Assembly: GCA_017396555.1 (NCBI GenBank)
Contig: JAFQLS010000044.1
Coordinates: 18,599 to 82,598 of the forward strand
DNA: 64,000 nt
Source of the DNA: Lachnospiraceae bacterium
GTDB taxonomy: Bacteria > Bacillota > Clostridia > Lachnospirales > Lachnospiraceae
Direction of reading: 5' to 3'
Made by a program: the position numbers and the translations under genes. Of the stretch, positions 1 through 64,000 are shown in pieces (position 1 is the stretch's first letter; each line of letters starts with the position of its first letter). Under the pieces are notes generated by a model. That model was not told the origin of the DNA and ran no database searches. It worked only from the letters and a program-made list of their open reading frames with translations.

Positions 1-819
1 TTCTCCATCATAATCTTTGTAAATTTCCGGTTGAGTATTTACAAGCTTCAAATCTATATTAGGTATCATATCGGAAGATACACCTGCTACATCCAAGCTC
101 CCATTAAATGGTATTGTTTTCTCAAACCACTGTAATGGCATATGCTCCTCTTCCGGTTCATACATAATGAACATCAAAAGCTCGCCACTAACATTTATCT
201 TTTCTTCCTGTAGCTTTGTCTGAACATTTCTGGCATCCATATTACTCCATATAAGCTTACCAATATTAGGTTTACCCATTGGTACTTCCGTCTCTTCCTT
301 TACACGAAATACATCTTTCTTACTTACTATCATTTTCATAACCTGAAGTGGTCTTTTTATATAATCTGTATCTTCATTTCCACTAATATCTATAATCGCA
401 TCCTCATCATAAATATCTTCTGCTGACGCCATAAATGTCACTATCGCTCTTACATTTATTTTTCTTGAATTAATTATGGAAATACTTACATCTTCAAGAG
501 CATAATCAACATTTATTACATCATTTTCTTCTATACCTTCAACATTGATAACCTCGTCAAACGGAATATTCCCCTCCATACAGCTCACTGCTACCGACTC
601 TAATGAAACGTATAAAATTTTATATGTAAGCTTTCCTTTCACCAACACCTTGCCATCAAGTAATTTAACACTGTCTATTGTAATCCATGTTTTATTTCCA
701 ACAATTCTGTCTATATCCGGTTTAACATCCTGTACTATGAAATCATCATCCAGAGTAATCTGTATCATTTTATTGTCTTTTATCCTGCTCATGTGAACAT
801 TTGATTTTACTAATTCCAT
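1..819 (-). CDS. DUF3794 (SPOCS) protein, SipL-like, 3' end outside window
   Basis: The minus-strand frame is open from an ATG at 819-817 through position 1 (273 codons), so the gene runs off the left edge. The protein begins MELVKSNVHMSRIKDNKMIQ and is rich in beta-strand, with at least one full DUF3794 (SPOCS) domain and the start of a second (the segment after VMKMIVSKKDVFRVKEE). In Clostridia such proteins usually have two or three of these domains and a C-terminal LysM. The best studied, SipL, binds the coat ATPase SpoIVA during spore-coat assembly. The LysM part would lie outside the window. The family call is from recognition of the N-terminal sequence. Whether it is SipL itself or a paralogue cannot be decided. 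Confidence 0.75.
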   Translation of the reverse strand, partial: MELVKSNVHMSRIKDNKMIQITLDDDFIVQDVKPDIDRIVGNKTWITIDSVKLLDGKVLVKGKLTYKILYVSLESVAVSCMEGNIPFDEVINVEGIEENDVINVDYALEDVSISIINSRKINVRAIVTFMASAEDIYDEDAIIDISGNEDTDYIKRPLQVMKMIVSKKDVFRVKEETEVPMGKPNIGKLIWSNMDARNVQTKLQEEKINVSGELLMFIMYEPEEEHMPLQWFEKTIPFNGSLDVAGVSSDMIPNIDLKLVNTQPEIYKDYDGE

Positions 820-830
820 ATTCTGCCTTC

Positions 831-1235
831 CTATTCAAATAATACTGTTTTATCGATATTTTCAACCTTTATCACTATATATGGATAAGTTATTACATCA
901 TTTACCTTCTCTGTTTTTACAGGCCCCTTTAACATGGTTTTTACACAAATAGAAGTATCTGTTTCATATATATCCTCAAGTGTAATTCCATATCCCGTTG
1001 TAGGTTGTGGTCCATATCCCTTAACCATATACAAATATCCCTTATCTTCATAGTTTAAATTAAATATTTCTTCCTTGCTGTCATTAATTAATTTCATCAA
1101 TTCCTCTGGTACATCTTCATCCTCCACTATCGTATATTCTACGTCTCTTATTTTTTTATTACTGGTCTTTTCTATACTGCATCCATATGTTGTACATAAA
1201 AAAATTAGCACCAGGACAATATATAGCTTCTTCAA
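831..1235 (-). CDS. PrcB-family lipoprotein
   Basis: A 134-residue exported protein. Residues 1-18 form a lipoprotein signal with a lipobox ending in Cys19 (TTYGC), so it should be anchored on the outer face of the membrane. The C-terminal 70 residues, with YLYMVKGYGPQPTTGYGI, match the PrcB C-terminal domain, a small beta-rich domain named after a subunit of the Treponema dentilisin protease complex and widespread in Clostridia without known activity. The start appears to be TTG, preceded by GGTGGG; no ATG is available nearby. It lies 11 bp upstream of the DUF3794 gene and the two are probably co-transcribed. Confidence 0.7.
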   Translation of the reverse strand: MKKLYIVLVLIFLCTTYGCSIEKTSNKKIRDVEYTIVEDEDVPEELMKLINDSKEEIFNLNYEDKGYLYMVKGYGPQPTTGYGITLEDIYETDTSICVKTMLKGPVKTEKVNDVITYPYIVIKVENIDKTVLFE

Positions 1236-1280
1236 TATCCCACCATAATTCTTTTTTTAATTTATATGCATTTATCAATA

Positions 1281-1310
1281 CAAAAATGACGGTTTCAATA
1301 AACCGCCATT
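1281..1310 (-). terminator. Rho-independent terminator after the M20 gene
   Basis: Minus-strand stem AATGGCGGTTT / AAACCGTCATT with one G-U pair and a 4-nt loop, followed by TTTTTG. It starts 3 bp past the stop codon of the amidohydrolase. Confidence 0.8.
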
Positions 1311-1313
1311 AAA

Positions 1314-2504
1314 TTATTCTTCACTCAAGTATTTAATTGCCATATATGCGTATACTGCGCTTCCTATTGACAAAACATTTTCATCAAACTTTACCTTTGG
1401 ATGATGCAACGGATATTCATATCCGTTTTCCCTGCTTCCTGCTGCAAGGGCAACCATAATAGTAGGTATTTTATGGCTTACATAAGCAAAATCCTCTGAA
1501 CCACCGCCCGAAACCTTTCCTGACGGACTCATAACTGTGGTTAATTCTGCAAGATATTTTCGGGCACTTTCCGATAAATGCTTATCATTTATAAGTGTCG
1601 GTGCCCCACTGTCAAATTCTGTGTATGCAGTTGCTCTGTATGCTCTCGCTATTCCATTAGATATATCACATATTCTGTTTTTTAAATATTCTCTTAAATT
1701 CTCATCATAGGCTCTGATACTTCCTTTCATAATAGCGGTATCAGATATTACATTTGATGCCTCACCGGCCTTTAGCGAACCAATTGTTATTATTGCCTTA
1801 TCAGCTATTGACATTTCTCTTGCCGACAGCTCCTGCAAACCAATTAGTATATGTGCCGCCACTATTAACGCATCTATTCCATCCTGTGGCATTGAACCAT
1901 GACAACCCTTTCCCTTTACATTAATTGTAAAATAATCTGCCGATGGCGCGCTTACCCCGGGCTCAGACACTATTACAGTTCCTTCTTTTATTGATAATCC
2001 ACTTAATACATGAAGCATCATACCTGCATCTACCTTAGGATTATCAAGCACTCCATTTTCAATCATATCCCGAGAGCCGGCCAACAATTCCTCTGCCGGC
2101 TGAAACATAAGCTTAACAGTTCCCTGTAATTTATCTTCACATTTTTTTAATAGCTTAGCTGCACCAAGAAGCATGGCTGTGTGCATATCATGCCCACAGC
2201 CATGCATATTTCCGTTTGTGCAAGCAAAGTTCTCGCCCGACTCCTCCTGTATAGGCAAAGCATCCATATCCGCTCTAAGGAGAAATACTTTATTACTATT
2301 GTTATTCTCACCTATTGTTGCTACAATTCCTGCTTTTCCACAATTTTGTGGTATATAACCAAGTTCTGTTAATTGTTCGGCAACAAACGCTTTTGTTTGT
2401 TTTAAATCAAATCCAACTTCCGCATATTCATGTAGTGTACGTCTTATGGATATAATTTCGTTTTCGTATGAACTTGCCTCTTGCAATATTTCCTCTGCTA
2501 ACAT
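1314..2504 (-). CDS. M20 family amidohydrolase
   Basis: A 396-residue metallo-amidohydrolase of the peptidase M20D / hippurate hydrolase / N-acyl-amino-acid hydrolase group, cytoplasmic. Visible landmarks are the N-terminal RRTLHEYAEVGF segment, the metal-binding MHGCGHDMHTAMLLGAA, FQPAEE with the catalytic acid pair, the dimerisation-domain HGSMPQ, and SEDFAYV near the C-terminus. Length is typical. The substrate (N-acetyl-diaminopimelate, aromatic or aliphatic N-acyl amino acids) cannot be told from the sequence. The ATG start has GGAGATAAAT in front. It is followed directly by a terminator and stands apart from its upstream neighbour, so it looks monocistronic. Confidence 0.88.
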   Translation of the reverse strand: MLAEEILQEASSYENEIISIRRTLHEYAEVGFDLKQTKAFVAEQLTELGYIPQNCGKAGIVATIGENNNSNKVFLLRADMDALPIQEESGENFACTNGNMHGCGHDMHTAMLLGAAKLLKKCEDKLQGTVKLMFQPAEELLAGSRDMIENGVLDNPKVDAGMMLHVLSGLSIKEGTVIVSEPGVSAPSADYFTINVKGKGCHGSMPQDGIDALIVAAHILIGLQELSAREMSIADKAIITIGSLKAGEASNVISDTAIMKGSIRAYDENLREYLKNRICDISNGIARAYRATAYTEFDSGAPTLINDKHLSESARKYLAELTTVMSPSGKVSGGGSEDFAYVSHKIPTIMVALAAGSRENGYEYPLHHPKVKFDENVLSIGSAVYAYMAIKYLSEE

Positions 2505-2574
2505 ATTTATCTCCGTTTCGTCTTGATATGTTAATAGTATGAACGAAATTTGAAATAATATTTAGCACGCACTG

Positions 2575-2601
2575 TTGACAATCTTTAAAAAAATATATAA
2601 T
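2575..2601 (+). promoter_or_regulatory. possible sigma-A promoter
   Basis: TTGACA at 2575-2580 and TATAAT at 2596-2601, a 15-bp spacer, shorter than ideal. Transcription would begin near 2608, only 2 bp before the ATG of the small open frame at 2610, giving an almost leaderless message. Confidence 0.35.
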
Positions 2602-2609
2602 AGTTAGAA

Positions 2610-2786
2610 ATGAATAAGAAGTTTATTTTACTAGGTACTGGATTTATCGCAATCATATCAATTTTATTTACTACATTCTTTATCTTTTCTAAAGATAATC
2701 TCGAAACTACTTTAATTGTTAATAATGATACTACAACTACATCATTTTTATCCACTACACAACAATTTCTTCTTGAAATTAGGTAA
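2610..2786 (+). CDS. small membrane or exported protein, possibly a gene remnant
   Basis: A 58-codon frame starting MNKKFILLGTGF, with one hydrophobic segment (about residues 5-26) followed by a Thr/Ser/Asn-rich tail. It looks like the N-terminal signal-anchor of a longer exported protein. No Shine-Dalgarno sequence is visible, but a promoter-like pair ends 9 bp upstream. The frame stops about 90 bp before a large inverted-repeat element. It may therefore be the surviving 5' end of a broken gene, a real small protein, or chance. I do not recognise it. Confidence 0.3.
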   Translation: MNKKFILLGTGFIAIISILFTTFFIFSKDNLETTLIVNNDTTTTSFLSTTQQFLLEIR

Positions 2787-2877
2787 GCAAGTCATTCTAT
2801 ATAGATAAATCTAACTAAAAGTATGACCTCATCCAAGCACAATATAATATACAGAAGGTAATTACAACCAAATACAT

Positions 2878-3152
2878 AGCGTCTTATAAAATCACCAGAC
2901 AACCTTCGGCAAATACCGGTACTTTGTCGCGTGAGAATCAGTAGAATTAAGGTTGGATATGTATGCGAAGCATATACGGATATTCGCAGTGGCTTAGAGC
3001 AAGCTTGCTTAGCTTCTAAGCCGCTGTGAATAGGCGTAATGCACCGCAGGTGCAATATCCAACCGTATCTAAGCAAACGCCTAGCGACATTAGTCCCGCT
3101 GTTTCCTTTGCCGAGAGCGAGAGCGTGTCGGATGTGATTTATATAAGACGCT
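2878..3152. repeat. nested inverted-repeat element (MITE-like or structured RNA)
   Basis: The ends AGCGTCTTATA-AAATCAC (2878-2895) and GTGATTT-ATATAAGACGCT (3134-3152) are inverted copies with one bulge. Inside them are TCGGCAAA/TTTGCCGA (2906-2913 with 3107-3114), TGTCGC/GCGACA (2925-2930 with 3084-3089) and GGTTGGATAT/ATATCCAACC (2951-2960 with 3055-3064). The last pair encloses three hairpins: TATGC-gaa-GCATA, an 18-bp stem 2981-2998 with 3015-3032, and TGCACC-gca-GGTGCA. The 18-bp stem has two positions that pair as G-U only in a plus-strand transcript. Open frames crossing it are not credible genes. This fills most of the 700-bp stretch between the M20 gene and the Na/Pi cotransporter gene. 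Confidence 0.75.
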
Positions 3153-3160
3153 CAATTATA

Positions 3161-3201
3161 AAGAAAAAAATAGTTCCAAGACATAAGTCCCGAAACTATT
3201 T
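3161..3201 (-). terminator. terminator after the Na/Pi cotransporter gene
   Basis: Minus-strand arms AAATAGTTTC (3201-3192) and GGAACTATTT (3177-3168) with an inner GGAC/GTCT pairing, followed by TTTTCTT. Confidence 0.7.
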
Positions 3202-3208
3202 CATTATT

Positions 3209-5011
3209 CTACATATTCTTAAGCGGTACCAAATACTGTGCTCTACGATTCTCCTGTTCAGCCAGATAAGACTGATCGGCAGAAGAATGAAGCTCCTGCA
3301 TATATAAATGATGATTTTGCGAAATCTCTTCGTTATTTTTACCAAGTAAAAGCATTGCTATGCTTGAACACTGGTCTGCTGCACGTTCAAGATAAGTAAG
3401 TACATCAAGGAAAATAAGTCCGCCATTAACAGAACATATACCTTCACATAAACGATCTCTATGACGATTCTTAAGAAGCAAGACCATATCATCAATTACC
3501 TCTTCCAATGGTTCAATACGTCTTGCAACATAATCATTTTCATCAGTCATAGCCTCAATTGTAAGTCTTAAAATCTCAGATACAGCATCATTAATAATAG
3601 AAAATTCTTTTACAGCCACTTCCGAAAAACTAACATCTGTATCCGCCTTTTTCTTAGCAAGCTCATCAAAGTTAGTAGCATAATCACCAATACGTTCAAT
3701 GTCACTGATACATTGCATAAGCATATTATTATAACGCTTGTCCACTGCATTTTTTATGTGACCCGAAAGCTCTATCAAATAATTGTCAGCCTTATCCGTA
3801 AAACAGTCCAGCTTTTCTTCTAACGAATATATTCTCTTTGCTCTGTCTGAATCATATTTTTCAAACTGCTGCATACTAAGTTCAACATTTTCCTGTGCTA
3901 TTTGTGCCATATTAATTGCAATTTTATTAACCTCTGCAAGTGCAAGTGGCGGCGTAATCATAAGCTTTGTATCAAGGGCAGCAAGCTCCGGATACTTCTT
4001 TCTCTCTGCCTTCTCATCTGAATCATCCTTAACAATTGCACATGCAATCTTAACAAGCAGACCTGTAAACGGAAGAAGTACAACAGCTGTTGCTAAATTG
4101 AATATTGTCTGGAAATCAGCAATGGTTCCACTATCCACTACACCTGTCCATAAATCAGGCATAAATCCTACTCTACGCAGAATAGTCATAACAATCATAA
4201 ATACAATAGTTCCTATTGTGTTAAATACAATATGTACAACACCTGTACGTTTTGCATCCTTAGATGAACCAATTGAACATACAATAGCGGTTGTTACACA
4301 AGTACCAAGATTAATACCCATTATTATCGGATAAACCAATTCAAACGTCATAGCACCTGTAGAAGAAAGTGCCTGCAAAATACCAACCATAGCAGACGAA
4401 CTCTGTACGATAACTGTAAGTACAAGACCCATAAATATTCCAAGAACTGGCATATCAGAAAAATGACTGAGTGCATCTGCAAATGCCTGAGAGCTGGAAA
4501 GTGGCTCTACTGCATCCGTCATAGCCAGAAGTCCCATAAAGAGAATTCCAAATCCAAGTGCAATCATACCAACATTTTTACTGCTCTCTCTTTTTATAAA
4601 CATAACACAAATGATACCAATAATCAAAGCTATCGGTGCCAATGTATCCGGCTTAAAAAATGTAAGAATTGAGTCTCCTGAGGATTCAATATCCATCAGA
4701 CGAATAATTTGTGCTGTTACAGTTGTTCCAATATTAGCACCAAGAACAATACTTACAGCCTGACGAAGATTTAATATACCTGCACCAATCAAACCAACTG
4801 TTAATACTATAGTTGCTGTCGAACTTTGAATAACTGCGGTTACAAGAGCACCTGTTAATACCCCTAATAGTGCATTTTGTGTTAATTTACCAAGTACATT
4901 TTTGAGGGTATTACCCGAACTTTGCTTAAGTCCATCTCCCATAATCTCCATACCATACAAAAACATAGCAAGACCACCGAGAAGCTTAATAATCATCAAA
5001 ATTGTTTCCAT
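3209..5011 (-). CDS. Na/Pi cotransporter family protein with C-terminal PhoU domain
   Basis: A 600-residue inner-membrane protein of the NptA/PNaS family, expected to import phosphate with sodium. The N-terminal 320 residues hold eight or more hydrophobic segments with the two inverted QSS motifs of the family (VIQSSTATIV and VIVQSSSAMVG), each followed by a GANIGTTVTA / GINLGTCVTTA-type segment. Residues from about 345 onward form a helical PhoU-like domain on the cytoplasmic side, as in many bacterial members. Start ATG at 5011 is preceded by AGGATAAAGTT. It stands just downstream of a PH-domain gene and ends at a terminator. No Pho box was recognised. Confidence 0.88.
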   Translation of the reverse strand: METILMIIKLLGGLAMFLYGMEIMGDGLKQSSGNTLKNVLGKLTQNALLGVLTGALVTAVIQSSTATIVLTVGLIGAGILNLRQAVSIVLGANIGTTVTAQIIRLMDIESSGDSILTFFKPDTLAPIALIIGIICVMFIKRESSKNVGMIALGFGILFMGLLAMTDAVEPLSSSQAFADALSHFSDMPVLGIFMGLVLTVIVQSSSAMVGILQALSSTGAMTFELVYPIIMGINLGTCVTTAIVCSIGSSKDAKRTGVVHIVFNTIGTIVFMIVMTILRRVGFMPDLWTGVVDSGTIADFQTIFNLATAVVLLPFTGLLVKIACAIVKDDSDEKAERKKYPELAALDTKLMITPPLALAEVNKIAINMAQIAQENVELSMQQFEKYDSDRAKRIYSLEEKLDCFTDKADNYLIELSGHIKNAVDKRYNNMLMQCISDIERIGDYATNFDELAKKKADTDVSFSEVAVKEFSIINDAVSEILRLTIEAMTDENDYVARRIEPLEEVIDDMVLLLKNRHRDRLCEGICSVNGGLIFLDVLTYLERAADQCSSIAMLLLGKNNEEISQNHHLYMQELHSSADQSYLAEQENRRAQYLVPLKNM

Positions 5012-5057
5012 AACTTTATCCTATACTAAACTATACCTTTCATTTGTAAAACAGCTA

Positions 5058-5447
5058 CTACATTATATCATCATCCATCAAACCATCTGACATAAATTCT
5101 CGACCGGATACACGTTTTCTTTCTCGTTGTTGCTCAACCATATCAGACAACATATTTTTTACATTTTCAGAATTTTTAATTCTTTTTATGTAAAAAATAG
5201 GTGTGGACTTATCTGCAGAGTTACATTTTATAGTTCCAAGTCCAAATAATCTCTGCTCGAGACTTCTCTCAAGTGTCATATCCATAATTCTGTACAAACG
5301 AATTTCTTCTTCATTGATATTAAACAATCCCGATTTAATCATCAACTTTTCTTCTGTAAGCTTGTACTTCGTAAATGACCAAGGTAAACCAAATATGGTT
5401 CTTTTTCTCTCAGTCCATACATACTGTGTCTCTTTTACTTCACTCAT
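5058..5447 (-). CDS. bacterial PH-domain protein
   Basis: A 129-residue soluble protein with the bacterial pleckstrin-homology fold (bPH2, YdbS-like). The pattern W-x-x-T-K-Y-x-L-T-x-E-x-L-x-I-x-x-G followed by IRLYRIMDMTLERSLEQRLFG and GTIKCNSAD is characteristic. It has no transmembrane segment, unlike many YdbS homologues. Function in the family is unknown; membrane or protein binding is usual speculation. GGGAGG lies 6 bp before the ATG. It sits between the phosphoglucomutase gene (24 bp upstream) and the Na/Pi cotransporter gene, with small gaps suggesting one transcript. Confidence 0.7.
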   Translation of the reverse strand: MSEVKETQYVWTERKRTIFGLPWSFTKYKLTEEKLMIKSGLFNINEEEIRLYRIMDMTLERSLEQRLFGLGTIKCNSADKSTPIFYIKRIKNSENVKNMLSDMVEQQRERKRVSGREFMSDGLMDDDIM

Positions 5448-5470
5448 AAGTAAACCTCCCTTGTATGATA

Positions 5471-7207
5471 TTATTTAATCATATTGTTAATCATATCAAC
5501 TACTTCCTTACCAAGTTCTGCTGATTTAGTATTAGCATCCTCAAGCGATGTACCCTTAACACCAAAGTAGAACTTAACCTTAGGCTCTGTTCCCGATGGT
5601 CTTACACATAACCACACACCATCTTCCATATCATAATACAATACATTTGAAGAAGGAAGACCTGTTGGTTTTACTTCACCTGTTGAAAGTTCTGTGATTG
5701 TACCCTTCTTATAATCTCTTACTGAAAGAACCTTATATCCACCAAACTCTGTTGGTGTATTATTTCTAAGAGTCTCTAATATTTCCTGTATCTTCTGTAA
5801 ACCTTCAATTCCTTTTAAAGTAATTGTCTTAATATCATCCTTATAATAACCATATCTTTCATACATAGCTAACATAGCATCCCAAAGAGTCATATTCTTT
5901 GTTTTGTAATATGCTGCTGCTTCACAAAGTGCCATAGTTGCAACAATTGCATCCTTATCACGTGCATGAGTACCAACAAGACATCCATAGCTCTCTTCAA
6001 AACCAAAAAGATATGTTCCCTTACCAGACTCTTCAAATCCCAAAATCTGTTGGCCGATGAATTTAAAACCTGTAAGAACTTCTATAAGCTTTGCACCATA
6101 ATATTCTGCAATAGCATCTGCCATATTAGTAGTAACTATAGTCTTTATCAATGCACCATCTTCTGGCACACCCATCTTTTCCTTTATCTGTGAAATCTCA
6201 TAATCTGCAATAAGACATCCAGACATATTACCTGTAAGTGTAATATATTCACCTGTTTTAGAATCCTTCACATACACACCAAGTCTATCGGCATCAGGGT
6301 CAGTTGCAAGTACTATATCGGCATCCTTTTCCTTTGCAAGCTTAAGCGCAAGTTCAAATGCTTCTGCTGCTTCCGGATTAGGATAGCTTACAGTTGGAAA
6401 TTCTCCATCCGGTAACTCCTGTTCCGGAACAACATATACATTCTCAAAACCAATTTCCCTAAGAATTCTTCTTGCCGGAAGATTTCCTGTTCCATGTAAA
6501 GGTGTATATACAATCTTAATATCCTTCTGTGCTTCCTTGATTGCCTCAGGATTCTTAACCAGCTTCTTTAACTCTTCAATATATCTGTCATCTACCTTAG
6601 AACCGATAACTTCATATAAACCGGCTGCCATAGCTTCCTCTTTAGAGATAGTTTTTACAGTAGCAAAATCCTTTACTGCCTTAACCTCATCCATAATATT
6701 CACATCATGAGGCGGTGTTATCTGTGCACCATCCTCCCAATAAACCTTATATCCATTATATTCAGGCGGATTATGGCTCGCTGTTATATTAATACCGGCT
6801 ATACATCCAAGTTCTCTAACTGCAAATGATAATTCAGGAGTCGGTCTCAAACTCTCAAATATATAAGCCTTAATTCCGTTTGCTGCAAGACATACTGCTG
6901 CCTCATTAGCAAATTCCGGTGACATTCTTCTTGAGTCAAATGCTATAACAACACCTCTTTCACTTCCGCCAACCTTATTAATATAGTTAGCAAGACCTTG
7001 AGATGCTTTCCCTACTGTATATATATTCATACGATTAAGCCCGGCACCGATGATACCTCTCAATCCAGCTGTACCAAATTCAAGCTCCTGATAGAATCTT
7101 TCTTTAATTTCCTTATCATTCCCTCTTATACTCTCAAGCTCTGCTTTAGTTGTCTCATCAAAATGTGGATTACTAAGCCATTCCTCGTATTGTTCCATAT
7201 AATTCAT
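5471..7207 (-). CDS. pgcA: phospho-sugar mutase (alpha-phosphoglucomutase)
   Basis: Interconverts glucose-1-phosphate and glucose-6-phosphate (or mannose phosphates) in the cytoplasm. All four functional motifs are present: the phosphoserine loop TASHNPPEYNGYK, the Mg-binding DPDADRLG, the sugar-binding FGFEESYG and the phosphate-binding RPSGTEPKVKF. Length (578 residues from the chosen start) fits PgcA-type enzymes of Firmicutes. I place the start at 7207 (MNYMEQYEEW) because AAAGGAGA lies 6 bp before it; a start at 7228 has no such site. The gene symbol follows the Bacillus enzyme and substrate preference is inferred. Confidence 0.88.
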   Translation of the reverse strand: MNYMEQYEEWLSNPHFDETTKAELESIRGNDKEIKERFYQELEFGTAGLRGIIGAGLNRMNIYTVGKASQGLANYINKVGGSERGVVIAFDSRRMSPEFANEAAVCLAANGIKAYIFESLRPTPELSFAVRELGCIAGINITASHNPPEYNGYKVYWEDGAQITPPHDVNIMDEVKAVKDFATVKTISKEEAMAAGLYEVIGSKVDDRYIEELKKLVKNPEAIKEAQKDIKIVYTPLHGTGNLPARRILREIGFENVYVVPEQELPDGEFPTVSYPNPEAAEAFELALKLAKEKDADIVLATDPDADRLGVYVKDSKTGEYITLTGNMSGCLIADYEISQIKEKMGVPEDGALIKTIVTTNMADAIAEYYGAKLIEVLTGFKFIGQQILGFEESGKGTYLFGFEESYGCLVGTHARDKDAIVATMALCEAAAYYKTKNMTLWDAMLAMYERYGYYKDDIKTITLKGIEGLQKIQEILETLRNNTPTEFGGYKVLSVRDYKKGTITELSTGEVKPTGLPSSNVLYYDMEDGVWLCVRPSGTEPKVKFYFGVKGTSLEDANTKSAELGKEVVDMINNMIK

Positions 7208-7261
7208 TGTAGTTCTCCTTTCTCCCATGATTGTTTATCATGTCAGGGTCATATCTTTGAC

Positions 7262-8572
7262 CTATTCTTCAATTTTTTCTAATTCAGGTAAGACAATGTT
7301 TACATCATTGTTATCATCTGTTATTTCAAGTGTATACATTTTAGCCTCGTATCCTGAACGTCTAAGAGTAATTACGCGTGTACCGGATTCTTTTTTAAAG
7401 CTTACCGGTACGACTCCCTTATAAACTCCATCAAAATATACTTCTGCATCAACCGGCGAATCAACTCTTATCTGAGCCTCTGAGGTTTCGTCGCCGTCAT
7501 CTTCATCTTCATCATTTTCGGTTTCGTCATCAGCTTCACTCTGCATTGATAAATCTATTGTTAAGGATTCATACACAGAATCTACAACTATTGTTGCATT
7601 GTAAGTCTCATATCCATCTGCTAAAACCTGAATTTTATGTGTTCCATAAGTCATTTCTACAAAATCATCATGTGATGTTACATTTCCATCAACCTTCAAT
7701 GTAGCCTCTGACGGAAAAATATCAAAACTGTAGTTACCATATCTCTCTGCTTCATCCTGAAATTCGGTAAGACTCAGACTTATCTCAGAGTCTCTCTTAA
7801 CAGTAACTTCTTTAAATCCTCCCTGACCATTATAGGTTGCCATAACATTATAGGTTCCCTCCGGTGCAACAATTTGCATATCTTCTGTAATTACCACCAT
7901 CATCTTTTTACCAATTTCTATTATTCCACCTTCAAAATAATCTGTATTGGTAAGATTAATATATCCATGACCACTTGTAACTATAATAGAATTTAACCTT
8001 TTGTCAATACCTTTGAGCGTTAATACATCGACTGACTCTATATCAGACAATTCAATCTGAACTCCATTTGACATAACAATAAGACTATCATCAAATGTAT
8101 ACAACTCTCCTTTTATTTCACATGTCATATCAGTTTCGTTGTATTCAAACGCGGTTACCCTGTTGTATTCAAATGCCTCTGACGATATGTACAACCTTGT
8201 TAGCTTGTTCTTACTATTAACATAATAAGCATCGACAATTTCTCCTATCTCAATCTGAGACATAGCAATTATCTCACCATATTCATTCTGCACATCGCAA
8301 CCACCTGTATATGTAAGTATATACTTTTCATCATCAGTAAAGCTTTTCAAAACAACCTGCATATTCTCTGTATCAACATTCAATACAAGTGCAGTATCCT
8401 TTACATCATAATCAGCATTTTCCGAAGATTCTTTCTCTTCAACCGAGGTAGTTGGTAATCTCGGAATATCATTTCCACTATGTATAGATGGTTCCTTCTC
8501 ACTTGAACATCCTGTTAATAGGAATATAGACAAAGCAATCAATGCCAATGTACTTTTATAAATTTTTCTCAT
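7262..8572 (-). CDS. lipoprotein with PEGA domains
   Basis: A 436-residue exported lipoprotein with a signal ending in the lipobox LLTGC (Cys22). A beta-rich central part is followed by PEGA-type repeats: one around residues 280-340 and a clear one at 365-430 (VDSPVDAEVYFDGVYKGVVP ... ITLRRSGYEAK), separated by a strongly acidic linker (DDETENDEDEDDGDE). PEGA domains are short beta-sandwich repeats on cell-surface proteins and have no known catalytic role. Function is unknown. It lies just upstream of the phosphoglucomutase gene with a 54-bp gap. Confidence 0.72.
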   Translation of the reverse strand: MRKIYKSTLALIALSIFLLTGCSSEKEPSIHSGNDIPRLPTTSVEEKESSENADYDVKDTALVLNVDTENMQVVLKSFTDDEKYILTYTGGCDVQNEYGEIIAMSQIEIGEIVDAYYVNSKNKLTRLYISSEAFEYNRVTAFEYNETDMTCEIKGELYTFDDSLIVMSNGVQIELSDIESVDVLTLKGIDKRLNSIIVTSGHGYINLTNTDYFEGGIIEIGKKMMVVITEDMQIVAPEGTYNVMATYNGQGGFKEVTVKRDSEISLSLTEFQDEAERYGNYSFDIFPSEATLKVDGNVTSHDDFVEMTYGTHKIQVLADGYETYNATIVVDSVYESLTIDLSMQSEADDETENDEDEDDGDETSEAQIRVDSPVDAEVYFDGVYKGVVPVSFKKESGTRVITLRRSGYEAKMYTLEITDDNNDVNIVLPELEKIEE

Positions 8573-8661
8573 CTGTGTTCCTCATCTCCATCTGAGAGTT
8601 ATTTTTACACATTAACCATTATATTATATACCAACATAAAAATATTGTCATTAATTTTTTT

Positions 8662-9642
8662 TTACAAAAAATTGACAAATTTCTCTCTTTGCTCCATCTG
8701 CTTATGAACCAAAATCAATTTCTCCATATTTTTGCTGTGCGTCCATGCTTTATTAGCATTATAATAATGATTAACAATCTTACGAAACTTCTCAGGATAC
8801 ATTATAAGAATCTTTAATAACTTCCTTTCATCCTTTGAAATACTATTTTCCTTTTCATAGCTTTCAAGTAACAGCAGCCCTAAGTCTACATCCCAATTAT
8901 TTTTTTCCATAATCTTTCTAAGAAAATAATATACATCAACTATTTTTAGATTCACACCTGCAAAATCAAAATTTACTATAATATCCTTACCGTCTTTTTT
9001 ATTTTTCATCACATTATGATGATTAAATTCACCATGAATAATTTCACCCTTGGTTATAGCCGCCTGATACATACTTTCGTAATTAGACTCTGTTAACAGC
9101 TTCACGGTGTCTTCACATTTTCCATAAAACGAATCAAATTCAGACAACAACTTTATCTCAAAATCAGATTTATGTCTTTTTTTTCTTATAAAATTTCTAA
9201 CTCTCTTTAGCTCTATGTTATATCTTTTGTAATTTTCTATAAGACTTTTATCAGGAACAATATCCTTAATGTCAATTTTTCCCGAGGTCATTCTATGAAA
9301 CTTTCCAAGAAGTCTTACTGCATTGCACATACTATCTTTATCCGAAAACTGACATTCTAACGCATCGTACCATCTTTTTATTATAAAAGAGTTCTGCATA
9401 CTATCCTTTGTAATATAACTATTTTCATTATTCATAATTATGTAATCTGACAGAATACTTCCTTCATTTTTTAACATTTCATGAATCTGACCTTCAAAAT
9501 TAAGTCTTTGTTCTGATTTAGCACACTCTTTCAGTATATATCTTTTATCATTTTCTATCAGAAGAATTCCACCTCTAACTTTTCCGGTAGATGTTATATT
9601 CAAATCATATTCCTGTAAAACATCTAATTCTCTATCTATCAA
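8662..9642 (-). CDS. CotS-family spore coat protein (kinase-like fold)
   Basis: A 326-residue protein of the CotS/YutH group of the aminoglycoside-phosphotransferase superfamily. The HGEFNHHNVM segment matches the catalytic-loop region HGDxxxxN of kinase-like proteins and FDFAGVN the metal-binding DFxx region, so activity is possible but unproven. Other CotS members sit in the spore coat. The start is TTG at 9642 and its Shine-Dalgarno run of G lies inside the 3' arm of the hairpin described separately. It follows cca on the same strand. Confidence 0.78.
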   Translation of the reverse strand: MIDRELDVLQEYDLNITSTGKVRGGILLIENDKRYILKECAKSEQRLNFEGQIHEMLKNEGSILSDYIIMNNENSYITKDSMQNSFIIKRWYDALECQFSDKDSMCNAVRLLGKFHRMTSGKIDIKDIVPDKSLIENYKRYNIELKRVRNFIRKKRHKSDFEIKLLSEFDSFYGKCEDTVKLLTESNYESMYQAAITKGEIIHGEFNHHNVMKNKKDGKDIIVNFDFAGVNLKIVDVYYFLRKIMEKNNWDVDLGLLLLESYEKENSISKDERKLLKILIMYPEKFRKIVNHYYNANKAWTHSKNMEKLILVHKQMEQREKFVNFL

Positions 9643-9686
9643 AAAAATCCCCCCTTACCATTCTATGTTTATGAATGATAAGGGGG
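9641..9686 (-). terminator. terminator hairpin that contains the CotS ribosome-binding site
   Basis: Minus-strand stem: CCCCCTTATCATTC (9686-9673) pairs over 14 bp, with one G-U, with GAATGGTAAGGGGG (9663-9650); 9-nt loop; then ATTTTTTTG. It lies 5 bp past the cca stop. The run of G in the 3' arm is also the only good ribosome-binding site for the TTG start of the CotS-like gene, and the last T of the T-tract region forms that start codon. Confidence 0.85.
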
Positions 9687-9691
9687 AATTA

Positions 9692-11023
9692 TTATAGATA
9701 TTTTTTTGCTTCTTCAAGTAATATTTCTTTTTTATTTTTTTCAGGCTCATCAAGTACTATTTCAAGTAATTTTTCCAAAGTTTTTCCAACCATTTCTCCA
9801 CGCAAAATTCCCAGTTCAAGCAAATCCTTTCCGCTTATATCTAGATTTCTTATTGTCACGCACTCATTCGCTCTACAAATCTCTTCATAAAGGAGCTCTG
9901 CGTTCTGAAGTATAGGAATATTTTTTTCTATGCTTAACGGACTTTTCCCTTCTATATCTGCCCTTTTAAGCTTCAAAAACATAGGATATATATCCTCTCC
10001 AACCTTATTCATACTTCTTCTTATAGATTTCTTTCCATCTGTCAATGGATAATCATGATACCTTACAAGTCTTGTAACAATATCAATTGTCTTATTATCC
10101 ATCTTGAGGTTCTTAAGGATTTTTCTTGCTATTTCGCTTCCTATTTCTTCATGTCCGTGAAAATGATCAATCCCTTTTTCATCTGTTGTTCTGGTTGACG
10201 GCTTACCAACATCATGCAATAAAGCTGCCCACCTTAAATACTGATTATCTTCTATGCTTGTAAGCACTTTTATCGTATGCTCACCAACATTATATATATG
10301 ATATATTGAATTCTGTGGTGTATTCATCATATCATCAAACTCTGGCAATATATATCCGGTTATCCCCGTATTATACATCTCCAATATCATTTGCGGATTT
10401 TTTGAAACCAACAGCTTAATTAGTTCTGTATGAATCCTCTCTTTGCTTATCATTTTAAGATTTTCTGCCAGTTTAACTATGGCATTTCTTGTATTTTCTT
10501 CAATACCAAAACCAAGCTGTGCCGCAAACCTCACAGCACGCATTATTCTAAGTGCGTCTTCATTAAATCTGTCCTCCGGATTACCTACACACCTTATTAC
10601 CTTACGTTGTAAATCTCCGATTCCATCAAATTCATCTACGAGGCCTGTTCTATCATTATAAGCCATCGCGTTAATGGTAAAATCTCTCCGCTTTAAATCC
10701 TCCACGAGATTAGAAGTAAACTCTACATCATTTGGATGTCGTCCGTCTTCATATTCACCATCTATTCTGTAGGTGGTTACCTCATAACCAATATGATTCA
10801 TCATAACCGTAACCGTACCATGCTGTATTCCTGTGTCAATTGTTCTGGTAAATAATTCTTTTACCTGAAATGGAAGTGCATTAGTTGTTATATCCCAATC
10901 CTGAGGTTCTCTACCAAGCATAGCATCTCTTACACAACCGCCAACTGCATATGCTTCAAAACCATTTTTCTCAAGAATATCAATGATTAATTTTACGGAT
11001 TTTGGGAGAATAATCCTAAGCAT
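9692..11023 (-). CDS. cca: CCA tRNA nucleotidyltransferase
   Basis: Adds or repairs the 3'-CCA end of tRNAs, using CTP and ATP without a template. The 443-residue protein has the class II nucleotidyltransferase head (GGCVRDAMLGREPQDWDITT, with the DWD metal site), the RRDFTINAMAY motif, and a C-terminal HD domain (RWAALLHDVGKP ... HFHGHEEIG), as in many Firmicutes. Start ATG at 11023 with AAAGGAG in front. It lies 34 bp downstream of proS and ends with a strong terminator. Confidence 0.93.
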   Translation of the reverse strand: MLRIILPKSVKLIIDILEKNGFEAYAVGGCVRDAMLGREPQDWDITTNALPFQVKELFTRTIDTGIQHGTVTVMMNHIGYEVTTYRIDGEYEDGRHPNDVEFTSNLVEDLKRRDFTINAMAYNDRTGLVDEFDGIGDLQRKVIRCVGNPEDRFNEDALRIMRAVRFAAQLGFGIEENTRNAIVKLAENLKMISKERIHTELIKLLVSKNPQMILEMYNTGITGYILPEFDDMMNTPQNSIYHIYNVGEHTIKVLTSIEDNQYLRWAALLHDVGKPSTRTTDEKGIDHFHGHEEIGSEIARKILKNLKMDNKTIDIVTRLVRYHDYPLTDGKKSIRRSMNKVGEDIYPMFLKLKRADIEGKSPLSIEKNIPILQNAELLYEEICRANECVTIRNLDISGKDLLELGILRGEMVGKTLEKLLEIVLDEPEKNKKEILLEEAKKYL

Positions 11024-11057
11024 AAATGCACTCCTTTCATATTTTTAAACCTTAATT

Positions 11058-12488
11058 TTAGTACGCTTTACCCCAATATACCATAGATTTAGCAGGCTTT
11101 CCACAGCACACACATGTATCTGAAAGCTTTTCCTGATTAAATGGCATACAGCGTGATGTTGCCGTTGTCTCTTCTTTTATCTTATCCTCGCACTCCTGAT
11201 TTCCACACCACATAGCTTTGACAAATCCAGGTTTATTTGCAATTGCATCCTTAAATTCTTCATAATTTATAGCTATAGATGTATGAGCATCTCTATGCTC
11301 TCTCGCTCTTTCAAGCATTTCCCTCTGCATATTTTCAAGAAGTTCTGCAACCTTCTCTTCCAAATCATCAAGAGCTATACTAATCTTCTCTCCTGTATCT
11401 CTTCTTACAAGAACTGCCTGATTAGCTTCAATATCCTTAGGACCAATCTCAACTCTGACCGGAATACCTCTCATTTCACATTCAGCAAATTTCCATCCCG
11501 GACTCTTATCAGAATCATCAACCTTGACTCTGAAATTAGATAGTCTTTCCTTAAGCTCTGCTGCCTTTTCAAGCACGCCTTCCTTCTTCTGCATAATAGG
11601 AACAATCATAACCTGTGTAGGCGCAACCTTTGGTGGAAGAACAAGACCATTATCATCACCATGAACCATAATAATAGCTCCTATAAGTCTTGTTGTCATT
11701 CCCCACGAAGTCTGATGCACATACTGTAGCTTATTTTCTTTATCTGTATACTGAATATTAAATGCTTTAGCAAATCCATCACCAAAGTTATGGCTTGTAC
11801 CTGACTGTAATGCCTTACCATCATGCATAAGTGCTTCAATTGTATATGTAGCCTCAGCTCCTGCAAATTTTTCTTTATCTGTCTTTCTGCCTCTTACAAC
11901 AGGCATAGCAAGATATTCTTCACAAAAATCAGCATATACATTTAACATCTGCTGTGTTCTTTCTTCTGCCTCTTCTGCTGTAGCATGGGCTGTATGACCC
12001 TCCTGCCATAAAAATTCTCTCGAACGAAGGAATGGTCTTGTTTCCTTTTCCCATCTAACCACTGAACACCACTGATTATAAACCTTTGGTAAATCTCTAT
12101 ATGATTCTACATCATTTGCATAAAAATCACAGAAAAGAGTCTCTGAGGTAGGTCTTACACATAATCTCTCCTGCAATGGATTAAGTCCACCATGAGTTAC
12201 CCATGCAACCTCTGGTGCAAATCCTTCTACATGATCCTTCTCTCTCTCTAAAAGGCTCTCCGGAATAAACATAGGCATATAAACATTCTGCACACCGGTT
12301 TCCTTAAATCTTCTATCAAGTTCACTCTGAATGTTTTCCCATATGGCATAACCTGCGGGCTTAATAATCATACATCCCTTAACACTCGAATAGTCTACAA
12401 GTTCTGACTTAATTACCACATCGGTATACCATTGTGCAAAATCAACATCCATAGATGTTATCGCTTCTACTTTTTTGTCCTTTGCCAT
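11058..12488 (-). CDS. proS: prolyl-tRNA synthetase, archaeal/eukaryal type
   Basis: Charges tRNA-Pro with proline. The 476-residue protein is the short type 3 enzyme: it lacks the editing insertion of the standard bacterial form, has class II motif 2 ([20 protein letters not shown]), and carries the C-terminal Zn-ribbon-like extension with several Cys (CGNQEC, CVCCGK) ending in Tyr (YWGKAY). This type is common in Clostridia. It overlaps the upstream permease gene by 22 bp, so translational coupling is likely. No T-box leader was seen upstream. Confidence 0.95.
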
Positions 12489-13429
12489 TGTTTTTCCTCC
12501 TTCATCATAAGCTGCTCTATAATAACATAGCCAACCGGTCCAAGAATCACACCAATTATACCAAACAGAGCATACCCTATATATAAACTTATTATAGACA
12601 TAATAGGTGATAAACCTATATTATGTCCCATAATTCTAGGTTCTAAAACCTCTCTAGCTATATAGCATACTACAAAAACAAAAAAAATAATAGCACCATT
12701 TTGAAAATTTCCCACAAAAAAATAATACACCGACCATGGCAATAGTATAATCCCTGCTCCAATCATGGGAAATGCATCTAAAAATCCTATTATTATGCCT
12801 AATAACAGTGCATATTTATTTTTTATAATATATAATCCTGTTACACATACAATTGCTGTTACACTCATCACTATAAGTTGTGCTTTGATATATGCCGAAA
12901 ATACCTGATTAAGCTTTGCAATTATTCTATTTACTTCGTCTGCATAAGGCATTGTCTTTCTATACTCATGTATCTTTTTTCTGTCCTTTGTTAAAAAATA
13001 TGCTGATACAAGCATGGTAACAATAAATACTGCTGCATTTACAATTGTCGTCACCGTTTTCATTGTACCATCCATAGCATATGACACCAGCTTCTCTTTA
13101 TTATCCATAACAAAATTTCTACATCTGTTACCCAACTCATTTGGCAACCCCTCAATCAAATCACTTCCCTGTAAATATATCTGATATGTTAAATATCCAA
13201 ATCCTGCCACTACCAGACTTACAAATACAACAATCACAAAAATTATGGAAACGGTTTCATTTATCTTCAATTTCAAATTTAAAAATTTTACAACCGGACT
13301 TATACAACCTGAAATCAAAAATGCCAGAAGAAATGGCAAAAATAATGGTAACAGATATTTCATAACCAAATAAACTGATCCTGTCACAATTATTAATTTA
13401 ATTAGAAAAGCATATTTTGTATTCTGCAT
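12467..13429 (-). CDS. AI-2E/YtvI family membrane protein
   Basis: A 320-residue protein of the PF01594 family with about seven or eight hydrophobic segments (residues 10-40, 60-85, 140-165, 195-265, 280-310) and the family's C-terminal [20 protein letters not shown]. Family members include the sporulation protein YtvI, the AI-2 exporter TqsA and some Na/H antiporters; which applies is not visible. I choose the ATG at 13429, with GGGGAGA 7 bp before it, over the preceding TTG. Its 3' end overlaps proS. Confidence 0.78.
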
Positions 13430-13489
13430 CAATCATTCTCCCCAAAATAATAATATAATTATTATTTACAAAAGAGAATTTTTCTATGC

Positions 13490-13515
13490 AAAAAGCCTTG
13501 GCTTCACACCAAGGC
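13490..13515 (-). terminator. terminator after the chemotaxis receptor gene
   Basis: Minus-strand AGCCTTGG-tgtgaag-CCAAGGCT followed by TTTTTG: a perfect 8-bp stem with a T-tract. Confidence 0.88.
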
Positions 13516-13538
13516 TCCTTGCTTTTATTAAATTAATT

Positions 13539-14852
13539 TTAAAATTGAAATTTCTCAACATTTCTTTCAAGCTTATAAGATACTTCTTTAAGACTTGAAG
13601 CCTGTTCCGAAACATTTTCAACTGTTGCTGTTACCTCTGTAACTGACGCTAATGTCTCCTGAGAGCTTGCTGCGTTCTCTTCTGCAATAGCTGTAAGATT
13701 CTGCACTACATCTATTACCTTAACTCGTGCATCATCTAACTTATCAATACTGTTCGCAAGAAGTTCAACACTTTCAATCGAATTATCAATACCAGCCTTA
13801 ACATCTGAGAAACCGGAACCTGTCTTCTCTACATTAATACTTTGCGCATCAATAATGTTACGAACCTCTTCCATAGTTGCAACTGCCTCTTCTGAATCAC
13901 GGATTAACAAATCAGTAATCTCCTCAATCTGACTAGCCGACTGATTAGACTGGTCAGCAAGCTTCTGAATCTGTGCAGCTACTACTGCAAAGCCACGACC
14001 CTGCTCGCCGGCTCTTGCTGCTTCTATCGAAGCATTAAGTGAAAGCAAGTTTGTTTCTTTTGCAATGCTTGCAATCATTAAGGTAGCTTCCTTAATTTTA
14101 AGTGCAGATTCATTTGTAGTATGAGTCTGTTCATATATTCTTTCAATTTCTTCTTTAGTCTTACCATTAGTAACATATAACTGCTGTAATGTGTCAATTG
14201 CTTCTTCACCGGCCTTCTGCATAGCATGTGCATTAGTTGAAAGCTTCTCTACCTGTCCTACAGCCTCTTCTACCATCTCACCAATAAGAATAACATTCTC
14301 TGTAGCCTTCTGTGTTTCCTCAGCCTGAGAATTAGCACCTTCTGAAATTTCTCCAACAGCTTTCTCAACCTGACCTATAGCCTCAGTTGTCTGATTAGCA
14401 CTTAAGCTAAATCCTTCTGCTGTGTCATTTATAAAGTCAGCTTCATCTTTAATCTGACCTATCATATTAAGAAGTGATTCACGCATCGCAAAAACAGAGC
14501 GTGCTATTTCACCCGTCTCATCGTTACGTTTTGCAAGTTTTTGTTCATTACCAGTTGCTCTAAAATCAAGATTGGAAAGATTGGCTATTCCCTTATTCAA
14601 CTTCTTTATAGGAGCCACAATCAATAACGAAACTAATATTCCGAGAACCGCACCACCTATAATTCCTATGATAATTATAGTAGTGATAGTACCATTGACT
14701 TCTCCAAAACGTTCCTTCGGAACATATTTTTCAACAACCGGCATCAATAATGCAATTGTTATCATTACAACCAAAATAACTGTAGTCTGCACTGTTAATA
14801 CTAATTTTGTTGCAATAGAAAAAAGCAAACTCTTAATACTTGTCTTTTTCAT
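13539..14852 (-). CDS. methyl-accepting chemotaxis protein without a sizeable sensor domain
   Basis: A 437-residue receptor. Two transmembrane segments near the N-terminus are separated by only about 20 residues, so there is no real extracellular ligand domain. A HAMP linker ([15 protein letters not shown]) follows, then a long signalling coiled coil with the conserved hairpin tip [20 protein letters not shown] that binds CheA/CheW. It probably senses an intracellular or membrane signal. ATG at 14852 has AAAGGGTG upstream; the in-frame GTG at 14861 overlaps that site. No che genes are in the window. It lies just downstream of a two-component pair. Confidence 0.88.
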
Positions 14853-14947
14853 TTTTGTCACCCTTTCACTTTATATAGTCTTATATAAAAATTTTACTAT
14901 ATTTCGACATTTTTTTCAATTACACAGTTATCATTTTCCAATATATT

Positions 14948-15637
14948 TTACACCTTAAATCTATAGCCCATGCCCCAAATTGTTTCTATATATTGTGGCT
15001 TTGAAGACGAGTATTCTATCTTCTCTCTAATCTTCTTTATATGTACTGTTACAGTAGCAATATCTCCAATAGAATCCATATCCCAGATACGTCTAAACAA
15101 CTCCTCTTTACTAAACACTTTGTTAGGATTTTCTGCTAAAAATGTAAGCAAATCAAATTCCTTTGCCGTAAGAAATTTTTCTTCTCCATTGACCTCTACA
15201 CGTCTTGCAGTTTTATCTATCTTCAATCCTCTTATCTCTACAATATTATTAGTGTTAATACTACTTCCTATAAGTCTTTCATATCTTGCTAAATGAGCCT
15301 TCACACGTGCAACCATTTCCCCCGGACTAAAAGGCTTGGTTATATAATCATCTGCTCCTAAACCAAGACCATGTATCTTATCTATATCCTCTTTTTTAGC
15401 AGAAATCATAAGTATTGGAACATCCTTAACCTCTCTTATTTTTCTACATATCTCAAATCCATCCACTTCCGGAAGCATAAGATCCAATATATAAAAGTCA
15501 AATTCTTCGTTTAAAGCTTTCTCTAATCCATTAGCTCCACTGGTTTCAATCTCTACTTCAAATCCGCTAAGTTCCAGATAATCCTTTTCAAGTTCTGCTA
15601 TGCTTAATTCATCTTCTATAATTAGTATTCTATTCAT
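14948..15637 (-). CDS. OmpR-family response regulator
   Basis: A 229-residue regulator: receiver domain (acidic pair ED8-9, phospho-acceptor Asp52 in YILDLMLPEVDG, Lys in ITKPFSP) followed by a winged-helix OmpR/PhoB DNA-binding domain (LTAKEFDLLTFLAENPNKVF ... YIETIWGMGYRF). The start ATG at 15637 has GGAGG 6 bp upstream; an in-frame TTG at 15643 overlaps it less well. It follows the kinase gene by 16 bp and is its obvious partner. Targets are unknown. Confidence 0.9.
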   Translation of the reverse strand: MNRILIIEDELSIAELEKDYLELSGFEVEIETSGANGLEKALNEEFDFYILDLMLPEVDGFEICRKIREVKDVPILMISAKKEDIDKIHGLGLGADDYITKPFSPGEMVARVKAHLARYERLIGSSINTNNIVEIRGLKIDKTARRVEVNGEEKFLTAKEFDLLTFLAENPNKVFSKEELFRRIWDMDSIGDIATVTVHIKKIREKIEYSSSKPQYIETIWGMGYRFKV

Positions 15638-15653
15638 TGACAACCTCCGTACT

Positions 15654-16736
15654 TTAAATATATTTTCTTATTACAATATGCAATGTCGTTCCTTCATTAA
15701 TTTTGCTTGTCGCCCATATTCTACCGCTATGTTCCTCAATAATCTTCTTGGCTATTGATAAACCGATGCCACTTCCACCCTGTTTACTATTTCTTGAAGC
15801 ATCTGTTCTGTAAAATCTATCAAATATTAAAGGCAGATCCTTAACAGCAATTCCTTTTCCATTATCTTCCAGCTCTATATGAATAAAATCATTTTCATCA
15901 TTTATTTTTAAATTAATTATTCCTTTTTTATTGCCTATATATTTAATTGAATTACTTACAATGTTATCAATTACTCTTTTTAATTGTTCTGCATCAGCAA
16001 TAATTAAAACATCTTCATTAACCAAATTAGTATAATTAAATTCAATTCCTCTTTGCTCTAAATCTATTCTAAGCTCGTCTGCACAATCTCCAAAATATTC
16101 TGCCACATTAATTTTCAAAAAGTTATATGGTATTCTATTATTGTCAATATTTGAATATACTGTGAGTTCTGCAATCAACTTATCCATATCATTTGTTTTA
16201 TTATAAATGGTCTTGATATATCTCTCCATTTTTTCCGGTGTATCTGCAACACCATCCATTATTCCTTCTACATATCCCTTTATAGTTGTGATTGGTGTCT
16301 TCAAATCATGAGAAATATTACTTATAAGAATTTTATTCTCATTATCATGCATAAGCTTTTGTTCTACAAATTCCTTAAGACGCAGTCTCATGTTTTCAAA
16401 ATCTTTGTATATACCTCCAAACTCATCATTCTTATCATATTTTAATTCAAATTCCAGATTCCCATCTGCAATATTTCTAGCTGCCTCACTAAGCTTTCTA
16501 AGCGGACTCATTACACTTTTGTAAATCCATAACACGAGAACAGTTCCCGTTATTACTATAATAATAAGCATTACAACCATATTTTCTCTAAGCATATTTC
16601 GTATCTGTTCTCCATATTGTTCACTCTTAGTCTTGAGCTGAACTTTACTAACAAAAACTATAAATGCATACATCATAATAATAGGTATTATAGTAATTAT
16701 TACATATGAAATCTTTAGCTTGTTTTTTAGCTTCAT
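15654..16736 (-). CDS. sensor histidine kinase with HAMP domain
   Basis: A 360-residue membrane kinase. Two transmembrane segments (about 8-28 and 52-72) enclose a very short outer loop, followed by HAMP (LRKLSEAARNIADGNLEFEL), the H-box ISHDLKTPITTIKGYVEG with the phospho-accepting His, the N-box DNIVSNSIKYIGN, and G boxes DNGKGI and GGSGIGLSIAKKI. The short outer loop suggests intramembrane sensing, as in kinases responding to envelope stress or antimicrobial peptides, but no ABC gene is adjacent. First gene of the two-gene operon. Confidence 0.9.
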   Translation of the reverse strand: MKLKNKLKISYVIITIIPIIMMYAFIVFVSKVQLKTKSEQYGEQIRNMLRENMVVMLIIIVITGTVLVLWIYKSVMSPLRKLSEAARNIADGNLEFELKYDKNDEFGGIYKDFENMRLRLKEFVEQKLMHDNENKILISNISHDLKTPITTIKGYVEGIMDGVADTPEKMERYIKTIYNKTNDMDKLIAELTVYSNIDNNRIPYNFLKINVAEYFGDCADELRIDLEQRGIEFNYTNLVNEDVLIIADAEQLKRVIDNIVSNSIKYIGNKKGIINLKINDENDFIHIELEDNGKGIAVKDLPLIFDRFYRTDASRNSKQGGSGIGLSIAKKIIEEHSGRIWATSKINEGTTLHIVIRKYI

Positions 16737-16833
16737 ATAGTATCAGACCTTTCAAATAATCTAATATCAATTCTAACATACATTATTTCATATAACCACT
16801 AAACAATTTATTAACTTATTTCCACAAAAATAG

Positions 16834-16906
16834 AGCTTCGCAAAAGCTATATTAAGACAAATTTGAAAATAAAATTACAAATCTGCCAATTAGCATCTGC
16901 GAAGCT
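16834..16906 (-). terminator. possible terminator after metK
   Basis: Minus-strand AGCTTCGCA (16906-16898) and TGCGAAGCT (16842-16834) are perfect 9-bp inverted copies separated by 55 AT-rich bases, followed by CTATTTTTG. The loop is long for a simple terminator, so this is only likely. Confidence 0.5.
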
Positions 16907-16917
16907 TAGTAAACAAA

Positions 16918-18105
16918 CTATAAATACTTTTTAAGTTCTTCAACCTTGTCAAGCTTTTCCCATGGAAGGTCAAGGTCATTTCTTCCAAAATGTCCATAAG
17001 CTGCTGTCTGCTTATAGATTGGTCTTCTAAGATCAAGCATCTTAATTATTCCTGCCGGTCTTAAATCAAAATTTTCCCTAACAATTTCAACTAGTTTTTC
17101 ATCTCTTAACTTTCCGGTTCCAAATGTATCAATCATAATTGATGTAGGATGAGCCACACCTATTGCATAAGATAACTGAATTTCACATTTATCTGCTAGT
17201 CCTGCTGCTACAATATTCTTAGCAACATATCTTGCAGCATATGCTGCTGAACGGTCAACCTTTGTACAATCCTTACCAGAAAATGCTCCACCACCATGAC
17301 GGGCATATCCACCATAAGTATCAACAATTATCTTTCTACCTGTAAGCCCACTATCACCATTTGGTCCACCAATTACAAATCTTCCTGTTGGGTTAATAAA
17401 GAACTTTGTATTTTCATCAATGAGTTCCTTTGGAAGAACAGGCTCGAATACATATTTCTTAATATCTTCATGTATCTGCTCCTGTGTTACGCAAGCATCA
17501 TGCTGTGTAGATAATACCACCGCATCCAAATGCTTTGGCACACCATTTTCATCATATTCAACAGAAACCTGTGTCTTTCCATCCGGACGAAGGTATGTAA
17601 GTGTTCCATTCTTTCTAACCTCTGTCAGCTTAAGGGCAAGCTTATGAGCAAGTGCTATAGGATATGGCATATACTCTTCTGTTTCATTTGAAGCATAACC
17701 AAACATCATACCCTGATCTCCTGCTCCAATAGCTTCTATTTCCTCATCAGACATATTATTTTCTTTTGCCTCGAGTGCCTTATTAACACCCATAGCAATA
17801 TCTGTTGACTGCTCATCAAGTGCAACCATAACTGCACATGTATTTGCATCAAAGCCTTTTGCGGAGTCATCATATCCTATTTCACGAATAGTGTCTCTTA
17901 CTATCTTCTGTATATTAACATTTGCCTTCGATGTAATTTCTCCCATTACAAGAACCATACCTGTTGTAGTACATGTTTCACATGCTACTCTGCTCATTGG
18001 ATCCTGCTCAAGCATCGCATCTAACACCGCATCAGATATCTGGTCGCAAATTTTATCAGGATGTCCCTCTGTTACTGACTCAGATGTAAATAGTAACTTT
18101 TCCAT
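16918..18105 (-). CDS. metK: S-adenosylmethionine synthetase
   Basis: Makes S-adenosylmethionine from methionine and ATP. The 395-residue protein shows [17 protein letters not shown] at the N-terminus, the [15 protein letters not shown]-binding segment, and [19 protein letters not shown], the P-loop-like signature. I choose the start at 18105 ([10 protein letters not shown]) because AGGAAG lies 6 bp upstream; the in-frame ATG at 18111 touches that site. The gene is preceded by its own promoter, a SAM-I riboswitch and a terminator, so its transcription should be shut off by the product SAM. Confidence 0.96.
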
Positions 18106-18151
18106 ATTCATCTTCCTTTCTGTACTTTAGAATTTTATAGTTTTATAAATA

Positions 18152-18177
18152 GAAAAAAGTCCACATTTTGCGGACTT
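18152..18177 (-). terminator. riboswitch expression-platform terminator
   Basis: Minus-strand AAGTCCGC-aaaat-GTGGACTT followed by a T-run, placed between the SAM-I aptamer and metK. In the SAM-bound state this hairpin should form and stop transcription. Confidence 0.88.
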
Positions 18178-18197
18178 GAATTCAAGGTATCAAATCC

Positions 18198-18292
18198 TCT
18201 TATTGATCGATTACTCGCTCAGGCTGGCACCTTTCCATTCCGGGGGTTGCCGTGGTTTCACAGATCCTTGTATCTCCACCACTCTGAATAAG
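18198..18292 (-). promoter_or_regulatory. SAM-I riboswitch (S-box) controlling metK
   Basis: Read on the minus strand, P1 is formed by CTTATTC and AATAAG. Conserved core elements follow in order: AGAGTGGTGGAG, then a hairpin, then GAAACCACGGCAACC, a further hairpin with AAGGTGCCA, then CCTGAGCGAG and the closing AATAAGAGG. These are the S-box hallmarks (GGUGGAG, GCAACC, GGUGCCA). It lies between the metK promoter and a terminator, so it is an OFF switch responding to SAM. Confidence 0.93.
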
Positions 18293-18324
18293 AGAAATAT
18301 TCTATATGAACTTTTCTATATGAT

Positions 18325-18353
18325 AAGATACATTATTGTATCCTATATGTCAA
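18325..18353 (-). promoter_or_regulatory. promoter of the riboswitch-metK transcript
   Basis: Minus-strand TTGACA (18353-18348), 17-bp spacer, TATCTT (18330-18325). Transcription would begin about 25 bp before the aptamer, just past the murA stop codon. Confidence 0.7.
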
Positions 18354-18360
18354 TGGTTAA

Positions 18361-19653
18361 TTAACCCACTTTTAACTTAAATTTCTGAATATCCTTATCT
18401 GAGGAAACCTTATCAATAGTTGCTCCAAGTCCTTGAAGCTTCTTTTCAAAGTTCTCATATCCTCTCTGAATATACACAATATCAGATACAGTTGTAAATC
18501 CGTCTGCTGCAAGTCCCGCAATTACAAGTGCTGCCCCTGCTCTTAAATCAGGTGCATTAACCTGTGCACCGGTGAACATATTAACACCATTGATTATTGC
18601 AGTATTACCTTCTACTTTAATCTCTGCTCCCATTCCAGCAAGCTCATCTACATATTTAAAACGATTTTCAAATATACTTTCTGTTACAACACTTGTTCCA
18701 TTTGCAAGTGCAAGTGCAACAACCATCTGTGGCTGCATATCCGTAGGAAAGCCCGGATACGGAAGAGTCTTAACGTGAGTATTGTTCATTTCCTCTACAC
18801 CAACAACTCGAACAGCATCATCATATTCTTCTATACGACATCCAATTTCTAATAACTTCGCTGTAATAGCTTCTAAATGCTTAGGAATAACATTCTTAAC
18901 TAAAACATTTCCTCTTGTAGCGGCCGCCGCAAGCATAAATGTTCCAGCTTCTATCTGGTCGGGAATTACTGAATATTCAGTCTTATGGAGTTTCTTAACT
19001 CCTTTAATTCTGATAACATCAGTACCTGCGCCCTTGATATTAGCACCCATACTGTTAAGCATATTAGCAACATCAACAACATGTGGCTCTTTAGCTGCAT
19101 TTTCAATAATTGTTCTACCCTCAGCAAGTGTAGCCGCAAGCATAACATTAATTGTTGCACCAACAGATACAACATCCATATAAATGTGATTACCCATAAG
19201 GTTTTCCGCTTTAGTTATAATCTTTCCGTATTCAATATCAACCTCTGTTCCAAGAGCTTTAAATCCCTTGATATGCTGATCAATCGGTCTGCTACCAATA
19301 TTACACCCACCAGGCAACGCTACCTCGGCATGACCAAAACGCCCTAACAGTGCACCAATTAAATAGTACGACGCTCTAATCTTTCTAATATATTCATTAT
19401 CAACAATAACAGAATTAACAGTTCCACCATTAATTCTTACACAGTGTCTGTCAACTCTGTCAACTATCGCTCCTATTTCCTTTATTGCTTCCAATAAAAC
19501 ATTAATGTCTCTAACATCCGGAAGATTATCTATAACCACAGTTTCATCTGTCATAACTGCAGCCGCAATAAGAGCAAGTGCTGCATTCTTTGCACCACTT
19601 ACTTCTACTTCGCCATCTAAAGGGGTACCACCCTTAATAATGTATTGCTCCAT
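18361..19653 (-). CDS. murA: UDP-N-acetylglucosamine 1-carboxyvinyltransferase
   Basis: First committed step of peptidoglycan synthesis: transfers enolpyruvate from PEP to UDP-GlcNAc. 430 residues with the N-terminal GEVEVSGAKNAALAL, the active-site loop ALPGGCNIGSRPIDQHI carrying Cys117 (the fosfomycin target) and the C-terminal RAGAALVIAGLAADG. Start ATG with GAGGTG upstream. Firmicutes often have two murA copies; which one this is cannot be told here. It lies 148 bp downstream of the M23 peptidase gene. Confidence 0.95.
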   Translation of the reverse strand: MEQYIIKGGTPLDGEVEVSGAKNAALALIAAAVMTDETVVIDNLPDVRDINVLLEAIKEIGAIVDRVDRHCVRINGGTVNSVIVDNEYIRKIRASYYLIGALLGRFGHAEVALPGGCNIGSRPIDQHIKGFKALGTEVDIEYGKIITKAENLMGNHIYMDVVSVGATINVMLAATLAEGRTIIENAAKEPHVVDVANMLNSMGANIKGAGTDVIRIKGVKKLHKTEYSVIPDQIEAGTFMLAAAATRGNVLVKNVIPKHLEAITAKLLEIGCRIEEYDDAVRVVGVEEMNNTHVKTLPYPGFPTDMQPQMVVALALANGTSVVTESIFENRFKYVDELAGMGAEIKVEGNTAIINGVNMFTGAQVNAPDLRAGAALVIAGLAADGFTTVSDIVYIQRGYENFEKKLQGLGATIDKVSSDKDIQKFKLKVG

Positions 19654-19678
19654 ATTGCACCTCTATCAAATTATTATA

Positions 19679-19707
19679 TATAAACAACTGTAAATATTCT
19701 TTCTCAA
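19679..19707 (-). promoter_or_regulatory. possible murA promoter
   Basis: Minus-strand TTGAGA (19707-19702), 17-bp spacer, TTTATA (19684-19679), about 25 bp upstream of the murA start. Moderate match to sigma-A consensus. Confidence 0.4.
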
Positions 19708-19801
19708 AAATGTAATTTAATACATTCCCATTGATTATATCACGAATCCATAATTTGTAAATGCATTATATTTTACAATTTTATTACGAAATACAAGCAA
19801 T

Positions 19802-21340
19802 TTATTGTAAATAATTATTAGGATTTTGCTGTACTCCCCATACTAATATCTCAAAATGTACATGAGGGCCTGTACTATTACCTGTATTACCGCTTCTTGC
19901 AATCTGTTCATACTGAGCAACTGTCTGACCAGGATATACTAACACTTCGTTAAGGTGTGCATATCTGGTGTGCTTACCATCCGGATGTGCAATTTCAACA
20001 CAGTATCCATAGCCATTTCTCCAACCGGCACTGACAACTGTACCACCACATGAAGCAAATACAGACGTTCCAATTGGGCAAGCCCAGTCTATACCTTTAT
20101 GGACAGTTCCCCATCTTGCTCCATAATCTGATGATAAATATCCTCCATATATCGGTTTTACATATGTTGGTGGTGTAAGAGTACCAACCTCTACAACCTT
20201 AGCCACTGCTTCTGTAATAACCTTTTCCTCGAGAATCTCCCTGTTAATCTCAACACCGTTCTTATATGTTATCTCGGCTGTAACATTTCTATATCCGGTT
20301 TTACCTTCATTAAGTACATTTTCATAATTTGTGTATTCATTATCATTATATACATATTCTACAGGTAGATTAAAATCCTCGTCAAAATTCTTAATCTTAC
20401 TAACAAGTACAGACAACTCCGGTTCCGGAACAGTTACGATAAGTTCATCACCCACACCAATAAAACTGTCCTCTTTAAGACCTTCATTCATTGCCAACAA
20501 TTCTGCAAGTCTTAAATCAAATTTATCAGCTATTACTGATAAACAATCTCCTGATTCAACTACATATATCTGGTTCTTTTCCTTTTCTTTGGTAACCTGC
20601 TCAATAGCTTCTTCAACAGAAATCACCTTGGAGCTGTCTACATAACACTGAGTAATCTCAACATTTTCCTCAAATGTAATCCCTGACATTCCAAGCTTAA
20701 TTTCCTTCTCTTCCTCTTTGTCATTCTTCTTATCTGTGGAATTTCCTTTTTCATCCTCACTTGAAGCTACTGTATTCTTATCTGCTGCTTCAATATCAGC
20801 AGAAACCATCTGGGATGTAAGTGTAGAATCAGAATCTCCAAGTGACACAATGTCAACCGTAAATTTGTTATTCTTATTATACTTAGCCGTAGCAGCATCA
20901 AACAACGCAACTACATCCTCTTTGCTCGCAAGTGTAACTGTAAATCCATCAATATTTACCATATATGCTTCACTCTTAACATCTATAGTAGCATCTGATA
21001 ACACGGCATACATTGATTCCACAAGCTTGTCATTACTATCTATTATCCCTGTAACCTTATTCTGTTTGTATATCTTAAGCTCAGTATCCGCAAAAGTAAG
21101 TGTCTCACTCTCAGAATTCATCTTACGTCTTGCTTCCTTAAAAGCCTCATTAATTTCCTCTTCAGTTCTTGCTGCTCCAACCTTTTCACCATTAAGTTCA
21201 GCCACAAAATACCCCTCACTCTGGTTAGCCTTTGCTGTATACACCCAAGGAGAAGCCAAAAGCATAATAAAACAGCTTGATATAGCTGCTGCAATATAAG
21301 TTATCCTAATTTTTTTACTTCTTTTAGTTATCTTTTTCAT
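19802..21340 (-). CDS. LysM-G5-M23 peptidoglycan endopeptidase
   Basis: A 512-residue exported cell-wall hydrolase or regulator. Order: N-terminal signal-anchor (residues 11-32), a long region of unknown fold with an acidic/Lys-rich linker, LysM (about 265-310, VESGDCLSVIADKFDLRLAE), G5 domain (about 335-390), and C-terminal M23 domain (about 395-505) with YGARWGTVHKGIDWACPIG, HTRYAHLN and GPHVHFEI, the Zn ligands of an active M23 enzyme. Cleaves peptide cross-links in the wall. The Shine-Dalgarno AGAGG 9 bp before the ATG lies in an inverted repeat described separately. Downstream of aroK. Confidence 0.88.
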   Translation of the reverse strand: MKKITKRSKKIRITYIAAAISSCFIMLLASPWVYTAKANQSEGYFVAELNGEKVGAARTEEEINEAFKEARRKMNSESETLTFADTELKIYKQNKVTGIIDSNDKLVESMYAVLSDATIDVKSEAYMVNIDGFTVTLASKEDVVALFDAATAKYNKNNKFTVDIVSLGDSDSTLTSQMVSADIEAADKNTVASSEDEKGNSTDKKNDKEEEKEIKLGMSGITFEENVEITQCYVDSSKVISVEEAIEQVTKEKEKNQIYVVESGDCLSVIADKFDLRLAELLAMNEGLKEDSFIGVGDELIVTVPEPELSVLVSKIKNFDEDFNLPVEYVYNDNEYTNYENVLNEGKTGYRNVTAEITYKNGVEINREILEEKVITEAVAKVVEVGTLTPPTYVKPIYGGYLSSDYGARWGTVHKGIDWACPIGTSVFASCGGTVVSAGWRNGYGYCVEIAHPDGKHTRYAHLNEVLVYPGQTVAQYEQIARSGNTGNSTGPHVHFEILVWGVQQNPNNYLQ

Positions 21341-21346
21341 AAAAAT

Positions 21347-21418
21347 AAACCTCTTTTTAAATTTAAAAAAAATTTAACATTTCTGTAACAAACTTATTTT
21401 AGCAATAAAAAGAGGTTT
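21347..21418 (-). repeat. 13-bp inverted repeat covering the M23 gene's ribosome-binding site
   Basis: AAACCTCTTTTTA and TAAAAAGAGGTTT are perfect inverted copies (21347-21359 and 21406-21418), 46 bases apart, between the aroK stop and the M23 start. In the minus-strand transcript the distal arm contains the AGAGG Shine-Dalgarno sequence, so pairing would hide it. The T-run of a normal terminator is missing. Confidence 0.55.
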
Positions 21419-21430
21419 TGTAAAGCATAA

Positions 21431-21931
21431 TTATAATATTTCCAATATTTTCTCTATAGTTTCTTCAACATTTAATCCATCCTCAGACACAATGTAGTCT
21501 GCATACTTCTCATAAAGCGGACATCGCTCCTCATAAATATCCTTCAAATCCTGTCCTTCTTTAAGAACTACGCCTCGTCCTTTTATATCGTGAAGTCTTC
21601 CTGATAAAGTTTCATACCCTATTTTGAGATATAAAATCTTACCTATATTTTTATAATGTTCCATAGCTTCTTTGCCATATATAGCACTTCCGCCGGTAGC
21701 AATTATACATTTATCTCCATCAATCGAAGCATTAATTCTATTTTCAATCTCAATAAAACCCTCCACGCCCTCTTGCAAAATTATCTCTTTAAGAAGGCGT
21801 TTCTCCTGATTTTGAATTATAATATCAGCATCTACAAATGTATACCCTAACATTTTTGCCAATATAACACCTATTGTACTTTTTCCTACTCCCGGCATTC
21901 CTACCAATATAATGTTATTCATTTTCTTCAT
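21431..21931 (-). CDS. aroK: shikimate kinase
   Basis: Phosphorylates shikimate with ATP in aromatic amino-acid synthesis. About 166 residues with Walker A GMPGVGKST, the substrate-binding Asp in FVDADIIIQ, GGSAIYG and a lid-region Arg in IKGRGVV. The start is uncertain: ATG at 21931 has AGAAGG 4 bp upstream; ATG at 21922 also fits. Either overlaps the stop of the upstream ATPase gene, indicating translational coupling. No other aro genes are in the window. Confidence 0.85.
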   Translation of the reverse strand: MKKMNNIILVGMPGVGKSTIGVILAKMLGYTFVDADIIIQNQEKRLLKEIILQEGVEGFIEIENRINASIDGDKCIIATGGSAIYGKEAMEHYKNIGKILYLKIGYETLSGRLHDIKGRGVVLKEGQDLKDIYEERCPLYEKYADYIVSEDGLNVEETIEKILEIL

Positions 21932-23786
21932 CTTTCCTTCTGTTTTCAAAATATACAAATCTGTCTATAGCATCAAGAATATTAGCAAAATTTTCTCTAG
22001 GCGCAACATCAATATATTTCTTAAGTATTTCTATTTCCCTGTCACGCTTATATTTTCCATAAAATATATCAAATAGATTATGACCTCTTACAAATATTCT
22101 GATATTTTCCATATTATCCTTAAGATCCTGTTTGCTATTAATTCTTACATTTTTAAATTTGCACATTCTTTTCATACTTGGCAGTCTTGAAAGGTAGTCC
22201 TTATATTTCTGCCAAAGGATATTATAAAATTCTTCTTCATTTTTAATAACACCAATTTTAGCCATTACCTTTGGATCAAGAAAATAGTTTTCAAATGAAT
22301 AGTACTTTAATACAAGTACATTCTTAGGTGTTACCTTAGGAAGATTTGCTATATCCTCTTTACTTCTTTGCTCATAGTAGCTACAAAGCTGTTTTACAAG
22401 ATGCTTCGGATTCTTTCCATCAGAATCTCTTATCATAAGAAACTGATCCTTAAGATAGAGCTTATTAATATATTTAAGATTTGCATATGTCTTAATATTT
22501 GTACAGCTATTTGTTGGAATAATTGATATTCTCTGCAACATTCCTTTATCATCATATATTTCAGAGTAATATTTTTCCAAAAGTAACGGAAGTCTGTTAC
22601 TATCCTGCTTACCCTCTACAATGAATACAAAGCTAACATTCATCAAATCATTTGCAGTATATCCAAGGTCGTCAAGAATTGCATCTATGTCCGGATTCTC
22701 CTTAACAATTGTATAAAATTCTTCATCCAGATAAATCTGTTTAATCTGCTTTGAAGAGAAATTAAATATTAAATTTGGTGAATGTGTTGAAAACCAAATC
22801 TGATTTTTCTTTGACAGTCTAAATAAAATCTCACTCGCAGTTTTCTGTAATTGAGGATGGAGATAAATTTCCGGGTCTTCAATCATAATTATACTCGGAA
22901 CACTATTTTCTTCACTTATGTATGCTTCCAGCAGCGAAAGCAAATACATACTTCGCATACCTGCACTCATTGTAGATAAATTAAGTGTAACATTTCTCTC
23001 TTCATTATGAACAGTACCATATAATTTGAACATTTCATCCGGATTACAAATAACCTGATATTTAACATGGTGCATAGGATATCCATTGTTTCGAAGGTAT
23101 TTATTAACAAGCCCTTCAAAATTATCCATTTTCTTGCTAAACACTTTATACTCGAGAAGCTTAGCAGTTTCCATTATATCAAGGTCAGCCGGTGATTTCT
23201 TATTAATTGCTCCTATACAGCTAAAGCACTTATTACAGCTTTTTGCAGTGTCAAACATACATTTATTCTCATGCATTTTATATAACTCACCATCGCCCTG
23301 AAAGCTTAATAACGCATCTTGAAATTCCTTTATATTTCTCGCTGAATCAATAAAATAAACCTTTGGGAAAACTTCCTTTATATAATTATTATTTCTCTTA
23401 ACACCATCATCATACCTAATCTTCCCGTCTTTATTCATAATGAATGTAAAGCTTAATCTGCCATCAACAAATGATGGAAGCTTGCTTTTGAAATCACTTT
23501 CCCACAATTCTCTTCTCTTATATTTTGACACCGCACCATTGCTATGCAAAATCTCCATATCATTTTCGTCATACTCAAGAGTCATTGCAATTTCAATATT
23601 CTTACCATATTCATTAAACTGCTCCGGCTTAATTTGGCTCATTCCTGCAACAGCCTTAATAGCATCAAGAACAACCGTCTTACCGGCATTATTTTTACCT
23701 ACAAGAATACAGGCACTATCAACTTCTGTAATCTCAAGATGTCTTATCGACTTAAAATTATCAATACTTATTGAACTAATTTTCAT
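21915..23786 (-). CDS. OLD-type AAA ATPase with TOPRIM nuclease-like domain
   Basis: A 623-residue protein of the overcoming-lysogenisation-defect class. An ABC-like ATPase (Walker A LVGKNNAGKT at 29-38, signature-like LSTMSAGMRSMYLLSLLEA, Walker B IIMIEDPEIYLHPQ) is followed by a TOPRIM region (FVFIVEGKQDSNRL ... LMIRDSDGKN). OLD proteins act in DNA repair or phage defence and TOPRIM members cut DNA. Unusual is an insert with Cys176, Cys184, Cys187 and Cys190 (KSCNKCFSC), which could bind Zn or an Fe-S cluster. No UvrD-like helicase gene is next to it, so it is not a Gabija pair. It is embedded in a housekeeping operon, overlapping aroK. GGAGG precedes the ATG. Confidence 0.75.
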   Translation of the reverse strand: MKISSISIDNFKSIRHLEITEVDSACILVGKNNAGKTVVLDAIKAVAGMSQIKPEQFNEYGKNIEIAMTLEYDENDMEILHSNGAVSKYKRRELWESDFKSKLPSFVDGRLSFTFIMNKDGKIRYDDGVKRNNNYIKEVFPKVYFIDSARNIKEFQDALLSFQGDGELYKMHENKCMFDTAKSCNKCFSCIGAINKKSPADLDIMETAKLLEYKVFSKKMDNFEGLVNKYLRNNGYPMHHVKYQVICNPDEMFKLYGTVHNEERNVTLNLSTMSAGMRSMYLLSLLEAYISEENSVPSIIMIEDPEIYLHPQLQKTASEILFRLSKKNQIWFSTHSPNLIFNFSSKQIKQIYLDEEFYTIVKENPDIDAILDDLGYTANDLMNVSFVFIVEGKQDSNRLPLLLEKYYSEIYDDKGMLQRISIIPTNSCTNIKTYANLKYINKLYLKDQFLMIRDSDGKNPKHLVKQLCSYYEQRSKEDIANLPKVTPKNVLVLKYYSFENYFLDPKVMAKIGVIKNEEEFYNILWQKYKDYLSRLPSMKRMCKFKNVRINSKQDLKDNMENIRIFVRGHNLFDIFYGKYKRDREIEILKKYIDVAPRENFANILDAIDRFVYFENRRKDEENE

Positions 23787-23821
23787 ACTGCCTCCATTTC
23801 CGAAGCGATTTACGTTTCAGC

Positions 23822-24379
23822 TTACTTCTTTATGCTATATCCGAATTTGCCGATTTTCTTTCCCATTGTGAAATATTCCCCATGCGAATACACAATTGGA
23901 TTAGCCAATGATAAATCAAATTTGCCTGTCTCATCCATATATTTTTCATCGGCATGTACAGCTAATACTTCTGCCACAAACATATCGTGAGAGCCATATT
24001 CCTTTACCTCAATAACTCTACATTCTATGTTGACAGGGCTTTCCTTAATCATAGGAGCCTTTACATATGTCGCTTCCTCTTTAGTCAGATTCATTTCTTT
24101 GAACTTATCCATATCTCTGCCTGAACGCACACCACAAAAATCTGTTGCATACACAAGCTCCTCAGTAGTAAGGTTAATAACAAACTCACCTGTCTTCTTT
24201 AGCATATCATAAGAATGTCTTTCCTTTCTCACAGAAATATACGCAAGCGCAGGATTTGTACAAATCGTTCCTGTCCATGCAATTGTTACAACATTATCAT
24301 TTCCCTCTCCATCTGTTACTGTTACCAATACTACAGGTAATGGATATACCATATTACCCGGTTTCCAAGTCTGTTTCAT
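23822..24379 (-). CDS. flavin reductase-like FMN-binding protein
   Basis: A 185-residue protein of the flavin-reductase/flavoredoxin family (PF01613): split-barrel fold with VTIAWTGTICTNPALAYISVR, HSYDMLKKTGEFVINL and the ATDFCGVRSGRDMDKF segment typical of this group. It probably binds FMN and moves electrons in anaerobic metabolism; partners are unknown. GGAGG lies before the ATG at 24379. An ATG at 24397, directly after the upstream stop codon, lacks a ribosome-binding site. Part of the minus-strand operon from 26.7 to 19.8 kb. Confidence 0.82.
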   Translation of the reverse strand: MKQTWKPGNMVYPLPVVLVTVTDGEGNDNVVTIAWTGTICTNPALAYISVRKERHSYDMLKKTGEFVINLTTEELVYATDFCGVRSGRDMDKFKEMNLTKEEATYVKAPMIKESPVNIECRVIEVKEYGSHDMFVAEVLAVHADEKYMDETGKFDLSLANPIVYSHGEYFTMGKKIGKFGYSIKK

Positions 24380-24397
24380 TTTAACACTAGCCTCCAT

Positions 24398-26047
24398 TTA
24401 ATTTGATATTGCTGCCATAAGGGCAGGTATTAATTGTTTCTTACGCGACACCATTCCCTTTATTACTGCCGAATTAATGTCAGGAACTATTCCAAATGCT
24501 TCTTCTATGAGCTGACCTGCATTGTCACCTACATACAAGAGCTCTGTGGACTCTTCTAAAATATTTGTAAGCATAAAGAAAATATCCATTTCTCCATGCT
24601 CCTTATACGCCTTATCAAGATATTTTATCAGTCTGTCTCTTATCGCATCCAAATCCTCTGCCGTCATTGCATTAATCTGGCCGACTCCAAAATCCAGACC
24701 ATCGGATGAAAACTTTTTGAAATCCTGATAGAATATCGCCTCCGAAGATTTCTTCTTAAGGTTGCTTCCCGCATTAAACATTTCCTTTGCAAATGTTTCC
24801 GTATCTATATCTGCAATTCTGGCCAATTGCTCTGCTGCCATCTTGTCAATTGCCGTACAGGTAGGTGACTTATACAAAAGCGTATCCGAAAGTATTGCCG
24901 CACACAAAATTCCTGCTATCTTCTTAGGTACCTCAATTCCTTTTTCAAGATACATCTGATAAACTATCGTAGCAGTACAGCCAAGCGGCTGATTTCTAAA
25001 ATACACTGGCGAAATAGTTTCAATTGCCGCAATTCTATGATGGTCTATTATCTCAAGAATCTCTGTACTGTCTATACCCTCCACAGCCTGACTTTTCTCA
25101 TTGTGGTCTACAAGAATAACTTTTTTCTTATCCGTATCGAGTAAATCTCTTCTGGAAATCATTCCCACATACCTATCCTTGCTGTCAAGCACAGGAAAAT
25201 TTCTAAATCTCTTCTTAGCCATAACGTTTCTAATATCATCAACAAATTCACTCGTATGAAATTTGATAATATTTTCTCTTGTCATAAAATAGCTGATAGG
25301 CATACTCTGATTAATAAGCCTTGCCGTTGTAAATGTATCATGTGGCGTAATAATAATTGTACAATTAATCTTCTTGGCTTCTTCAAGAACATCATCCTGA
25401 ATCTGTGCATTATTACAGGCAACAATACATCCTGCCTGCATCTTAATGGCACATAACTGCGACTCAATTCTGTTACTTAAAATAACCAAGTCATTTTTCT
25501 TAATTCGCTGTTCCATAAGCTCCGGTGCAGCCGCCGCAATATGTACTTTACCCTCAATATAATAGCTTTCCGGATTACCGAGGATTATCTCACCATCAAT
25601 AGTTTCTGCTATATTCTTATACTTTGTATGGGCTGTCGACAAAATATTATTATCATACACATCCATATAAGACTCTGCTATGTCATCAGTTGTAATCACC
25701 CCTTCAAGTCTGTCATTCTTAGTAATAGGCAAGGTTACCACATTAAGCTCTTTCATTAGATTCCAGGCTTTTTTTAGTGAAATACCTCTATCTACTCCGG
25801 CAGTCTCTCCTATCTTAATATCATGAATTTTTGACCTTATATCATTTACATAAACCGGAAATTTTACGTCAAATTTCTTAAGTACATATCGTGTCTCCTC
25901 ATTTGGCTGTCCTGCCATCTTAGGAACATATATATCTGTATTTTCGCTCAGATTCTTTAATGTTGCATATGCTATCGCCGAACAGATACTATCTGTATCG
26001 GGATTTCTATGACCTATAACACTTATCTCTTCATTTCTTAATGGCAT
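24398..26047 (-). CDS. manganese-dependent inorganic pyrophosphatase with CBS and DRTGG domains
   Basis: Class II (DHH) pyrophosphatase hydrolysing PPi in the cytoplasm. Domain order: N-terminal DHH start (VIGHRNPDTDSICSA), CBS motif (about 70-130), DRTGG domain (about 190-245), second CBS (about 250-310), the remaining DHH part (LVDHNEKSQ, IIDHHRIAAIE) and DHHA2. The 549-residue length is typical of the regulated clostridial form, in which CBS/DRTGG bind AMP, ADP or diadenosine polyphosphates. Start uncertain: ATG at 26047 or TTG at 26056, both near GGAGAGGG. Confidence 0.92.
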   Translation of the reverse strand: MPLRNEEISVIGHRNPDTDSICSAIAYATLKNLSENTDIYVPKMAGQPNEETRYVLKKFDVKFPVYVNDIRSKIHDIKIGETAGVDRGISLKKAWNLMKELNVVTLPITKNDRLEGVITTDDIAESYMDVYDNNILSTAHTKYKNIAETIDGEIILGNPESYYIEGKVHIAAAAPELMEQRIKKNDLVILSNRIESQLCAIKMQAGCIVACNNAQIQDDVLEEAKKINCTIIITPHDTFTTARLINQSMPISYFMTRENIIKFHTSEFVDDIRNVMAKKRFRNFPVLDSKDRYVGMISRRDLLDTDKKKVILVDHNEKSQAVEGIDSTEILEIIDHHRIAAIETISPVYFRNQPLGCTATIVYQMYLEKGIEVPKKIAGILCAAILSDTLLYKSPTCTAIDKMAAEQLARIADIDTETFAKEMFNAGSNLKKKSSEAIFYQDFKKFSSDGLDFGVGQINAMTAEDLDAIRDRLIKYLDKAYKEHGEMDIFFMLTNILEESTELLYVGDNAGQLIEEAFGIVPDINSAVIKGMVSRKKQLIPALMAAISN

Positions 26048-26076
26048 ATCTGTCAACCCTCTCCTTTTTATTTAAT

Positions 26077-26132
26077 AACAGAAAAACTTTTCACCCACTA
26101 CATAATTAGTGTGGATGAAAAGTTTTCTGTTA
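26077..26132 (-). repeat. large hairpin between small membrane gene and pyrophosphatase gene
   Basis: AACAGAAAA-CTTTTCA and TGAAAAGTTTTCTGTT are inverted copies with one extra A, and an inner near-match around CCCACTA/TAGTGTGG. The hairpin holds the stop codon of the 26098 gene. The T-tract is poor, so it may stabilise RNA or attenuate rather than terminate. Confidence 0.55.
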
Positions 26133-26295
26133 AATCTTCTCTTTGTGGAAGGGCATTATCATTTTTCTTTGGAAACAAAAAACCTAACACCACAATAGCT
26201 ATCATAATAAATGTATAAATAAACAGAATTAGAATATATTTTTTTGCTCTAGCGCTTTCCACATCTTTTACTTGATTCTTACTTTCTTTTTTCAT
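26098..26295 (-). CDS. small single-span membrane protein
   Basis: A 65-residue protein starting MKKESKNQVKDVESARAKK, with a basic N-terminus and one hydrophobic segment (about residues 20-42), then a short polar tail. GGGAGA lies 6 bp upstream of the ATG. It overlaps the end of the upstream membrane-protein gene by 17 bp, so the two are coupled. No family is recognised. Confidence 0.6.
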   Translation of the reverse strand: MKKESKNQVKDVESARAKKYILILFIYTFIMIAIVVLGFLFPKKNDNALPQREDLTENFSSTLIM

Positions 26296-26707
26296 TTTTA
26301 CGTCTCCCTTTATTTCTAAATTTCTCAAGTCTTTTCAATAACATAGTTGCACTTAAAGAACCGAAATATCCAAACACGATATACACCGGTACATACACAA
26401 GTGCTGTATATCCAAACATAAGCATCGCCGCCGGCATAAAATACACACCTAAAATAATGGCTATATACCATCTGAAACCATATTTTCTGGTGCTTAAAAA
26501 ACATGCTATAAATGTATAAAATGGATATACTCCTACAAGCAACATCCTCATAACAGCTTCCCATAACTCTAACTTATCCGCGTAACTAACATTGAATACA
26601 AACGGAAACAAATAATAAAGTACACAGCCAAAGCCTAAAAAAATATATAACTGCTTATAAAATTTCTTTTCCCTTAATTCTTCCTCTTTAATAGAAATCT
26701 TTGCCAT
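26279..26707 (-). CDS. four-span membrane protein of unknown function
   Basis: A 142-residue integral membrane protein with four hydrophobic segments (about residues 22-40, 50-73, 78-97 and 98-120) and a very basic C-terminus. ATG at 26707 with GAAGGAAGG upstream is preferred over an in-frame TTG at 26716. First gene of the long minus-strand operon that runs through pyrophosphatase to the M23 gene. Family not recognised. Confidence 0.6.
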   Translation of the reverse strand: MAKISIKEEELREKKFYKQLYIFLGFGCVLYYLFPFVFNVSYADKLELWEAVMRMLLVGVYPFYTFIACFLSTRKYGFRWYIAIILGVYFMPAAMLMFGYTALVYVPVYIVFGYFGSLSATMLLKRLEKFRNKGRRKNEKRK

Positions 26708-26804
26708 TTTAGTCAACCTTCCTTCTATACCATTCTATACTATATATCAAAAATATACAAGCTTAATTACTCAAATGATTATTCAAATTAATTTCATAAA
26801 TATT

Positions 26805-26833
26805 GTGACAACACCATTAAAATGTTTTATAAT
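26805..26833 (+). promoter_or_regulatory. promoter of the moxR operon
   Basis: GTGACA (26805-26810), 17-bp spacer, TATAAT (26828-26833); start codon 39 bp further on, with GGAGGA at a normal distance. Confidence 0.65.
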
Positions 26834-26871
26834 AGTACAAACTATAATTAATGTATATGGAGGAATAATTA

Positions 26872-27825
26872 ATGGAAATCGAAAAGATACATCTATTAGC
26901 AACCGACATTAAAAATAATATCGGTAAAATCATTATTGGAAAGTCTCAAACTATCGACTTTATGTTAGCAGCTCTTATTAGCGGCGGACATATATTGTTA
27001 GAGGATACACCGGGAACCGGTAAAACTATGTTGGCCAAGTCTCTTGCCAAATCTATAACAGCAGATTTTTCAAGAATACAGTTTACGCCTGACCTTTTGC
27101 CTTCTGATATAACAGGTCTTAACATCTATAATCAGAAGGAACAGGAATTTACTTTTATTCCGGGTCCAATTTTTACAAATATACTTCTTGCCGACGAAAT
27201 AAATCGTGCAACACCAAGAACTCAGTCAAGTCTTCTTGAATGTATGGAAGAACGTCAGGTTACAGTTGATGGAGACACAAGAATTCTTAACAAGCCATTT
27301 CTTGTAATCGCAACACAGAATCCAATTGAGACGGCCGGTACATTTTCATTGCCGGAGGCTCAGATGGATAGATTTATGATGCAGTTATCAATGGGAACTC
27401 CTAGCAAAGACGAAGAACTTGCTATTATGGACAGATTTATTGCAAATAATCCATTAGAACAAATCGAAGCTGTATGTAGTGCAGAGGATATTGTTAATAT
27501 GCAGTCAGCTATCTGCAATGTACATGTGCATCCTACCCTTCGTAAATACATTGCTGATATTATTCATGCTACAAGAAGCAATTCATCAATATCATCCGGA
27601 GTAAGTCCAAGAGGAACTCTTGCATTGCTTAAAGCATCTCAGGCATATGCAGCAATTAATGGAAGAAGCTATGTGATTCCTGAGGATATCAAGGCATTGG
27701 CAATACCTGTACTTGCTCATAGAATTGTTTCATATACAAGTCTTTCACAGACAGCCGGAAAAGAAAATATAATTAACGATATAGTAAGTCAAATCCCTGT
27801 TCCTACAGAAGAATGGGACAAATAA
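26872..27825 (+). CDS. MoxR-family AAA+ ATPase
   Basis: A 317-residue cytoplasmic ATPase with Walker A EDTPGTGKTMLAKSLA, Walker B LLADEINRATPRTQSSLLE, sensor I IATQNPIE and a C-terminal lid. MoxR proteins act as chaperones that mature or remodel protein complexes, usually together with a DUF58 protein, as here. GGAGGA precedes the ATG. First gene of a three-gene operon with the DUF58 gene (12 bp on) and a membrane protein. Confidence 0.92.
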   Translation: MEIEKIHLLATDIKNNIGKIIIGKSQTIDFMLAALISGGHILLEDTPGTGKTMLAKSLAKSITADFSRIQFTPDLLPSDITGLNIYNQKEQEFTFIPGPIFTNILLADEINRATPRTQSSLLECMEERQVTVDGDTRILNKPFLVIATQNPIETAGTFSLPEAQMDRFMMQLSMGTPSKDEELAIMDRFIANNPLEQIEAVCSAEDIVNMQSAICNVHVHPTLRKYIADIIHATRSNSSISSGVSPRGTLALLKASQAYAAINGRSYVIPEDIKALAIPVLAHRIVSYTSLSQTAGKENIINDIVSQIPVPTEEWDK

Positions 27826-27837
27826 CAGGAGGTGCCC

Positions 27838-28968
27838 ATGCAGCTAATAATTGCCCTTGTCTGTATATATATATTCTTTAGATTACAGGCCATTATTTAT
27901 AAAACTTCATGGAAAAAGGGATTTAGCGCAGGAATTTCTTTCGAATCACATACATGTCGCGAAGGGGATAGAAATTCATTAACAGAAACTGTTACGAATA
28001 ATAAATTACTCCCCCTGCCAATGGTAAATGTAAAATTTTCAACGCCACGTTCATTTGTATTTGAAAACGAAGATAATTCCTCTATAACGGATTATTACTA
28101 CAGAAACGATGTATTTACGTTATTAAACAGACAGACAATAAAGAGAACTTTGAATTTTAGATGTATGCGTCGAGGTTGCTTTAATATTAATGATATTTCA
28201 ATCATTACAAGCGACCTTCTTATGAGACAATCGCTGTCAACGAAATTTGTGTGTAACACTGTTATACATGTATATCCAAGACGAGTAGATATTACTCCTT
28301 TTGAAATACCATTTAAAACAATAATCGGAAATTATGTTACACAGAAGCATACCATTGATGACCCGTTTGAATTCAGAGGAATTCGCGAATATCAGCCATA
28401 TGATACTATGCGAAGTATTAATTGGAAAATTTCTGCAAGACAGAACAAACTGCAGGTAAATACATTTTTTACAACAGCTTCTCAAGAGGTTGTAATATTC
28501 CTAAACCTTGACTCTGAGGTATTTACAAAAAGCGAACGTTTACAGGAAGCAGGAATACAAATTGCCGGAACATTAGCGGATAAATTTGTAGCACAAAGAA
28601 TTCCTGTTGCCCTTGAGACAAATGGTCATGACATTTTTACCAAAGAACAGATTTGTAGAAAATCCGGTTCAGGTCCAAATCATATTGAAGCAATAGATCA
28701 TTCATTGTCACGAATAGATTTGAACCAGCCTTATGATGATTTTACAACTATGATAAAGGATTACTTCGAATCCAAGATATCTACCGGAGGAATAAGTACT
28801 AATTCATTTTACATATTTATTTCCAACTATCGACATGATAATTTGATGGATTATTACGGTACTCTAAAATCGCTTGGCTTAGCCTGCTATTTTATAGTTC
28901 CTGAATTCAAAATTACACCTGTTGATGTTTCACAACCGGATGTATATACATGGGAGGTGGATGCTTAA
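27838..28968 (+). CDS. DUF58 domain protein
   Basis: A 376-residue membrane-anchored protein: N-terminal hydrophobic segment, then the DUF58 signature (DDPFEFRGIREYQPYDTMRS INWK, residues about 180-205) and a von Willebrand A-like C-terminal part. DUF58 proteins partner with MoxR ATPases and are thought to help assemble cell-surface complexes. The ATG at 27838 has AGGAGG 5 bp upstream; the in-frame GTG at 27832 overlaps that site. The stop is followed directly by the next start. Confidence 0.82.
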   Translation: MQLIIALVCIYIFFRLQAIIYKTSWKKGFSAGISFESHTCREGDRNSLTETVTNNKLLPLPMVNVKFSTPRSFVFENEDNSSITDYYYRNDVFTLLNRQTIKRTLNFRCMRRGCFNINDISIITSDLLMRQSLSTKFVCNTVIHVYPRRVDITPFEIPFKTIIGNYVTQKHTIDDPFEFRGIREYQPYDTMRSINWKISARQNKLQVNTFFTTASQEVVIFLNLDSEVFTKSERLQEAGIQIAGTLADKFVAQRIPVALETNGHDIFTKEQICRKSGSGPNHIEAIDHSLSRIDLNQPYDDFTTMIKDYFESKISTGGISTNSFYIFISNYRHDNLMDYYGTLKSLGLACYFIVPEFKITPVDVSQPDVYTWEVDA

Positions 28969-30228
28969 ATGAATAACAATTTATCTCTTTTATCTATATC
29001 AAGGGATATAACAAATACCATATCCCGCGCCTGTGTAATGATAGTGTTTTTTGTGTACTTTAGTGAAATTCTTGCTCAAACACCCGTGACCGGATACATT
29101 AGTATTATATTTATAATTGCTACCTGCTTCCTGGATTACTTTGCAAGAAAACGTTGTAAAAACATATTATTGTTTTTATCTATGTATATAGCAATGATTA
29201 TTTTAATGTTTTTACTTCCGGTCAGTTCAAGCGAAAAGATAGTACTCGGAATATATCTTGCATTAACAGTGTTTTTAGCGATTAAATTCTGGATTTCAGA
29301 AGAAACCTCAAAAATGAAATGTGTGGTAGTATTTCCTACCGAACTGATAGTAATAATACTTCCAATATATTTTCACAGTTTGTACAGAATGTCCGACCGT
29401 GTAACTACATATATATTTGTTTTATCTCTTATATTTGTAGCATTAAATTTTGTAGACCAGTTTATGGAGAAACTGCTCACATATACGTTAAGCATTCCTT
29501 CCGGAAGTATATTTCCATTAAATAAAGTATTTGCTACCAATTTATCATCTATTATGATGGTATTGCTTATTGCAGGCTTAGTAATATTTGCAATATCTGA
29601 TTTTACATATGGCGACGGAATAATACTAAATTTGTTAATGTCTTTAGCCTTATTATTTGGCAAATTGATTTCGGGATTTGGCAACCTTGTAACCAAATTC
29701 GAAATGGGCGGTGCTGACTATACTGAAGAAGAGACAACTACAGCACCCGGAAACCAGCTTGAAACTGATATTGGTGATTCACTCACAGCCAATCCTATAA
29801 TAGCAGAGATATCAAGAATTCTTTCTATGGTTGTTTTGCTTGCTATAGTAATATTAGTTTTATATTTAATTTTTAAATTTATTTCTATGTATTTTAGAAA
29901 GAATTCATCTGGTAATGATGTGGTTGAAAAAGTAGAAAAGGTTATTTCTGAAAAATCAAAAAAGACCACACGCAGCTTTAATCTGTTCAAAGCCAAAAAC
30001 AATAACGATAAGGTCAGACGCCTATACAAAAAAAAGATTTTAAGCTACAACAAAACATTTATTAATATCGACGATGCTGACACTCCAAAGGATTTACAAG
30101 ATAAAATCCATAATAAATCCGGAGACAACCTACGGGATTTAACGGTTATATACGAAGCTGCCAGATACGGAAATAATGTTATATCTAATTCAGAATTAGC
30201 TATTGCTAAGAAGCTGACGAAAAAATAG
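28969..30228 (+). CDS. polytopic membrane protein of the MoxR-DUF58 operon
   Basis: A 419-residue membrane protein with about eight hydrophobic segments in the first 240 residues, another at about 280-305, and a cytoplasmic C-terminal domain that resembles DUF4129 (RLYKKKILSYNK ... TPKDLQDKIHN ... YEAARYGNN). In related operons this place is taken by a transglutaminase-like protein with the same tail; here the transglutaminase core is absent. Its role is inferred from context only. GGAGG in front of the ATG; the start abuts the DUF58 stop. Confidence 0.65.
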   Translation: MNNNLSLLSISRDITNTISRACVMIVFFVYFSEILAQTPVTGYISIIFIIATCFLDYFARKRCKNILLFLSMYIAMIILMFLLPVSSSEKIVLGIYLALTVFLAIKFWISEETSKMKCVVVFPTELIVIILPIYFHSLYRMSDRVTTYIFVLSLIFVALNFVDQFMEKLLTYTLSIPSGSIFPLNKVFATNLSSIMMVLLIAGLVIFAISDFTYGDGIILNLLMSLALLFGKLISGFGNLVTKFEMGGADYTEEETTTAPGNQLETDIGDSLTANPIIAEISRILSMVVLLAIVILVLYLIFKFISMYFRKNSSGNDVVEKVEKVISEKSKKTTRSFNLFKAKNNNDKVRRLYKKKILSYNKTFINIDDADTPKDLQDKIHNKSGDNLRDLTVIYEAARYGNNVISNSELAIAKKLTKK

Positions 30229-30255
30229 CGCCGCACCCTGCGACGCTATTTTTTA
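30222..30255. terminator. bidirectional terminator
   Basis: AATAGCG-cCGC / GCGaCGCTATT with A-runs on one side and T-runs on the other, so it works for the plus-strand MoxR operon and for the minus-strand ABC operon that converges here. Confidence 0.88.
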
Positions 30256-30256
30256 T

Positions 30257-30925
30257 TTAAGCCACAACCAAACCATCACTTATGGTAATTATTCTTGAAC
30301 AATTATTTGCAACCTCCTCATCATGTGTAACTATAAGCACAGTCTTTCCTTCTTTATTAAGCTTCACAAATATATCCATAATTTCCTTGGATGTTTTGGA
30401 ATCCAGTGCTCCTGTAGGCTCATCCGCAAGTAAAATCTGTGGTTCATTTATAATTGCTCTTGCGATTGCAACCCTTTGTTTCTGACCACCGGACAGCTCA
30501 TTTACTTTCTTATTCTTAATATTGTATAAATCCACACTTTTTATAGCTTCTTCCGCCTTTCTAACAGTCAGGGAATGTTTTTCCTTAGAAATAATCATCG
30601 GAAGCATTACATTTTCCATAATGGTGTAGTTCTCAATCAATGCAAAATCCTGCATTACTAACCCCACATCTTTATTTCTAAATCCGGCTATCTGCTTATC
30701 ATTCATATCACCTATTTCCTTATCTCCAACCTTATAGCTGCCTGAGCTATATCCTGATATTCCGGCAATAATATTAAGCAGGGTACTTTTACCGGAACCG
30801 GACTTACCTATTATTGCCACCAGTTCCCCCTTCTTTATTTCCACATTAATGCCCTTCAATGCTACAAATTCATTTGATTTCTTAGGATTGTATATCTTTT
30901 TTAAATCTTTAATTAATATATCCAT
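30257..30925 (-). CDS. ABC transporter ATP-binding protein, MacB/LolD type
   Basis: A 222-residue ATPase: Walker A IIGKSGSGKST, signature LSGGQKQRVAIARAI, Walker B ILLADEPTGALDS, H-loop VTHDEE. This subclass energises FtsX/MacB-like permeases working on lipoproteins or peptides (often bacteriocin resistance). Start at 30925 (MDILIKDLKK) has GAGGAGG 9 bp upstream; ATG at 30934 touches it. Last gene of the operon with two permeases. Confidence 0.9.
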   Translation of the reverse strand: MDILIKDLKKIYNPKKSNEFVALKGINVEIKKGELVAIIGKSGSGKSTLLNIIAGISGYSSGSYKVGDKEIGDMNDKQIAGFRNKDVGLVMQDFALIENYTIMENVMLPMIISKEKHSLTVRKAEEAIKSVDLYNIKNKKVNELSGGQKQRVAIARAIINEPQILLADEPTGALDSKTSKEIMDIFVKLNKEGKTVLIVTHDEEVANNCSRIITISDGLVVA

Positions 30926-30940
30926 AACTTTCATCCTCCT

Positions 30941-32155
30941 CTACTGCATTCTTACATTTCTTATTACTTCATCCGGAGTTACCTTCTTTAACATTCTATA
31001 TGGTATAAAGGCACCAAACAAAATAAATACTATACCTATTAAAATTATCAATAAATGTTGTGAAACCCTAAATGTAATAAATATATATTTATTTATGTTT
31101 AATAATTCAACTATATAGAATATTCCAAAAGAAATAGCATAACTAATTAAAAAATTAATTATATTTCTTACCGATGAAATCATAGATATCCTCTCCCAAC
31201 GCACTCCTAACATGTAATAAATGCTGTAGTTACATATAGCCTTCTGATTACACAGATATTCATAACCAAGAATAGAACTCATTATTAGCCCAACCACAGC
31301 AATCATAATTGGTATATATGTAATTAAAACCGCATTTACTCTTTTTAGAGAATTATCATAAAACTGCTGCAAAGTACACAATTTTATAGAACCACTATTC
31401 ACACCCATGTTATTACTCACATAATCCTTGATTAACTTCTCATTACTCTCCATTTCTTCATTGGTAATATCATTCTTATACTTTATTACTCCATTACCAC
31501 ATGTATAATAAATCTCCCCATTTATCTTTGCCATTTCTTTCTCTGTGGTAACTAACACTATGTCATCGGGATTATTAGCATCAGGATATTTATTAACCAA
31601 AGTAGTATAATCCGTCTCCCTAGGATTTAATCCCCGCGCCTTATTTCCCGCATAAATATATTGATCAGGAGACAATATTCCTGAAATAAATATTTCACTA
31701 GTATTACCATTATAATCATCAATTGTAATTGTATCTCCCGGCTTAATCCCTAACTTATTTGGAAATATGACGAAGCAGGGATATTCATTATTTGCAAATA
31801 TGCTATCAACCCACACTCCCTCTTCTACAACGGGCTGTATATATCTTGACATAGCTTCATCGTATATATGAATCTGCAATGTACGATCTTCTTTTATATA
31901 GCTCATAAATGTTGTTTTTCCATAAATGGCTTTCTCCACTCCCGACAAGCTATCTATTACTTCCTCCGATATATTAAGTGCAAGAACACCCTTTGCATTA
32001 GCCTCTCTTTCACAAAACAGATTATACAGACCTGTTTGAGAAAACAATGTGGAGGATAATACAATAATGAGAACCATAATAAAAATAAGCTGCAACACTG
32101 TAATAACATTTCTTCTGAAACTATGTATATACTCATAAATCGCCAACCTAAACAT
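30941..32155 (-). CDS. FtsX-like ABC permease (second of two)
   Basis: A 404-residue permease: one N-terminal transmembrane segment (about 17-40), a large extracellular domain to about residue 275, then three segments near the C-terminus (about 282-305, 325-350, 360-385), i.e. FtsX/MacB topology. It ends VTPDEVIRNVRMQ, a typical FtsX tail. It overlaps the preceding permease gene by 8 bp. Substrate unknown; the extracellular domain has no recognised relatives. Confidence 0.78.
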   Translation of the reverse strand: MFRLAIYEYIHSFRRNVITVLQLIFIMVLIIVLSSTLFSQTGLYNLFCEREANAKGVLALNISEEVIDSLSGVEKAIYGKTTFMSYIKEDRTLQIHIYDEAMSRYIQPVVEEGVWVDSIFANNEYPCFVIFPNKLGIKPGDTITIDDYNGNTSEIFISGILSPDQYIYAGNKARGLNPRETDYTTLVNKYPDANNPDDIVLVTTEKEMAKINGEIYYTCGNGVIKYKNDITNEEMESNEKLIKDYVSNNMGVNSGSIKLCTLQQFYDNSLKRVNAVLITYIPIMIAVVGLIMSSILGYEYLCNQKAICNYSIYYMLGVRWERISMISSVRNIINFLISYAISFGIFYIVELLNINKYIFITFRVSQHLLIILIGIVFILFGAFIPYRMLKKVTPDEVIRNVRMQ

Positions 32156-33251
32156 AATACGACCTCCTTAACAAAGCAACCGGCTCTTTTTTGTTTATAA
32201 CCATTGACAATATTATGGAAGATATGGTTATAGTTGCAAAATAGGCGAGGGTTAATTTTGCAATAGTAGTGACATTGAATACCATATTAAAATATGTGAA
32301 CGCCTCATCAAACCACAATTTTTTGCTTATGTAAAATATTCCACCACCCAGCATATAAGAAACGGTTGTTAAAATAAATATTTCTGCAAACAGGTATACG
32401 CACATACTTCTATATGAACAGCCACATATCTGTATAATGGCATTTTTCCTTCTTCTCTTTTCTATAATGCTATTGTATACAATACATATATTAAGCGAGG
32501 ACACTAACCCTATTAATATCACCACAATATTCATAGAATTAATCTCTTTCTTTCTAGATGCCTTATCAAGATATATCTCTTCTAGCTCAAGTAATTCTTC
32601 TCCATATACACTTTTCAGACTCTCAACGAAATGTTTGTAATCACTTTCTGTTGGTCTTTTGCTAAAACAGACACCCAGATGTACTATGCTTTTAATTTTA
32701 TCCGGCATTGAATTAAGTGGAACATATACTATATCTGTTCCGCCAGGAATATCTGGATCAATACCTATTATTTCATATTCTTTCCCACTTATTGTAACCT
32801 TTTGTCCAATTTCAAAATTCGAAGTACCAACGGCTATAGCTTCTCCGCTAATATAATCCTCATGAGTAAATATTTTTGATTGAGTATCACTACCCAAGTA
32901 CTCTGGAATCGTAATCTTACCATTTTCATATCCATTATAGGATATAACTCCAAAATCCTCCCCGAAACCCAAGATAGATATGCCCTCTATCTTATCGTCT
33001 GACTTCTCCATAACTTTACCAATAACTTTTCTCATATTATTAACATCTCTTGTTTTATCCTCAACAATAAAACCTGTGCTAAAAACATAAGTATCCAGCG
33101 ACATATCTGCCCTCTCCTCCTGATAATTTCGAAGCAGACCATATACAAAGAATACTGAAAATGCTGATAAAATCTGGAGAAAAATAAAGACAAAGAAAAT
33201 ATCTCTTGAAGTTGTAAAAAAATCCATGAAATTCTTTTTAATAACGTACAT
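32148..33251 (-). CDS. FtsX-like ABC permease (first of two)
   Basis: A 367-residue permease with the same topology as its neighbour: a transmembrane segment at about 15-38, an outer domain, and three segments between about 245 and 355, ending NKKEPVALLRRSYYV. First gene of the ABC operon, with its own promoter. GGAGGAGG precedes the ATG. Divergent from the recombinase gene. Confidence 0.78.
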   Translation of the reverse strand: MYVIKKNFMDFFTTSRDIFFVFIFLQILSAFSVFFVYGLLRNYQEERADMSLDTYVFSTGFIVEDKTRDVNNMRKVIGKVMEKSDDKIEGISILGFGEDFGVISYNGYENGKITIPEYLGSDTQSKIFTHEDYISGEAIAVGTSNFEIGQKVTISGKEYEIIGIDPDIPGGTDIVYVPLNSMPDKIKSIVHLGVCFSKRPTESDYKHFVESLKSVYGEELLELEEIYLDKASRKKEINSMNIVVILIGLVSSLNICIVYNSIIEKRRRKNAIIQICGCSYRSMCVYLFAEIFILTTVSYMLGGGIFYISKKLWFDEAFTYFNMVFNVTTIAKLTLAYFATITISSIILSMVINKKEPVALLRRSYYV

Positions 33252-33285
33252 ACTTGCCTCCTCCTAACACTTTTTGTTGTATTCT

Positions 33286-33314
33286 ATTGTAGGGATTTAA
33301 TTATTTAGATTCAA
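33286..33314 (-). promoter_or_regulatory. promoter of the FtsX/ABC operon
   Basis: Minus-strand TTGAAT (33314-33309), 17-bp spacer, TACAAT (33291-33286), 35 bp before the start codon at 33251. Confidence 0.6.
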
Positions 33315-33389
33315 TTACACAAACGTTTAAGATTTTATTAAGATGATATTATTAAAATAAATATCATTTATAAAGGAGAGCAATATACA

Positions 33390-34322
33390 ATGAACGATGT
33401 AAAAAAAACTACAAAATCTTATCTTTGCTATTGTAAAAATCAAAAAAGGCTTGATGATAAAACGATAAAAGCATATAAAGCCGACCTCTATCAATTTATT
33501 GACCATTTATCCTCAAATAGTATTCAAGATATATCTTCGGATGTTCTTGAACAATATATAGCATTACTTCATCAAAGCTACAAACCCAAAACTTCTAAAC
33601 GAAAAATAGCATCAATAAAAGCATTTTTTAAATATCTGGAATATAAGGACATTATTATTATTAATCCTTTTAACAAGCTCAATATAAAGTTTAGAGAGCC
33701 AATTATTTTGCCAAAAACAATACCTCTATCCACTATCGAAATTCTTTTATCAACTATGTATAAACAATTTTATTCATCTACTACCCTTCACAAGCAAAGA
33801 ACTTGTCTAAGAGATATTGCAGTCATTGAACTTCTATTTGCTACAGGAATTAGAATATCCGAATTATGTTCACTTAAAATAGAGGATGTAAATCTTCAGA
33901 CAAGAAGCATCTTGATATTCGGTAAAGGAAAAAAGGAGCGATTACTACATATAGGAAATGATGATGTTTTCAAGATATTAAATGAGTATTATGAAGAGTT
34001 TTTTACAGAGATTAATCTATGTAGACATTTTTTTGCAAACACATCCGGTTTGCCTCTGTCAGACCAGAGTGTTCGTCGTATGATACGTAAATATTCCTCT
34101 CTTGCATCAATTGATATGCGTATTACACCTCATATGTTTAGACACACCTTCGCCACAAGCCTCCTTGAAGCTGATGTGGACATTCGCTATATTCAAGAAA
34201 TGCTAGGACACAGTTCTATTAATGTCACGGAAATATATACGCATGTTGCACTTTCAAAGCAGATTGATATTCTGAGTACTAAACATCCTAGGAAGGGATT
34301 TAGGGTAAGAAGTGACGGATAA
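33390..34322 (+). CDS. tyrosine recombinase (XerC/D-like integrase)
   Basis: A 310-residue site-specific recombinase with an N-terminal SAM-like core-binding domain (about 5-90) and a C-terminal catalytic domain. Catalytic residues are visible: Arg in ATGIRISELCSL, Lys in FGKGKKERLL, HxxR in PHMFRHTFATS, His in LGHSSINV and the nucleophile Tyr in EIYTHVAL. GGAGAG lies before the ATG. Its stop codon forms the first bases of the 45-bp inverted repeat that flanks the next three genes, so it probably acts on these repeats. It is complete and shows no sign of decay. Confidence 0.92.
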   Translation: MNDVKKTTKSYLCYCKNQKRLDDKTIKAYKADLYQFIDHLSSNSIQDISSDVLEQYIALLHQSYKPKTSKRKIASIKAFFKYLEYKDIIIINPFNKLNIKFREPIILPKTIPLSTIEILLSTMYKQFYSSTTLHKQRTCLRDIAVIELLFATGIRISELCSLKIEDVNLQTRSILIFGKGKKERLLHIGNDDVFKILNEYYEEFFTEINLCRHFFANTSGLPLSDQSVRRMIRKYSSLASIDMRITPHMFRHTFATSLLEADVDIRYIQEMLGHSSINVTEIYTHVALSKQIDILSTKHPRKGFRVRSDG

Positions 34323-34346
34323 TTTTTAGTTATCCGTCACTTTTTG
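34312..34346 (+). terminator. terminator after the recombinase gene, overlapping the inverted repeat
   Basis: GTGACGGATAA-tttttag-TTATCCGTCAC followed by TTTTTG: a perfect 11-bp stem. Its left arm is outside the 45-bp repeat (except the last four bases) and the right arm inside it, so the hairpin exists only on the recombinase side and would remain after inversion. Confidence 0.85.
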
Positions 34347-34363
34347 AGTGTTCAATTAGAAAG
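34319..34363 (+). repeat. left 45-bp inverted repeat of the invertible cassette
   Basis: A 45-bp sequence, beginning ATAATTTTTAGTTATCC and ending TTCAATTAGAAAG, whose exact inverted copy is at 37594-37638. It starts at the recombinase stop codon and ends 21 bp before the TIR-GNAT start codon. Confidence 0.95.
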
Positions 34364-34384
34364 AAGAAATAAGAGGTTCAAGAT

Positions 34385-35863
34385 ATGTTTGATGTTTTTA
34401 TATCTCATTCGTCAAAAGATAAAGAAGAAATAGTATATCAATTAGTCCAGCAATTAGAGCGACGAAATATAAATGTATGGTTAGATGCAAATGAAATATT
34501 AGCTGGCGACACAATATTGAGTGCCGTTGAAAAGGGAATATCATCGGCACTATGTACAGTTCTTATTATTACGCCTGCTTTTTTTGAAAGTTTTTGGACC
34601 CCGATAGAAATTGGTCTTACTTTAAATAAACACAGTGAACATATTATCATTCCGATTTTGTGTAATGTAGCCGAAGCAGATATTGCACAAAAATTTCCTA
34701 TGCTATTAACTTTAAAATATCTTAAACTTGATACTTATAACATTCATAAATGCGCAGAGGAGTTATGTAATAATATTATTAAAATAAAGGAAAAAAAACT
34801 TGCAAACTATACGGAAATCTCATTTAAAAAAGCGGTCAAAAAGTTTAATTCTTGCGATACGCCTGCTGCTAATACTGTAAGCATATTAGTAAGTGAATAC
34901 GAACAAATAGTTGAGATTAATGTTCGTGCTGCTGTTTTACATGCATCTCAAATCTCTAATACCATTATTAGCGACCTATATGAGCGATTGCCGATTAAAG
35001 AAACATCTGTTGATACAATAATTGACAAATTAAACATGATAAAGGCATCTTCCATAGGGTTAAATGAAAACATATATGAACATTTAAAACTTTTGAGTAC
35101 GCCTGCATTAGATACAAGTATGTCCTTGCTTACTAATGATAGCGACAGAAAAAAACTTGCAGAAATGAGCATTACAGCAGTTCTTGAATGGTATTCAAAA
35201 TATTTATTGCATAATAAAATAATTCCACGTGACAGTTTTGAAATTGTATGGTCAGATGAATTAACGTATAACGATTTTGTCACAATGTATGAAATTGATA
35301 AGCTTGTACTTAGAGAAGATTTAATTGCCCCACCACAAATTACATATGCGTGGTATCAATACAACAATTATACTCATATTGCAATCCGTAGTACTATAAC
35401 AAATAAAATTGTTGGTTACTTTACTGTTCTTCCGGTTACGGATCAGCTTTATTTAGAAATTCAATCAGGATACTTTAAAGATAATGATTTGACTACGGAT
35501 AATTTACGAAAATATGATGTACCAGATTTTTATAAATTATATATTGCCTGTGTTTGCATACATCCAGATTATCAAAACACTACTGCTTTTAATAAATTAT
35601 ATAATGCATTACTTAAAATGATGATGGAATTAGCAGTTGAAAGGGAGATATATGTTACTAATATTATTACAGAAGCATCCACCTTACAAGGTGAAAAATT
35701 TTGTAAGATATTAGGTTTAAAGCGTTTACTTAATACACAAATTGATACAAAAATATATGGTGCAACATTATTACCACCCTCTTGGCAGCTTAGATCTTCT
35801 TTTGGAAGTAAATTGATGAAGTATTATAAAGAAAAATACGAGGAATTAAAAGAACTTTTCTAA
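34385..35863 (+). CDS. TIR-GNAT fusion protein
   Basis: A 492-residue protein. Residues 1-130 are a TIR domain: FDVFISHSSKDKE at the N-terminus, WLDANEILAGD, and SFWTPIEIGLTL, in which Glu75 sits at the place of the catalytic Glu of NAD-cleaving TIRs. A helical stretch (about 135-285) follows. Residues about 290-460 resemble an N-acetyltransferase (GNAT): YIACVCIHPDYQNTTAFNKL corresponds to the acetyl-CoA loop, though degenerate, and GEKFCKILGLKRL to the following motif. TIR proteins of bacteria often act in phage defence. The gene starts 21 bp inside the left repeat with AGAGG upstream and no promoter of its own visible. Confidence 0.85.
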   Translation: MFDVFISHSSKDKEEIVYQLVQQLERRNINVWLDANEILAGDTILSAVEKGISSALCTVLIITPAFFESFWTPIEIGLTLNKHSEHIIIPILCNVAEADIAQKFPMLLTLKYLKLDTYNIHKCAEELCNNIIKIKEKKLANYTEISFKKAVKKFNSCDTPAANTVSILVSEYEQIVEINVRAAVLHASQISNTIISDLYERLPIKETSVDTIIDKLNMIKASSIGLNENIYEHLKLLSTPALDTSMSLLTNDSDRKKLAEMSITAVLEWYSKYLLHNKIIPRDSFEIVWSDELTYNDFVTMYEIDKLVLREDLIAPPQITYAWYQYNNYTHIAIRSTITNKIVGYFTVLPVTDQLYLEIQSGYFKDNDLTTDNLRKYDVPDFYKLYIACVCIHPDYQNTTAFNKLYNALLKMMMELAVEREIYVTNIITEASTLQGEKFCKILGLKRLLNTQIDTKIYGATLLPPSWQLRSSFGSKLMKYYKEKYEELKELF

Positions 35864-35866
35864 AAT

Positions 35867-35908
35867 AACAAAGCGGTATCAGATTTCGAAATCTGATACC
35901 GCTTTGTT
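35867..35908. terminator. perfect palindromic bidirectional terminator
   Basis: A 42-bp perfect palindrome (AACAAAGCGGTATCAGATTTC and its complement) between the converging genes, ending in TTTGTTTATT on the plus strand. It insulates the two halves of the cassette. Confidence 0.9.
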
Positions 35909-35923
35909 TATTGGATATTTACA

Positions 35924-36448
35924 TCATCTACCCCTTGAGAGTCTTAACAATAAATTTTCAAAGTTAACGGATACAGATTTCATTTCTTGCATCGCCTCTT
36001 CTTGGGTTAATTTGTCTTTAGACAATATGATAGTAGCACAACTTATTTGGTTATCTGAATCGTATGACAACCAATATCCATGAAGTTTATTCCTCATGTT
36101 ATATGCACTGTAATCTAATCGAATGCAAGATGTTTCTTTTCTTGATTCAATTGATGTACTTTGAATCATTAAAAGATGATTATTTTCTATTTGAATTGTA
36201 CCTCTATATGTTAATCCATTTTCATATAATGTGGTTTTGTAAAGAGAAAATATACCTTTATTAATTTCAACTAATCCTTCAAATATTTTAGGACAGGAAT
36301 TATCTGTCATTAAAGAATAAGAATACCATTGGCTACACAAATTATCATGTTTTGTTCGCTGATATATGTATTTTATGACTTTTATAGTATAAGGTAATAG
36401 TAAACCAATGATTGCGCTTATGATAGAACCAAGAATTAAATCTTTCAT
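35924..36448 (-). CDS. membrane-anchored beta-rich protein of unknown function
   Basis: A 174-residue protein with one N-terminal transmembrane segment (about 4-26), a basic stretch (KVIKYIYQRTKHD) and a soluble, probably cytoplasmic domain of many predicted beta-strands (QWYSYSLMT ... YRGTIQIENNHLLMI ... HGYWLSYDSD). The plan of a membrane anchor plus a small beta-barrel recalls Cap15-type CBASS effectors, which however have two spans; this is only an analogy. The gene lies 15 bp after the radical SAM gene and is co-transcribed with it. It is inside the inverted-repeat cassette. Confidence 0.6.
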   Translation of the reverse strand: MKDLILGSIISAIIGLLLPYTIKVIKYIYQRTKHDNLCSQWYSYSLMTDNSCPKIFEGLVEINKGIFSLYKTTLYENGLTYRGTIQIENNHLLMIQSTSIESRKETSCIRLDYSAYNMRNKLHGYWLSYDSDNQISCATIILSKDKLTQEEAMQEMKSVSVNFENLLLRLSRGR

Positions 36449-36463
36449 AATTACCTCCTCAAA

Positions 36464-37549
36464 TCATGGTGTAAATTCCGTATATTCCAATATCCAATGT
36501 TCCAACTCTTTTCGAAAAGAGGCGTTTTGATTAATTATTTGTTCTAATCGTGATTTATTATCTAAAAATAATTTAAACATAGCTTGGTTCATTTGACAGT
36601 AATCATTAATATGTTCTCTTGAGAATTCAATATGCATTCGACCACATCTTCCCATACATATTGAACGATAAATACAGTCCCTACACTTAAATTCTTCCAG
36701 TTTATGATGGGGTAAAGTTATGCCCTTACTAATATCTCCCATATAATGGGCATTCCCTTCAACGTTATCACTACATGCATAACATTTTCCATCCGTTTGT
36801 ACATAAACCATACCTCGACTATAGCCACACGAAAATTCATTGTCATCACGATCATGGAAAAACATAAATTTTAATACAGCCATAAATGGAATATATTTAA
36901 ACATAATTCCTTGTTCGAGATAATTTATCCAATATTCAAAAGTCCTTTGTATTTCATATATATAGGTATTTTTAAATATTTTTGTATTGTTGAATTCAGG
37001 GCAATTTTCTATTTGCCAATATACAAAATCAAAGAAATTACTTACTTGCAAAAGTTCTGTAAATATACTTGTTTTTTCTGTCACAGTCAAGCGGGCAATA
37101 ATAGGGATATCTCTCCTTGTTTTTATAGCCAAAGCATTATCAACAATTGTAGAAAAATAGCTTGGATATAATATATGGTGTGGAATTTTTTCATAATTTA
37201 TAGAAAACATAATAAGTGATAAATCATTTAAAATATTTTCTGGTAAAACATCCAGACGTAATCCATTAGTATGAAGAACAAATTTTAAAGAGTAAGTCGA
37301 TAGTTGCTTTTTTGCAATGTTAATAAGAGCTTCTATATCATCGTATTCCAATGAAGGTTCGCCACCAAAAAAATAAATTGAAATTTCATCATCATTGGTT
37401 TGTTTCTGAGTTCTTTTAATGAAATCTATAAGATTTTCATATGAATATGTAGGTTTTATAGGCAATTTATTTTTTTCGCAGTCTAATAAAACTGAGCAAT
37501 ATTCACACATTAAATTACAGTCATTTGTCATATATACAAAATATTCCAT
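36464..37549 (-). CDS. radical SAM/SPASM-type enzyme
   Basis: A 361-residue enzyme. Cys11, Cys15 and Cys18 (CNLMCEYC) would bind the radical-SAM [4Fe-4S] cluster; FFGGEPSLE (about 61-69) is the SAM-binding GGEP motif. The C-terminal part has several Cys (SCGYSRG, KCYACSD, CRDCIYRSICMGRCG) like a SPASM/twitch region for extra clusters. Such enzymes often modify peptides or proteins. No short precursor peptide is visible nearby; the adjacent 174-residue membrane protein or TIR-GNAT could be the target. AAAGGAGAAAGG before the ATG. First gene of the minus-strand half of the cassette, 45 bp inside the right repeat. Confidence 0.85.
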   Translation of the reverse strand: MEYFVYMTNDCNLMCEYCSVLLDCEKNKLPIKPTYSYENLIDFIKRTQKQTNDDEISIYFFGGEPSLEYDDIEALINIAKKQLSTYSLKFVLHTNGLRLDVLPENILNDLSLIMFSINYEKIPHHILYPSYFSTIVDNALAIKTRRDIPIIARLTVTEKTSIFTELLQVSNFFDFVYWQIENCPEFNNTKIFKNTYIYEIQRTFEYWINYLEQGIMFKYIPFMAVLKFMFFHDRDDNEFSCGYSRGMVYVQTDGKCYACSDNVEGNAHYMGDISKGITLPHHKLEEFKCRDCIYRSICMGRCGRMHIEFSREHINDYCQMNQAMFKLFLDNKSRLEQIINQNASFRKELEHWILEYTEFTP

Positions 37550-37593
37550 AGCCTTTCTCCTTTTGAATATACTTAATATTTTTTTACAAATTA

Positions 37594-37638
37594 CTTTCTA
37601 ATTGAACACTCAAAAAGTGACGGATAACTAAAAATTAT
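37594..37638 (-). repeat. right 45-bp inverted repeat of the invertible cassette
   Basis: Exact inverted copy of 34319-34363. It lies 11 bp beyond the stop codon of the ABC permease gene to its right and 44 bp before the radical SAM start codon. The bases flanking the repeat differ from those on the left, so the identity ends exactly at 45 bp. Confidence 0.95.
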
Positions 37639-37649
37639 TGTTTACTTTT

Positions 37650-38702
37650 TTAGTATAAGTTATTTTTTCCTTTTAAGCGAACAAACAATATCATATTGCC
37701 AATAACAACATACACCAAAACACTAAATAAAATATTAGGAACTCCACATACTGTATGATAGCCATTAAAACACCGATATGCGCCAAGCCCCTGTGCCAAT
37801 GCTAAATCTCCGATAACTACACCCAATGAGTCATATATAAACTCAGGTATAAATACAAGTGCCATAACAATTAAATATGTACCCATATTTGTATGTACTT
37901 TCTCTGCAACAAACATAATTATAAATCCAACAATAACTGCAAAAAAGCATCTCAAAGCAATAGTCGCTAACACATACTGACCAATAGTTAGGTTATATTC
38001 CATATTCTCCATAATCAGCAGGCTTTTTATTGATGCATCCATATGCGATATTCCAAATTTGAGATATTTTACCGTAAATTCAATTAAAGAAAATAACAAT
38101 GCAAAAAACATAGAAATACTTATATTACAAATCAATCTGCAAATAAACAATTTTTTTCTTCCATTCTTGGAACTCTTAATCATATTTACTGTTCCTGAAT
38201 AATAATCATCCGTATATATAGAAGTAATCAGAACTAACATAACTATAATCAAAAATATATCTACCTTCATATTTGAAATATAGTCTATATGATATAAGTC
38301 AAAAAAGTATTCAACCTGTTCATCTTGCTTTTCGTAATATTCTGATTTTTGGACTATATATTCAACAGTCTTTAGTCTATTCTTTGCTGACTTTATATCA
38401 TCCGATATAACCTTATACTCTTTTGCATCTATTTTATCATTTTTGAATTCTTCCTCATATACTTGTGCATTTTCTAACAATTCTTGAAATCTATTATATT
38501 CAGAAACAATAAAGACGTGTTTTTCCTTTGTATATTCTCCCTCCAGTTTTTCTGAATAATATTCATAAACATCTGCATTGAATCCCTCAGGCATATCTAT
38601 ATCCAATTGCATGGAAAAGACTATTTTCAATACGAGGCAAATAGCTATAATAATAAAATTCTTTTTGTTGGAAAATATTTTAAAAAATTCATATTTTAGC
38701 AT
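37650..38702 (-). CDS. ABC-2 type permease (second)
   Basis: A 350-residue membrane protein: a transmembrane segment near residues 17-35, an outer/coiled region to about 150, and five further hydrophobic segments (about 155-340). ABC-2 permease plan, as in antibiotic or peptide efflux and immunity systems. Start at 38702 (MLKYEFFKIF) has AAGGTG 6 bp upstream. Last gene of the operon that begins with the 42678 secreted-protein gene. Confidence 0.75.
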   Translation of the reverse strand: MLKYEFFKIFSNKKNFIIIAICLVLKIVFSMQLDIDMPEGFNADVYEYYSEKLEGEYTKEKHVFIVSEYNRFQELLENAQVYEEEFKNDKIDAKEYKVISDDIKSAKNRLKTVEYIVQKSEYYEKQDEQVEYFFDLYHIDYISNMKVDIFLIIVMLVLITSIYTDDYYSGTVNMIKSSKNGRKKLFICRLICNISISMFFALLFSLIEFTVKYLKFGISHMDASIKSLLIMENMEYNLTIGQYVLATIALRCFFAVIVGFIIMFVAEKVHTNMGTYLIVMALVFIPEFIYDSLGVVIGDLALAQGLGAYRCFNGYHTVCGVPNILFSVLVYVVIGNMILFVRLKGKNNLY

Positions 38703-38712
38703 AGGCATCACC

Positions 38713-39441
38713 TTATTGTTCTTCATCCTTATAAAAATGCATATACACATCTTCCAAAGTTATATTTTCATCTTCACTGACTAATTTTAGAATACCATCT
38801 TTTGTATCCATGCCAATCAGTTCGCCTTTTTTAATCAGTATAATATATTGTGCTATCATATCCACATCCGATACAATGTGTGTAGAAAGAATAATTATTT
38901 TGTCCTTTGCCAGCTCACTTATTACATTTCTAAAATTTATTCTTTCCTTAGGGTCAAGTCCAACTGTCGGTTCATCAAGAATTAATATATCCGGATTTCC
39001 AATAAGTGCTATTGCTATACCTAACCTTTGCTTCATTCCACCTGAAAAGGTTTTTACCTTGTCATTGATGGAAGCCTGCAAATTCACTTTTTCTAATATT
39101 TCTTTTACACTTTCTTTGATTTTAGTCTTTTCAAGCCCTTTTAATAACGCAAAATATTCGAGTGTATTTGCAGCCGTAAAATTCCCATAATAACCTACTT
39201 TCTGTGGAAGATACCCTATATGTCTTCTGTAATCATCACCTAATTTCTTAATAGGTTCTCCATCATAAAGAACTTCTCCTGAAGTTGAGTCTATTACATC
39301 GGCTATGATATTCATAAGTGTTGATTTACCAGCTCCATTAGGACCAAGCAGCCCATATATTCCCGGCTCCAGAGTCATTTCAATATTATCGAGCGCTTTT
39401 TTATTTCCGTATATTTTACTAATATTTTTTAATTCTAACAT
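38713..39441 (-). CDS. ABC transporter ATP-binding protein (BcrA-like)
   Basis: A 242-residue ATPase with Walker A LLGPNGAGKSTLM, Q-loop LPQKVGYYG, signature FSGGMKQRLGIAIALIG, Walker B ILILDEPTVGLDP and H-loop LSTHIVSD. It belongs to the group serving ABC-2 permeases (bacitracin/lantibiotic export or immunity). It abuts the 39442 permease gene (stop and start adjacent). Confidence 0.9.
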   Translation of the reverse strand: MLELKNISKIYGNKKALDNIEMTLEPGIYGLLGPNGAGKSTLMNIIADVIDSTSGEVLYDGEPIKKLGDDYRRHIGYLPQKVGYYGNFTAANTLEYFALLKGLEKTKIKESVKEILEKVNLQASINDKVKTFSGGMKQRLGIAIALIGNPDILILDEPTVGLDPKERINFRNVISELAKDKIIILSTHIVSDVDMIAQYIILIKKGELIGMDTKDGILKLVSEDENITLEDVYMHFYKDEEQ

Positions 39442-40659
39442 TTATACACCACTCTTTCTATGTACGCTTACATACAATTTGTATCCAACAACAACAACTA
39501 TACAAGATAATAATACATTAATCAGACAGGTTATAGTTAATGTAGATATCGGATATCCAAATATGTTTATCGGTTCATATACCTTGAAAAAGCCCTGCCC
39601 ATCTAAAACAATGCCAAAAGGCGTATATTTTCTAAATATCTGATACACTTCATATTTATCTCTGATGACACCTAATGCAGAAAAACTTATTTCTTCCAGA
39701 TAAAAGCTTACACTAAAACCACCAACTAACAACAATACATTAATTGCAAATGGCAGGATGGACATTTTAAAACATACTGCCACCATAGTCGCAATGCATA
39801 TAATAGTTACATAGCCTAACATCCTTAGCAATGTAACTAATATCCATAGCTGCCATATGTTCAAATCATATGGCGATTGGCTAAATTCCAAAACACTCTG
39901 AATTACTTGATTAATTTCGTTAGTACTTCCATAGAAAAATGTAAACATTATGCTAAATATGCCTGCTATAAGTGACATCATAACTGCAAAGATACACACA
40001 CATAAAATTTTCCTTATGTATATTTTTCTCCTGCCTGCATATGAGCTATATATTATAGGATAGGTATTCTTTTTATGTTCGTTTGTAAATATACTAGAAG
40101 CTACAAAAATCAAAAGGCAGATATTTATAATATCAATATAGCTCATCATATCCAGCATACTAGTTATGTCCTTTGCTTGTGTTCCATCTGTGATGAAAAA
40201 TTCCAATTCACGCGCATACATTTTCTCTATTTTGCTATTAACATTTGCTATATATTTTTTGTCTGAAATTTTGAGTCTTGATGCATTATTTTTTACAGTT
40301 TCTCTATATTGATTAACCTCAGCAACGTTACTTATTTGCGAATTCAAATTTCCATATTTTAAAAACTGCTGAAACAATGTATCATCTTCCAGCTTCTCTC
40401 CACTTTCTAACTCACATTCTTCCTTATACTTTTCATATGCCAATTTACTCTTTTCATATTCTTCAGATATTAATTTAACTCTTTTTTCCGAATATTCACC
40501 CATACACTTATAGTAGTTATCATTCATTTTTACATCTTTTTCATTTAATTTATTCTTATAATAAACCATATAGGAAGAATATAATGTAAAAACAACTGAA
40601 AGAATAACTCCACATAGAAGTATTTTATTTTCAAGCATCTTTTTAAGTTCATATCTCAT
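39442..40659 (-). CDS. ABC-2 type permease (first)
   Basis: A 405-residue membrane protein with the same plan as the 37650 permease: transmembrane segment at about 12-30, a charged helical region (about 32-160), then five segments between about 165 and 395. Start at 40659 (MRYELKKMLE) has GGGAG 9 bp upstream; ATG at 40665 is too close to it. The two permeases flank the ATPase gene and probably form a heterodimer. Confidence 0.75.
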   Translation of the reverse strand: MRYELKKMLENKILLCGVILSVVFTLYSSYMVYYKNKLNEKDVKMNDNYYKCMGEYSEKRVKLISEEYEKSKLAYEKYKEECELESGEKLEDDTLFQQFLKYGNLNSQISNVAEVNQYRETVKNNASRLKISDKKYIANVNSKIEKMYARELEFFITDGTQAKDITSMLDMMSYIDIINICLLIFVASSIFTNEHKKNTYPIIYSSYAGRRKIYIRKILCVCIFAVMMSLIAGIFSIMFTFFYGSTNEINQVIQSVLEFSQSPYDLNIWQLWILVTLLRMLGYVTIICIATMVAVCFKMSILPFAINVLLLVGGFSVSFYLEEISFSALGVIRDKYEVYQIFRKYTPFGIVLDGQGFFKVYEPINIFGYPISTLTITCLINVLLSCIVVVVGYKLYVSVHRKSGV

Positions 40660-40682
40660 AAACATCTTCTCCCTATGTAGAT

Positions 40683-41705
40683 TTACTTATATGTGTATTC
40701 TTTATAATTCTTGCCATCCAAATCCATTTCTGCAACACCGTTTTCTACTATGGTATAAACCTTGTCTTCTATTCTAATCAGACAGTCAAATTCCATCTTG
40801 GTATAATCTGAACAATCGCATACCAGTTTACCGTCCAAGTCTAGTATATTCCTTATATCATTATTGCACCAATAAATGTAATCACCCAGTAAAGAGAATA
40901 CTATTATACCCTCCCCTAGCTTTTGCTTGCTTCCATCCTTCAAGGAATATCTGTATAATTCTTCAAATTTATCTGTAAAATATAAATAATCACCGTTTCT
41001 GTCACACATAAATATTTTTGTGTCAAGTTCAACTGGTGAACTTTCGTATGTATTCATATCTACAGCTATTAATTGATATAAATCATTAATATAATAATAT
41101 GTATTATCATATATAGTGCCCCATGGGAATTTTCCAGTATCTGAGTGCCAATATAACACATTAAAATCTTTATCTAAAAGATATGCGTGCCTTGGACCCT
41201 CTACCTTTACAATATCATCATTAAGAACTCTAACATAACTAACTTCTGTACTATCATCTATAGAATCTTCCTCTGACATATCTTCCGGAATAGGATTATC
41301 AAACACAACCTTTCCGCTCTCACAATCTATTATAGAACCCTTATATTCTACCATACCTCCCACTTCTCTAGGTTCATTATAGCTTTTATACAGTCTATCG
41401 TTAAACACAAAATATTCTATATCTTTAGCATTCCCCTTGCAGGATTCAAGACTATGACCACAGGTAGCAACATCACAATTAACAGTTAGATTTCCATTCT
41501 TATCTAATCTTAATAATGCTTTGTCATATGAAGTGAAATACTTATATTCATCATCATATACTGCCCATAATCCGTTTTCTCTTTCTGAGTTTTTAATTTC
41601 ACCTTTTCCACCCAAATAATTAGTTTTGTTTTCACCGTTGCTACATCCCGTTGCCATAACAAACATGGCTCCAAGCAAAGCAAGACACATAATTTTTTTA
41701 ATCAT
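40683..41705 (-). CDS. lipoprotein, beta-propeller-like
   Basis: A 340-residue lipoprotein (lipobox VMATGC at about 17-22). The rest shows repeated short beta-strand units with DLY/YYIND/YLYFTD/YIYWCN patterns, as in DUF5050-type propellers of Clostridia. It has a CxxxC...C cluster (CDVATCGHSLESC). Substrate or partner unknown. Overlaps the preceding lipoprotein gene by 8 bp; GGAGG at normal distance. Confidence 0.65.
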   Translation of the reverse strand: MIKKIMCLALLGAMFVMATGCSNGENKTNYLGGKGEIKNSERENGLWAVYDDEYKYFTSYDKALLRLDKNGNLTVNCDVATCGHSLESCKGNAKDIEYFVFNDRLYKSYNEPREVGGMVEYKGSIIDCESGKVVFDNPIPEDMSEEDSIDDSTEVSYVRVLNDDIVKVEGPRHAYLLDKDFNVLYWHSDTGKFPWGTIYDNTYYYINDLYQLIAVDMNTYESSPVELDTKIFMCDRNGDYLYFTDKFEELYRYSLKDGSKQKLGEGIIVFSLLGDYIYWCNNDIRNILDLDGKLVCDCSDYTKMEFDCLIRIEDKVYTIVENGVAEMDLDGKNYKEYTYK

Positions 41706-42660
41706 TAATCATTACCTCCATATTCATTGATTTGTTAACAGCAAACAATATATTATCTTCAGTGATATCCACTGTCACAGCAAATATATTATGCTGACCC
41801 TTATCAAGAGAACTAACATCAAGTTCTTTATTTAAATAACTCTGACCATTCTCGCTCCATTTTAAATAATATTCCCCATCAAAGCCATTAAATAGCTTTC
41901 CATCACAAAACAGGAACGTCACAAACTCTCCATCCATATAATCTGCCATATAATAGATTTTTCCATCATCTTTTTGAATTATGTAGTCACTTAATTCTCC
42001 ATTATATTCAGAGATTTCCCATATAGGCTTTCCATACATATTTTCAACCTCATCAAATAAATATCCCACCCCTTCTTTATATTCATCTCTGCTTATTTCT
42101 TCTGATTCTGAAATAATTTTCTTACTATGGTATAAAACACCATTTTCATATATCTCAACCTTTTCATTATCATAAAATGGAATAGCAGCAAAAATCAGTT
42201 CCTTTTCTTCTTCCATACTTATTCCATAAGGCGTAAAATCTAAGTGATATTTAATTTCCTTGCCATTTTCCTGAGTAATATAATTAACTAACTGCTTACT
42301 CTCACCATTCATGGAAAATGGTATAAGTTGTCCATCCAATAGCATAATGCACATCATGGATATATCTTTATAGTCGCTCTTACCCATATCAATGCTTAAA
42401 CCTACAGCTAAATTAGTATCTTCACCCCTATACTTAATATCCTCTCCTAAAAATCTTCCATATTTGTATTTTCCCGTAGTTTCATCCATAACATACTCAA
42501 AAAAATTAGTAAAATACGATAGTGTATATCCTGTACTTTCTAATTGAGAAGTTGCATCCGTACCTGTCTCTGTTTCACCAATTTTATCATACTTCTCTTT
42601 CCTTGTACAAGCACAAAATACACATAATATTATAATGGCATACCATATTATCTTTTTCAT
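41698..42660 (-). CDS. lipoprotein of unknown function
   Basis: A 320-residue lipoprotein (signal ending CVFCAC, Cys about residue 18) with a beta-rich extracellular part. The C-terminal 80 residues (DGEYYLKWSENGQSYLNKEL ... LDKGQHNIFAVTVDITE) look like an Ig-like or carbohydrate-binding-type sandwich. Not recognised further. Second gene of the operon starting with the secreted protein at 43082. Confidence 0.62.
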   Translation of the reverse strand: MKKIIWYAIIILCVFCACTRKEKYDKIGETETGTDATSQLESTGYTLSYFTNFFEYVMDETTGKYKYGRFLGEDIKYRGEDTNLAVGLSIDMGKSDYKDISMMCIMLLDGQLIPFSMNGESKQLVNYITQENGKEIKYHLDFTPYGISMEEEKELIFAAIPFYDNEKVEIYENGVLYHSKKIISESEEISRDEYKEGVGYLFDEVENMYGKPIWEISEYNGELSDYIIQKDDGKIYYMADYMDGEFVTFLFCDGKLFNGFDGEYYLKWSENGQSYLNKELDVSSLDKGQHNIFAVTVDITEDNILFAVNKSMNMEVMIND

Positions 42661-42677
42661 CTGTTTACACCTTCCTG

Positions 42678-43082
42678 CTAATTATAAACTCTCTTTGTTC
42701 CATGTCCATATGTATCATCAACTACAACTAAAAGCATAGTACCATAACCACCACTAGTACCGATGGACGCATCTGCATACGCAGAAATGTTATATGTATT
42801 CTGCTTACTAGCTGTCTTTACCACATTTTCAAGCTGATTTCGATAAAGAATAACTTCAATACCAACACTATCAAAATTCAAGTTATTATACTGTTCAGCA
42901 GAACCTGTTAGTCTATAAAATGCATTTGCTACGACCCTTGATGATAATGAATAGTCCCATCTTTTATTTGTTGTTCCACCCGTAGTCATAAAAGCGCCCG
43001 TTATAGCTTCAGCAACTATTCCTGTAGTTAATAGTGTGCATACTAATACCAGCGACAACACCATTTTCTTTACCTTGCTCAT
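42678..43082 (-). CDS. secreted 134-residue protein
   Basis: A signal peptide (MSKVKKMVLSLVLVCTLLTTG, cleavage probably after AEA) precedes a mature part of about 105 residues that is Gly/Ser/Thr/Asn-rich (TTGGTTNKRWDYSL ... IGTSGGYGTM). No Cys in the mature part. GGAAAGGAAGG lies before the ATG at 43082, which I prefer over an upstream ATG at 43124. Followed by two lipoprotein genes and an ABC-2 exporter; preceded by 0A boxes. It could be an exported signal or bacteriocin-like protein, but I see no firm match to a known family. Confidence 0.6.
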   Translation of the reverse strand: MSKVKKMVLSLVLVCTLLTTGIVAEAITGAFMTTGGTTNKRWDYSLSSRVVANAFYRLTGSAEQYNNLNFDSVGIEVILYRNQLENVVKTASKQNTYNISAYADASIGTSGGYGTMLLVVVDDTYGHGTKRVYN

Positions 43083-43181
43083 AAAAAATCCTTCCTTTCC
43101 ATCTACGATAATATGACATGCCATTTTTTCTATTTTTATGTATTTATACTCACCCTATATGTACAATAAGCAAACATACAA

Positions 43182-43227
43182 TTTGTCGAAGTTTTTTAAC
43201 GACAGCTAACACTATGTTTTCGACAAA
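43182..43227. promoter_or_regulatory. two inverted Spo0A-type (0A) boxes
   Basis: TTTGTCGAA at 43182-43190 and its exact inverse TTCGACAAA at 43219-43227, centres 37 bp apart, in the intergenic region between the secreted-protein gene (minus) and the Spo0A-like regulator gene (plus). The known Spo0A target contains TGTCGAA. A further weak half-match (ACGACA) lies between them. Confidence 0.8.
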
Positions 43228-43234
43228 TTTCTTA

Positions 43235-43263
43235 TATACTTTTTTACTAATTCATAATATAAT
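43235..43263 (+). promoter_or_regulatory. possible activated promoter of the Spo0A-like regulator gene
   Basis: TATAAT at 43258-43263 with a poor -35 (TATACT, 43235-43240) at 17 bp. A 0A box ends 7 bp before the -35, the usual arrangement at promoters that Spo0A activates. Confidence 0.5.
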
Positions 43264-43294
43264 TAAAGAAATACCATTTTAGGAGATGATACCT

Positions 43295-44068
43295 TTGAAC
43301 CAAACATTGTCAGTCTTGCTAGTCGAAGATGACCAAAATGCTTGCAAACAAATAACTGAATATGCAAAAAAATTCACTGACATAAATATTTCTGAAGTTA
43401 CAAATAACTCTCATTCAGCTTATAAATATGTTGTTGAACACGCACCTGATGCTGTAATACTTGACCTTGAACTACAGCAAGGTGGTGGTAGTGGTTTACA
43501 GTTTCTAACAGATTTGCACAATGCGCCAAAAGTAATTAATCCCTATATATTAATTACTACAAACAACTGTAGTCAAAAAACTTATGAATATGCAAGAAGA
43601 AAAGGTGCTGATTTTATTTTATATAAACATAGTGACGACTATACCAATCAGACACCTATTGACTTTTTGCGCATGACTAAAGATATTATTATAAGTTCAG
43701 CAAATACAAGTAACAATCTGTCATTTTCTTCATCAGTTAATGAAACTGATTTAAAGGGATTAATTACTCAACAGTTAGAAACATTAGGTTTCCAGCACAA
43801 AGTATTGGGGTTTAAGTATCTAATTGAAGCAATATATATTGTTATAAATGAACCAGACGCCTATATTACCCAAAGGGTCGCCGCCATTTTTAGTAAAAGT
43901 ACAACTAGCGTAGACCGCGCTATGCAGACTTCAATTGACAAAGTATGGAAACGTGGTTGTCTTGATACATTATACAAAGAATACACAGCCCATATTAACC
44001 CCGACACTGGAGTTCCAACAATTACCGAATTTGTACACTATTATGCTGATAAATTTAGAAATCTTTAA
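43295..44068 (+). CDS. response regulator with Spo0A-type DNA-binding domain
   Basis: A 257-residue regulator: receiver domain (VEDDQ at about 8-12, phospho-acceptor Asp in AVILDLELQQGG, Lys in ILYKHSD) and a C-terminal Spo0A_C domain (LGFQHKVLGFKYLIEAIYIV ... SVDRAMQTSIDKVWKRG ... EFVHYYADKFRN), matching the recognition-helix region ASRVERAIRHAI of Spo0A. It is not the master Spo0A: the linker is different and it sits beside its own kinase. I place the start at TTG 43295, 9 bp after AGGAG; the ATG at 43286 directly touches that site. The 0A boxes upstream suggest autoregulation. Confidence 0.85.
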   Translation: MNQTLSVLLVEDDQNACKQITEYAKKFTDINISEVTNNSHSAYKYVVEHAPDAVILDLELQQGGGSGLQFLTDLHNAPKVINPYILITTNNCSQKTYEYARRKGADFILYKHSDDYTNQTPIDFLRMTKDIIISSANTSNNLSFSSSVNETDLKGLITQQLETLGFQHKVLGFKYLIEAIYIVINEPDAYITQRVAAIFSKSTTSVDRAMQTSIDKVWKRGCLDTLYKEYTAHINPDTGVPTITEFVHYYADKFRNL

Positions 44069-44125
44069 TACCAATATAAATTCAAAAAAGCATTCCACAT
44101 CTTTGATAACATATTCATTCTCCCT

Positions 44126-44149
44126 CCTTTAAGATTGATTTCTTAAAGG
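44126..44149. repeat. 9-bp inverted repeat before the kinase gene
   Basis: CCTTTAAGA-ttgatt-TCTTAAAGG, perfect, between the regulator and kinase genes, no T-tract after it. Could be an operator or weak terminator. Confidence 0.4.
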
Positions 44150-44190
44150 ATATAATTTAAGGCACCTAGAATACTGTGGAGTTTTGATGT

Positions 44191-44280
44191 GGATTTTTGT
44201 GGATTTCTGTAGATTTTTGTAGATTTTTGTGGATTTTTGTAGATTATTGTGGATTTTTGTGGATTTTTGTAGATTATTGT
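44191..44280 (+). repeat. nine tandem 10-bp repeats (RGATTTTTGT)
   Basis: Nine head-to-tail units, each 10 bp, five beginning GGATTT and four AGATT, all ending TGT, with variation only at positions 1, 6 and 7. Partial units precede them. They end 31 bp before the kinase start codon. Because one unit equals about one helical turn, each T-tract falls on the same face of the DNA and should bend it. Confidence 0.92.
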
Positions 44281-44311
44281 GTTTATTAGGAACATATAAA
44301 GGAGGGTATAT

Positions 44312-45730
44312 ATGCAAGACACTCTTATAGGTTTTTATTTTACCGTTATATTATCTGTATATAATTTTATTAAATTGTTGTCATACAAACTACCAAGAAG
44401 AAAAACATCTAAAGTTTTGCTTTGTATGTATGTATTTTTTATGCCTATTGTTCTGTATATATTCAAAGTAAATATCCCCTATTTACACGTTCCAATTTTA
44501 ATCGCTAGTATGGTTGCTATTTTCAAATATATATACAATGTTGATTTATTGATAACTATAAATTCCTCACTATTTTCAATAGGATTGACATATGCAGTAT
44601 TGATGATTTGTAATATTACTACTGCCTTTTTAATATTTCCTATATTATCTAACTTTTCTGATAGCATTTTATTATTAAGAATGATATCATCCATAATTAG
44701 ACTTATAATACACCTCTGCATATTTAGGTTAAAACGGCTCGAGAATGGATTATCATTCTTGAAAAAAGATAAAAATACCACCCTCGGCACAACAATAAGT
44801 GTTGCTATTATAATATTAACTATGTTTATGTCCAACAACCCATCAGACCTTATATACATAGTTCCTGTAGTATCAATATTTATTATTGTCATTTTGTTTT
44901 ATTTATGGAATAAATTTAAATTTCAGCAGTATTACAATACGATGACTTCTAAACGTGAGTATAATTTTCTCAAACATGAAATGTCTATACTTATTGAGCA
45001 AAACGAGACCTTATCAAAGCTTATTCATAAAGACAATAAATTAATTCCTGCTCTGGAAATGTCTGTAAGAACTTATATGAATAGCAATGGAGATAAAACC
45101 GTAGGTGAAAATCTTTTGTTGCAGCTTCAAAATCTTTCAACTGAAAGAAAAGAAGTGATATACAAATCTGCTCCTACCGATATATACAACACCGGCCTTA
45201 TAGCAACAGACTCACTTTTGAATTATTTCAAAGCAAAAGCTGCCGAAAGCAATATAGATTTCACCTGTATACTATCCGGCAACCTCACTGATTCAGTCGG
45301 AAACAGTGTGGCCGAGTCAGACTTCAACTCCATACTTGCTGACCTTATAGAAAATGCACTAATTGCTACCGAATGTAACAACGGTCATCATATACACGTT
45401 GTCATAATAGCCGATAAACCTATTATAGAAGTATACGACTCTGGCACACCATTTGATATTAATGTTCTTGCTAACCTTGGTCTTAAAAGAATTACAACAC
45501 ACAAAGGAACCGGTACGGGAATAGGATTAACTTCAATCTATGAATTTACGGAAAAATATGATGCGACTCTTACAATAGATGAAACAACACCAACAGACCC
45601 ACGATTTACTAAAAAGATTTCTATATGCTTTAACAGTTCAAAAGCATACAAAATAATTACTTCACGAGAAAAGAACGATATAAAGATTTTATACAGACGT
45701 GAAGATATAATAATAGAGCAACCGGCATAA
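44312..45730 (+). CDS. GHKL-family membrane sensor kinase
   Basis: A 472-residue protein with six or seven transmembrane segments in the first 205 residues, a dimerisation helix with a possible phospho-accepting His (LIHKDNKLIPALE), and a C-terminal GHKL ATPase (DLIENALIATE as N-box, VYDSGTPF, KGTGTGIGLTSIYEF). This is the AgrC-like type that usually senses peptides and pairs with LytTR regulators, but here the neighbour is a Spo0A-type regulator. GGAGGG precedes the ATG. Confidence 0.85.
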   Translation: MQDTLIGFYFTVILSVYNFIKLLSYKLPRRKTSKVLLCMYVFFMPIVLYIFKVNIPYLHVPILIASMVAIFKYIYNVDLLITINSSLFSIGLTYAVLMICNITTAFLIFPILSNFSDSILLLRMISSIIRLIIHLCIFRLKRLENGLSFLKKDKNTTLGTTISVAIIILTMFMSNNPSDLIYIVPVVSIFIIVILFYLWNKFKFQQYYNTMTSKREYNFLKHEMSILIEQNETLSKLIHKDNKLIPALEMSVRTYMNSNGDKTVGENLLLQLQNLSTERKEVIYKSAPTDIYNTGLIATDSLLNYFKAKAAESNIDFTCILSGNLTDSVGNSVAESDFNSILADLIENALIATECNNGHHIHVVIIADKPIIEVYDSGTPFDINVLANLGLKRITTHKGTGTGIGLTSIYEFTEKYDATLTIDETTPTDPRFTKKISICFNSSKAYKIITSREKNDIKILYRREDIIIEQPA

Positions 45731-45750
45731 AAACCCGATTGCTCTTTATC
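45716..45750. terminator. terminator between converging genes
   Basis: GAGCAACCGG-cataaaaac-CCGATTGCTC (one mismatch on plus, G-U on minus) followed by TTTATCTTT on plus; the last codons and stop of the kinase gene are inside it. Confidence 0.6.
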
Positions 45751-45756
45751 TTTAAC

Positions 45757-46494
45757 CTAATTAAATATTCCAAGTATAAATGCAATAAGTAATGCAACAT
45801 TTAAAAATGATAACCACAGGTTAAACGCTGTCATCTTCTTGTTGCTCGAAATAGCAGCGTTTAATTCATATCTTAAATGATTACTTATTTCTTCAACCTT
45901 ATTTGAAATTTCACTACCCTGCTCATTCATTGTTGTCTTGATATTAGATGGCAAGGTTAATACGCCGTTTACTTTATTAGTTACCTCTGCCAAATCAGCT
46001 GATACTTTGTCAACCTTGTCTTGCAATTCATTTACAACTGCAACTATGTTCATAACCTTCTCTGTATCAAGCTTCGACATTGAAGAATCAATCTTAACCA
46101 CTGAATCCTCTAAGGTCTTATTAATTCTTCCAATTTCTTCGATTACATCATTATTATTAATATCTATAATCGCTTTATTAATTCTATCAATTTCCTCCAT
46201 AACATCGTTATTATTAATTTCCTCAAGAGCCTTCTCCACTCTCTCTATTCCACTAATTACTAACGATTCATCATGAACCTCTATTGAACGGTTAATCTCC
46301 GCTTCCTTAATCTGCTCAAGCTCTGTCTCAATTTTTCTGCTTAGTCCTCTTAAGAACTTTGCATTTTCCATATTCTGAAGCTTAAGATCCTCAATACGCG
46401 AATTAATGTTAAGAAGAATTTTCTTATCTTCTCCTGCTATTGTTACCTGCTCATTCTTTCGCATTACACTTGACATATTTGACAATAATCCCAT
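45757..46494 (-). CDS. tail-anchored coiled-coil protein
   Basis: A 245-residue protein: a long coiled-coil/helical part with two near-identical units (EEINNNDVMEEIDRINKAI and IDINNNDVIEEIGRINKTL, about residues 90-130), and a single C-terminal transmembrane segment (about 222-243), so a tail anchor with the coil in the cytoplasm. It starts 14 bp after the stop of the membrane-protein gene at 46509 and is probably its partner. Family not recognised. AGGAGG before the ATG. Confidence 0.65.
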   Translation of the reverse strand: MGLLSNMSSVMRKNEQVTIAGEDKKILLNINSRIEDLKLQNMENAKFLRGLSRKIETELEQIKEAEINRSIEVHDESLVISGIERVEKALEEINNNDVMEEIDRINKAIIDINNNDVIEEIGRINKTLEDSVVKIDSSMSKLDTEKVMNIVAVVNELQDKVDKVSADLAEVTNKVNGVLTLPSNIKTTMNEQGSEISNKVEEISNHLRYELNAAISSNKKMTAFNLWLSFLNVALLIAFILGIFN

Positions 46495-46508
46495 TATCTG
46501 TATCCTCC

Positions 46509-47675
46509 TTATTCTTCCTCAGAAATCTCTGTATAATTTGGTAATTCCATTTCGATTCTAATTATTTTCCAATTCTTTTTGCTATCTCTTCTATAGTACA
46601 CGACTGCCTCTGCTTTACCATTTCCGGTAATAACATCCTGATTCGCAGTAACCATTGTTCTTCCAGCCAATGCCTCAAAAGAATATTTATAAGAAACCTT
46701 TACAGCCACTTCCTCTGCATATGTATACTTTTGTATTGTAGAAGATATCCTGTCTATTGAAAATGTCTGTAGCTTGGCTCCATCCTCTCCTACTGACCAA
46801 TCAACAATACTATCATATAAATAACCAAGGGCTGCACGTCGTCTCTCACTGGTTGCAAATAAATCTTCAATATCAGTAAATGGTGCTCCCTGCAATGCAT
46901 GCTCATACATCTGGTTGAGTGCATATTTTGAATATTCAAGCACCTCATCCTCCTGAGCAGGAACCATAGAAAAACTATCCAGCGCAAATTCCAATTCCTT
47001 ATCATCAGGCTCTACATATATCGTCGTATTATATGTATCAATATTTTCACCTGTTATTGTAAATGAATGCTCTCCTGATAACATTCTGTATAATATATAA
47101 TACTTCATGCCTCCGTCAAGAGATGTATTGTCGTAATAATCCTTCAAATCCATCCCGTCAATCTTACCTTCCATATCAGAAGGAATACCAATAGTGTATT
47201 TATCAAGAATTAGATCATCAACATTTACCTTCCAAGTGTTAAAAAACAGGTAAGTTCTCTCAGGCTGCTTCTCAAGATTTACTACAAATTCGCCCTCTGC
47301 ACCATCTCTCCTTGTGTAGCTTATAGTGTATACATACAAACCATCTTTTTTCTTAGGCTTAGAAATATCATATTCCTTAATTCCACCCATGATTGCATTA
47401 CATTCAAATATATTTATGTACTGATCCTTATCAACAAATATCGACTCTGTAATATCTGTCATCTCATACATTTTCTCGTAATTGCCTGTCAGAAAATATT
47501 CGAAATACTTCATTGCAAATCGCTCCGAACTTCCTGCCCTTGAACCATATGCAAACCATATTCCAAGAAATGCAAAAAATGCTAAAATAACAATATTCTG
47601 AATAGCATCTATAAAAAATCTCTTACTTATCTTTATCTTCTTAAATTTTATTTTCTTAAACTCAATTTTCTTCAT
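46509..47675 (-). CDS. membrane-anchored extracellular protein, TcaA-like plan
   Basis: A 388-residue protein with a very basic N-terminus (Lys-rich), one transmembrane segment (about 25-45) and a large outer part. Two mixed alpha/beta NTF2-like regions (about 55-140 and 265-380) flank a beta domain (LSGEHSFTITGENIDTYNT) that resembles PEGA/TcaA repeats. Such proteins take part in wall stress or antibiotic tolerance; this is only similarity of plan. Start 47675 has GGAG 6 bp upstream. Confidence 0.62.
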   Translation of the reverse strand: MKKIEFKKIKFKKIKISKRFFIDAIQNIVILAFFAFLGIWFAYGSRAGSSERFAMKYFEYFLTGNYEKMYEMTDITESIFVDKDQYINIFECNAIMGGIKEYDISKPKKKDGLYVYTISYTRRDGAEGEFVVNLEKQPERTYLFFNTWKVNVDDLILDKYTIGIPSDMEGKIDGMDLKDYYDNTSLDGGMKYYILYRMLSGEHSFTITGENIDTYNTTIYVEPDDKELEFALDSFSMVPAQEDEVLEYSKYALNQMYEHALQGAPFTDIEDLFATSERRRAALGYLYDSIVDWSVGEDGAKLQTFSIDRISSTIQKYTYAEEVAVKVSYKYSFEALAGRTMVTANQDVITGNGKAEAVVYYRRDSKKNWKIIRIEMELPNYTEISEEE

Positions 47676-47768
47676 ATCAAGCTCCATGATAATAATAAAG
47701 TTTCACAATAATTTATTTTATCATAATATCTTGAAATATTCAATTATTAGTGTAACCTGCAATAACAT

Positions 47769-47797
47769 TTGTCTACTCACAAAAATTATGTTAAAAT
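47769..47797 (+). promoter_or_regulatory. promoter of the HD-GYP gene
   Basis: TTGTCT (47769-47774), 17-bp spacer, TAAAAT (47792-47797), 39 bp before the start codon. Confidence 0.5.
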
Positions 47798-47835
47798 ATT
47801 CAAACAATATAATTACTTAATTACGGAGAAAATAA

Positions 47836-49575
47836 ATGAATTACAGGAAGAAAAATAATGAATATACATTTTCAGAGCAACATGAATATATTGCAAATTC
47901 ATATGTTATAAGATGCTTTACTATAATGATGATCATATTTTCTTTAACATTTATCCTGAATCTACTCAACATATTTGTTATTGAGCAGGATTTAATGTTA
48001 AAAGCATATATTCCATCAATGATTATCTATATAGCTTTTATTATCTCAACAAAATTTATTCCTTTAACAAGTAGAAAAACGAAATACTATGTATTATTTA
48101 TTGTTACTATAGTAGTCACAATAGGTAGTGTTTTTATAACCTATCATGTGGTATTGATGCCTGTATTATTGCTTTTGTATGCAACACTTTATACTTCAAA
48201 ATCGGTTTTGCGTTATACATATGCACTTATGGTTATTAGCACTTTCATTATTGTATATGGTGGTTATTATTATGGACTTTGTGATGCCAATATGGTTCTG
48301 CTTACCGCTAACAAGGTACAGGATTATATAGTTGACAACAAATTTATTCTTACAGAGGTAAATAATAATCCATACTTAAATCTCACTTTATTTTATGTAT
48401 TACCAAGATGTATTACATATATTCCTTTTACCGCTATATGTAGTAGCTTATTTGAAATCATTAAGAAATCTATGGAAAAAGTTAAGTTCCAAGCAGAGCT
48501 TGAACAGAAGGTGCTTGAACAGACTGAAGAAATCAGAAAGCAGCAGAAAATTGCTGAACAAATGTTTATCAAGACACTTACTGCTCTTACAGATGCTGTG
48601 GATGCCAAAGATAGATATACTAGTGGACATTCTAAGAGAGTTGCTCATTACTCTCACATAATAGCCGAAAAACTTGGAAAAAGCCAGGAAGAACAAGAAG
48701 TTATTTATAGCGCCGGACTTCTTCATGATGTGGGTAAAATACGTATTCCTATAGATATAATTAACAAACCTGTCCAGCTTACTAATGAAGAATACGAATT
48801 TATGAAAACTCATACAGTAACCGGATTCCATATTTTAAGAGGACTATCAGAGGATAATCTTATTGCACTTGCATCAAAGCATCATCATGAGCGATATGAT
48901 GGCAAGGGATATCCTAGTGGTTTATCTGGGGAAGACATACCTGAAATTGCGAGAATAATTGGAGTTGCCGATTCATACGATACTATGTCTAGTAACAGAA
49001 GCTATCGTAAGCTCTTGCCTCAGCAAATTGTACGCGATGAAATAGAAAAAGGCAAAGGAACACAGTTTGACCCTGTTATAGCAGACATAATGCTTGAGAT
49101 TATAGATAACGATACAGAATACACTCTTAAACAGGATGATTCACAAATCAGAAACATTTTGCTAATAAGTAATGATGAATCTTCTAATAACGAGATTATA
49201 AATATTTTGGCTGAAGAAACAAATTATGAAATTACAGTTGCAAAAAATCAAATATCGGCACTTAATTTTGTGGCACAAAAATATATAAAACTAATCTTAA
49301 TTGATATGAGTATAATTGACAAAGAAGGGGCAAGGATAATAGAGCTTATCAAAAAAATATACGGAACACCAATAATTATTGTAACGGAAAAAGACACACA
49401 CGATATACCGTCACTTGTATCCAAATACGGATATAATGATTATATCGTTAAACCTTTCAAACCTATTATTGTAAAAGAGGTAATTCACAACATACTAGAA
49501 AGAACTCATATAGACGGCTTAAATTGTAGTGAATGTAATACAGGAGGACATAATGAACAAAAAATTAGAATTTAA
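47836..49575 (+). CDS. membrane HD-GYP phosphodiesterase with C-terminal receiver domain
   Basis: A 579-residue protein: six or so transmembrane segments (residues 30-215), a short coiled coil (QAELEQKVLEQTEEI), an HD-GYP domain (about 240-415; LLHDVGKIRIP, THTVTGFHIL, HHERYDGKGYP) that would hydrolyse cyclic-di-GMP, and a C-terminal receiver-like domain (about 435-560; IKLILIDMSIIDKEGA with Asp, YIVKPFKP with Lys). A receiver is usually N-terminal of HD-GYP, so the order is unusual. The receiver lacks the canonical acidic pair (ISNDESSN). Overlaps the next gene by 23 bp. Confidence 0.88.
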   Translation: MNYRKKNNEYTFSEQHEYIANSYVIRCFTIMMIIFSLTFILNLLNIFVIEQDLMLKAYIPSMIIYIAFIISTKFIPLTSRKTKYYVLFIVTIVVTIGSVFITYHVVLMPVLLLLYATLYTSKSVLRYTYALMVISTFIIVYGGYYYGLCDANMVLLTANKVQDYIVDNKFILTEVNNNPYLNLTLFYVLPRCITYIPFTAICSSLFEIIKKSMEKVKFQAELEQKVLEQTEEIRKQQKIAEQMFIKTLTALTDAVDAKDRYTSGHSKRVAHYSHIIAEKLGKSQEEQEVIYSAGLLHDVGKIRIPIDIINKPVQLTNEEYEFMKTHTVTGFHILRGLSEDNLIALASKHHHERYDGKGYPSGLSGEDIPEIARIIGVADSYDTMSSNRSYRKLLPQQIVRDEIEKGKGTQFDPVIADIMLEIIDNDTEYTLKQDDSQIRNILLISNDESSNNEIINILAEETNYEITVAKNQISALNFVAQKYIKLILIDMSIIDKEGARIIELIKKIYGTPIIIVTEKDTHDIPSLVSKYGYNDYIVKPFKPIIVKEVIHNILERTHIDGLNCSECNTGGHNEQKIRI

Positions 49576-49879
49576 TACATCACTTACGTCTCTTATAGAA
49601 TTAGCTGCTGCCAATGCAAATACACTTACGACTAAACAGATAGAAAATGAATTTGCTATCCAAAGTGTAATTGATGAGGAAATTGATGCCGGCAGAATTG
49701 GCAAGCATCTTGCAGACAGAGCCAATGCACTTGATAGATTTTCAACAGAATTTGCCAAAGAAAATGGCAGAGAGGCCACCCTTGAAGAACTTGCCTATGG
49801 AATGGGGTTGCCTGAAGAAGAGATACGAAATATCTTAAAATATTCCCTTGATGCACTAAATAGCACAGGTGAGGAATAG
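49553..49879 (+). CDS. small sigma-70 region-3-like protein
   Basis: A 108-residue protein whose C-terminal half (FAKENGREATLEELAYGMGL PEEE, about residues 60-95) matches region 3 of primary sigma factors (the helix-turn-helix-like ...GREPTxEELA...L). Regions 2 and 4 are absent, so it cannot act as a complete sigma factor. It may be an adaptor or anti-factor. AGGAGG lies 5 bp before the ATG at 49553. It overlaps the HD-GYP gene and is coupled to it. Confidence 0.65.
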   Translation: MNKKLEFNTSLTSLIELAAANANTLTTKQIENEFAIQSVIDEEIDAGRIGKHLADRANALDRFSTEFAKENGREATLEELAYGMGLPEEEIRNILKYSLDALNSTGEE

Positions 49880-49892
49880 ATTTCCAAATTAT

Positions 49893-49932
49893 TTTAGAGG
49901 TAGGCTATGCATTTTTCATAGCCCCTCTAAGG
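49893..49932. terminator. hairpin between converging genes
   Basis: TTAGAGG-ta-GGCTATG-cattttt-CATAGCC-CCTCTAA, between the sigma-like gene and the minus-strand gene at 49942. T-tract is weak. Confidence 0.6.
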
Positions 49933-49941
49933 TTTAGATAA

Positions 49942-50529
49942 TTACTTTTTATACATTATTTTAAGCATCTTACTTATATCCTTCTGCTCCATCCAATAAT
50001 AACTATCCTCGTTTTTTCTACCTGAAACCCAAACAGCTATTTGTTCTCCAAATCTATGAAGTGATATCCTTTCCTCATCTGATAAAAACACTGTAATTGT
50101 CTTATCTGGTGTTCCTTCCACTTCACAGCTACTATTTCTTTTGATGTATTTAGCACTATTAAATAGCTCTACAAATTCCTTTATTTCTTCAGTTCCCAAA
50201 TCTCTGTCGCTTGTTCTGACAAGCTCCACATTTTCATATTTCAAATCATAATGCACAGAATCGTTATAAATTTTATATGTACATGTAATAAATATAAATA
50301 GCAATGATACTGATATCACTATTTTATGCAGAAGATAGTCTTGTTCTTTAGTATAATGAACCAAAACTATAAGACTTTCCATCAAAATAGCTGCAACTAT
50401 GAACCATCCAATACTCCATACATCTATATCTCCTATATGGTAGGTGTAATTCTTCCAGAACAACCCTGCTAAAAGAATGTCTACTACTAATAACACCATT
50501 GACATAATTAATAAAATTATTTTTTTCAT
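49942..50529 (-). CDS. membrane protein of unknown function
   Basis: A 195-residue protein with three hydrophobic segments (about 4-25, 37-58, 68-88) and a C-terminal extracellular or cytoplasmic domain of about 95 residues (DRDLGTEEIKEFVELFNSAK ... ERISLHRFGEQIAVWVSG). No family recognised. AAAAGGAG before the ATG. It is downstream of the BtrH-like gene and possibly the last gene of that operon. Confidence 0.6.
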   Translation of the reverse strand: MKKIILLIMSMVLLVVDILLAGLFWKNYTYHIGDIDVWSIGWFIVAAILMESLIVLVHYTKEQDYLLHKIVISVSLLFIFITCTYKIYNDSVHYDLKYENVELVRTSDRDLGTEEIKEFVELFNSAKYIKRNSSCEVEGTPDKTITVFLSDEERISLHRFGEQIAVWVSGRKNEDSYYWMEQKDISKMLKIMYKK

Positions 50530-50555
50530 GATTAATCTCCTTTTATTTAAATATC

Positions 50556-52022
50556 TTATCTATACACTATAGTCACACTACACTCACAATTTTCCCATGT
50601 CTTTACAAAAAAACCAACCTTAGCAATCTTCGAATCCAGACACAATTTGTGCCTACATTTCATGTCACATCCGGAATAAAAATAACAAAACTCATCATTA
50701 TATTCAATTCCTATATTCATTTTTTCCTCTACAATCTCCTGATACATACATAATTCGTACCTATCCATATCATCAATGGAATGCACTGCCATATTCAAAC
50801 GACCAAGACTACCAAATAATATTCTCCGACCATCCTCAAATTCTATATATATTCCACAATGAGAGCTACTACCAAACTCCGTATCTATTTCCATAACTGC
50901 ATTACATTTTCTCTCAGTACATTCCTTTAAAATAATAACTCCATTATCTGCATTTCCCCATATATCATAGATTTCATTTCCAGACAATCTGATGTTAATT
51001 ATATTCTCGTTATAAGATATTTCTGCATTCTTTCTATTAAATATTTCATAATTATTAAGCACACTACTGATAAATAGCTTATTCGCAAATTCGTATCCTC
51101 TTATACATTCTTTTTCTTCCTCTATAGTTTTTGTTACCTTTTCTTTAATATTTTTCCCATTTCTATATATCATTTCAAGTTTAAGGATATTCCACTCTTT
51201 TAAAAGTGAGTCTAATCGTATTTTACAATTTTCATCTGTAGTTAATTTTTTTAGAGTATTGTAAAATACAACCCTTAGGTTTGCATATGACAAATATTTT
51301 TCCATACTCATATCACAATATAATTTTTCGTCCAAAATATTCAATTCCACATAATCATCATTATTTAAAATATTTTCTTTAAGTCTTAAAAAATAATTAT
51401 CATTATCAATTTCAAAATTCTTATTTCTCTCGCTACTTATGCTCCAACAGAATCCCTTATTGCATATATTTTCAAAATTCTTTCTAAATGCTTCTGCCAT
51501 ATCATATAGCACCCTTATATCCAACATAAAATCCTTATATATAGTGCTTGCACCAAGTTCTATATGCATATTATCAAGTATATATACAATTCCTTTTGCA
51601 GTGTCTATTCCTTTTACAACCATATAATGTCTCTTGTGTAATTCCATATAACTCTTACAATATGGTAAATAAAACAAATCGCATGGTACAATTACAACCC
51701 TATTTTCACTTAATTCATTATATACTTTTTTAATAAAGCTTCTATAGCCACCATATTCTATTTTATTAAGTTCATTTCCAAATATAGGCTGTAGTTCTCT
51801 TCTATAATACTCAAGCACACAATCACCCGAATCAAAGGACAAATGTCCATTTCCTTGTATTACATACAGAATATAAGCAGATACATACATCACAAAGTAA
51901 TCAAAAAAGCTTTTATCCGATGCTCCTAACGCTATGGCAAACACCTTGTAAAAGCAATTTAGCTCACTCCACTTATAACTATCTTCATTTTCTGTCACAT
52001 TTGAAAGTATTATCCTATTCAT
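50556..52022 (-). CDS. BtrH-like acyltransferase/peptidase-fold protein
   Basis: A 488-residue protein whose N-terminal 190 residues match the BtrH N-terminal domain, a cysteine-peptidase-like fold: NCFYKVFAIALG (Cys23), RVVIVPCDLFYLPYCKSYME and KRHYMVVKGID (His132) with YILD (Asp150) give a Cys-His-Asp triad. In butirosin synthesis BtrH moves an aminoacyl chain from the carrier protein BtrI to the antibiotic. The C-terminal 190 residues are beta-rich, perhaps a carbohydrate-binding-like sandwich (SSSHCGIYIEFEDGRRILFG). The gene overlaps the AMP-ligase gene by 8 bp (ATGAATAG). Confidence 0.72.
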   Translation of the reverse strand: MNRIILSNVTENEDSYKWSELNCFYKVFAIALGASDKSFFDYFVMYVSAYILYVIQGNGHLSFDSGDCVLEYYRRELQPIFGNELNKIEYGGYRSFIKKVYNELSENRVVIVPCDLFYLPYCKSYMELHKRHYMVVKGIDTAKGIVYILDNMHIELGASTIYKDFMLDIRVLYDMAEAFRKNFENICNKGFCWSISSERNKNFEIDNDNYFLRLKENILNNDDYVELNILDEKLYCDMSMEKYLSYANLRVVFYNTLKKLTTDENCKIRLDSLLKEWNILKLEMIYRNGKNIKEKVTKTIEEEKECIRGYEFANKLFISSVLNNYEIFNRKNAEISYNENIINIRLSGNEIYDIWGNADNGVIILKECTERKCNAVMEIDTEFGSSSHCGIYIEFEDGRRILFGSLGRLNMAVHSIDDMDRYELCMYQEIVEEKMNIGIEYNDEFCYFYSGCDMKCRHKLCLDSKIAKVGFFVKTWENCECSVTIVYR

Positions 52023-53337
52023 AGATTCCTACTACCTTTCCTCTGCTATTTCTCCTAAATCTTATCTTTTCATATCTTATATTCCTATATGAGATATTCA
52101 AATATTTATGTATTGCCCCCTTAATCAAATCCTCCTCTAATTCATCTTCGCTATATACACATAAATTGTTCTCATCAACTTGGCAAATAATTTTCTCTGC
52201 AAATATTCTCTCTAAATAATTTTCAACCTCGTTAAGATTAATTCTTTTACCAAATAACTTAGCAAACTTGTCTTTTCTTCCGGTTACATATAAGAAACCT
52301 TCATCATCCATATAACCCATATCGCCTGTATACAAAATACCATTAAATTCGTCAGACTTTTTTAAATCTTTAAAATTCTCTGCATAACCCATTGTTACAT
52401 TTTTGCCTTTATATATTATCTCTCCATTGTCAATAAAAACTTCTCCCTCAAGTATGGCAACACCTACACTTCCTGTCTTTGAAGTAATATACTCCGGCGG
52501 CAGATATGTCATTCTGGCTGTCGCCTCCGTCTGACCATACATTATATAAAAATTTATTCCCTGTTCTTTTGCAAATTCTCCAAAATATTTTTGAAGTTCT
52601 TCTGATAGCCTTCCACCAGCCTGTGTCATTGTTCTAATACTCGAATTTCTTACCTTATCCAAACCTATTCTCTTTAGAACTTCATATGTAAATGGAACAC
52701 CTGATATGGAAGTAACTTGATTCTTATATACTAACTCCCAAAATTCCGGTTCAATTATTTTCTTCTCAGTTACTATAATAGTTCCACCAACATAGAGGTA
52801 AGTATTAATAATTGACAAACCATATGTATAACTCATAGGTAGCGTTGTAATTGATATATCTTTATCCGTTATCTTCAAATACTCTACTATGGACTCCGTA
52901 TTACTCCTAATATTCTCATAGCTTATTCGTACAAATTTACTACTGCCCGTAGAGCCAGAGGTAGATAATAACAATGCAAGTTCTTCATTTATGTTATCTG
53001 TTCCAGCCATACTAGTCTCATATAATTTGTAATCCTCATACTCTCTTATACATACAGTATTCTCTATATCCTTGTTAAACTTAGGTTGAAATATATACCC
53101 GGGGTGATATCTGTCAACTATATCCCTTAGCCTTTCCTCACTTATATCACCATCTACAAGCATTGGCACTATTTTCTTATTTAAACAACCTGTATAGAAA
53201 ATGATACTGTCCAGAGTATTGGAACAAATAATCACAACTAAACTCCTTGGAGCTATGTCTTTTACATAGTCCCTCTGGAGCTTAGTTAATTGATTATATG
53301 TAATGGATTTGTTCTCGGATATTAGGGCTATATTCAT
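52015..53337 (-). CDS. AMP-forming acyl/aminoacyl ligase (ANL family)
   Basis: A 440-residue adenylate-forming enzyme. The P-loop-like STSGSTGSSKFVRIS, FYIMYGQTEATAR, YTGDMGYMDDEGFLYVTGR and the C-terminal Lys (RNSRGKVVG) are the A3, A5, A7/A8 and A10 motifs. The N-terminal domain is somewhat short. It would activate an acid (fatty, aromatic or amino acid) as the adenylate and load it on CoA or a carrier protein. The substrate is not readable. It abuts the LRR lipoprotein gene upstream (3 bp) and overlaps the BtrH-like gene downstream. Confidence 0.85.
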   Translation of the reverse strand: MNIALISENKSITYNQLTKLQRDYVKDIAPRSLVVIICSNTLDSIIFYTGCLNKKIVPMLVDGDISEERLRDIVDRYHPGYIFQPKFNKDIENTVCIREYEDYKLYETSMAGTDNINEELALLLSTSGSTGSSKFVRISYENIRSNTESIVEYLKITDKDISITTLPMSYTYGLSIINTYLYVGGTIIVTEKKIIEPEFWELVYKNQVTSISGVPFTYEVLKRIGLDKVRNSSIRTMTQAGGRLSEELQKYFGEFAKEQGINFYIMYGQTEATARMTYLPPEYITSKTGSVGVAILEGEVFIDNGEIIYKGKNVTMGYAENFKDLKKSDEFNGILYTGDMGYMDDEGFLYVTGRKDKFAKLFGKRINLNEVENYLERIFAEKIICQVDENNLCVYSEDELEEDLIKGAIHKYLNISYRNIRYEKIRFRRNSRGKVVGIYE

Positions 53338-53340
53338 AGG

Positions 53341-54213
53341 TTATTCCTCTACGATAATTTCTGCACCATCATAATTATTTTCGATTAAATATTCTTTGAA
53401 ATATTTTTCAGCATATGAACCTTTCTTAACATATATCTTCCCGTCATGATTACCTTCACTACTCATAAAAGCCGCATCACCTATCAATTTAATGGATGTA
53501 GGGATATAAATTTCAAAAGGACATGTATTTGCAAATGCATATTCTCCTATTTCCTCTACCCCCTCCTCTATTACTACACATTTTATAAGCGTTTCATTAA
53601 ATGCACTTATATCTATTTTTTTTACATTTCCTGGTATTGTAACCTTATCTATATATTCTAACTCAGTTACAATTAAGGAAGAACCTATCTCCGTTACATT
53701 ATCAGGTATAACTATTTCCTTATCATTTGTAAAATATTTCTTTAACACTCCATCAATTATTACATAACCGTTTTCATCCTTTAAGGTCTCATAATATGCA
53801 TCTGTGGTCCAATATTCCTCACTATTATTTATGGCATCTTCCCTATGTTCATACAACTTAACCTGCCTTGCGAAGTCACCCTCATAACCTAACTCCAACC
53901 CATAATCTGTATATTCTAATGTAACTGTTTTATTCAAAAACTCTATTTTGACTCCTTTTACAGTATATTTAGCCAAATTTAATTTTTTGCCAAAATCTTC
54001 TTCCGGCACTCTACTGTACATAGCGCCTTCTCTAAATGTCCATACATACACTTCTCCATACTTGTTACATTCATACCAGTCTCCAACAACTGAATTAACA
54101 ACTCTTGTTGAATTCTCTAATGATGTATTTTCTTGTGAAGGCTTATTATTAGAACAACCTGTTAGTAATGTTAATATGCATATAATGGATACTATAAAAT
54201 GTGTTGTTTTCAT
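53341..54213 (-). CDS. BspA-type leucine-rich-repeat lipoprotein (copy 1)
   Basis: A 290-residue lipoprotein (lipobox LLTGC, about Cys20) with an N-terminal lipocalin-like beta region (VVGDWYECNKYGEVYVWTF), then BspA-type LRR units (EIVIPDNVTEIGSS, KVTIPGNVKKIDISAF, CVVIEEGVEEIGEYAF, EIYIPTSIKLIGDAAF) and a C-terminal YVKKGSYAEKYFKEY motif. Paralogue of the genes at 61591 and 63704. BspA LRRs mediate surface or protein binding. GAGGAG before the ATG. Confidence 0.8.
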   Translation of the reverse strand: MKTTHFIVSIICILTLLTGCSNNKPSQENTSLENSTRVVNSVVGDWYECNKYGEVYVWTFREGAMYSRVPEEDFGKKLNLAKYTVKGVKIEFLNKTVTLEYTDYGLELGYEGDFARQVKLYEHREDAINNSEEYWTTDAYYETLKDENGYVIIDGVLKKYFTNDKEIVIPDNVTEIGSSLIVTELEYIDKVTIPGNVKKIDISAFNETLIKCVVIEEGVEEIGEYAFANTCPFEIYIPTSIKLIGDAAFMSSEGNHDGKIYVKKGSYAEKYFKEYLIENNYDGAEIIVEE

Positions 54214-54233
54214 AATTATCTTCTCCTCGTTCT

Positions 54234-54338
54234 TTACTTAAAAATCGTGTTAACAGGAAACATACAGAAGTTATCTATTGGATTTGCAGATAAACCTTTT
54301 CCATCCGAACCATCAACATATGGTTTTCCTCCTGATTT
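54234..54338 (-). pseudogene. 3' remnant of a propeller-type secreted-protein gene
   Basis: The minus-strand frame reads KSGGKPYVDGSDGKG then LSANPIDNFCMFPVNTIFK and stop. It has no start codon: the frame is closed by a stop at about 54366. The end matches the last residues of the 62518 protein (ALNPIGSFCIFSANQIFK then stop). Like the 62518 gene it lies just upstream of an LRR lipoprotein gene, so it is the broken equivalent of that gene. The rest of the 320-bp stretch between 54214 and 54534 holds this remnant, two short meaningless frames and one copy of the 69-bp repeat. Confidence 0.7.
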
Positions 54339-54479
54339 AATATTAATATTTAATTTGTGTATATTTTATTGATATTCTCCTTAAGTTTTTCAATTTGCTC
54401 ACTAAAGTTATCACCATACTTTATAACTTGTAACATTTTTATGTATTTATCCCTTATATTTGACAACTCATCTTTTTAA

Positions 54480-54548
54480 TATTTCTCCTCATAATAATGA
54501 CAATTTACACTCCCCTCAAAGGTGTCTAAACTTATCATTTTACATTTT
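54480..54548 (-). repeat. 69-bp direct repeat, copy 1
   Basis: Identical over 69 bp to 57470-57538. It contains the last codons and stop of the sensor gene at 54535 and, downstream, a GAGGAG ribosome-binding site that now leads into nothing more than a 12-codon frame. Confidence 0.95.
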
Positions 54549-55344
54549 CTACTATAATCTCATATTCCTCTTCGTCAATCCGAATTCTATGTATATTAGA
54601 TACCTCTTGATTTGGTTCATATTCGATAAATGTAGAAGCATTTTCACTATCTTTATCAGTAGAGCTTGAAATTGCCTTTAGTTTTTGATTCTCAATTACA
54701 TCCTGTTTGATTCCATCCTTATAAACTAAACATATATCATTCTTTATAACCTCTGTCCATGTATCTCCGTCTATTCTTATACAATCATCTGTTATGTATA
54801 CCTTTGATCCATCTATACATTCTACGTACCTTACCACACCGTCTGTATCCTCTAATACATAATCACCGAATAACTCCTTATTCTCATTACTATAAATTTG
54901 CAATTTATTTTCATTATTCGAATCATTATAGGTTTCATCCTTAAATTTAAAAAATACATGCGTTTTCTCACCATCAATACGACTTTCGATATTTGGTTCT
55001 ATTCCTTTAACAGATGACATTTCTTCATAGGAATTAATACCAAAATCTATTCCATCTATATTGCTATTGTAATAATTTTTCGTTACGAATTTATCATTAT
55101 CTTTAGCCGACTCTACTATCAATTCACAGTATCCACTTCTTGTACCTTGGTCAAATATAAGTGACTGTATAGATATTTTGTAGTTTTCTGCTATTATTAT
55201 CTCGTTCTTTTCTTGTGCATTATAAGCGATATACTTTTCTATAGGTCCTATCTCTTTATCGCTATGCTGCATTATAGCTATTATAATGCCTATAATAGAA
55301 ATAACTCCTATAAATAAAATAACTGCGTTTCTTACTCTATTCAT
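54535..55344 (-). CDS. single-span membrane sensor-like protein (paralogue A)
   Basis: A 269-residue protein with one N-terminal transmembrane segment (about 7-28) and an extracellular beta-rich domain. It is paralogous to the 56553 protein and to the C-terminal part of the 57525 protein (shared pattern: YxIxLxxxxYDxGTxxGxxxxxVxxEGKD). The plan resembles DUF4179/DUF5643-type anti-sigma or sporulation sensor proteins. Start at 55344 has GGTGGAG 6 bp upstream. The 3' end is within the 69-bp repeat. Confidence 0.6.
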   Translation of the reverse strand: MNRVRNAVILFIGVISIIGIIIAIMQHSDKEIGPIEKYIAYNAQEKNEIIIAENYKISIQSLIFDQGTRSGYCELIVESAKDNDKFVTKNYYNSNIDGIDFGINSYEEMSSVKGIEPNIESRIDGEKTHVFFKFKDETYNDSNNENKLQIYSNENKELFGDYVLEDTDGVVRYVECIDGSKVYITDDCIRIDGDTWTEVIKNDICLVYKDGIKQDVIENQKLKAISSSTDKDSENASTFIEYEPNQEVSNIHRIRIDEEEYEIIVENVK

Positions 55345-55377
55345 TGAATTCTCCACCCTACTATTCCTCAATTATAT

Positions 55378-56004
55378 TTACCATAAAAATCTATTTAAAA
55401 TTAAATGTGAATTTATGATCAACCCCAAAAGTTCACTTTTTATAGTTTTATACCCTCCTGTTAATAATTCAAGAGTCACTGATACCAAACCTGATTTTCC
55501 TCCTGTGATAGCAGATATAACTATTGATGCTATGTCTGTATCAACTATTGTATGGATATATCTTAAATTAAAAGTCATCTTTTTCATACCTTCTTCTGGT
55601 CTAACATAAAACTTAAAGTTGACTCCCTCATTAACATATCTATTGCTAATATCCTCCATGGTTTTACTTGAATATCCTTCATAGTCATCATGTAAATTTA
55701 TTGCTGCACACAGATAATCTTCCCTAATATTATATTGATTATTTTTAAGATTTTGACTTTCCGGTACATATTTCATTGTTTTTCTATATGCAACATTCTC
55801 AGCTATACGTTCTCCCATATTACTTACATATACTAATTGCTTATTCCAAAAATGAGTAACCTCAACATCATCATAAGGTTCAACTTCATAATATTTACCA
55901 TAATCCCAATCGATATATATCGCATCTAAATTTCTATACTTTGGCATTTTTGTCCAAACTGCTTCAAAATTAACTAAAATATATCTCGAACTCTTTTTTG
56001 CCAT
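55378..56004 (-). pseudogene. C-terminal half of a split secreted-protein gene
   Basis: This frame (208 residues from the first Met) continues in the same reading frame after the TAA that ends the 56017 gene. Its protein, from FEAVWTKMPKYRNLDAIYID to the end, matches the C-terminal part of the 58661 protein (MTWSKMPENRLWDIFSIEWE, later NNQY and EGVxxxxYxxxxE segments). Alone it has no signal peptide and no good ribosome-binding site, so it is probably not made, unless the TAA is read through. Degradation is mild, indicating a recent break. Confidence 0.65.
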
Positions 56005-56016
56005 CCAAATCTTTTT

Positions 56017-56550
56017 TTACATACTAGGAGTCTCTTTATCGTCCATTCCCCCTACAGCATCATACTCTGTTATTGCTGCATATGTCTCTATAGGTTTTAA
56101 TCCTATAGATTCCATGACTTTATCCACCTGTTCATCTGTTAACTCGAGCATTTCTTCCTCTTCAACTACGCACCCCGTTAATTCCTCTTTATCAACAATT
56201 GCATAATAAGATACATATACATCTGTATTATATAAATCATCAATCTTTAAATCTCTTAAATCCTCATCTGTATATAATCCAGCTATTTCATCATCAAAAA
56301 CACCTTGTTCATTCAAATATTTCTCTACTTCTTTTTTTGCAACAGTTGAATGTTTATTAACTTCTCTTTGAATTGTTTTAGTAACATTTTTATATTTTTT
56401 ATGTTTTTTTACAAAAATATTTTTATTAACAGGTTCTTCTTTCTCTATGTGCACATCTGCATATACATCGCATGTAATATCATGTATATATACCATATTA
56501 CCCATAACAATTAATAGAATTGCTACTATAATTTTAAACATTCTCTTCAT
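56017..56550 (-). CDS. N-terminal half of a split secreted protein
   Basis: A 177-residue protein with a signal peptide (about 1-25) and the same N-terminal region as the 58661 protein: EKYLNEQGVFDDEIAGL matches EEYLNSEGFFDEDINCL, and VYVSYYAIVDKE matches VYTEYYAVVDEG, ending in IGLKPIETYA / IGIKPIVVYA and GGMDDK / GGVNDK. Then a TAA cuts the frame. With the following frame it makes one gene of the length of 58661. GAGGAG lies before the ATG, so this half may still be secreted. Confidence 0.7.
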   Translation of the reverse strand: MKRMFKIIVAILLIVMGNMVYIHDITCDVYADVHIEKEEPVNKNIFVKKHKKYKNVTKTIQREVNKHSTVAKKEVEKYLNEQGVFDDEIAGLYTDEDLRDLKIDDLYNTDVYVSYYAIVDKEELTGCVVEEEEMLELTDEQVDKVMESIGLKPIETYAAITEYDAVGGMDDKETPSM

Positions 56551-56552
56551 TC

Positions 56553-57467
56553 TTATTTCTCCTCATATATCTTATTGTAATTCATTTCAACTTTTCCTCT
56601 CTCAGTATCGCTTAGCCTCTTTAAATGACTACCATTCAAATTAACTTCTTTTATATTTTCTATATCTAATTCCTCTTCGAACAATATATAATATGCATAA
56701 ATTCCATTCTGTGAGGATTTGCCATAATATTTATCTATTTTTATCTCATTTTTATCTACTATAATTTCCTTGCTATCATCTTCAAAAACGAGTTCTAAAC
56801 TTTCTATATTATCAACAAGATTAAAATTTATTATTTTTATCGCAAATGGAGAAACATACATATGACTCTTAACTCCATCATTATTTATTTCATACATTTC
56901 AGTACCAACATTATCCTTTAAAATGAATTCATACATTGCATTTTCTTCTTTTTTCCAATCATTTCCATGTGTTTTATAATCGTAAATTAAAATATTGTTA
57001 TTAAATCCCCATACATCACTAATATCGAACTTGTAATATACATACATTACATCCTTTTCCTTTTTATAAATATTTTCACTTGTCATGCTTCCATTTACAT
57101 CAAAAAGGAATCTTCCATTTTCACCAAACACACTGTTAATACCGTAAACTACATTTTCTTCTACCATCTCCTCTCGCATGTCTTTCCCTTCTTTTCTTAC
57201 AGAGAAAATAGCATGTCCATTATATGTAGCACCATCATATAAATACTCCTCTAATGTAATGGTATAATCATCGATTACCACTGATTGTTCTCCGTCTTTC
57301 TGTAATCTAGTCCATATTCCATCTAATTCCTTCCCTTCTCTTGAAAAAAAGTAATTAAATAAATTTTTCTTTGTAATAGCATATGTCGTAACATTTGCAA
57401 CAACAAATATCACCACTAACATGCTAAATAATATAATTAGTATCTTATATTTTTTATCTTTTCTCAT
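56553..57467 (-). CDS. single-span membrane sensor-like protein (paralogue B)
   Basis: A 304-residue protein: N-terminal transmembrane segment (about 7-30) and a large outer domain rich in beta-strands, with YTITLEEYLYDGATYNGHAI and EGKDMREEM, shared with paralogue A and the 57525 protein. Start at 57467 has GAGGAG upstream, provided by the 69-bp repeat. It follows the sigma-fusion gene and ends 3 bp before the 56017 gene. Confidence 0.62.
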   Translation of the reverse strand: MRKDKKYKILIILFSMLVVIFVVANVTTYAITKKNLFNYFFSREGKELDGIWTRLQKDGEQSVVIDDYTITLEEYLYDGATYNGHAIFSVRKEGKDMREEMVEENVVYGINSVFGENGRFLFDVNGSMTSENIYKKEKDVMYVYYKFDISDVWGFNNNILIYDYKTHGNDWKKEENAMYEFILKDNVGTEMYEINNDGVKSHMYVSPFAIKIINFNLVDNIESLELVFEDDSKEIIVDKNEIKIDKYYGKSSQNGIYAYYILFEEELDIENIKEVNLNGSHLKRLSDTERGKVEMNYNKIYEEK

Positions 57468-57469
57468 AT

Positions 57470-57538
57470 TATTTCTCCTCATAATAATGACAATTTACAC
57501 TCCCCTCAAAGGTGTCTAAACTTATCATTTTACATTTT
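57470..57538 (-). repeat. 69-bp direct repeat, copy 2
   Basis: Identical to 54480-54548, 2990 bp apart, same orientation. It covers the 3' end of the sigma-fusion gene, the spacer and the ribosome-binding site of paralogue B. Confidence 0.95.
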
Positions 57539-58649
57539 TTTCTATCTGCTTATCATTTGTTATATCATCACTTACCTCACCAAATTCAAATACTCCAACT
57601 TCCTCCATATTACGCTTGTCCTCAAAAGAAATAGCAAATTTCTCTCCATTTTTTATATCTCCAGCTACTGTTTTAAATGCCACATATAAAGCATCTTTGG
57701 TTGTATAATATTTAATAGAATACATATCCGCAAATGTTTTATAATTTATCAATTTAAGAGCATAGTTCTTATCAGGTCCAAATAACATTTCTGATTCAAT
57801 CTGCTTGGCATCTATATCCTCTAGTCGCATATCTCTTCCTTCGTAAGTGATAACAAAGTAATAATACCCCATTCTCCACTTCTCACTATACCACGACTTT
57901 TCTAGTGTTACATTCATTTTTCCTGCTGTATAGCTTCTTCCATCGTCCTCTGCAATCTCATTGGCTTCAAATTTCTCTCCTGGATCACCATAATTCATTA
58001 CTTCAAATATATTCCAATTATTGTATTTAACATATGTTGCTATACTAGCACCTATAAAAACCACAAATAGAAGTGTAATTATAGTAATAGCTGGTATTAC
58101 ACAGTAGCGTTTAATATTCCTATACAGATATTTTTTTCTAAGAGTATTTTCCCAAACTTCTGTATCTGTTATTAGCACTATATCTTCAAGTAGCTTTTCT
58201 TTGTCCTCATCTATAGCAGGCACATTAACTAATATATTTGATATGTATTCTTCTATATTAGTTACACCTTTATTAGATAAAAGATTCTTTGTTTTGCCAA
58301 TCTGTCTGCTTACTTTTCCATCTTTTCTTTCAAATATAGCTAAAATGTAATCAAATGGCTCGTTTAAATAATATTTCATGTACAAAATGGCATACTGCTG
58401 ATCAGACATAAGCGATTTCTTCCTGCACTGACATTTTTTTACTTTATCAATTATTCTTAAAGTATTTTTAATTAACCATCTTTGATAATTGATTTCTTCG
58501 CGAAAGTTTACATCATTATGGTAGAGCCTTGCAAAAACCCTTTTTACTATATTATCTGTAAGTTCAATATCTTCTGTGCACAAATATGTAATGTGATATA
58601 TTTGTCCGTAATATTTAGTTATTAATTCAATAAAATTCTTTTTTTTCAT
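57525..58649 (-). CDS. ECF sigma-like domain fused to a membrane sensor domain
   Basis: A 374-residue protein. Residues 1-75 (FIELITKYYGQIYHITYLC ... NYQRWLIKNTLRIIDKVKK) resemble sigma region 2, and about 82-135 (SDQQYAILYMKYYLNEPFDY ... KVSRQIGKTKNLL) resemble region 4, with the helix-turn-helix degenerate. A transmembrane segment (about 188-212) follows and then an extracellular domain paralogous to the 54535 and 56553 proteins (TLEKSWYSEKWRMGYYYFV, EGRDMRLED). So a sigma-like and an anti-sigma/sensor module are on one chain. Could be an inactive sigma used as a membrane adaptor. GGGAGA before the ATG. Confidence 0.62.
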   Translation of the reverse strand: MKKKNFIELITKYYGQIYHITYLCTEDIELTDNIVKRVFARLYHNDVNFREEINYQRWLIKNTLRIIDKVKKCQCRKKSLMSDQQYAILYMKYYLNEPFDYILAIFERKDGKVSRQIGKTKNLLSNKGVTNIEEYISNILVNVPAIDEDKEKLLEDIVLITDTEVWENTLRKKYLYRNIKRYCVIPAITIITLLFVVFIGASIATYVKYNNWNIFEVMNYGDPGEKFEANEIAEDDGRSYTAGKMNVTLEKSWYSEKWRMGYYYFVITYEGRDMRLEDIDAKQIESEMLFGPDKNYALKLINYKTFADMYSIKYYTTKDALYVAFKTVAGDIKNGEKFAISFEDKRNMEEVGVFEFGEVSDDITNDKQIEKNVK

Positions 58650-58660
58650 TTTCTATCTCC

Positions 58661-60016
58661 CTACTTAAAATTAACTATCCAATTATTTGTTGATTTACCA
58701 GCATTTGTATATGTATAATATGTTTTTCCATTTACTCCACCTGCCAATGTTAGAACTGTCATAATCGGATTACTTTCTGCTATAGATATTGTTAATGACA
58801 CTATTCTATCTAAACTAATATCCAAATTTAATTTTACTTTTTTTTGGGTATGTTTCCACATCAAATAAACTCTTCCCGTATTATCCCCTTGTTTCTTTAA
58901 ATACATTATTATCTTTACACCTTCATTAGTATAATTTGTATACTTAATTTTACCACTATCATAAGCAACAGATTTATCATCAAGTAAATCCACAACACCT
59001 ACCATCTTATCACTTCTTAAATAATATTGATTATTCTTCAAAGTTACCTCTTTATCATTTCCATATGCTTTACATGTCATATCCTTAGTTATATTATATT
59101 TATATGTGTAGTTATATGGTTCCTTATTCGTACTATTCTTATTTATCCAAAAAGTCTCCGTATCATATATCCTCATAACTTGAGGTGATAAATTCACTCC
59201 TTGTTCCGTCCAGTTTTTTCTCTCACTTGTGCTAGGATATTCGTAAGACATACCTTCCCACTCTATTGAGAAAATATCCCATAAACGATTTTCTGGCATT
59301 TTGCTCCATGTCATAGTCGCAATTATTTGATAATAGTATTTTTTAACATTATCAGCATTATAATAGTAAAACTTACTTTTCACTGCAAATAAAGATTTTT
59401 TAAGATAGCTATAGTTTACCTTATCATTGACTCCTCCTATGGTATATGAATCTGACGCATATACTACTATAGGCTTTATTCCTATTAATTCCAAAAAGTC
59501 TTTCTTTGATTTAGACTCTTTCCTATTCATTCTGTTATGAATTTTTTTGTTTAAATCACTCTTTTTACCATAATATTCCTCTTTTATTAATTCATTTACT
59601 TCATCTGAATTTAATGGAATGAGTTCATCTTCTGTTATGGATGTATTACCTTCATCTACAACAGCATAATACTCTGTATAAACCTCTATATCCTCTTTTT
59701 CTATATCTTTTAAGGATTGTATTTCTTCATCTGTAAGACAATTTATATCTTCATCAAAAAATCCTTCACTATTCAGATATTCTTCCAGTTTAGGACTAAT
59801 TACTCCTGTATTATTAGCAATATCATTACTTATTTTCTTATCAATATATCCATAGTTATCCCTTTCTTCTGAGAAGTGCTTTTCCGTAGCATAATTATTC
59901 TCACTCAGTTCGGTTGCCCTTACTTTCATCATACAAGTATTTGAGCTTGCGATAAAAACCAGCATAGCTACACTTGCTACTCCTATTCTTCTCAATTTGT
60001 TTTTCATCTTGTTCAT
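58661..60016 (-). CDS. large secreted protein of unknown function
   Basis: A 451-residue protein with a signal peptide (about 1-35, ending VRATE). Residues 60-200 are acidic and helical (EEYLNSEGFFDEDINCLTDE ... EVYTEYYAVVDEG), the rest beta-rich (YYQIIATMTWSKMPENRLWD ... RVYLMWKHTQKKVKLNLDIS). It is the intact paralogue of the split gene at 55378-56550. It lies 11 bp upstream of the sigma-fusion gene. Family not recognised; lineage-specific. Confidence 0.68.
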   Translation of the reverse strand: MNKMKNKLRRIGVASVAMLVFIASSNTCMMKVRATELSENNYATEKHFSEERDNYGYIDKKISNDIANNTGVISPKLEEYLNSEGFFDEDINCLTDEEIQSLKDIEKEDIEVYTEYYAVVDEGNTSITEDELIPLNSDEVNELIKEEYYGKKSDLNKKIHNRMNRKESKSKKDFLELIGIKPIVVYASDSYTIGGVNDKVNYSYLKKSLFAVKSKFYYYNADNVKKYYYQIIATMTWSKMPENRLWDIFSIEWEGMSYEYPSTSERKNWTEQGVNLSPQVMRIYDTETFWINKNSTNKEPYNYTYKYNITKDMTCKAYGNDKEVTLKNNQYYLRSDKMVGVVDLLDDKSVAYDSGKIKYTNYTNEGVKIIMYLKKQGDNTGRVYLMWKHTQKKVKLNLDISLDRIVSLTISIAESNPIMTVLTLAGGVNGKTYYTYTNAGKSTNNWIVNFK

Positions 60017-60071
60017 TGTCTTACTCCTTTTAATAATATTTTTTATATAAAGTAATCTCCCTATTATAAGA

Positions 60072-61298
60072 CTACCCTACTAACCTTTTAAAATAAGCAA
60101 ATTTTCCATTTTCATCATTAGGAATCAACCTTGTCTTATATTCAAATGTATAATCAACACCGGCTAATCTAGTTTCCATTATTGACTCCTTGAATACTCT
60201 TTCTATCACATCACACATATCCAAGTCATCCTCATCCACAACTAATATAATATGGAACTCTTCAATATTTTTTTGGATAATTCTAAATTGTCTTATCACA
60301 TTTTCATATATGTAATTAACTGATTCTATCGCTCTTACGAGTGTATACGATGTAACCCTACTTCCATCTGCACACAATATATAATCACTAACTCTGCCAG
60401 AGGTAAGCTCAAACATTTTCCACTCACATCCACAGTCACATTTGCCAGTACATATCTTTCCTATATCTCCTATCCTGTATCTGATAAGTGGCATTGCACT
60501 ATTAGTTCGTGTAGATATATATACCTCACCTTCTGTACCATCCTCAACTCCTTTACCATCTTTTAGGACTTCAACAATAACATTACTTTCCATAATGTGC
60601 ATATTTCCATTCGGGCATTCATAGGCTATTGAATTGAATTCATTTGCTCCATATTGGTTCACAACATTGCATCTAAAATGTCTCTCTACTTCCGCTCTAA
60701 CACTTTCACTTAGTATTTCTCCAGACATTTCTATATACTCGATACTTTCTATTGCTTTCTCATTATATTTATCCATATACTCGCATAGTAATGCTCCGAT
60801 GCTTGGCTGTAATAATAACCATTTGGGTTCAAATTCTTTCATCTTCTTGTACACTCTATGGAGATTCTCATCATCAAGCCTTGATTTACTAAATCCCAAC
60901 TGTGATTTATTCATATATGTATCCTGCTCTTTTCCCATTTCCATCATCGTATAGAAAAAACACATTCTGTCATCAGGACTAATATTGTACATCCTCTTTC
61001 TCATTAACCATAATGGAAGCATTGACTTAACATAGTCTTTATTTTTCCAGAATACATCCATATATTTTCCCGTTGAGCCGGACGTCTTCTTTACTATTAA
61101 TTTATTGCCATATAACAACGGTATACTATCTGCCGCTATAATCGAGTCCTGCTTTACTACCTCTTCCTTAGTTATTGTTGGTAATTCTTTAATTTCAGTA
61201 ATATTATCTAAATTTATATCCAAATCTCCTGTCAATTCCACATACATAGGCACAGAAGAATATGCCCGCTTAATAAATTCCTTATCTGACAAATTCAT
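60072..61298 (-). CDS. PaaK/CapK-like adenylate-forming ligase
   Basis: A 408-residue member of the phenylacetate-CoA ligase / CapK group of ANL enzymes. KKTSGSTGKYMDVFW is the ATP-binding loop, NQYGANEFNSIAYECPNG the A5-like motif with a probable Zn site (with CTGKCDCGCEW), and PLIRYRIGDIG the hinge region. Such enzymes load acids on CoA or on carrier proteins in some natural-product pathways. The start overlaps the ACP gene by 17 bp, so the ACP is the likely acceptor. Substrate unknown. Confidence 0.83.
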   Translation of the reverse strand: MNLSDKEFIKRAYSSVPMYVELTGDLDINLDNITEIKELPTITKEEVVKQDSIIAADSIPLLYGNKLIVKKTSGSTGKYMDVFWKNKDYVKSMLPLWLMRKRMYNISPDDRMCFFYTMMEMGKEQDTYMNKSQLGFSKSRLDDENLHRVYKKMKEFEPKWLLLQPSIGALLCEYMDKYNEKAIESIEYIEMSGEILSESVRAEVERHFRCNVVNQYGANEFNSIAYECPNGNMHIMESNVIVEVLKDGKGVEDGTEGEVYISTRTNSAMPLIRYRIGDIGKICTGKCDCGCEWKMFELTSGRVSDYILCADGSRVTSYTLVRAIESVNYIYENVIRQFRIIQKNIEEFHIILVVDEDDLDMCDVIERVFKESIMETRLAGVDYTFEYKTRLIPNDENGKFAYFKRLVG

Positions 61299-61554
61299 TA
61301 CTATTTCCTTTCACAAGTCTTATTACCAGATTAACTAGGGAATCATACGACTCAAATTCTTCTATCAGTTCATCTAGCCCATCAAAATTTATGTCAAACT
61401 CCTCTTCTATTTCACATATTAAATGTATAAGTCCAATAGAATCATATCCAAGATCATCCACTAATTTCATACCCGATAAGCTGTCTGGATTGTTATCTTC
61501 TATTTCTGCATTTTTAAGCACAAGTTCTCTTATTTTTTTAACTACTTCATCCAT
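61282..61554 (-). CDS. acyl carrier protein
   Basis: A 90-residue acyl/peptidyl carrier protein. LVDDLGYDSIGLIHLICEIE carries the conserved D38-S39, the Ser being the site for the 4'-phosphopantetheine arm; the acidic helix EEEFDI follows. It is not the fatty-acid-synthesis AcpP by context: it lies between an LRR lipoprotein gene and a PaaK-like ligase gene and overlaps the latter. AAAGG before the ATG. Confidence 0.88.
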   Translation of the reverse strand: MDEVVKKIRELVLKNAEIEDNNPDSLSGMKLVDDLGYDSIGLIHLICEIEEEFDINFDGLDELIEEFESYDSLVNLVIRLVKGNSNEFVR

Positions 61555-61590
61555 TTTAATATCCTTTCATCATGTTTCTCTTAAATAGGA

Positions 61591-62502
61591 TTACTTCTCT
61601 ACAATAATTTCTGCACCGTCATAATCATCTTCATTTAAATATTCATTAAAATACTCCTCCGCATACGACCCCTTCTTAACATATATCATACTTCCATGAT
61701 TTCCTTCAGTACTTCTAAAAGCATCATCACTTATTGTTTTGACAGATGAAGGAATATGAATTTCATCAAAATAAGAATCCTCAAATGCACTTTCCCCTAT
61801 TTCTTCCACTCCTTCTTCTATTATGACTACTCCCAAAGGAACCTCACAAAAGGCACTTGCCCCTATTTCCTTTACGTTTCCCGGTATTGTAAGCTTGTCT
61901 ATTTCCTCCAGTTCAGATGCTATTACAAATCCTCCTACCCCTGTTACATTATCCGGAATGACTATCTCCTTGTCATTTGTGAAATATCTTATTAAAACTC
62001 CATCTTCTATTACGCAACCATTTTCATCCTTTAATGTTTCGTAATATTTGTCGGACGTCCAATATTTATCAGAAGACTCGAGTGCATCCTGTCTATATTC
62101 GTATAATTTTAATTCATATTCAGAATCCACTTCTTTTATATATAAACCATAATCTGTATATTCTATAATTGCTTCTCGCCCATCCATAGTTATTGAATTT
62201 CCCTCAATAGAATATTTCTCTCTTAATATATGATATGTTTCATCTTCTTTTCCAAACATTTCTTCTCTATCGTAATAATATTCACCATTAGCGCTAAATT
62301 CCCATATATTTAGCCTTTCTCCATCATTACATTGGTACCACTTACCAATAATCGAATTAGGCATATGTGTAAACTGCTCGGTAACTTTTTCAATTTGTTT
62401 ATTCGTTTCTTTATTACTTACTTCTTCATTACCACAAGCTGTTAATGTAATTGCTATCAGACCCATAATGGCTAATACATAATTTTTTGCTATTGCTTTC
62501 AT
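61591..62502 (-). CDS. BspA-type leucine-rich-repeat lipoprotein (copy 2)
   Basis: A 303-residue lipoprotein (lipobox TLTAC, Cys about 23), with the same plan as copy 1: N-terminal beta region (IIGKWYQCNDGERLNIWEF), LRR units (EIVIPDNVTGVGGF, KLTIPGNVKEIGASAF, VVIIEEGVEEIGESAF, EIHIPSSVKTISDDAF) and YVKKGSYAEEYFNEY. Eighty bases (61808-61887) are identical to copy 3 at the window end. Upstream of the ACP gene by 36 bp. Confidence 0.82.
   Translation of the reverse strand: MKAIAKNYVLAIMGLIAITLTACGNEEVSNKETNKQIEKVTEQFTHMPNSIIGKWYQCNDGERLNIWEFSANGEYYYDREEMFGKEDETYHILREKYSIEGNSITMDGREAIIEYTDYGLYIKEVDSEYELKLYEYRQDALESSDKYWTSDKYYETLKDENGCVIEDGVLIRYFTNDKEIVIPDNVTGVGGFVIASELEEIDKLTIPGNVKEIGASAFCEVPLGVVIIEEGVEEIGESAFEDSYFDEIHIPSSVKTISDDAFRSTEGNHGSMIYVKKGSYAEEYFNEYLNEDDYDGAEIIVEK
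61808..61887 (-). repeat. 80-bp segment identical in two LRR lipoprotein genes
   Basis: Identical to 63921-64000 (up to the window edge), coding for the IPGNVKEIGASAF ... VVIIEEGVE region, while the sequence just to its left differs at about one base in four. Confidence 0.9.
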
Positions 62503-62517
62503 TTATCATTTCACTCC

Positions 62518-63651
62518 TTATTTAAATATTTGATTTGCTGAAAATATACAAAAACTTCCTATTGGATTTAATGCTTTTGTCACATATTCACTTGCAGCTG
62601 ACTCATATATACAATACATAAATACTCCATGTATACTTATCTGCTCTGACATTGAAGGCATAGCCAATGTTCTATATGCATTTCCCTTATGTATTAATAA
62701 TATCCCCTTATATTTTTTCTTAGGCTCATAATAATCTGTAGGTCTATAACACCTTATGACAGACTCTTTATCTCTACCATAGGATGTAGATATACCTAGA
62801 AATACCGTTCCAAGTGACTTATAGAAGCACATACCTTGAGTATACCTAGGTGCTTCAATATATCTTTCAGCTGTTAGTTTAGGTGTACTATATACATAAT
62901 CTATTTTATATCCATATATATGGCTTTTTCCTGTATCACTAAATTTTCCAATCCACAATCTATTATCAAAATATGTGCAATAACTTGTACTAGTTATTTC
63001 TGAAACCTGTTGCCACATTATATTCTTTAACTTAACCGATTTTGCTTTTTTCACTTTTGATACATTTACCGCCGCAAATATTGTATTCTTACTTATTGCA
63101 CCAATTCCATTGTCTGGTGCATTAGGATCTGAATTACCGCCCTCTGCTATCCAAACAAATTTACCATCATATGTTATTCCTCCCATATGACACTTCTTAT
63201 CATACACAAGTGTTGCCTTCAGTTCTCCTCCCACATCAAGAACATATATTACCGATTTATACGTTTTCTCCGAATCATATGCTGTAATTAAAATATAATT
63301 ATCCATTCTACATATACCTTGTGGCACCATTGTTTCACAGTTTTCCCCTAATACATTTGTACTAGTTAAACCCGGTATTGTATAAAACAAATCTCCTCCA
63401 ACTAAATAATTTCTCATTTGTTTTTTATCTACTTCTCCCGTATACGAGTTCATCTCTCTTACCTCATATAATTTAAGATCTACATTATCATTTACACCAT
63501 CAGGTGTGTCCATTGATGTATAGTCTCCATCCGTCGAATATACATATCCTGTAGCCGAATCCGTCTTAGTAGTAGCCTCTACTCTCAGTGTCATAATATT
63601 TGAAATCAACAACATCATTAATCCCATAATCCCTATTTTTACAAATCTCAT
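62518..63651 (-). CDS. secreted beta-propeller-like protein
   Basis: A 377-residue exported protein with signal peptide (about 1-26, ending RVEAT). The body consists of repeated beta-strand blades (MDNYILITAYDSEKTYKSVI, ITYDGKFVWIAEGG, TYFDNRLWIGKFSDTG, FYKSLGTVFLGISTSYG, IHGVFMYCIYES), as in propellers of the WD40/YVTN type. Function unknown. A 3' remnant of a paralogue is at 54234. It ends 15 bp before the LRR lipoprotein copy 2. GGAGGA before the ATG. Confidence 0.68.
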   Translation of the reverse strand: MRFVKIGIMGLMMLLISNIMTLRVEATTKTDSATGYVYSTDGDYTSMDTPDGVNDNVDLKLYEVREMNSYTGEVDKKQMRNYLVGGDLFYTIPGLTSTNVLGENCETMVPQGICRMDNYILITAYDSEKTYKSVIYVLDVGGELKATLVYDKKCHMGGITYDGKFVWIAEGGNSDPNAPDNGIGAISKNTIFAAVNVSKVKKAKSVKLKNIMWQQVSEITSTSYCTYFDNRLWIGKFSDTGKSHIYGYKIDYVYSTPKLTAERYIEAPRYTQGMCFYKSLGTVFLGISTSYGRDKESVIRCYRPTDYYEPKKKYKGILLIHKGNAYRTLAMPSMSEQISIHGVFMYCIYESAASEYVTKALNPIGSFCIFSANQIFK

Positions 63652-63703
63652 AAAATTTTTCCTCCGTTTATTTAGTATTATTATTTAATTACAAGCATGT
63701 CTG

Positions 63704-64000
63704 TTAATCCTCCACAATAACCTCTGCCCCGAAAAAGTCATTACCATCTGAATTGTCCTTAAAATAATTCTCTGCATACGACCCCTTCTTAACATATATC
63801 TTAGCATCATATCTTCCCTCATTAATTCTGAACGCATCACTGCTTATTGAATTAACAGAGGACGGAATATGTATTTCATTGAAATAGGAATCCTCAAAAG
63901 CTGTTCTTCCTATTTTCTCTACTCCTTCTTCTATTATGACTACTCCCAAAGGAACCTCACAAAAGGCACTTGCCCCTATTTCCTTTACGTTTCCCGGTAT
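63704..64000 (-). CDS. BspA-type leucine-rich-repeat lipoprotein (copy 3), 5' end outside window
   Basis: The minus-strand frame is open to the right edge, so only the last 98 codons are seen. It reads IPGNVKEIGASAFCEVPLGV, then VVIIEEGVEKIGRTAF, EIHIPSSVNSISSDAF and YVKKGSYAENYFKD, ending AEVIVED. It is the third LRR lipoprotein of the series and the C-terminal half differs from copy 2. Upstream of the propeller gene by 52 bp. Confidence 0.8.
   Translation of the reverse strand: MPGNVKEIGASAFCEVPLGVVIIEEGVEKIGRTAFEDSYFNEIHIPSSVNSISSDAFRINEGRYDAKIYVKKGSYAENYFKDNSDGNDFFGAEVIVED
63921..64000 (-). repeat. 80-bp segment identical to 61808-61887
   Basis: Second copy of the identical block; it may continue beyond the window. 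Confidence 0.9.

Follow-up and report, generated by a model that had tools for sequence, protein, structure and literature searches.

The known cases of phase variation chiefly concern surface structures and the specificity of restriction systems. In the Moraxella Piv pilin segment and the tail-fibre segments of Mu and P1 a coding segment is inverted behind a fixed promoter, and the enzymes involved, of the DEDD or serine type, swap versions of one protein. The RecV-type switches described in Clostridioides difficile are short stretches that carry a promoter or leader and precede genes, and in integrons a tyrosine recombinase stands beside a site that takes replaceable cassettes of varied content. 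In the PinQ report (PMC12529663), inversion of the e14 P-segment is tied to resistance to phage T2; PinQ is there a serine recombinase acting on another prophage, and the chimeric protein formed blocks adsorption.

The locus studied here lies in the window, a stretch of 64,000 nucleotides from a Lachnospiraceae bacterium (assembly GCA_017396555.1, contig JAFQLS010000044.1). We consider it likely that the element found in it is an invertible two-gene cassette whose orientation decides which unit is favoured; in relatives such cassettes are also replaced. Perfect repeats, matched cores and convergent units, taken together with inversions and replacements in relatives, lead to this reading. The features are the following:

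33390–34322, plus strand: tyrosine recombinase, Xer-like, 310 aa, presumed invertase (Pfam Phage_integrase, 3.8e-41)
34307–34345, plus strand: strong hairpin where the recombinase gene ends, which may insulate the proximal unit
34317–34335: left (recombinase-proximal) core, GGATAA-TTTTTAG-TTATCC, arms 12/12
34319–34363, plus strand: left arm of the inverted repeat, 45 bp, perfect
34385–35863, plus strand: TIR-GNAT protein of 492 aa and immune-like character, forming the proximal unit (Pfam TIR_2, 2.2e-20)
35867–35908: 42-bp palindrome, perfect, separating the convergent units and presumed to terminate transcription in both directions
35924–36448, minus strand: 174-aa protein, hydrophobic N-terminus (read from the sequence)
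36464–37549, minus strand: radical SAM/SPASM protein of 361 aa in the distal unit, on the side of the ABC operon (Pfam Radical_SAM, 1.5e-9)
37594–37638, minus strand: right arm of the inverted repeat, 45 bp, perfect
37622–37640: right (distal) core, inverted, spacer CTAAAAA, arms 10/12, spacer 7/7
37650–38750, minus strand: membrane gene of the flanking ABC operon (open reading frame; context, outside the cassette)

On re-checking, the anatomy given in an earlier note held: the 45-bp repeat is perfect and inverted, the recombinase stop codon falls within its left arm, TIR-GNAT starts 21 bp inward of that arm, and the ABC membrane gene, on the minus strand, ends 11 bp beyond the right one. The arms are separated by 3,230 bp, and the radical SAM gene starts 44 bp inward of the right arm. 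As to the 42-bp palindromic terminator claimed there, the palindrome is indeed perfect and folds with z of about -10 on both strands, but the consensus terminator scan listed neither it nor either of the cores, so that the word terminator reflects folding alone. The recombinase aligns with XerD (1a0p) at R, K, HxxR, H and Y, which we take to be the catalytic residues; its identification as XerC or XerD was rejected, the NCBIfam equivalog cut-offs being missed (XerD 234.3/329.6 bits, XerC 233.4/335.15 bits).

The TIR-GNAT protein can be aligned to bacterial TIR structures, and its PADLOC matches to PDC-S66 (6.5e-26) and ThsB (1e-12) cover the TIR part only; its match to Pfam Acetyltransf_1 (2.2e-3, 18.7 bits) stays under the cut-off of 20.7. 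At 1e-20 no relative of it occurs in the other 396 of the 397 family genomes. We infer that TIR-GNAT may have an anti-phage role. The radical SAM/SPASM assignment is based on PF04055 (38.7 bits, cut-off 29.5) and the TIGR04085 SPASM model (27.9 bits, cut-off 27); no relative of this gene was found among viral contigs, and a prokaryotic viperin was considered and discarded (NCBIfam 39.8/180 bits; PADLOC pVip 1.5e-10, residues 5–118 only). The 174-aa protein gave no Pfam or PADLOC match and a single NCBIfam row at E 0.011, far under the cut-off. Thoeris was also discarded for the window cassette, whose three proteins lack SIR2 and STALD in Pfam, PADLOC and NCBIfam, a result that concerns the SIR2-STALD type of ThsA only. 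Positions 33000–38000 had no megablast match in the plasmid collection.

The functional unit is likely to be the 19-bp core GGATAA-N7-TTATCC rather than the whole 45-bp repeat. The spacers of the left and right cores are identical in inverted orientation, and the 13-mer AAGTGACGGATAA has three exact copies in the 2.34-Mb assembly, all of them at the window locus (reversed control, none). The left core is the sole exact GGATAA-N7-TTATCC in the assembly; with at most one mismatch the motif has 12 sites, against five for the reversed control, a search outside which the right core falls with its two mismatches. The RNA of the left core makes a strong fold (-21.7 kcal/mol over 39 nt, z -7.4), that of the right core a weak one (-2.9). 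This asymmetry was dismissed as a general insulator (p 0.22 over 24 loci).

The first scan for related recombinases kept the best 80 of 214 relatives, and the core search covered 110 loci, reduced to 98 distinct ones by removal of 12 duplicates (recombinase at least 98.5% identical), with the genus relatives L144 and L145 and the viral loci L151 and L152 left out of the analysis. An inverted core pair with an identical 7-bp spacer is present at 31 of the 98 loci and a direct pair at one, and 40 decoy motifs gave an inverted pair at 0.05 loci on average, with a maximum of one. The spacers differ from locus to locus and agree within each locus, a pattern that fits the expectation for an overlap region. 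At 37 of the 98 loci there is neither a core pair nor a contig end on the 3' side. One of the 31 pairs belongs to a phage locus and was excluded from the 30 bacterial cassettes, which consist of strictly convergent units in 28 cases, with 3' ends that overlap in 12 of the 27 measured. The count of 28 includes one cassette whose minus-strand unit was added by hand (L055, with its called start outside the core and the start of its glycosyltransferase domain inside), and becomes 27/30 without it. A quick tree of the 98 recombinases, in which no single class clustered beyond shuffles and 12 of 200 shuffles were just as low for all classes together, was set aside.

Two natural inversions were found in relatives, both with their breakpoints at the cores. 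The loci L027 and L128 (the latter removed from the 98 as a duplicate of the former and used here as its inverted partner) have flanks 97–98% collinear and a cassette reversed at 95% identity; their outer ends agree at 44/45 positions on both sides and the inner ends at 42/45 and 40/45 when swapped, against 16/45 and 15/45 unswapped. Between the Aliarcobacter cryaerophilus plasmids of M830MA and ATCC 43158 the flanks are 100% and 99.85% identical and the cassette, at 99.91%, is reversed, with 60/60 agreement at the outer ends and, on both sides, at the swapped inner ends (24/60 unswapped). Homologous cassettes are also present in both orientations across different species. The earlier note had proposed an invertible cassette with its neighbouring recombinase, to be abandoned if relatives always showed one orientation; the relatives show both, and so lend the proposal their support. 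The A. cryaerophilus recombinase is about 44% identical to that of the window and that of L027/L128 about 65%, and the recombinases behind the strain-level evidence are only about 44–45% identical to it.

That the window repeats are remnants of one insertion and the cassette is now immobile seems to us very improbable. The assembly resolves a single orientation, and the arms of the right core agree at only 10 of 12 positions, as such a relic might; against this, the 45 bp remain perfectly identical, the recombinase frame is intact with the expected residues, and the inverted relatives include L027/L128, whose cores also score 10/12. Very probably the adjoining recombinase flips the window cassette, and inversion with this enzyme as its agent would be expected in the window strain itself. 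At 30 of 96 related loci the contig stops no more than 210 bp 3' of the recombinase, against 2 of 96 where it stops ahead of it (p 2.5e-7); at 26 loci the contig end lies just beyond a core. As proof of mixed populations these ends were set aside and they are kept as suggestive, because in one genome (G287) the same 127-bp end is present on two contigs and a long repeat by itself can thus break an assembly; in another (G314) the query's own contig alone was found.

In relatives, entire cassettes of this kind are also replaced at these sites. One locus in plasmids of Streptococcus salivarius is occupied by three unrelated cassettes, and on both sides the sequences part at the inner repeat edges. 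A. faecis and A. cryaerophilus M830MA likewise differ in their cassettes, the breaks lying no more than about 25 bp from the cores. The Lachnospiraceae pairs L012/L015 and L020/L022 have both flanks in common and different cassettes, and cassette pair types recur across phyla. All these observations speak for an integron-like arrangement in which exchange comes first, the inverted cores serving as docking sites for replacement of two-gene cassettes between molecules and inversion being a by-product. We regard this as possible but doubtful: the inversions of L027/L128 and of the A. cryaerophilus plasmids are clean and took place without exchange, homologous recombination in the flanks and repeats could equally replace cassettes, and homology returns only 262 and 863 bp past the right core in L012/L015 and stops at the recombinase, ahead of the left core, in L020/L022. 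New beyond the earlier note are the core, the side on which the promoter probably lies, the family, and the differing whole cassettes at one locus.

The contents of the cassettes only partly match the "two effector programmes, probably anti-phage" suggested for the window. A TIR, SIR2 or STAND-type protein occurs in 20 of the 30 bacterial cassettes, opposite an enzyme in 17 and, judging by domains, opposite a Thoeris partner in three; the remaining ten fit neither pattern. The three SIR2-STALD/TIR pairs differ in detail: L085, from Roseburia faecis M72, qualifies as Thoeris (ThsA 1.2e-179; the TIR protein matches ThsB at 1.7e-13, but PDC-S66 best of all in PADLOC), L016 has ThsA at 1.5e-100 and a TIR protein without a ThsB model match, and L022 has SIR2_2, STALD and TIR_2 by Pfam, its PADLOC scan being confined to the pooled set. 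Over 48 cassette proteins PADLOC matched 11 families with at most three members apiece, and four of ten further proteins were without any PADLOC match. Known Thoeris requires both components, and therefore halves on opposite strands fit strict either/or expression badly. These pairs, and the inheritance of pairs together across phyla, speak for the alternative that both units are expressed either way from promoters on both flanks, as one system (e.g., a strand-split Thoeris) whose ratio is tuned by inversion. In most cassettes placed 3' of the recombinase (3' cassettes), moreover, the left core lies 1 to about 112 bp past the recombinase stop, so that read-through into the proximal unit is possible.

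We nevertheless find expression of both units in both orientations unlikely. In the 3' cassettes promoter-like enrichment is confined to the outer flank of the distal core, where the score was higher inward than outward in 17 of 23 loci (p 5.5e-4; 9 of the 23 missed a shuffle p < 0.1), and the recombinase 3' end averages 7.3. Just inside either core, scored at 24 loci apiece, there is no inward excess (p 0.19 and 0.51), which bears out, through relatives, the earlier remark that promoters are not evident within the repeats. The units are also convergent, with the overlapping 3' ends already mentioned. In the window the best promoter-like score over 160 bp on the outer side of the right core is 8.1, not significant against shuffles (p 0.22), and outside seven plasmid cassettes the best shuffle p is 0.10–0.11. 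The distal side is no rule for cassettes placed 5' of the recombinase, since the recombinase side was the better in four of the five scored on both sides (L076, L084, L130 and L136; not L061). Upstream of the recombinase the score is higher away from the gene than towards it (sense higher in 5 of 24 loci, p 0.0035), and a recombinase promoter is thus unsupported by the matrix used.

According to the mechanism that we favour, the tyrosine recombinase would recombine the inverted pair of 19-bp cores, each a 7-bp overlap between 6-bp arms, and flip the 3.3-kb segment, and transcription of both units would enter inward from outside the cassette. The distal unit, at present the radical SAM gene with that of the 174-aa protein, would be driven from the fixed flank, here probably by read-through from the ABC operon, its candidate source of transcription; the proximal unit, now TIR-GNAT, would be transcribed only as far as transcription slips past the recombinase gene and the hairpin at its end. 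Expression is thereby expected to differ with orientation, and inversion, by exchanging the favoured unit, would leave the population mixed between an immune-like and an enzyme state.

More tentatively, and with some doubt, we propose a general class of mobile cassettes beside the integron, in which a convergent gene pair within inverted tyrosine-recombinase cores would both flip, choosing the favoured gene, and be swapped as a whole at fixed loci. The pair would often be immune-like plus biosynthetic, or both halves of Thoeris; the class would comprise Bacillota genomes and plasmids of Bacillota and Campylobacterota, a related phage recombinase flipping the end of a gene beside tail-fibre genes. 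TIR, SIR2 and STAND-type proteins, even Thoeris halves, lie within an orientation switch facing enzymes, and the cassettes at one locus are not the same in all strains. Should orientation govern expression, immunity in bacteria would be a bet-hedged, modular trait, and a recombinase, an ATAA-N7-TTAT pair and convergent genes would make a search rule for new immune genes and their partners; completely sequenced isolates allow direct testing. If the general class is true, immunity would be one of two heritable alternatives, the other being a surface or metabolite enzyme.

Among the known systems, Thoeris shares a ThsA-like SIR2-STALD protein and a TIR protein with three relative cassettes, where the two genes lie, however, on opposite strands within an inverted-repeat segment; the window has neither SIR2 nor STALD. 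With PinQ/e14 (PMC12529663) the window would have in common DNA inversion with a link to phage resistance, the PinQ enzyme being a serine and that of the window a tyrosine recombinase. The C. difficile RecV-type switches (PMC5903667) resemble it in the tyrosine recombinase, the inverted repeats, the phase variation presumed here and a Bacillota gut bacterium as host, whereas in the window the genes themselves would turn and the promoter would stay put. As in the Moraxella Piv and Mu/P1 systems, a recombinase would flip a coding segment and place one of two alternatives after a fixed outside promoter, as proposed here; the window differs in its tyrosine recombinase and its two unrelated units, and its relatives in carrying different cassettes at one locus. 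Integrons share with the relatives a tyrosine recombinase adjoining replaceable, varied cassettes, but identification of the window enzyme as an integron integrase was rejected (NCBIfam subfamily model, 109.9 bits against a cut-off of 265), and the window has inverted cores at both ends with a convergent pair between them.

All the elements that the earlier note had claimed, namely the repeat, the two units, the palindrome and the recombinase, were found in the window. The arms of the 45-bp inverted repeat match perfectly. They enclose a plus-strand unit, TIR-GNAT, and a minus-strand unit made up of a radical SAM/SPASM protein and a 174-aa protein, with a perfect 42-bp palindrome between the two units. 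The tyrosine-recombinase residues of the adjoining recombinase align with those of XerD; assignment as XerC or XerD was rejected, the protein scoring under both cut-offs. The locus is quite probably an invertible two-gene cassette whose orientation decides which unit is favoured. Each repeat contains the pattern GGATAA-N7-TTATCC, a putative recombination site (hereafter the core):

34317-34335, left core, on the recombinase side, 12 of 12 arm bases
37622-37640, right core, on the far side, 10 of 12 arm bases

The 7-bp spacer is the same in both cores, in inverted orientation. In the 2.34-Mb host assembly, which has 57 contigs and is 85% complete, only the left core matches the pattern exactly. 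The consensus of 61 core sites read is TGANGGATAAT-N5-(A/G)TTATCCGT, where the 12 arm positions were selection criteria and the remaining positions were not.

The best 80 of 214 recombinase relatives from a scan of genome contigs are 61–69% identical to the window protein, their titles being mostly Lachnospiraceae or its genera (draft-bin titles, with some other families), and a match at 1e-115 occurs in 29 of 397 family genomes, the window's own among them. Together with one phage contig and the window, these sources make up 110 loci, 98 of them distinct. An inverted core pair with identical spacer was present in 31 of the 98 and a direct one in a single locus, L066, while 40 decoy arm motifs gave means of 0.05 loci (maximum 1) for inverted and 0.20 (maximum 2) for direct pairs. 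The contig ends within 210 bp after the recombinase in another 30 loci, 26 of which have a core there; neither a core pair nor a nearby 3′ contig end was found in 37. The direct cores of L066 lie about 4627 bp upstream and 205 bp downstream of the recombinase stop and bracket the recombinase itself, so this locus could excise instead of inverting. Two contigs of one genome, G287:C20 and G287:C10, share the same terminal 127 bp, as would be expected if a single cassette with a long repeat lay between them. Loci L010 (1-1340) and L011 are otherwise mostly collinear and differ by about 2.7 kb directly downstream of the recombinase; L010 has a hairpin sequence on both sides of the recombinase, the second copy inverted.

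In the 30 bacterial cassettes, including that of the window, the cores are 2.1–6.7 kb apart; 24 cassettes lie 3′ of the recombinase and six 5′. The outermost units face inward in 28 (L055 by a hand-set start), with median start-codon distances to the core of about 72 bp on the left and 48 bp on the right, and one end of L078 and of L081 carries an outward gene. The 3′ ends overlap in 12 of the 27 cassettes measured.

Across loci, homologous cassettes face either way with respect to the recombinase:

SIR2-STALD/TIR, L016 and L022 versus L085
Mrr-AAA/glycosyltransferase, L027 versus L034
AAA/glycosyltransferase (glycosyltransferase by Pfam), L055 versus L081
TIR/glycosyltransferase, L080 versus L069
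pentapeptide/ATP-grasp-radical SAM, L014 versus L042

Inversion is directly seen in two pairs. L027 and L128 (from the single-contig genome G340) have collinear flanks and a reversed interior, with the break at the core. The A. cryaerophilus plasmids of M830MA (L161) and ATCC 43158 (L162), which share one recombinase accession, have flanks 99.85–100% identical and an interior 99.91% identical and reversed. Their large cassette gene (L161 1937-4407, L162 1429-3900) is two overlapping frames in one plasmid and a single frame in the other.

One locus can also hold different cassettes, as on the S. salivarius plasmids:

SALI-10, hypothetical/methyltransferase pair (LAB813 identical at this locus)
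ICDC2, PLP-enzyme/TPR pair
NU10, polyprenyl-synthetase/hypothetical pair (an S. equinus plasmid nearly identical at this locus)

Homology ends and restarts at the inner repeat edges (6202/7904, 4393/7904, 5895/7906). The cassettes of A. faecis and A. cryaerophilus M830MA likewise differ, with breaks at most about 25 bp from the cores; in Lachnospiraceae, L012/L015 and L020/L022 have both flanks in common and different cassettes, the breaks being less exact. Pair types are shared across phyla or families: NU10 with L012 (29% and 24%), SALI-10 with A. faecis (29% and 42%), and the Aliarcobacter ATP-grasp with L070/L138/L143 (25–29%).

A TIR, SIR2 or STAND-type protein (the last our own naming, from AAA/NACHT/NB-ARC-type matches) is encoded in 20 of the 30 cassettes, counting L055, L069, L080, L126 and L135 by scores under Pfam cut-offs only and L136 and L140 by homology alone. 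Pentapeptide-repeat proteins occur in seven (L139 by homology), and L012, L076 and L130 have neither class. Opposite the TIR/SIR2/STAND protein stands an enzyme in 17 of 20 cassettes (glycosyltransferase, ATP-grasp, radical SAM, SHMT-like PLP enzyme or alcohol dehydrogenase-like, carbamoyltransferase; by homology in L136, L138, L140 and, weakly, L143) and a Thoeris-like partner in three. Apart from ThsA, ThsB and other TIR/SIR2 models, PADLOC contributed little, and the label "immune-like" for cassette proteins is domain-based. In the Eubacterium plexicaudatum cassette (L076 5200-6452) the SHMT-like gene is broken into two reading frames. Among the papers listed by full-text literature searches, whose coverage leaves out bioRxiv and most subscription journals, no title or abstract opening described such cassettes, and a passage search of PMC11892184 gave no hit.

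A recombinase of the same family with an inverted core pair also lies on a 126-kb phage contig (L090 7917-13688) that encodes ParA/ParB- and replication-type genes. One core is within a gene adjoining tail-fibre-type genes; this gene has no PHROGs match, and its invariant N-terminal portion, about 338 residues long, continues in frame into either segment end. In an unannotated gut phage record (MT835475, L156), whose recombinase is 49.7% identical to that of L090, an inverted ATAA-N7-TTAT pair with identical spacers (5545 and 7688) lies upstream of the recombinase.

Promoter-like sequences were scored by an approximate sigma-A matrix. Outside the distal core the inward score exceeded the outward in 17 of 23 3′ cassettes (means 10.05 versus 7.14, p = 5.5e-4), with shuffle p < 0.1 in 14 of the 23; the 24 loci scored just inside each core showed no such inward excess, and the mean at the recombinase 3′ end was 7.34. 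In the 13 loci scoring at least 10, the −10 box is 4–9 bp from the core in six and 82–89 bp in four. The 5′ cassettes depart from this simple distal picture, the recombinase side scoring better in four of five. Upstream of the recombinase (for example, 33230-33389 in the window), the 24 loci whose cassette lies 3′ score higher pointing away from the gene, possibly due to divergent neighbours; the sense score is the larger in 5 of them (p = 0.0035). These two departures lower the confidence with which we hold the invertible-cassette reading. Judged from sequence, the common arrangement would be a promoter fixed outside the cassette on one flank, which flank depending on the layout. For the window this would favour the distal unit (radical SAM and 174 aa); since its distal promoter-like score is not significant, our guess is that read-through from the ABC operon may serve it, and a hairpin on the recombinase side may insulate TIR-GNAT.

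Known Thoeris requires both proteins. In L016, L022 and L085 the Thoeris-like proteins oppose each other, and either expression would not be strictly exclusive or the switch itself would set when the pair is armed. These opposed pairs are the sharpest test of the switch model.
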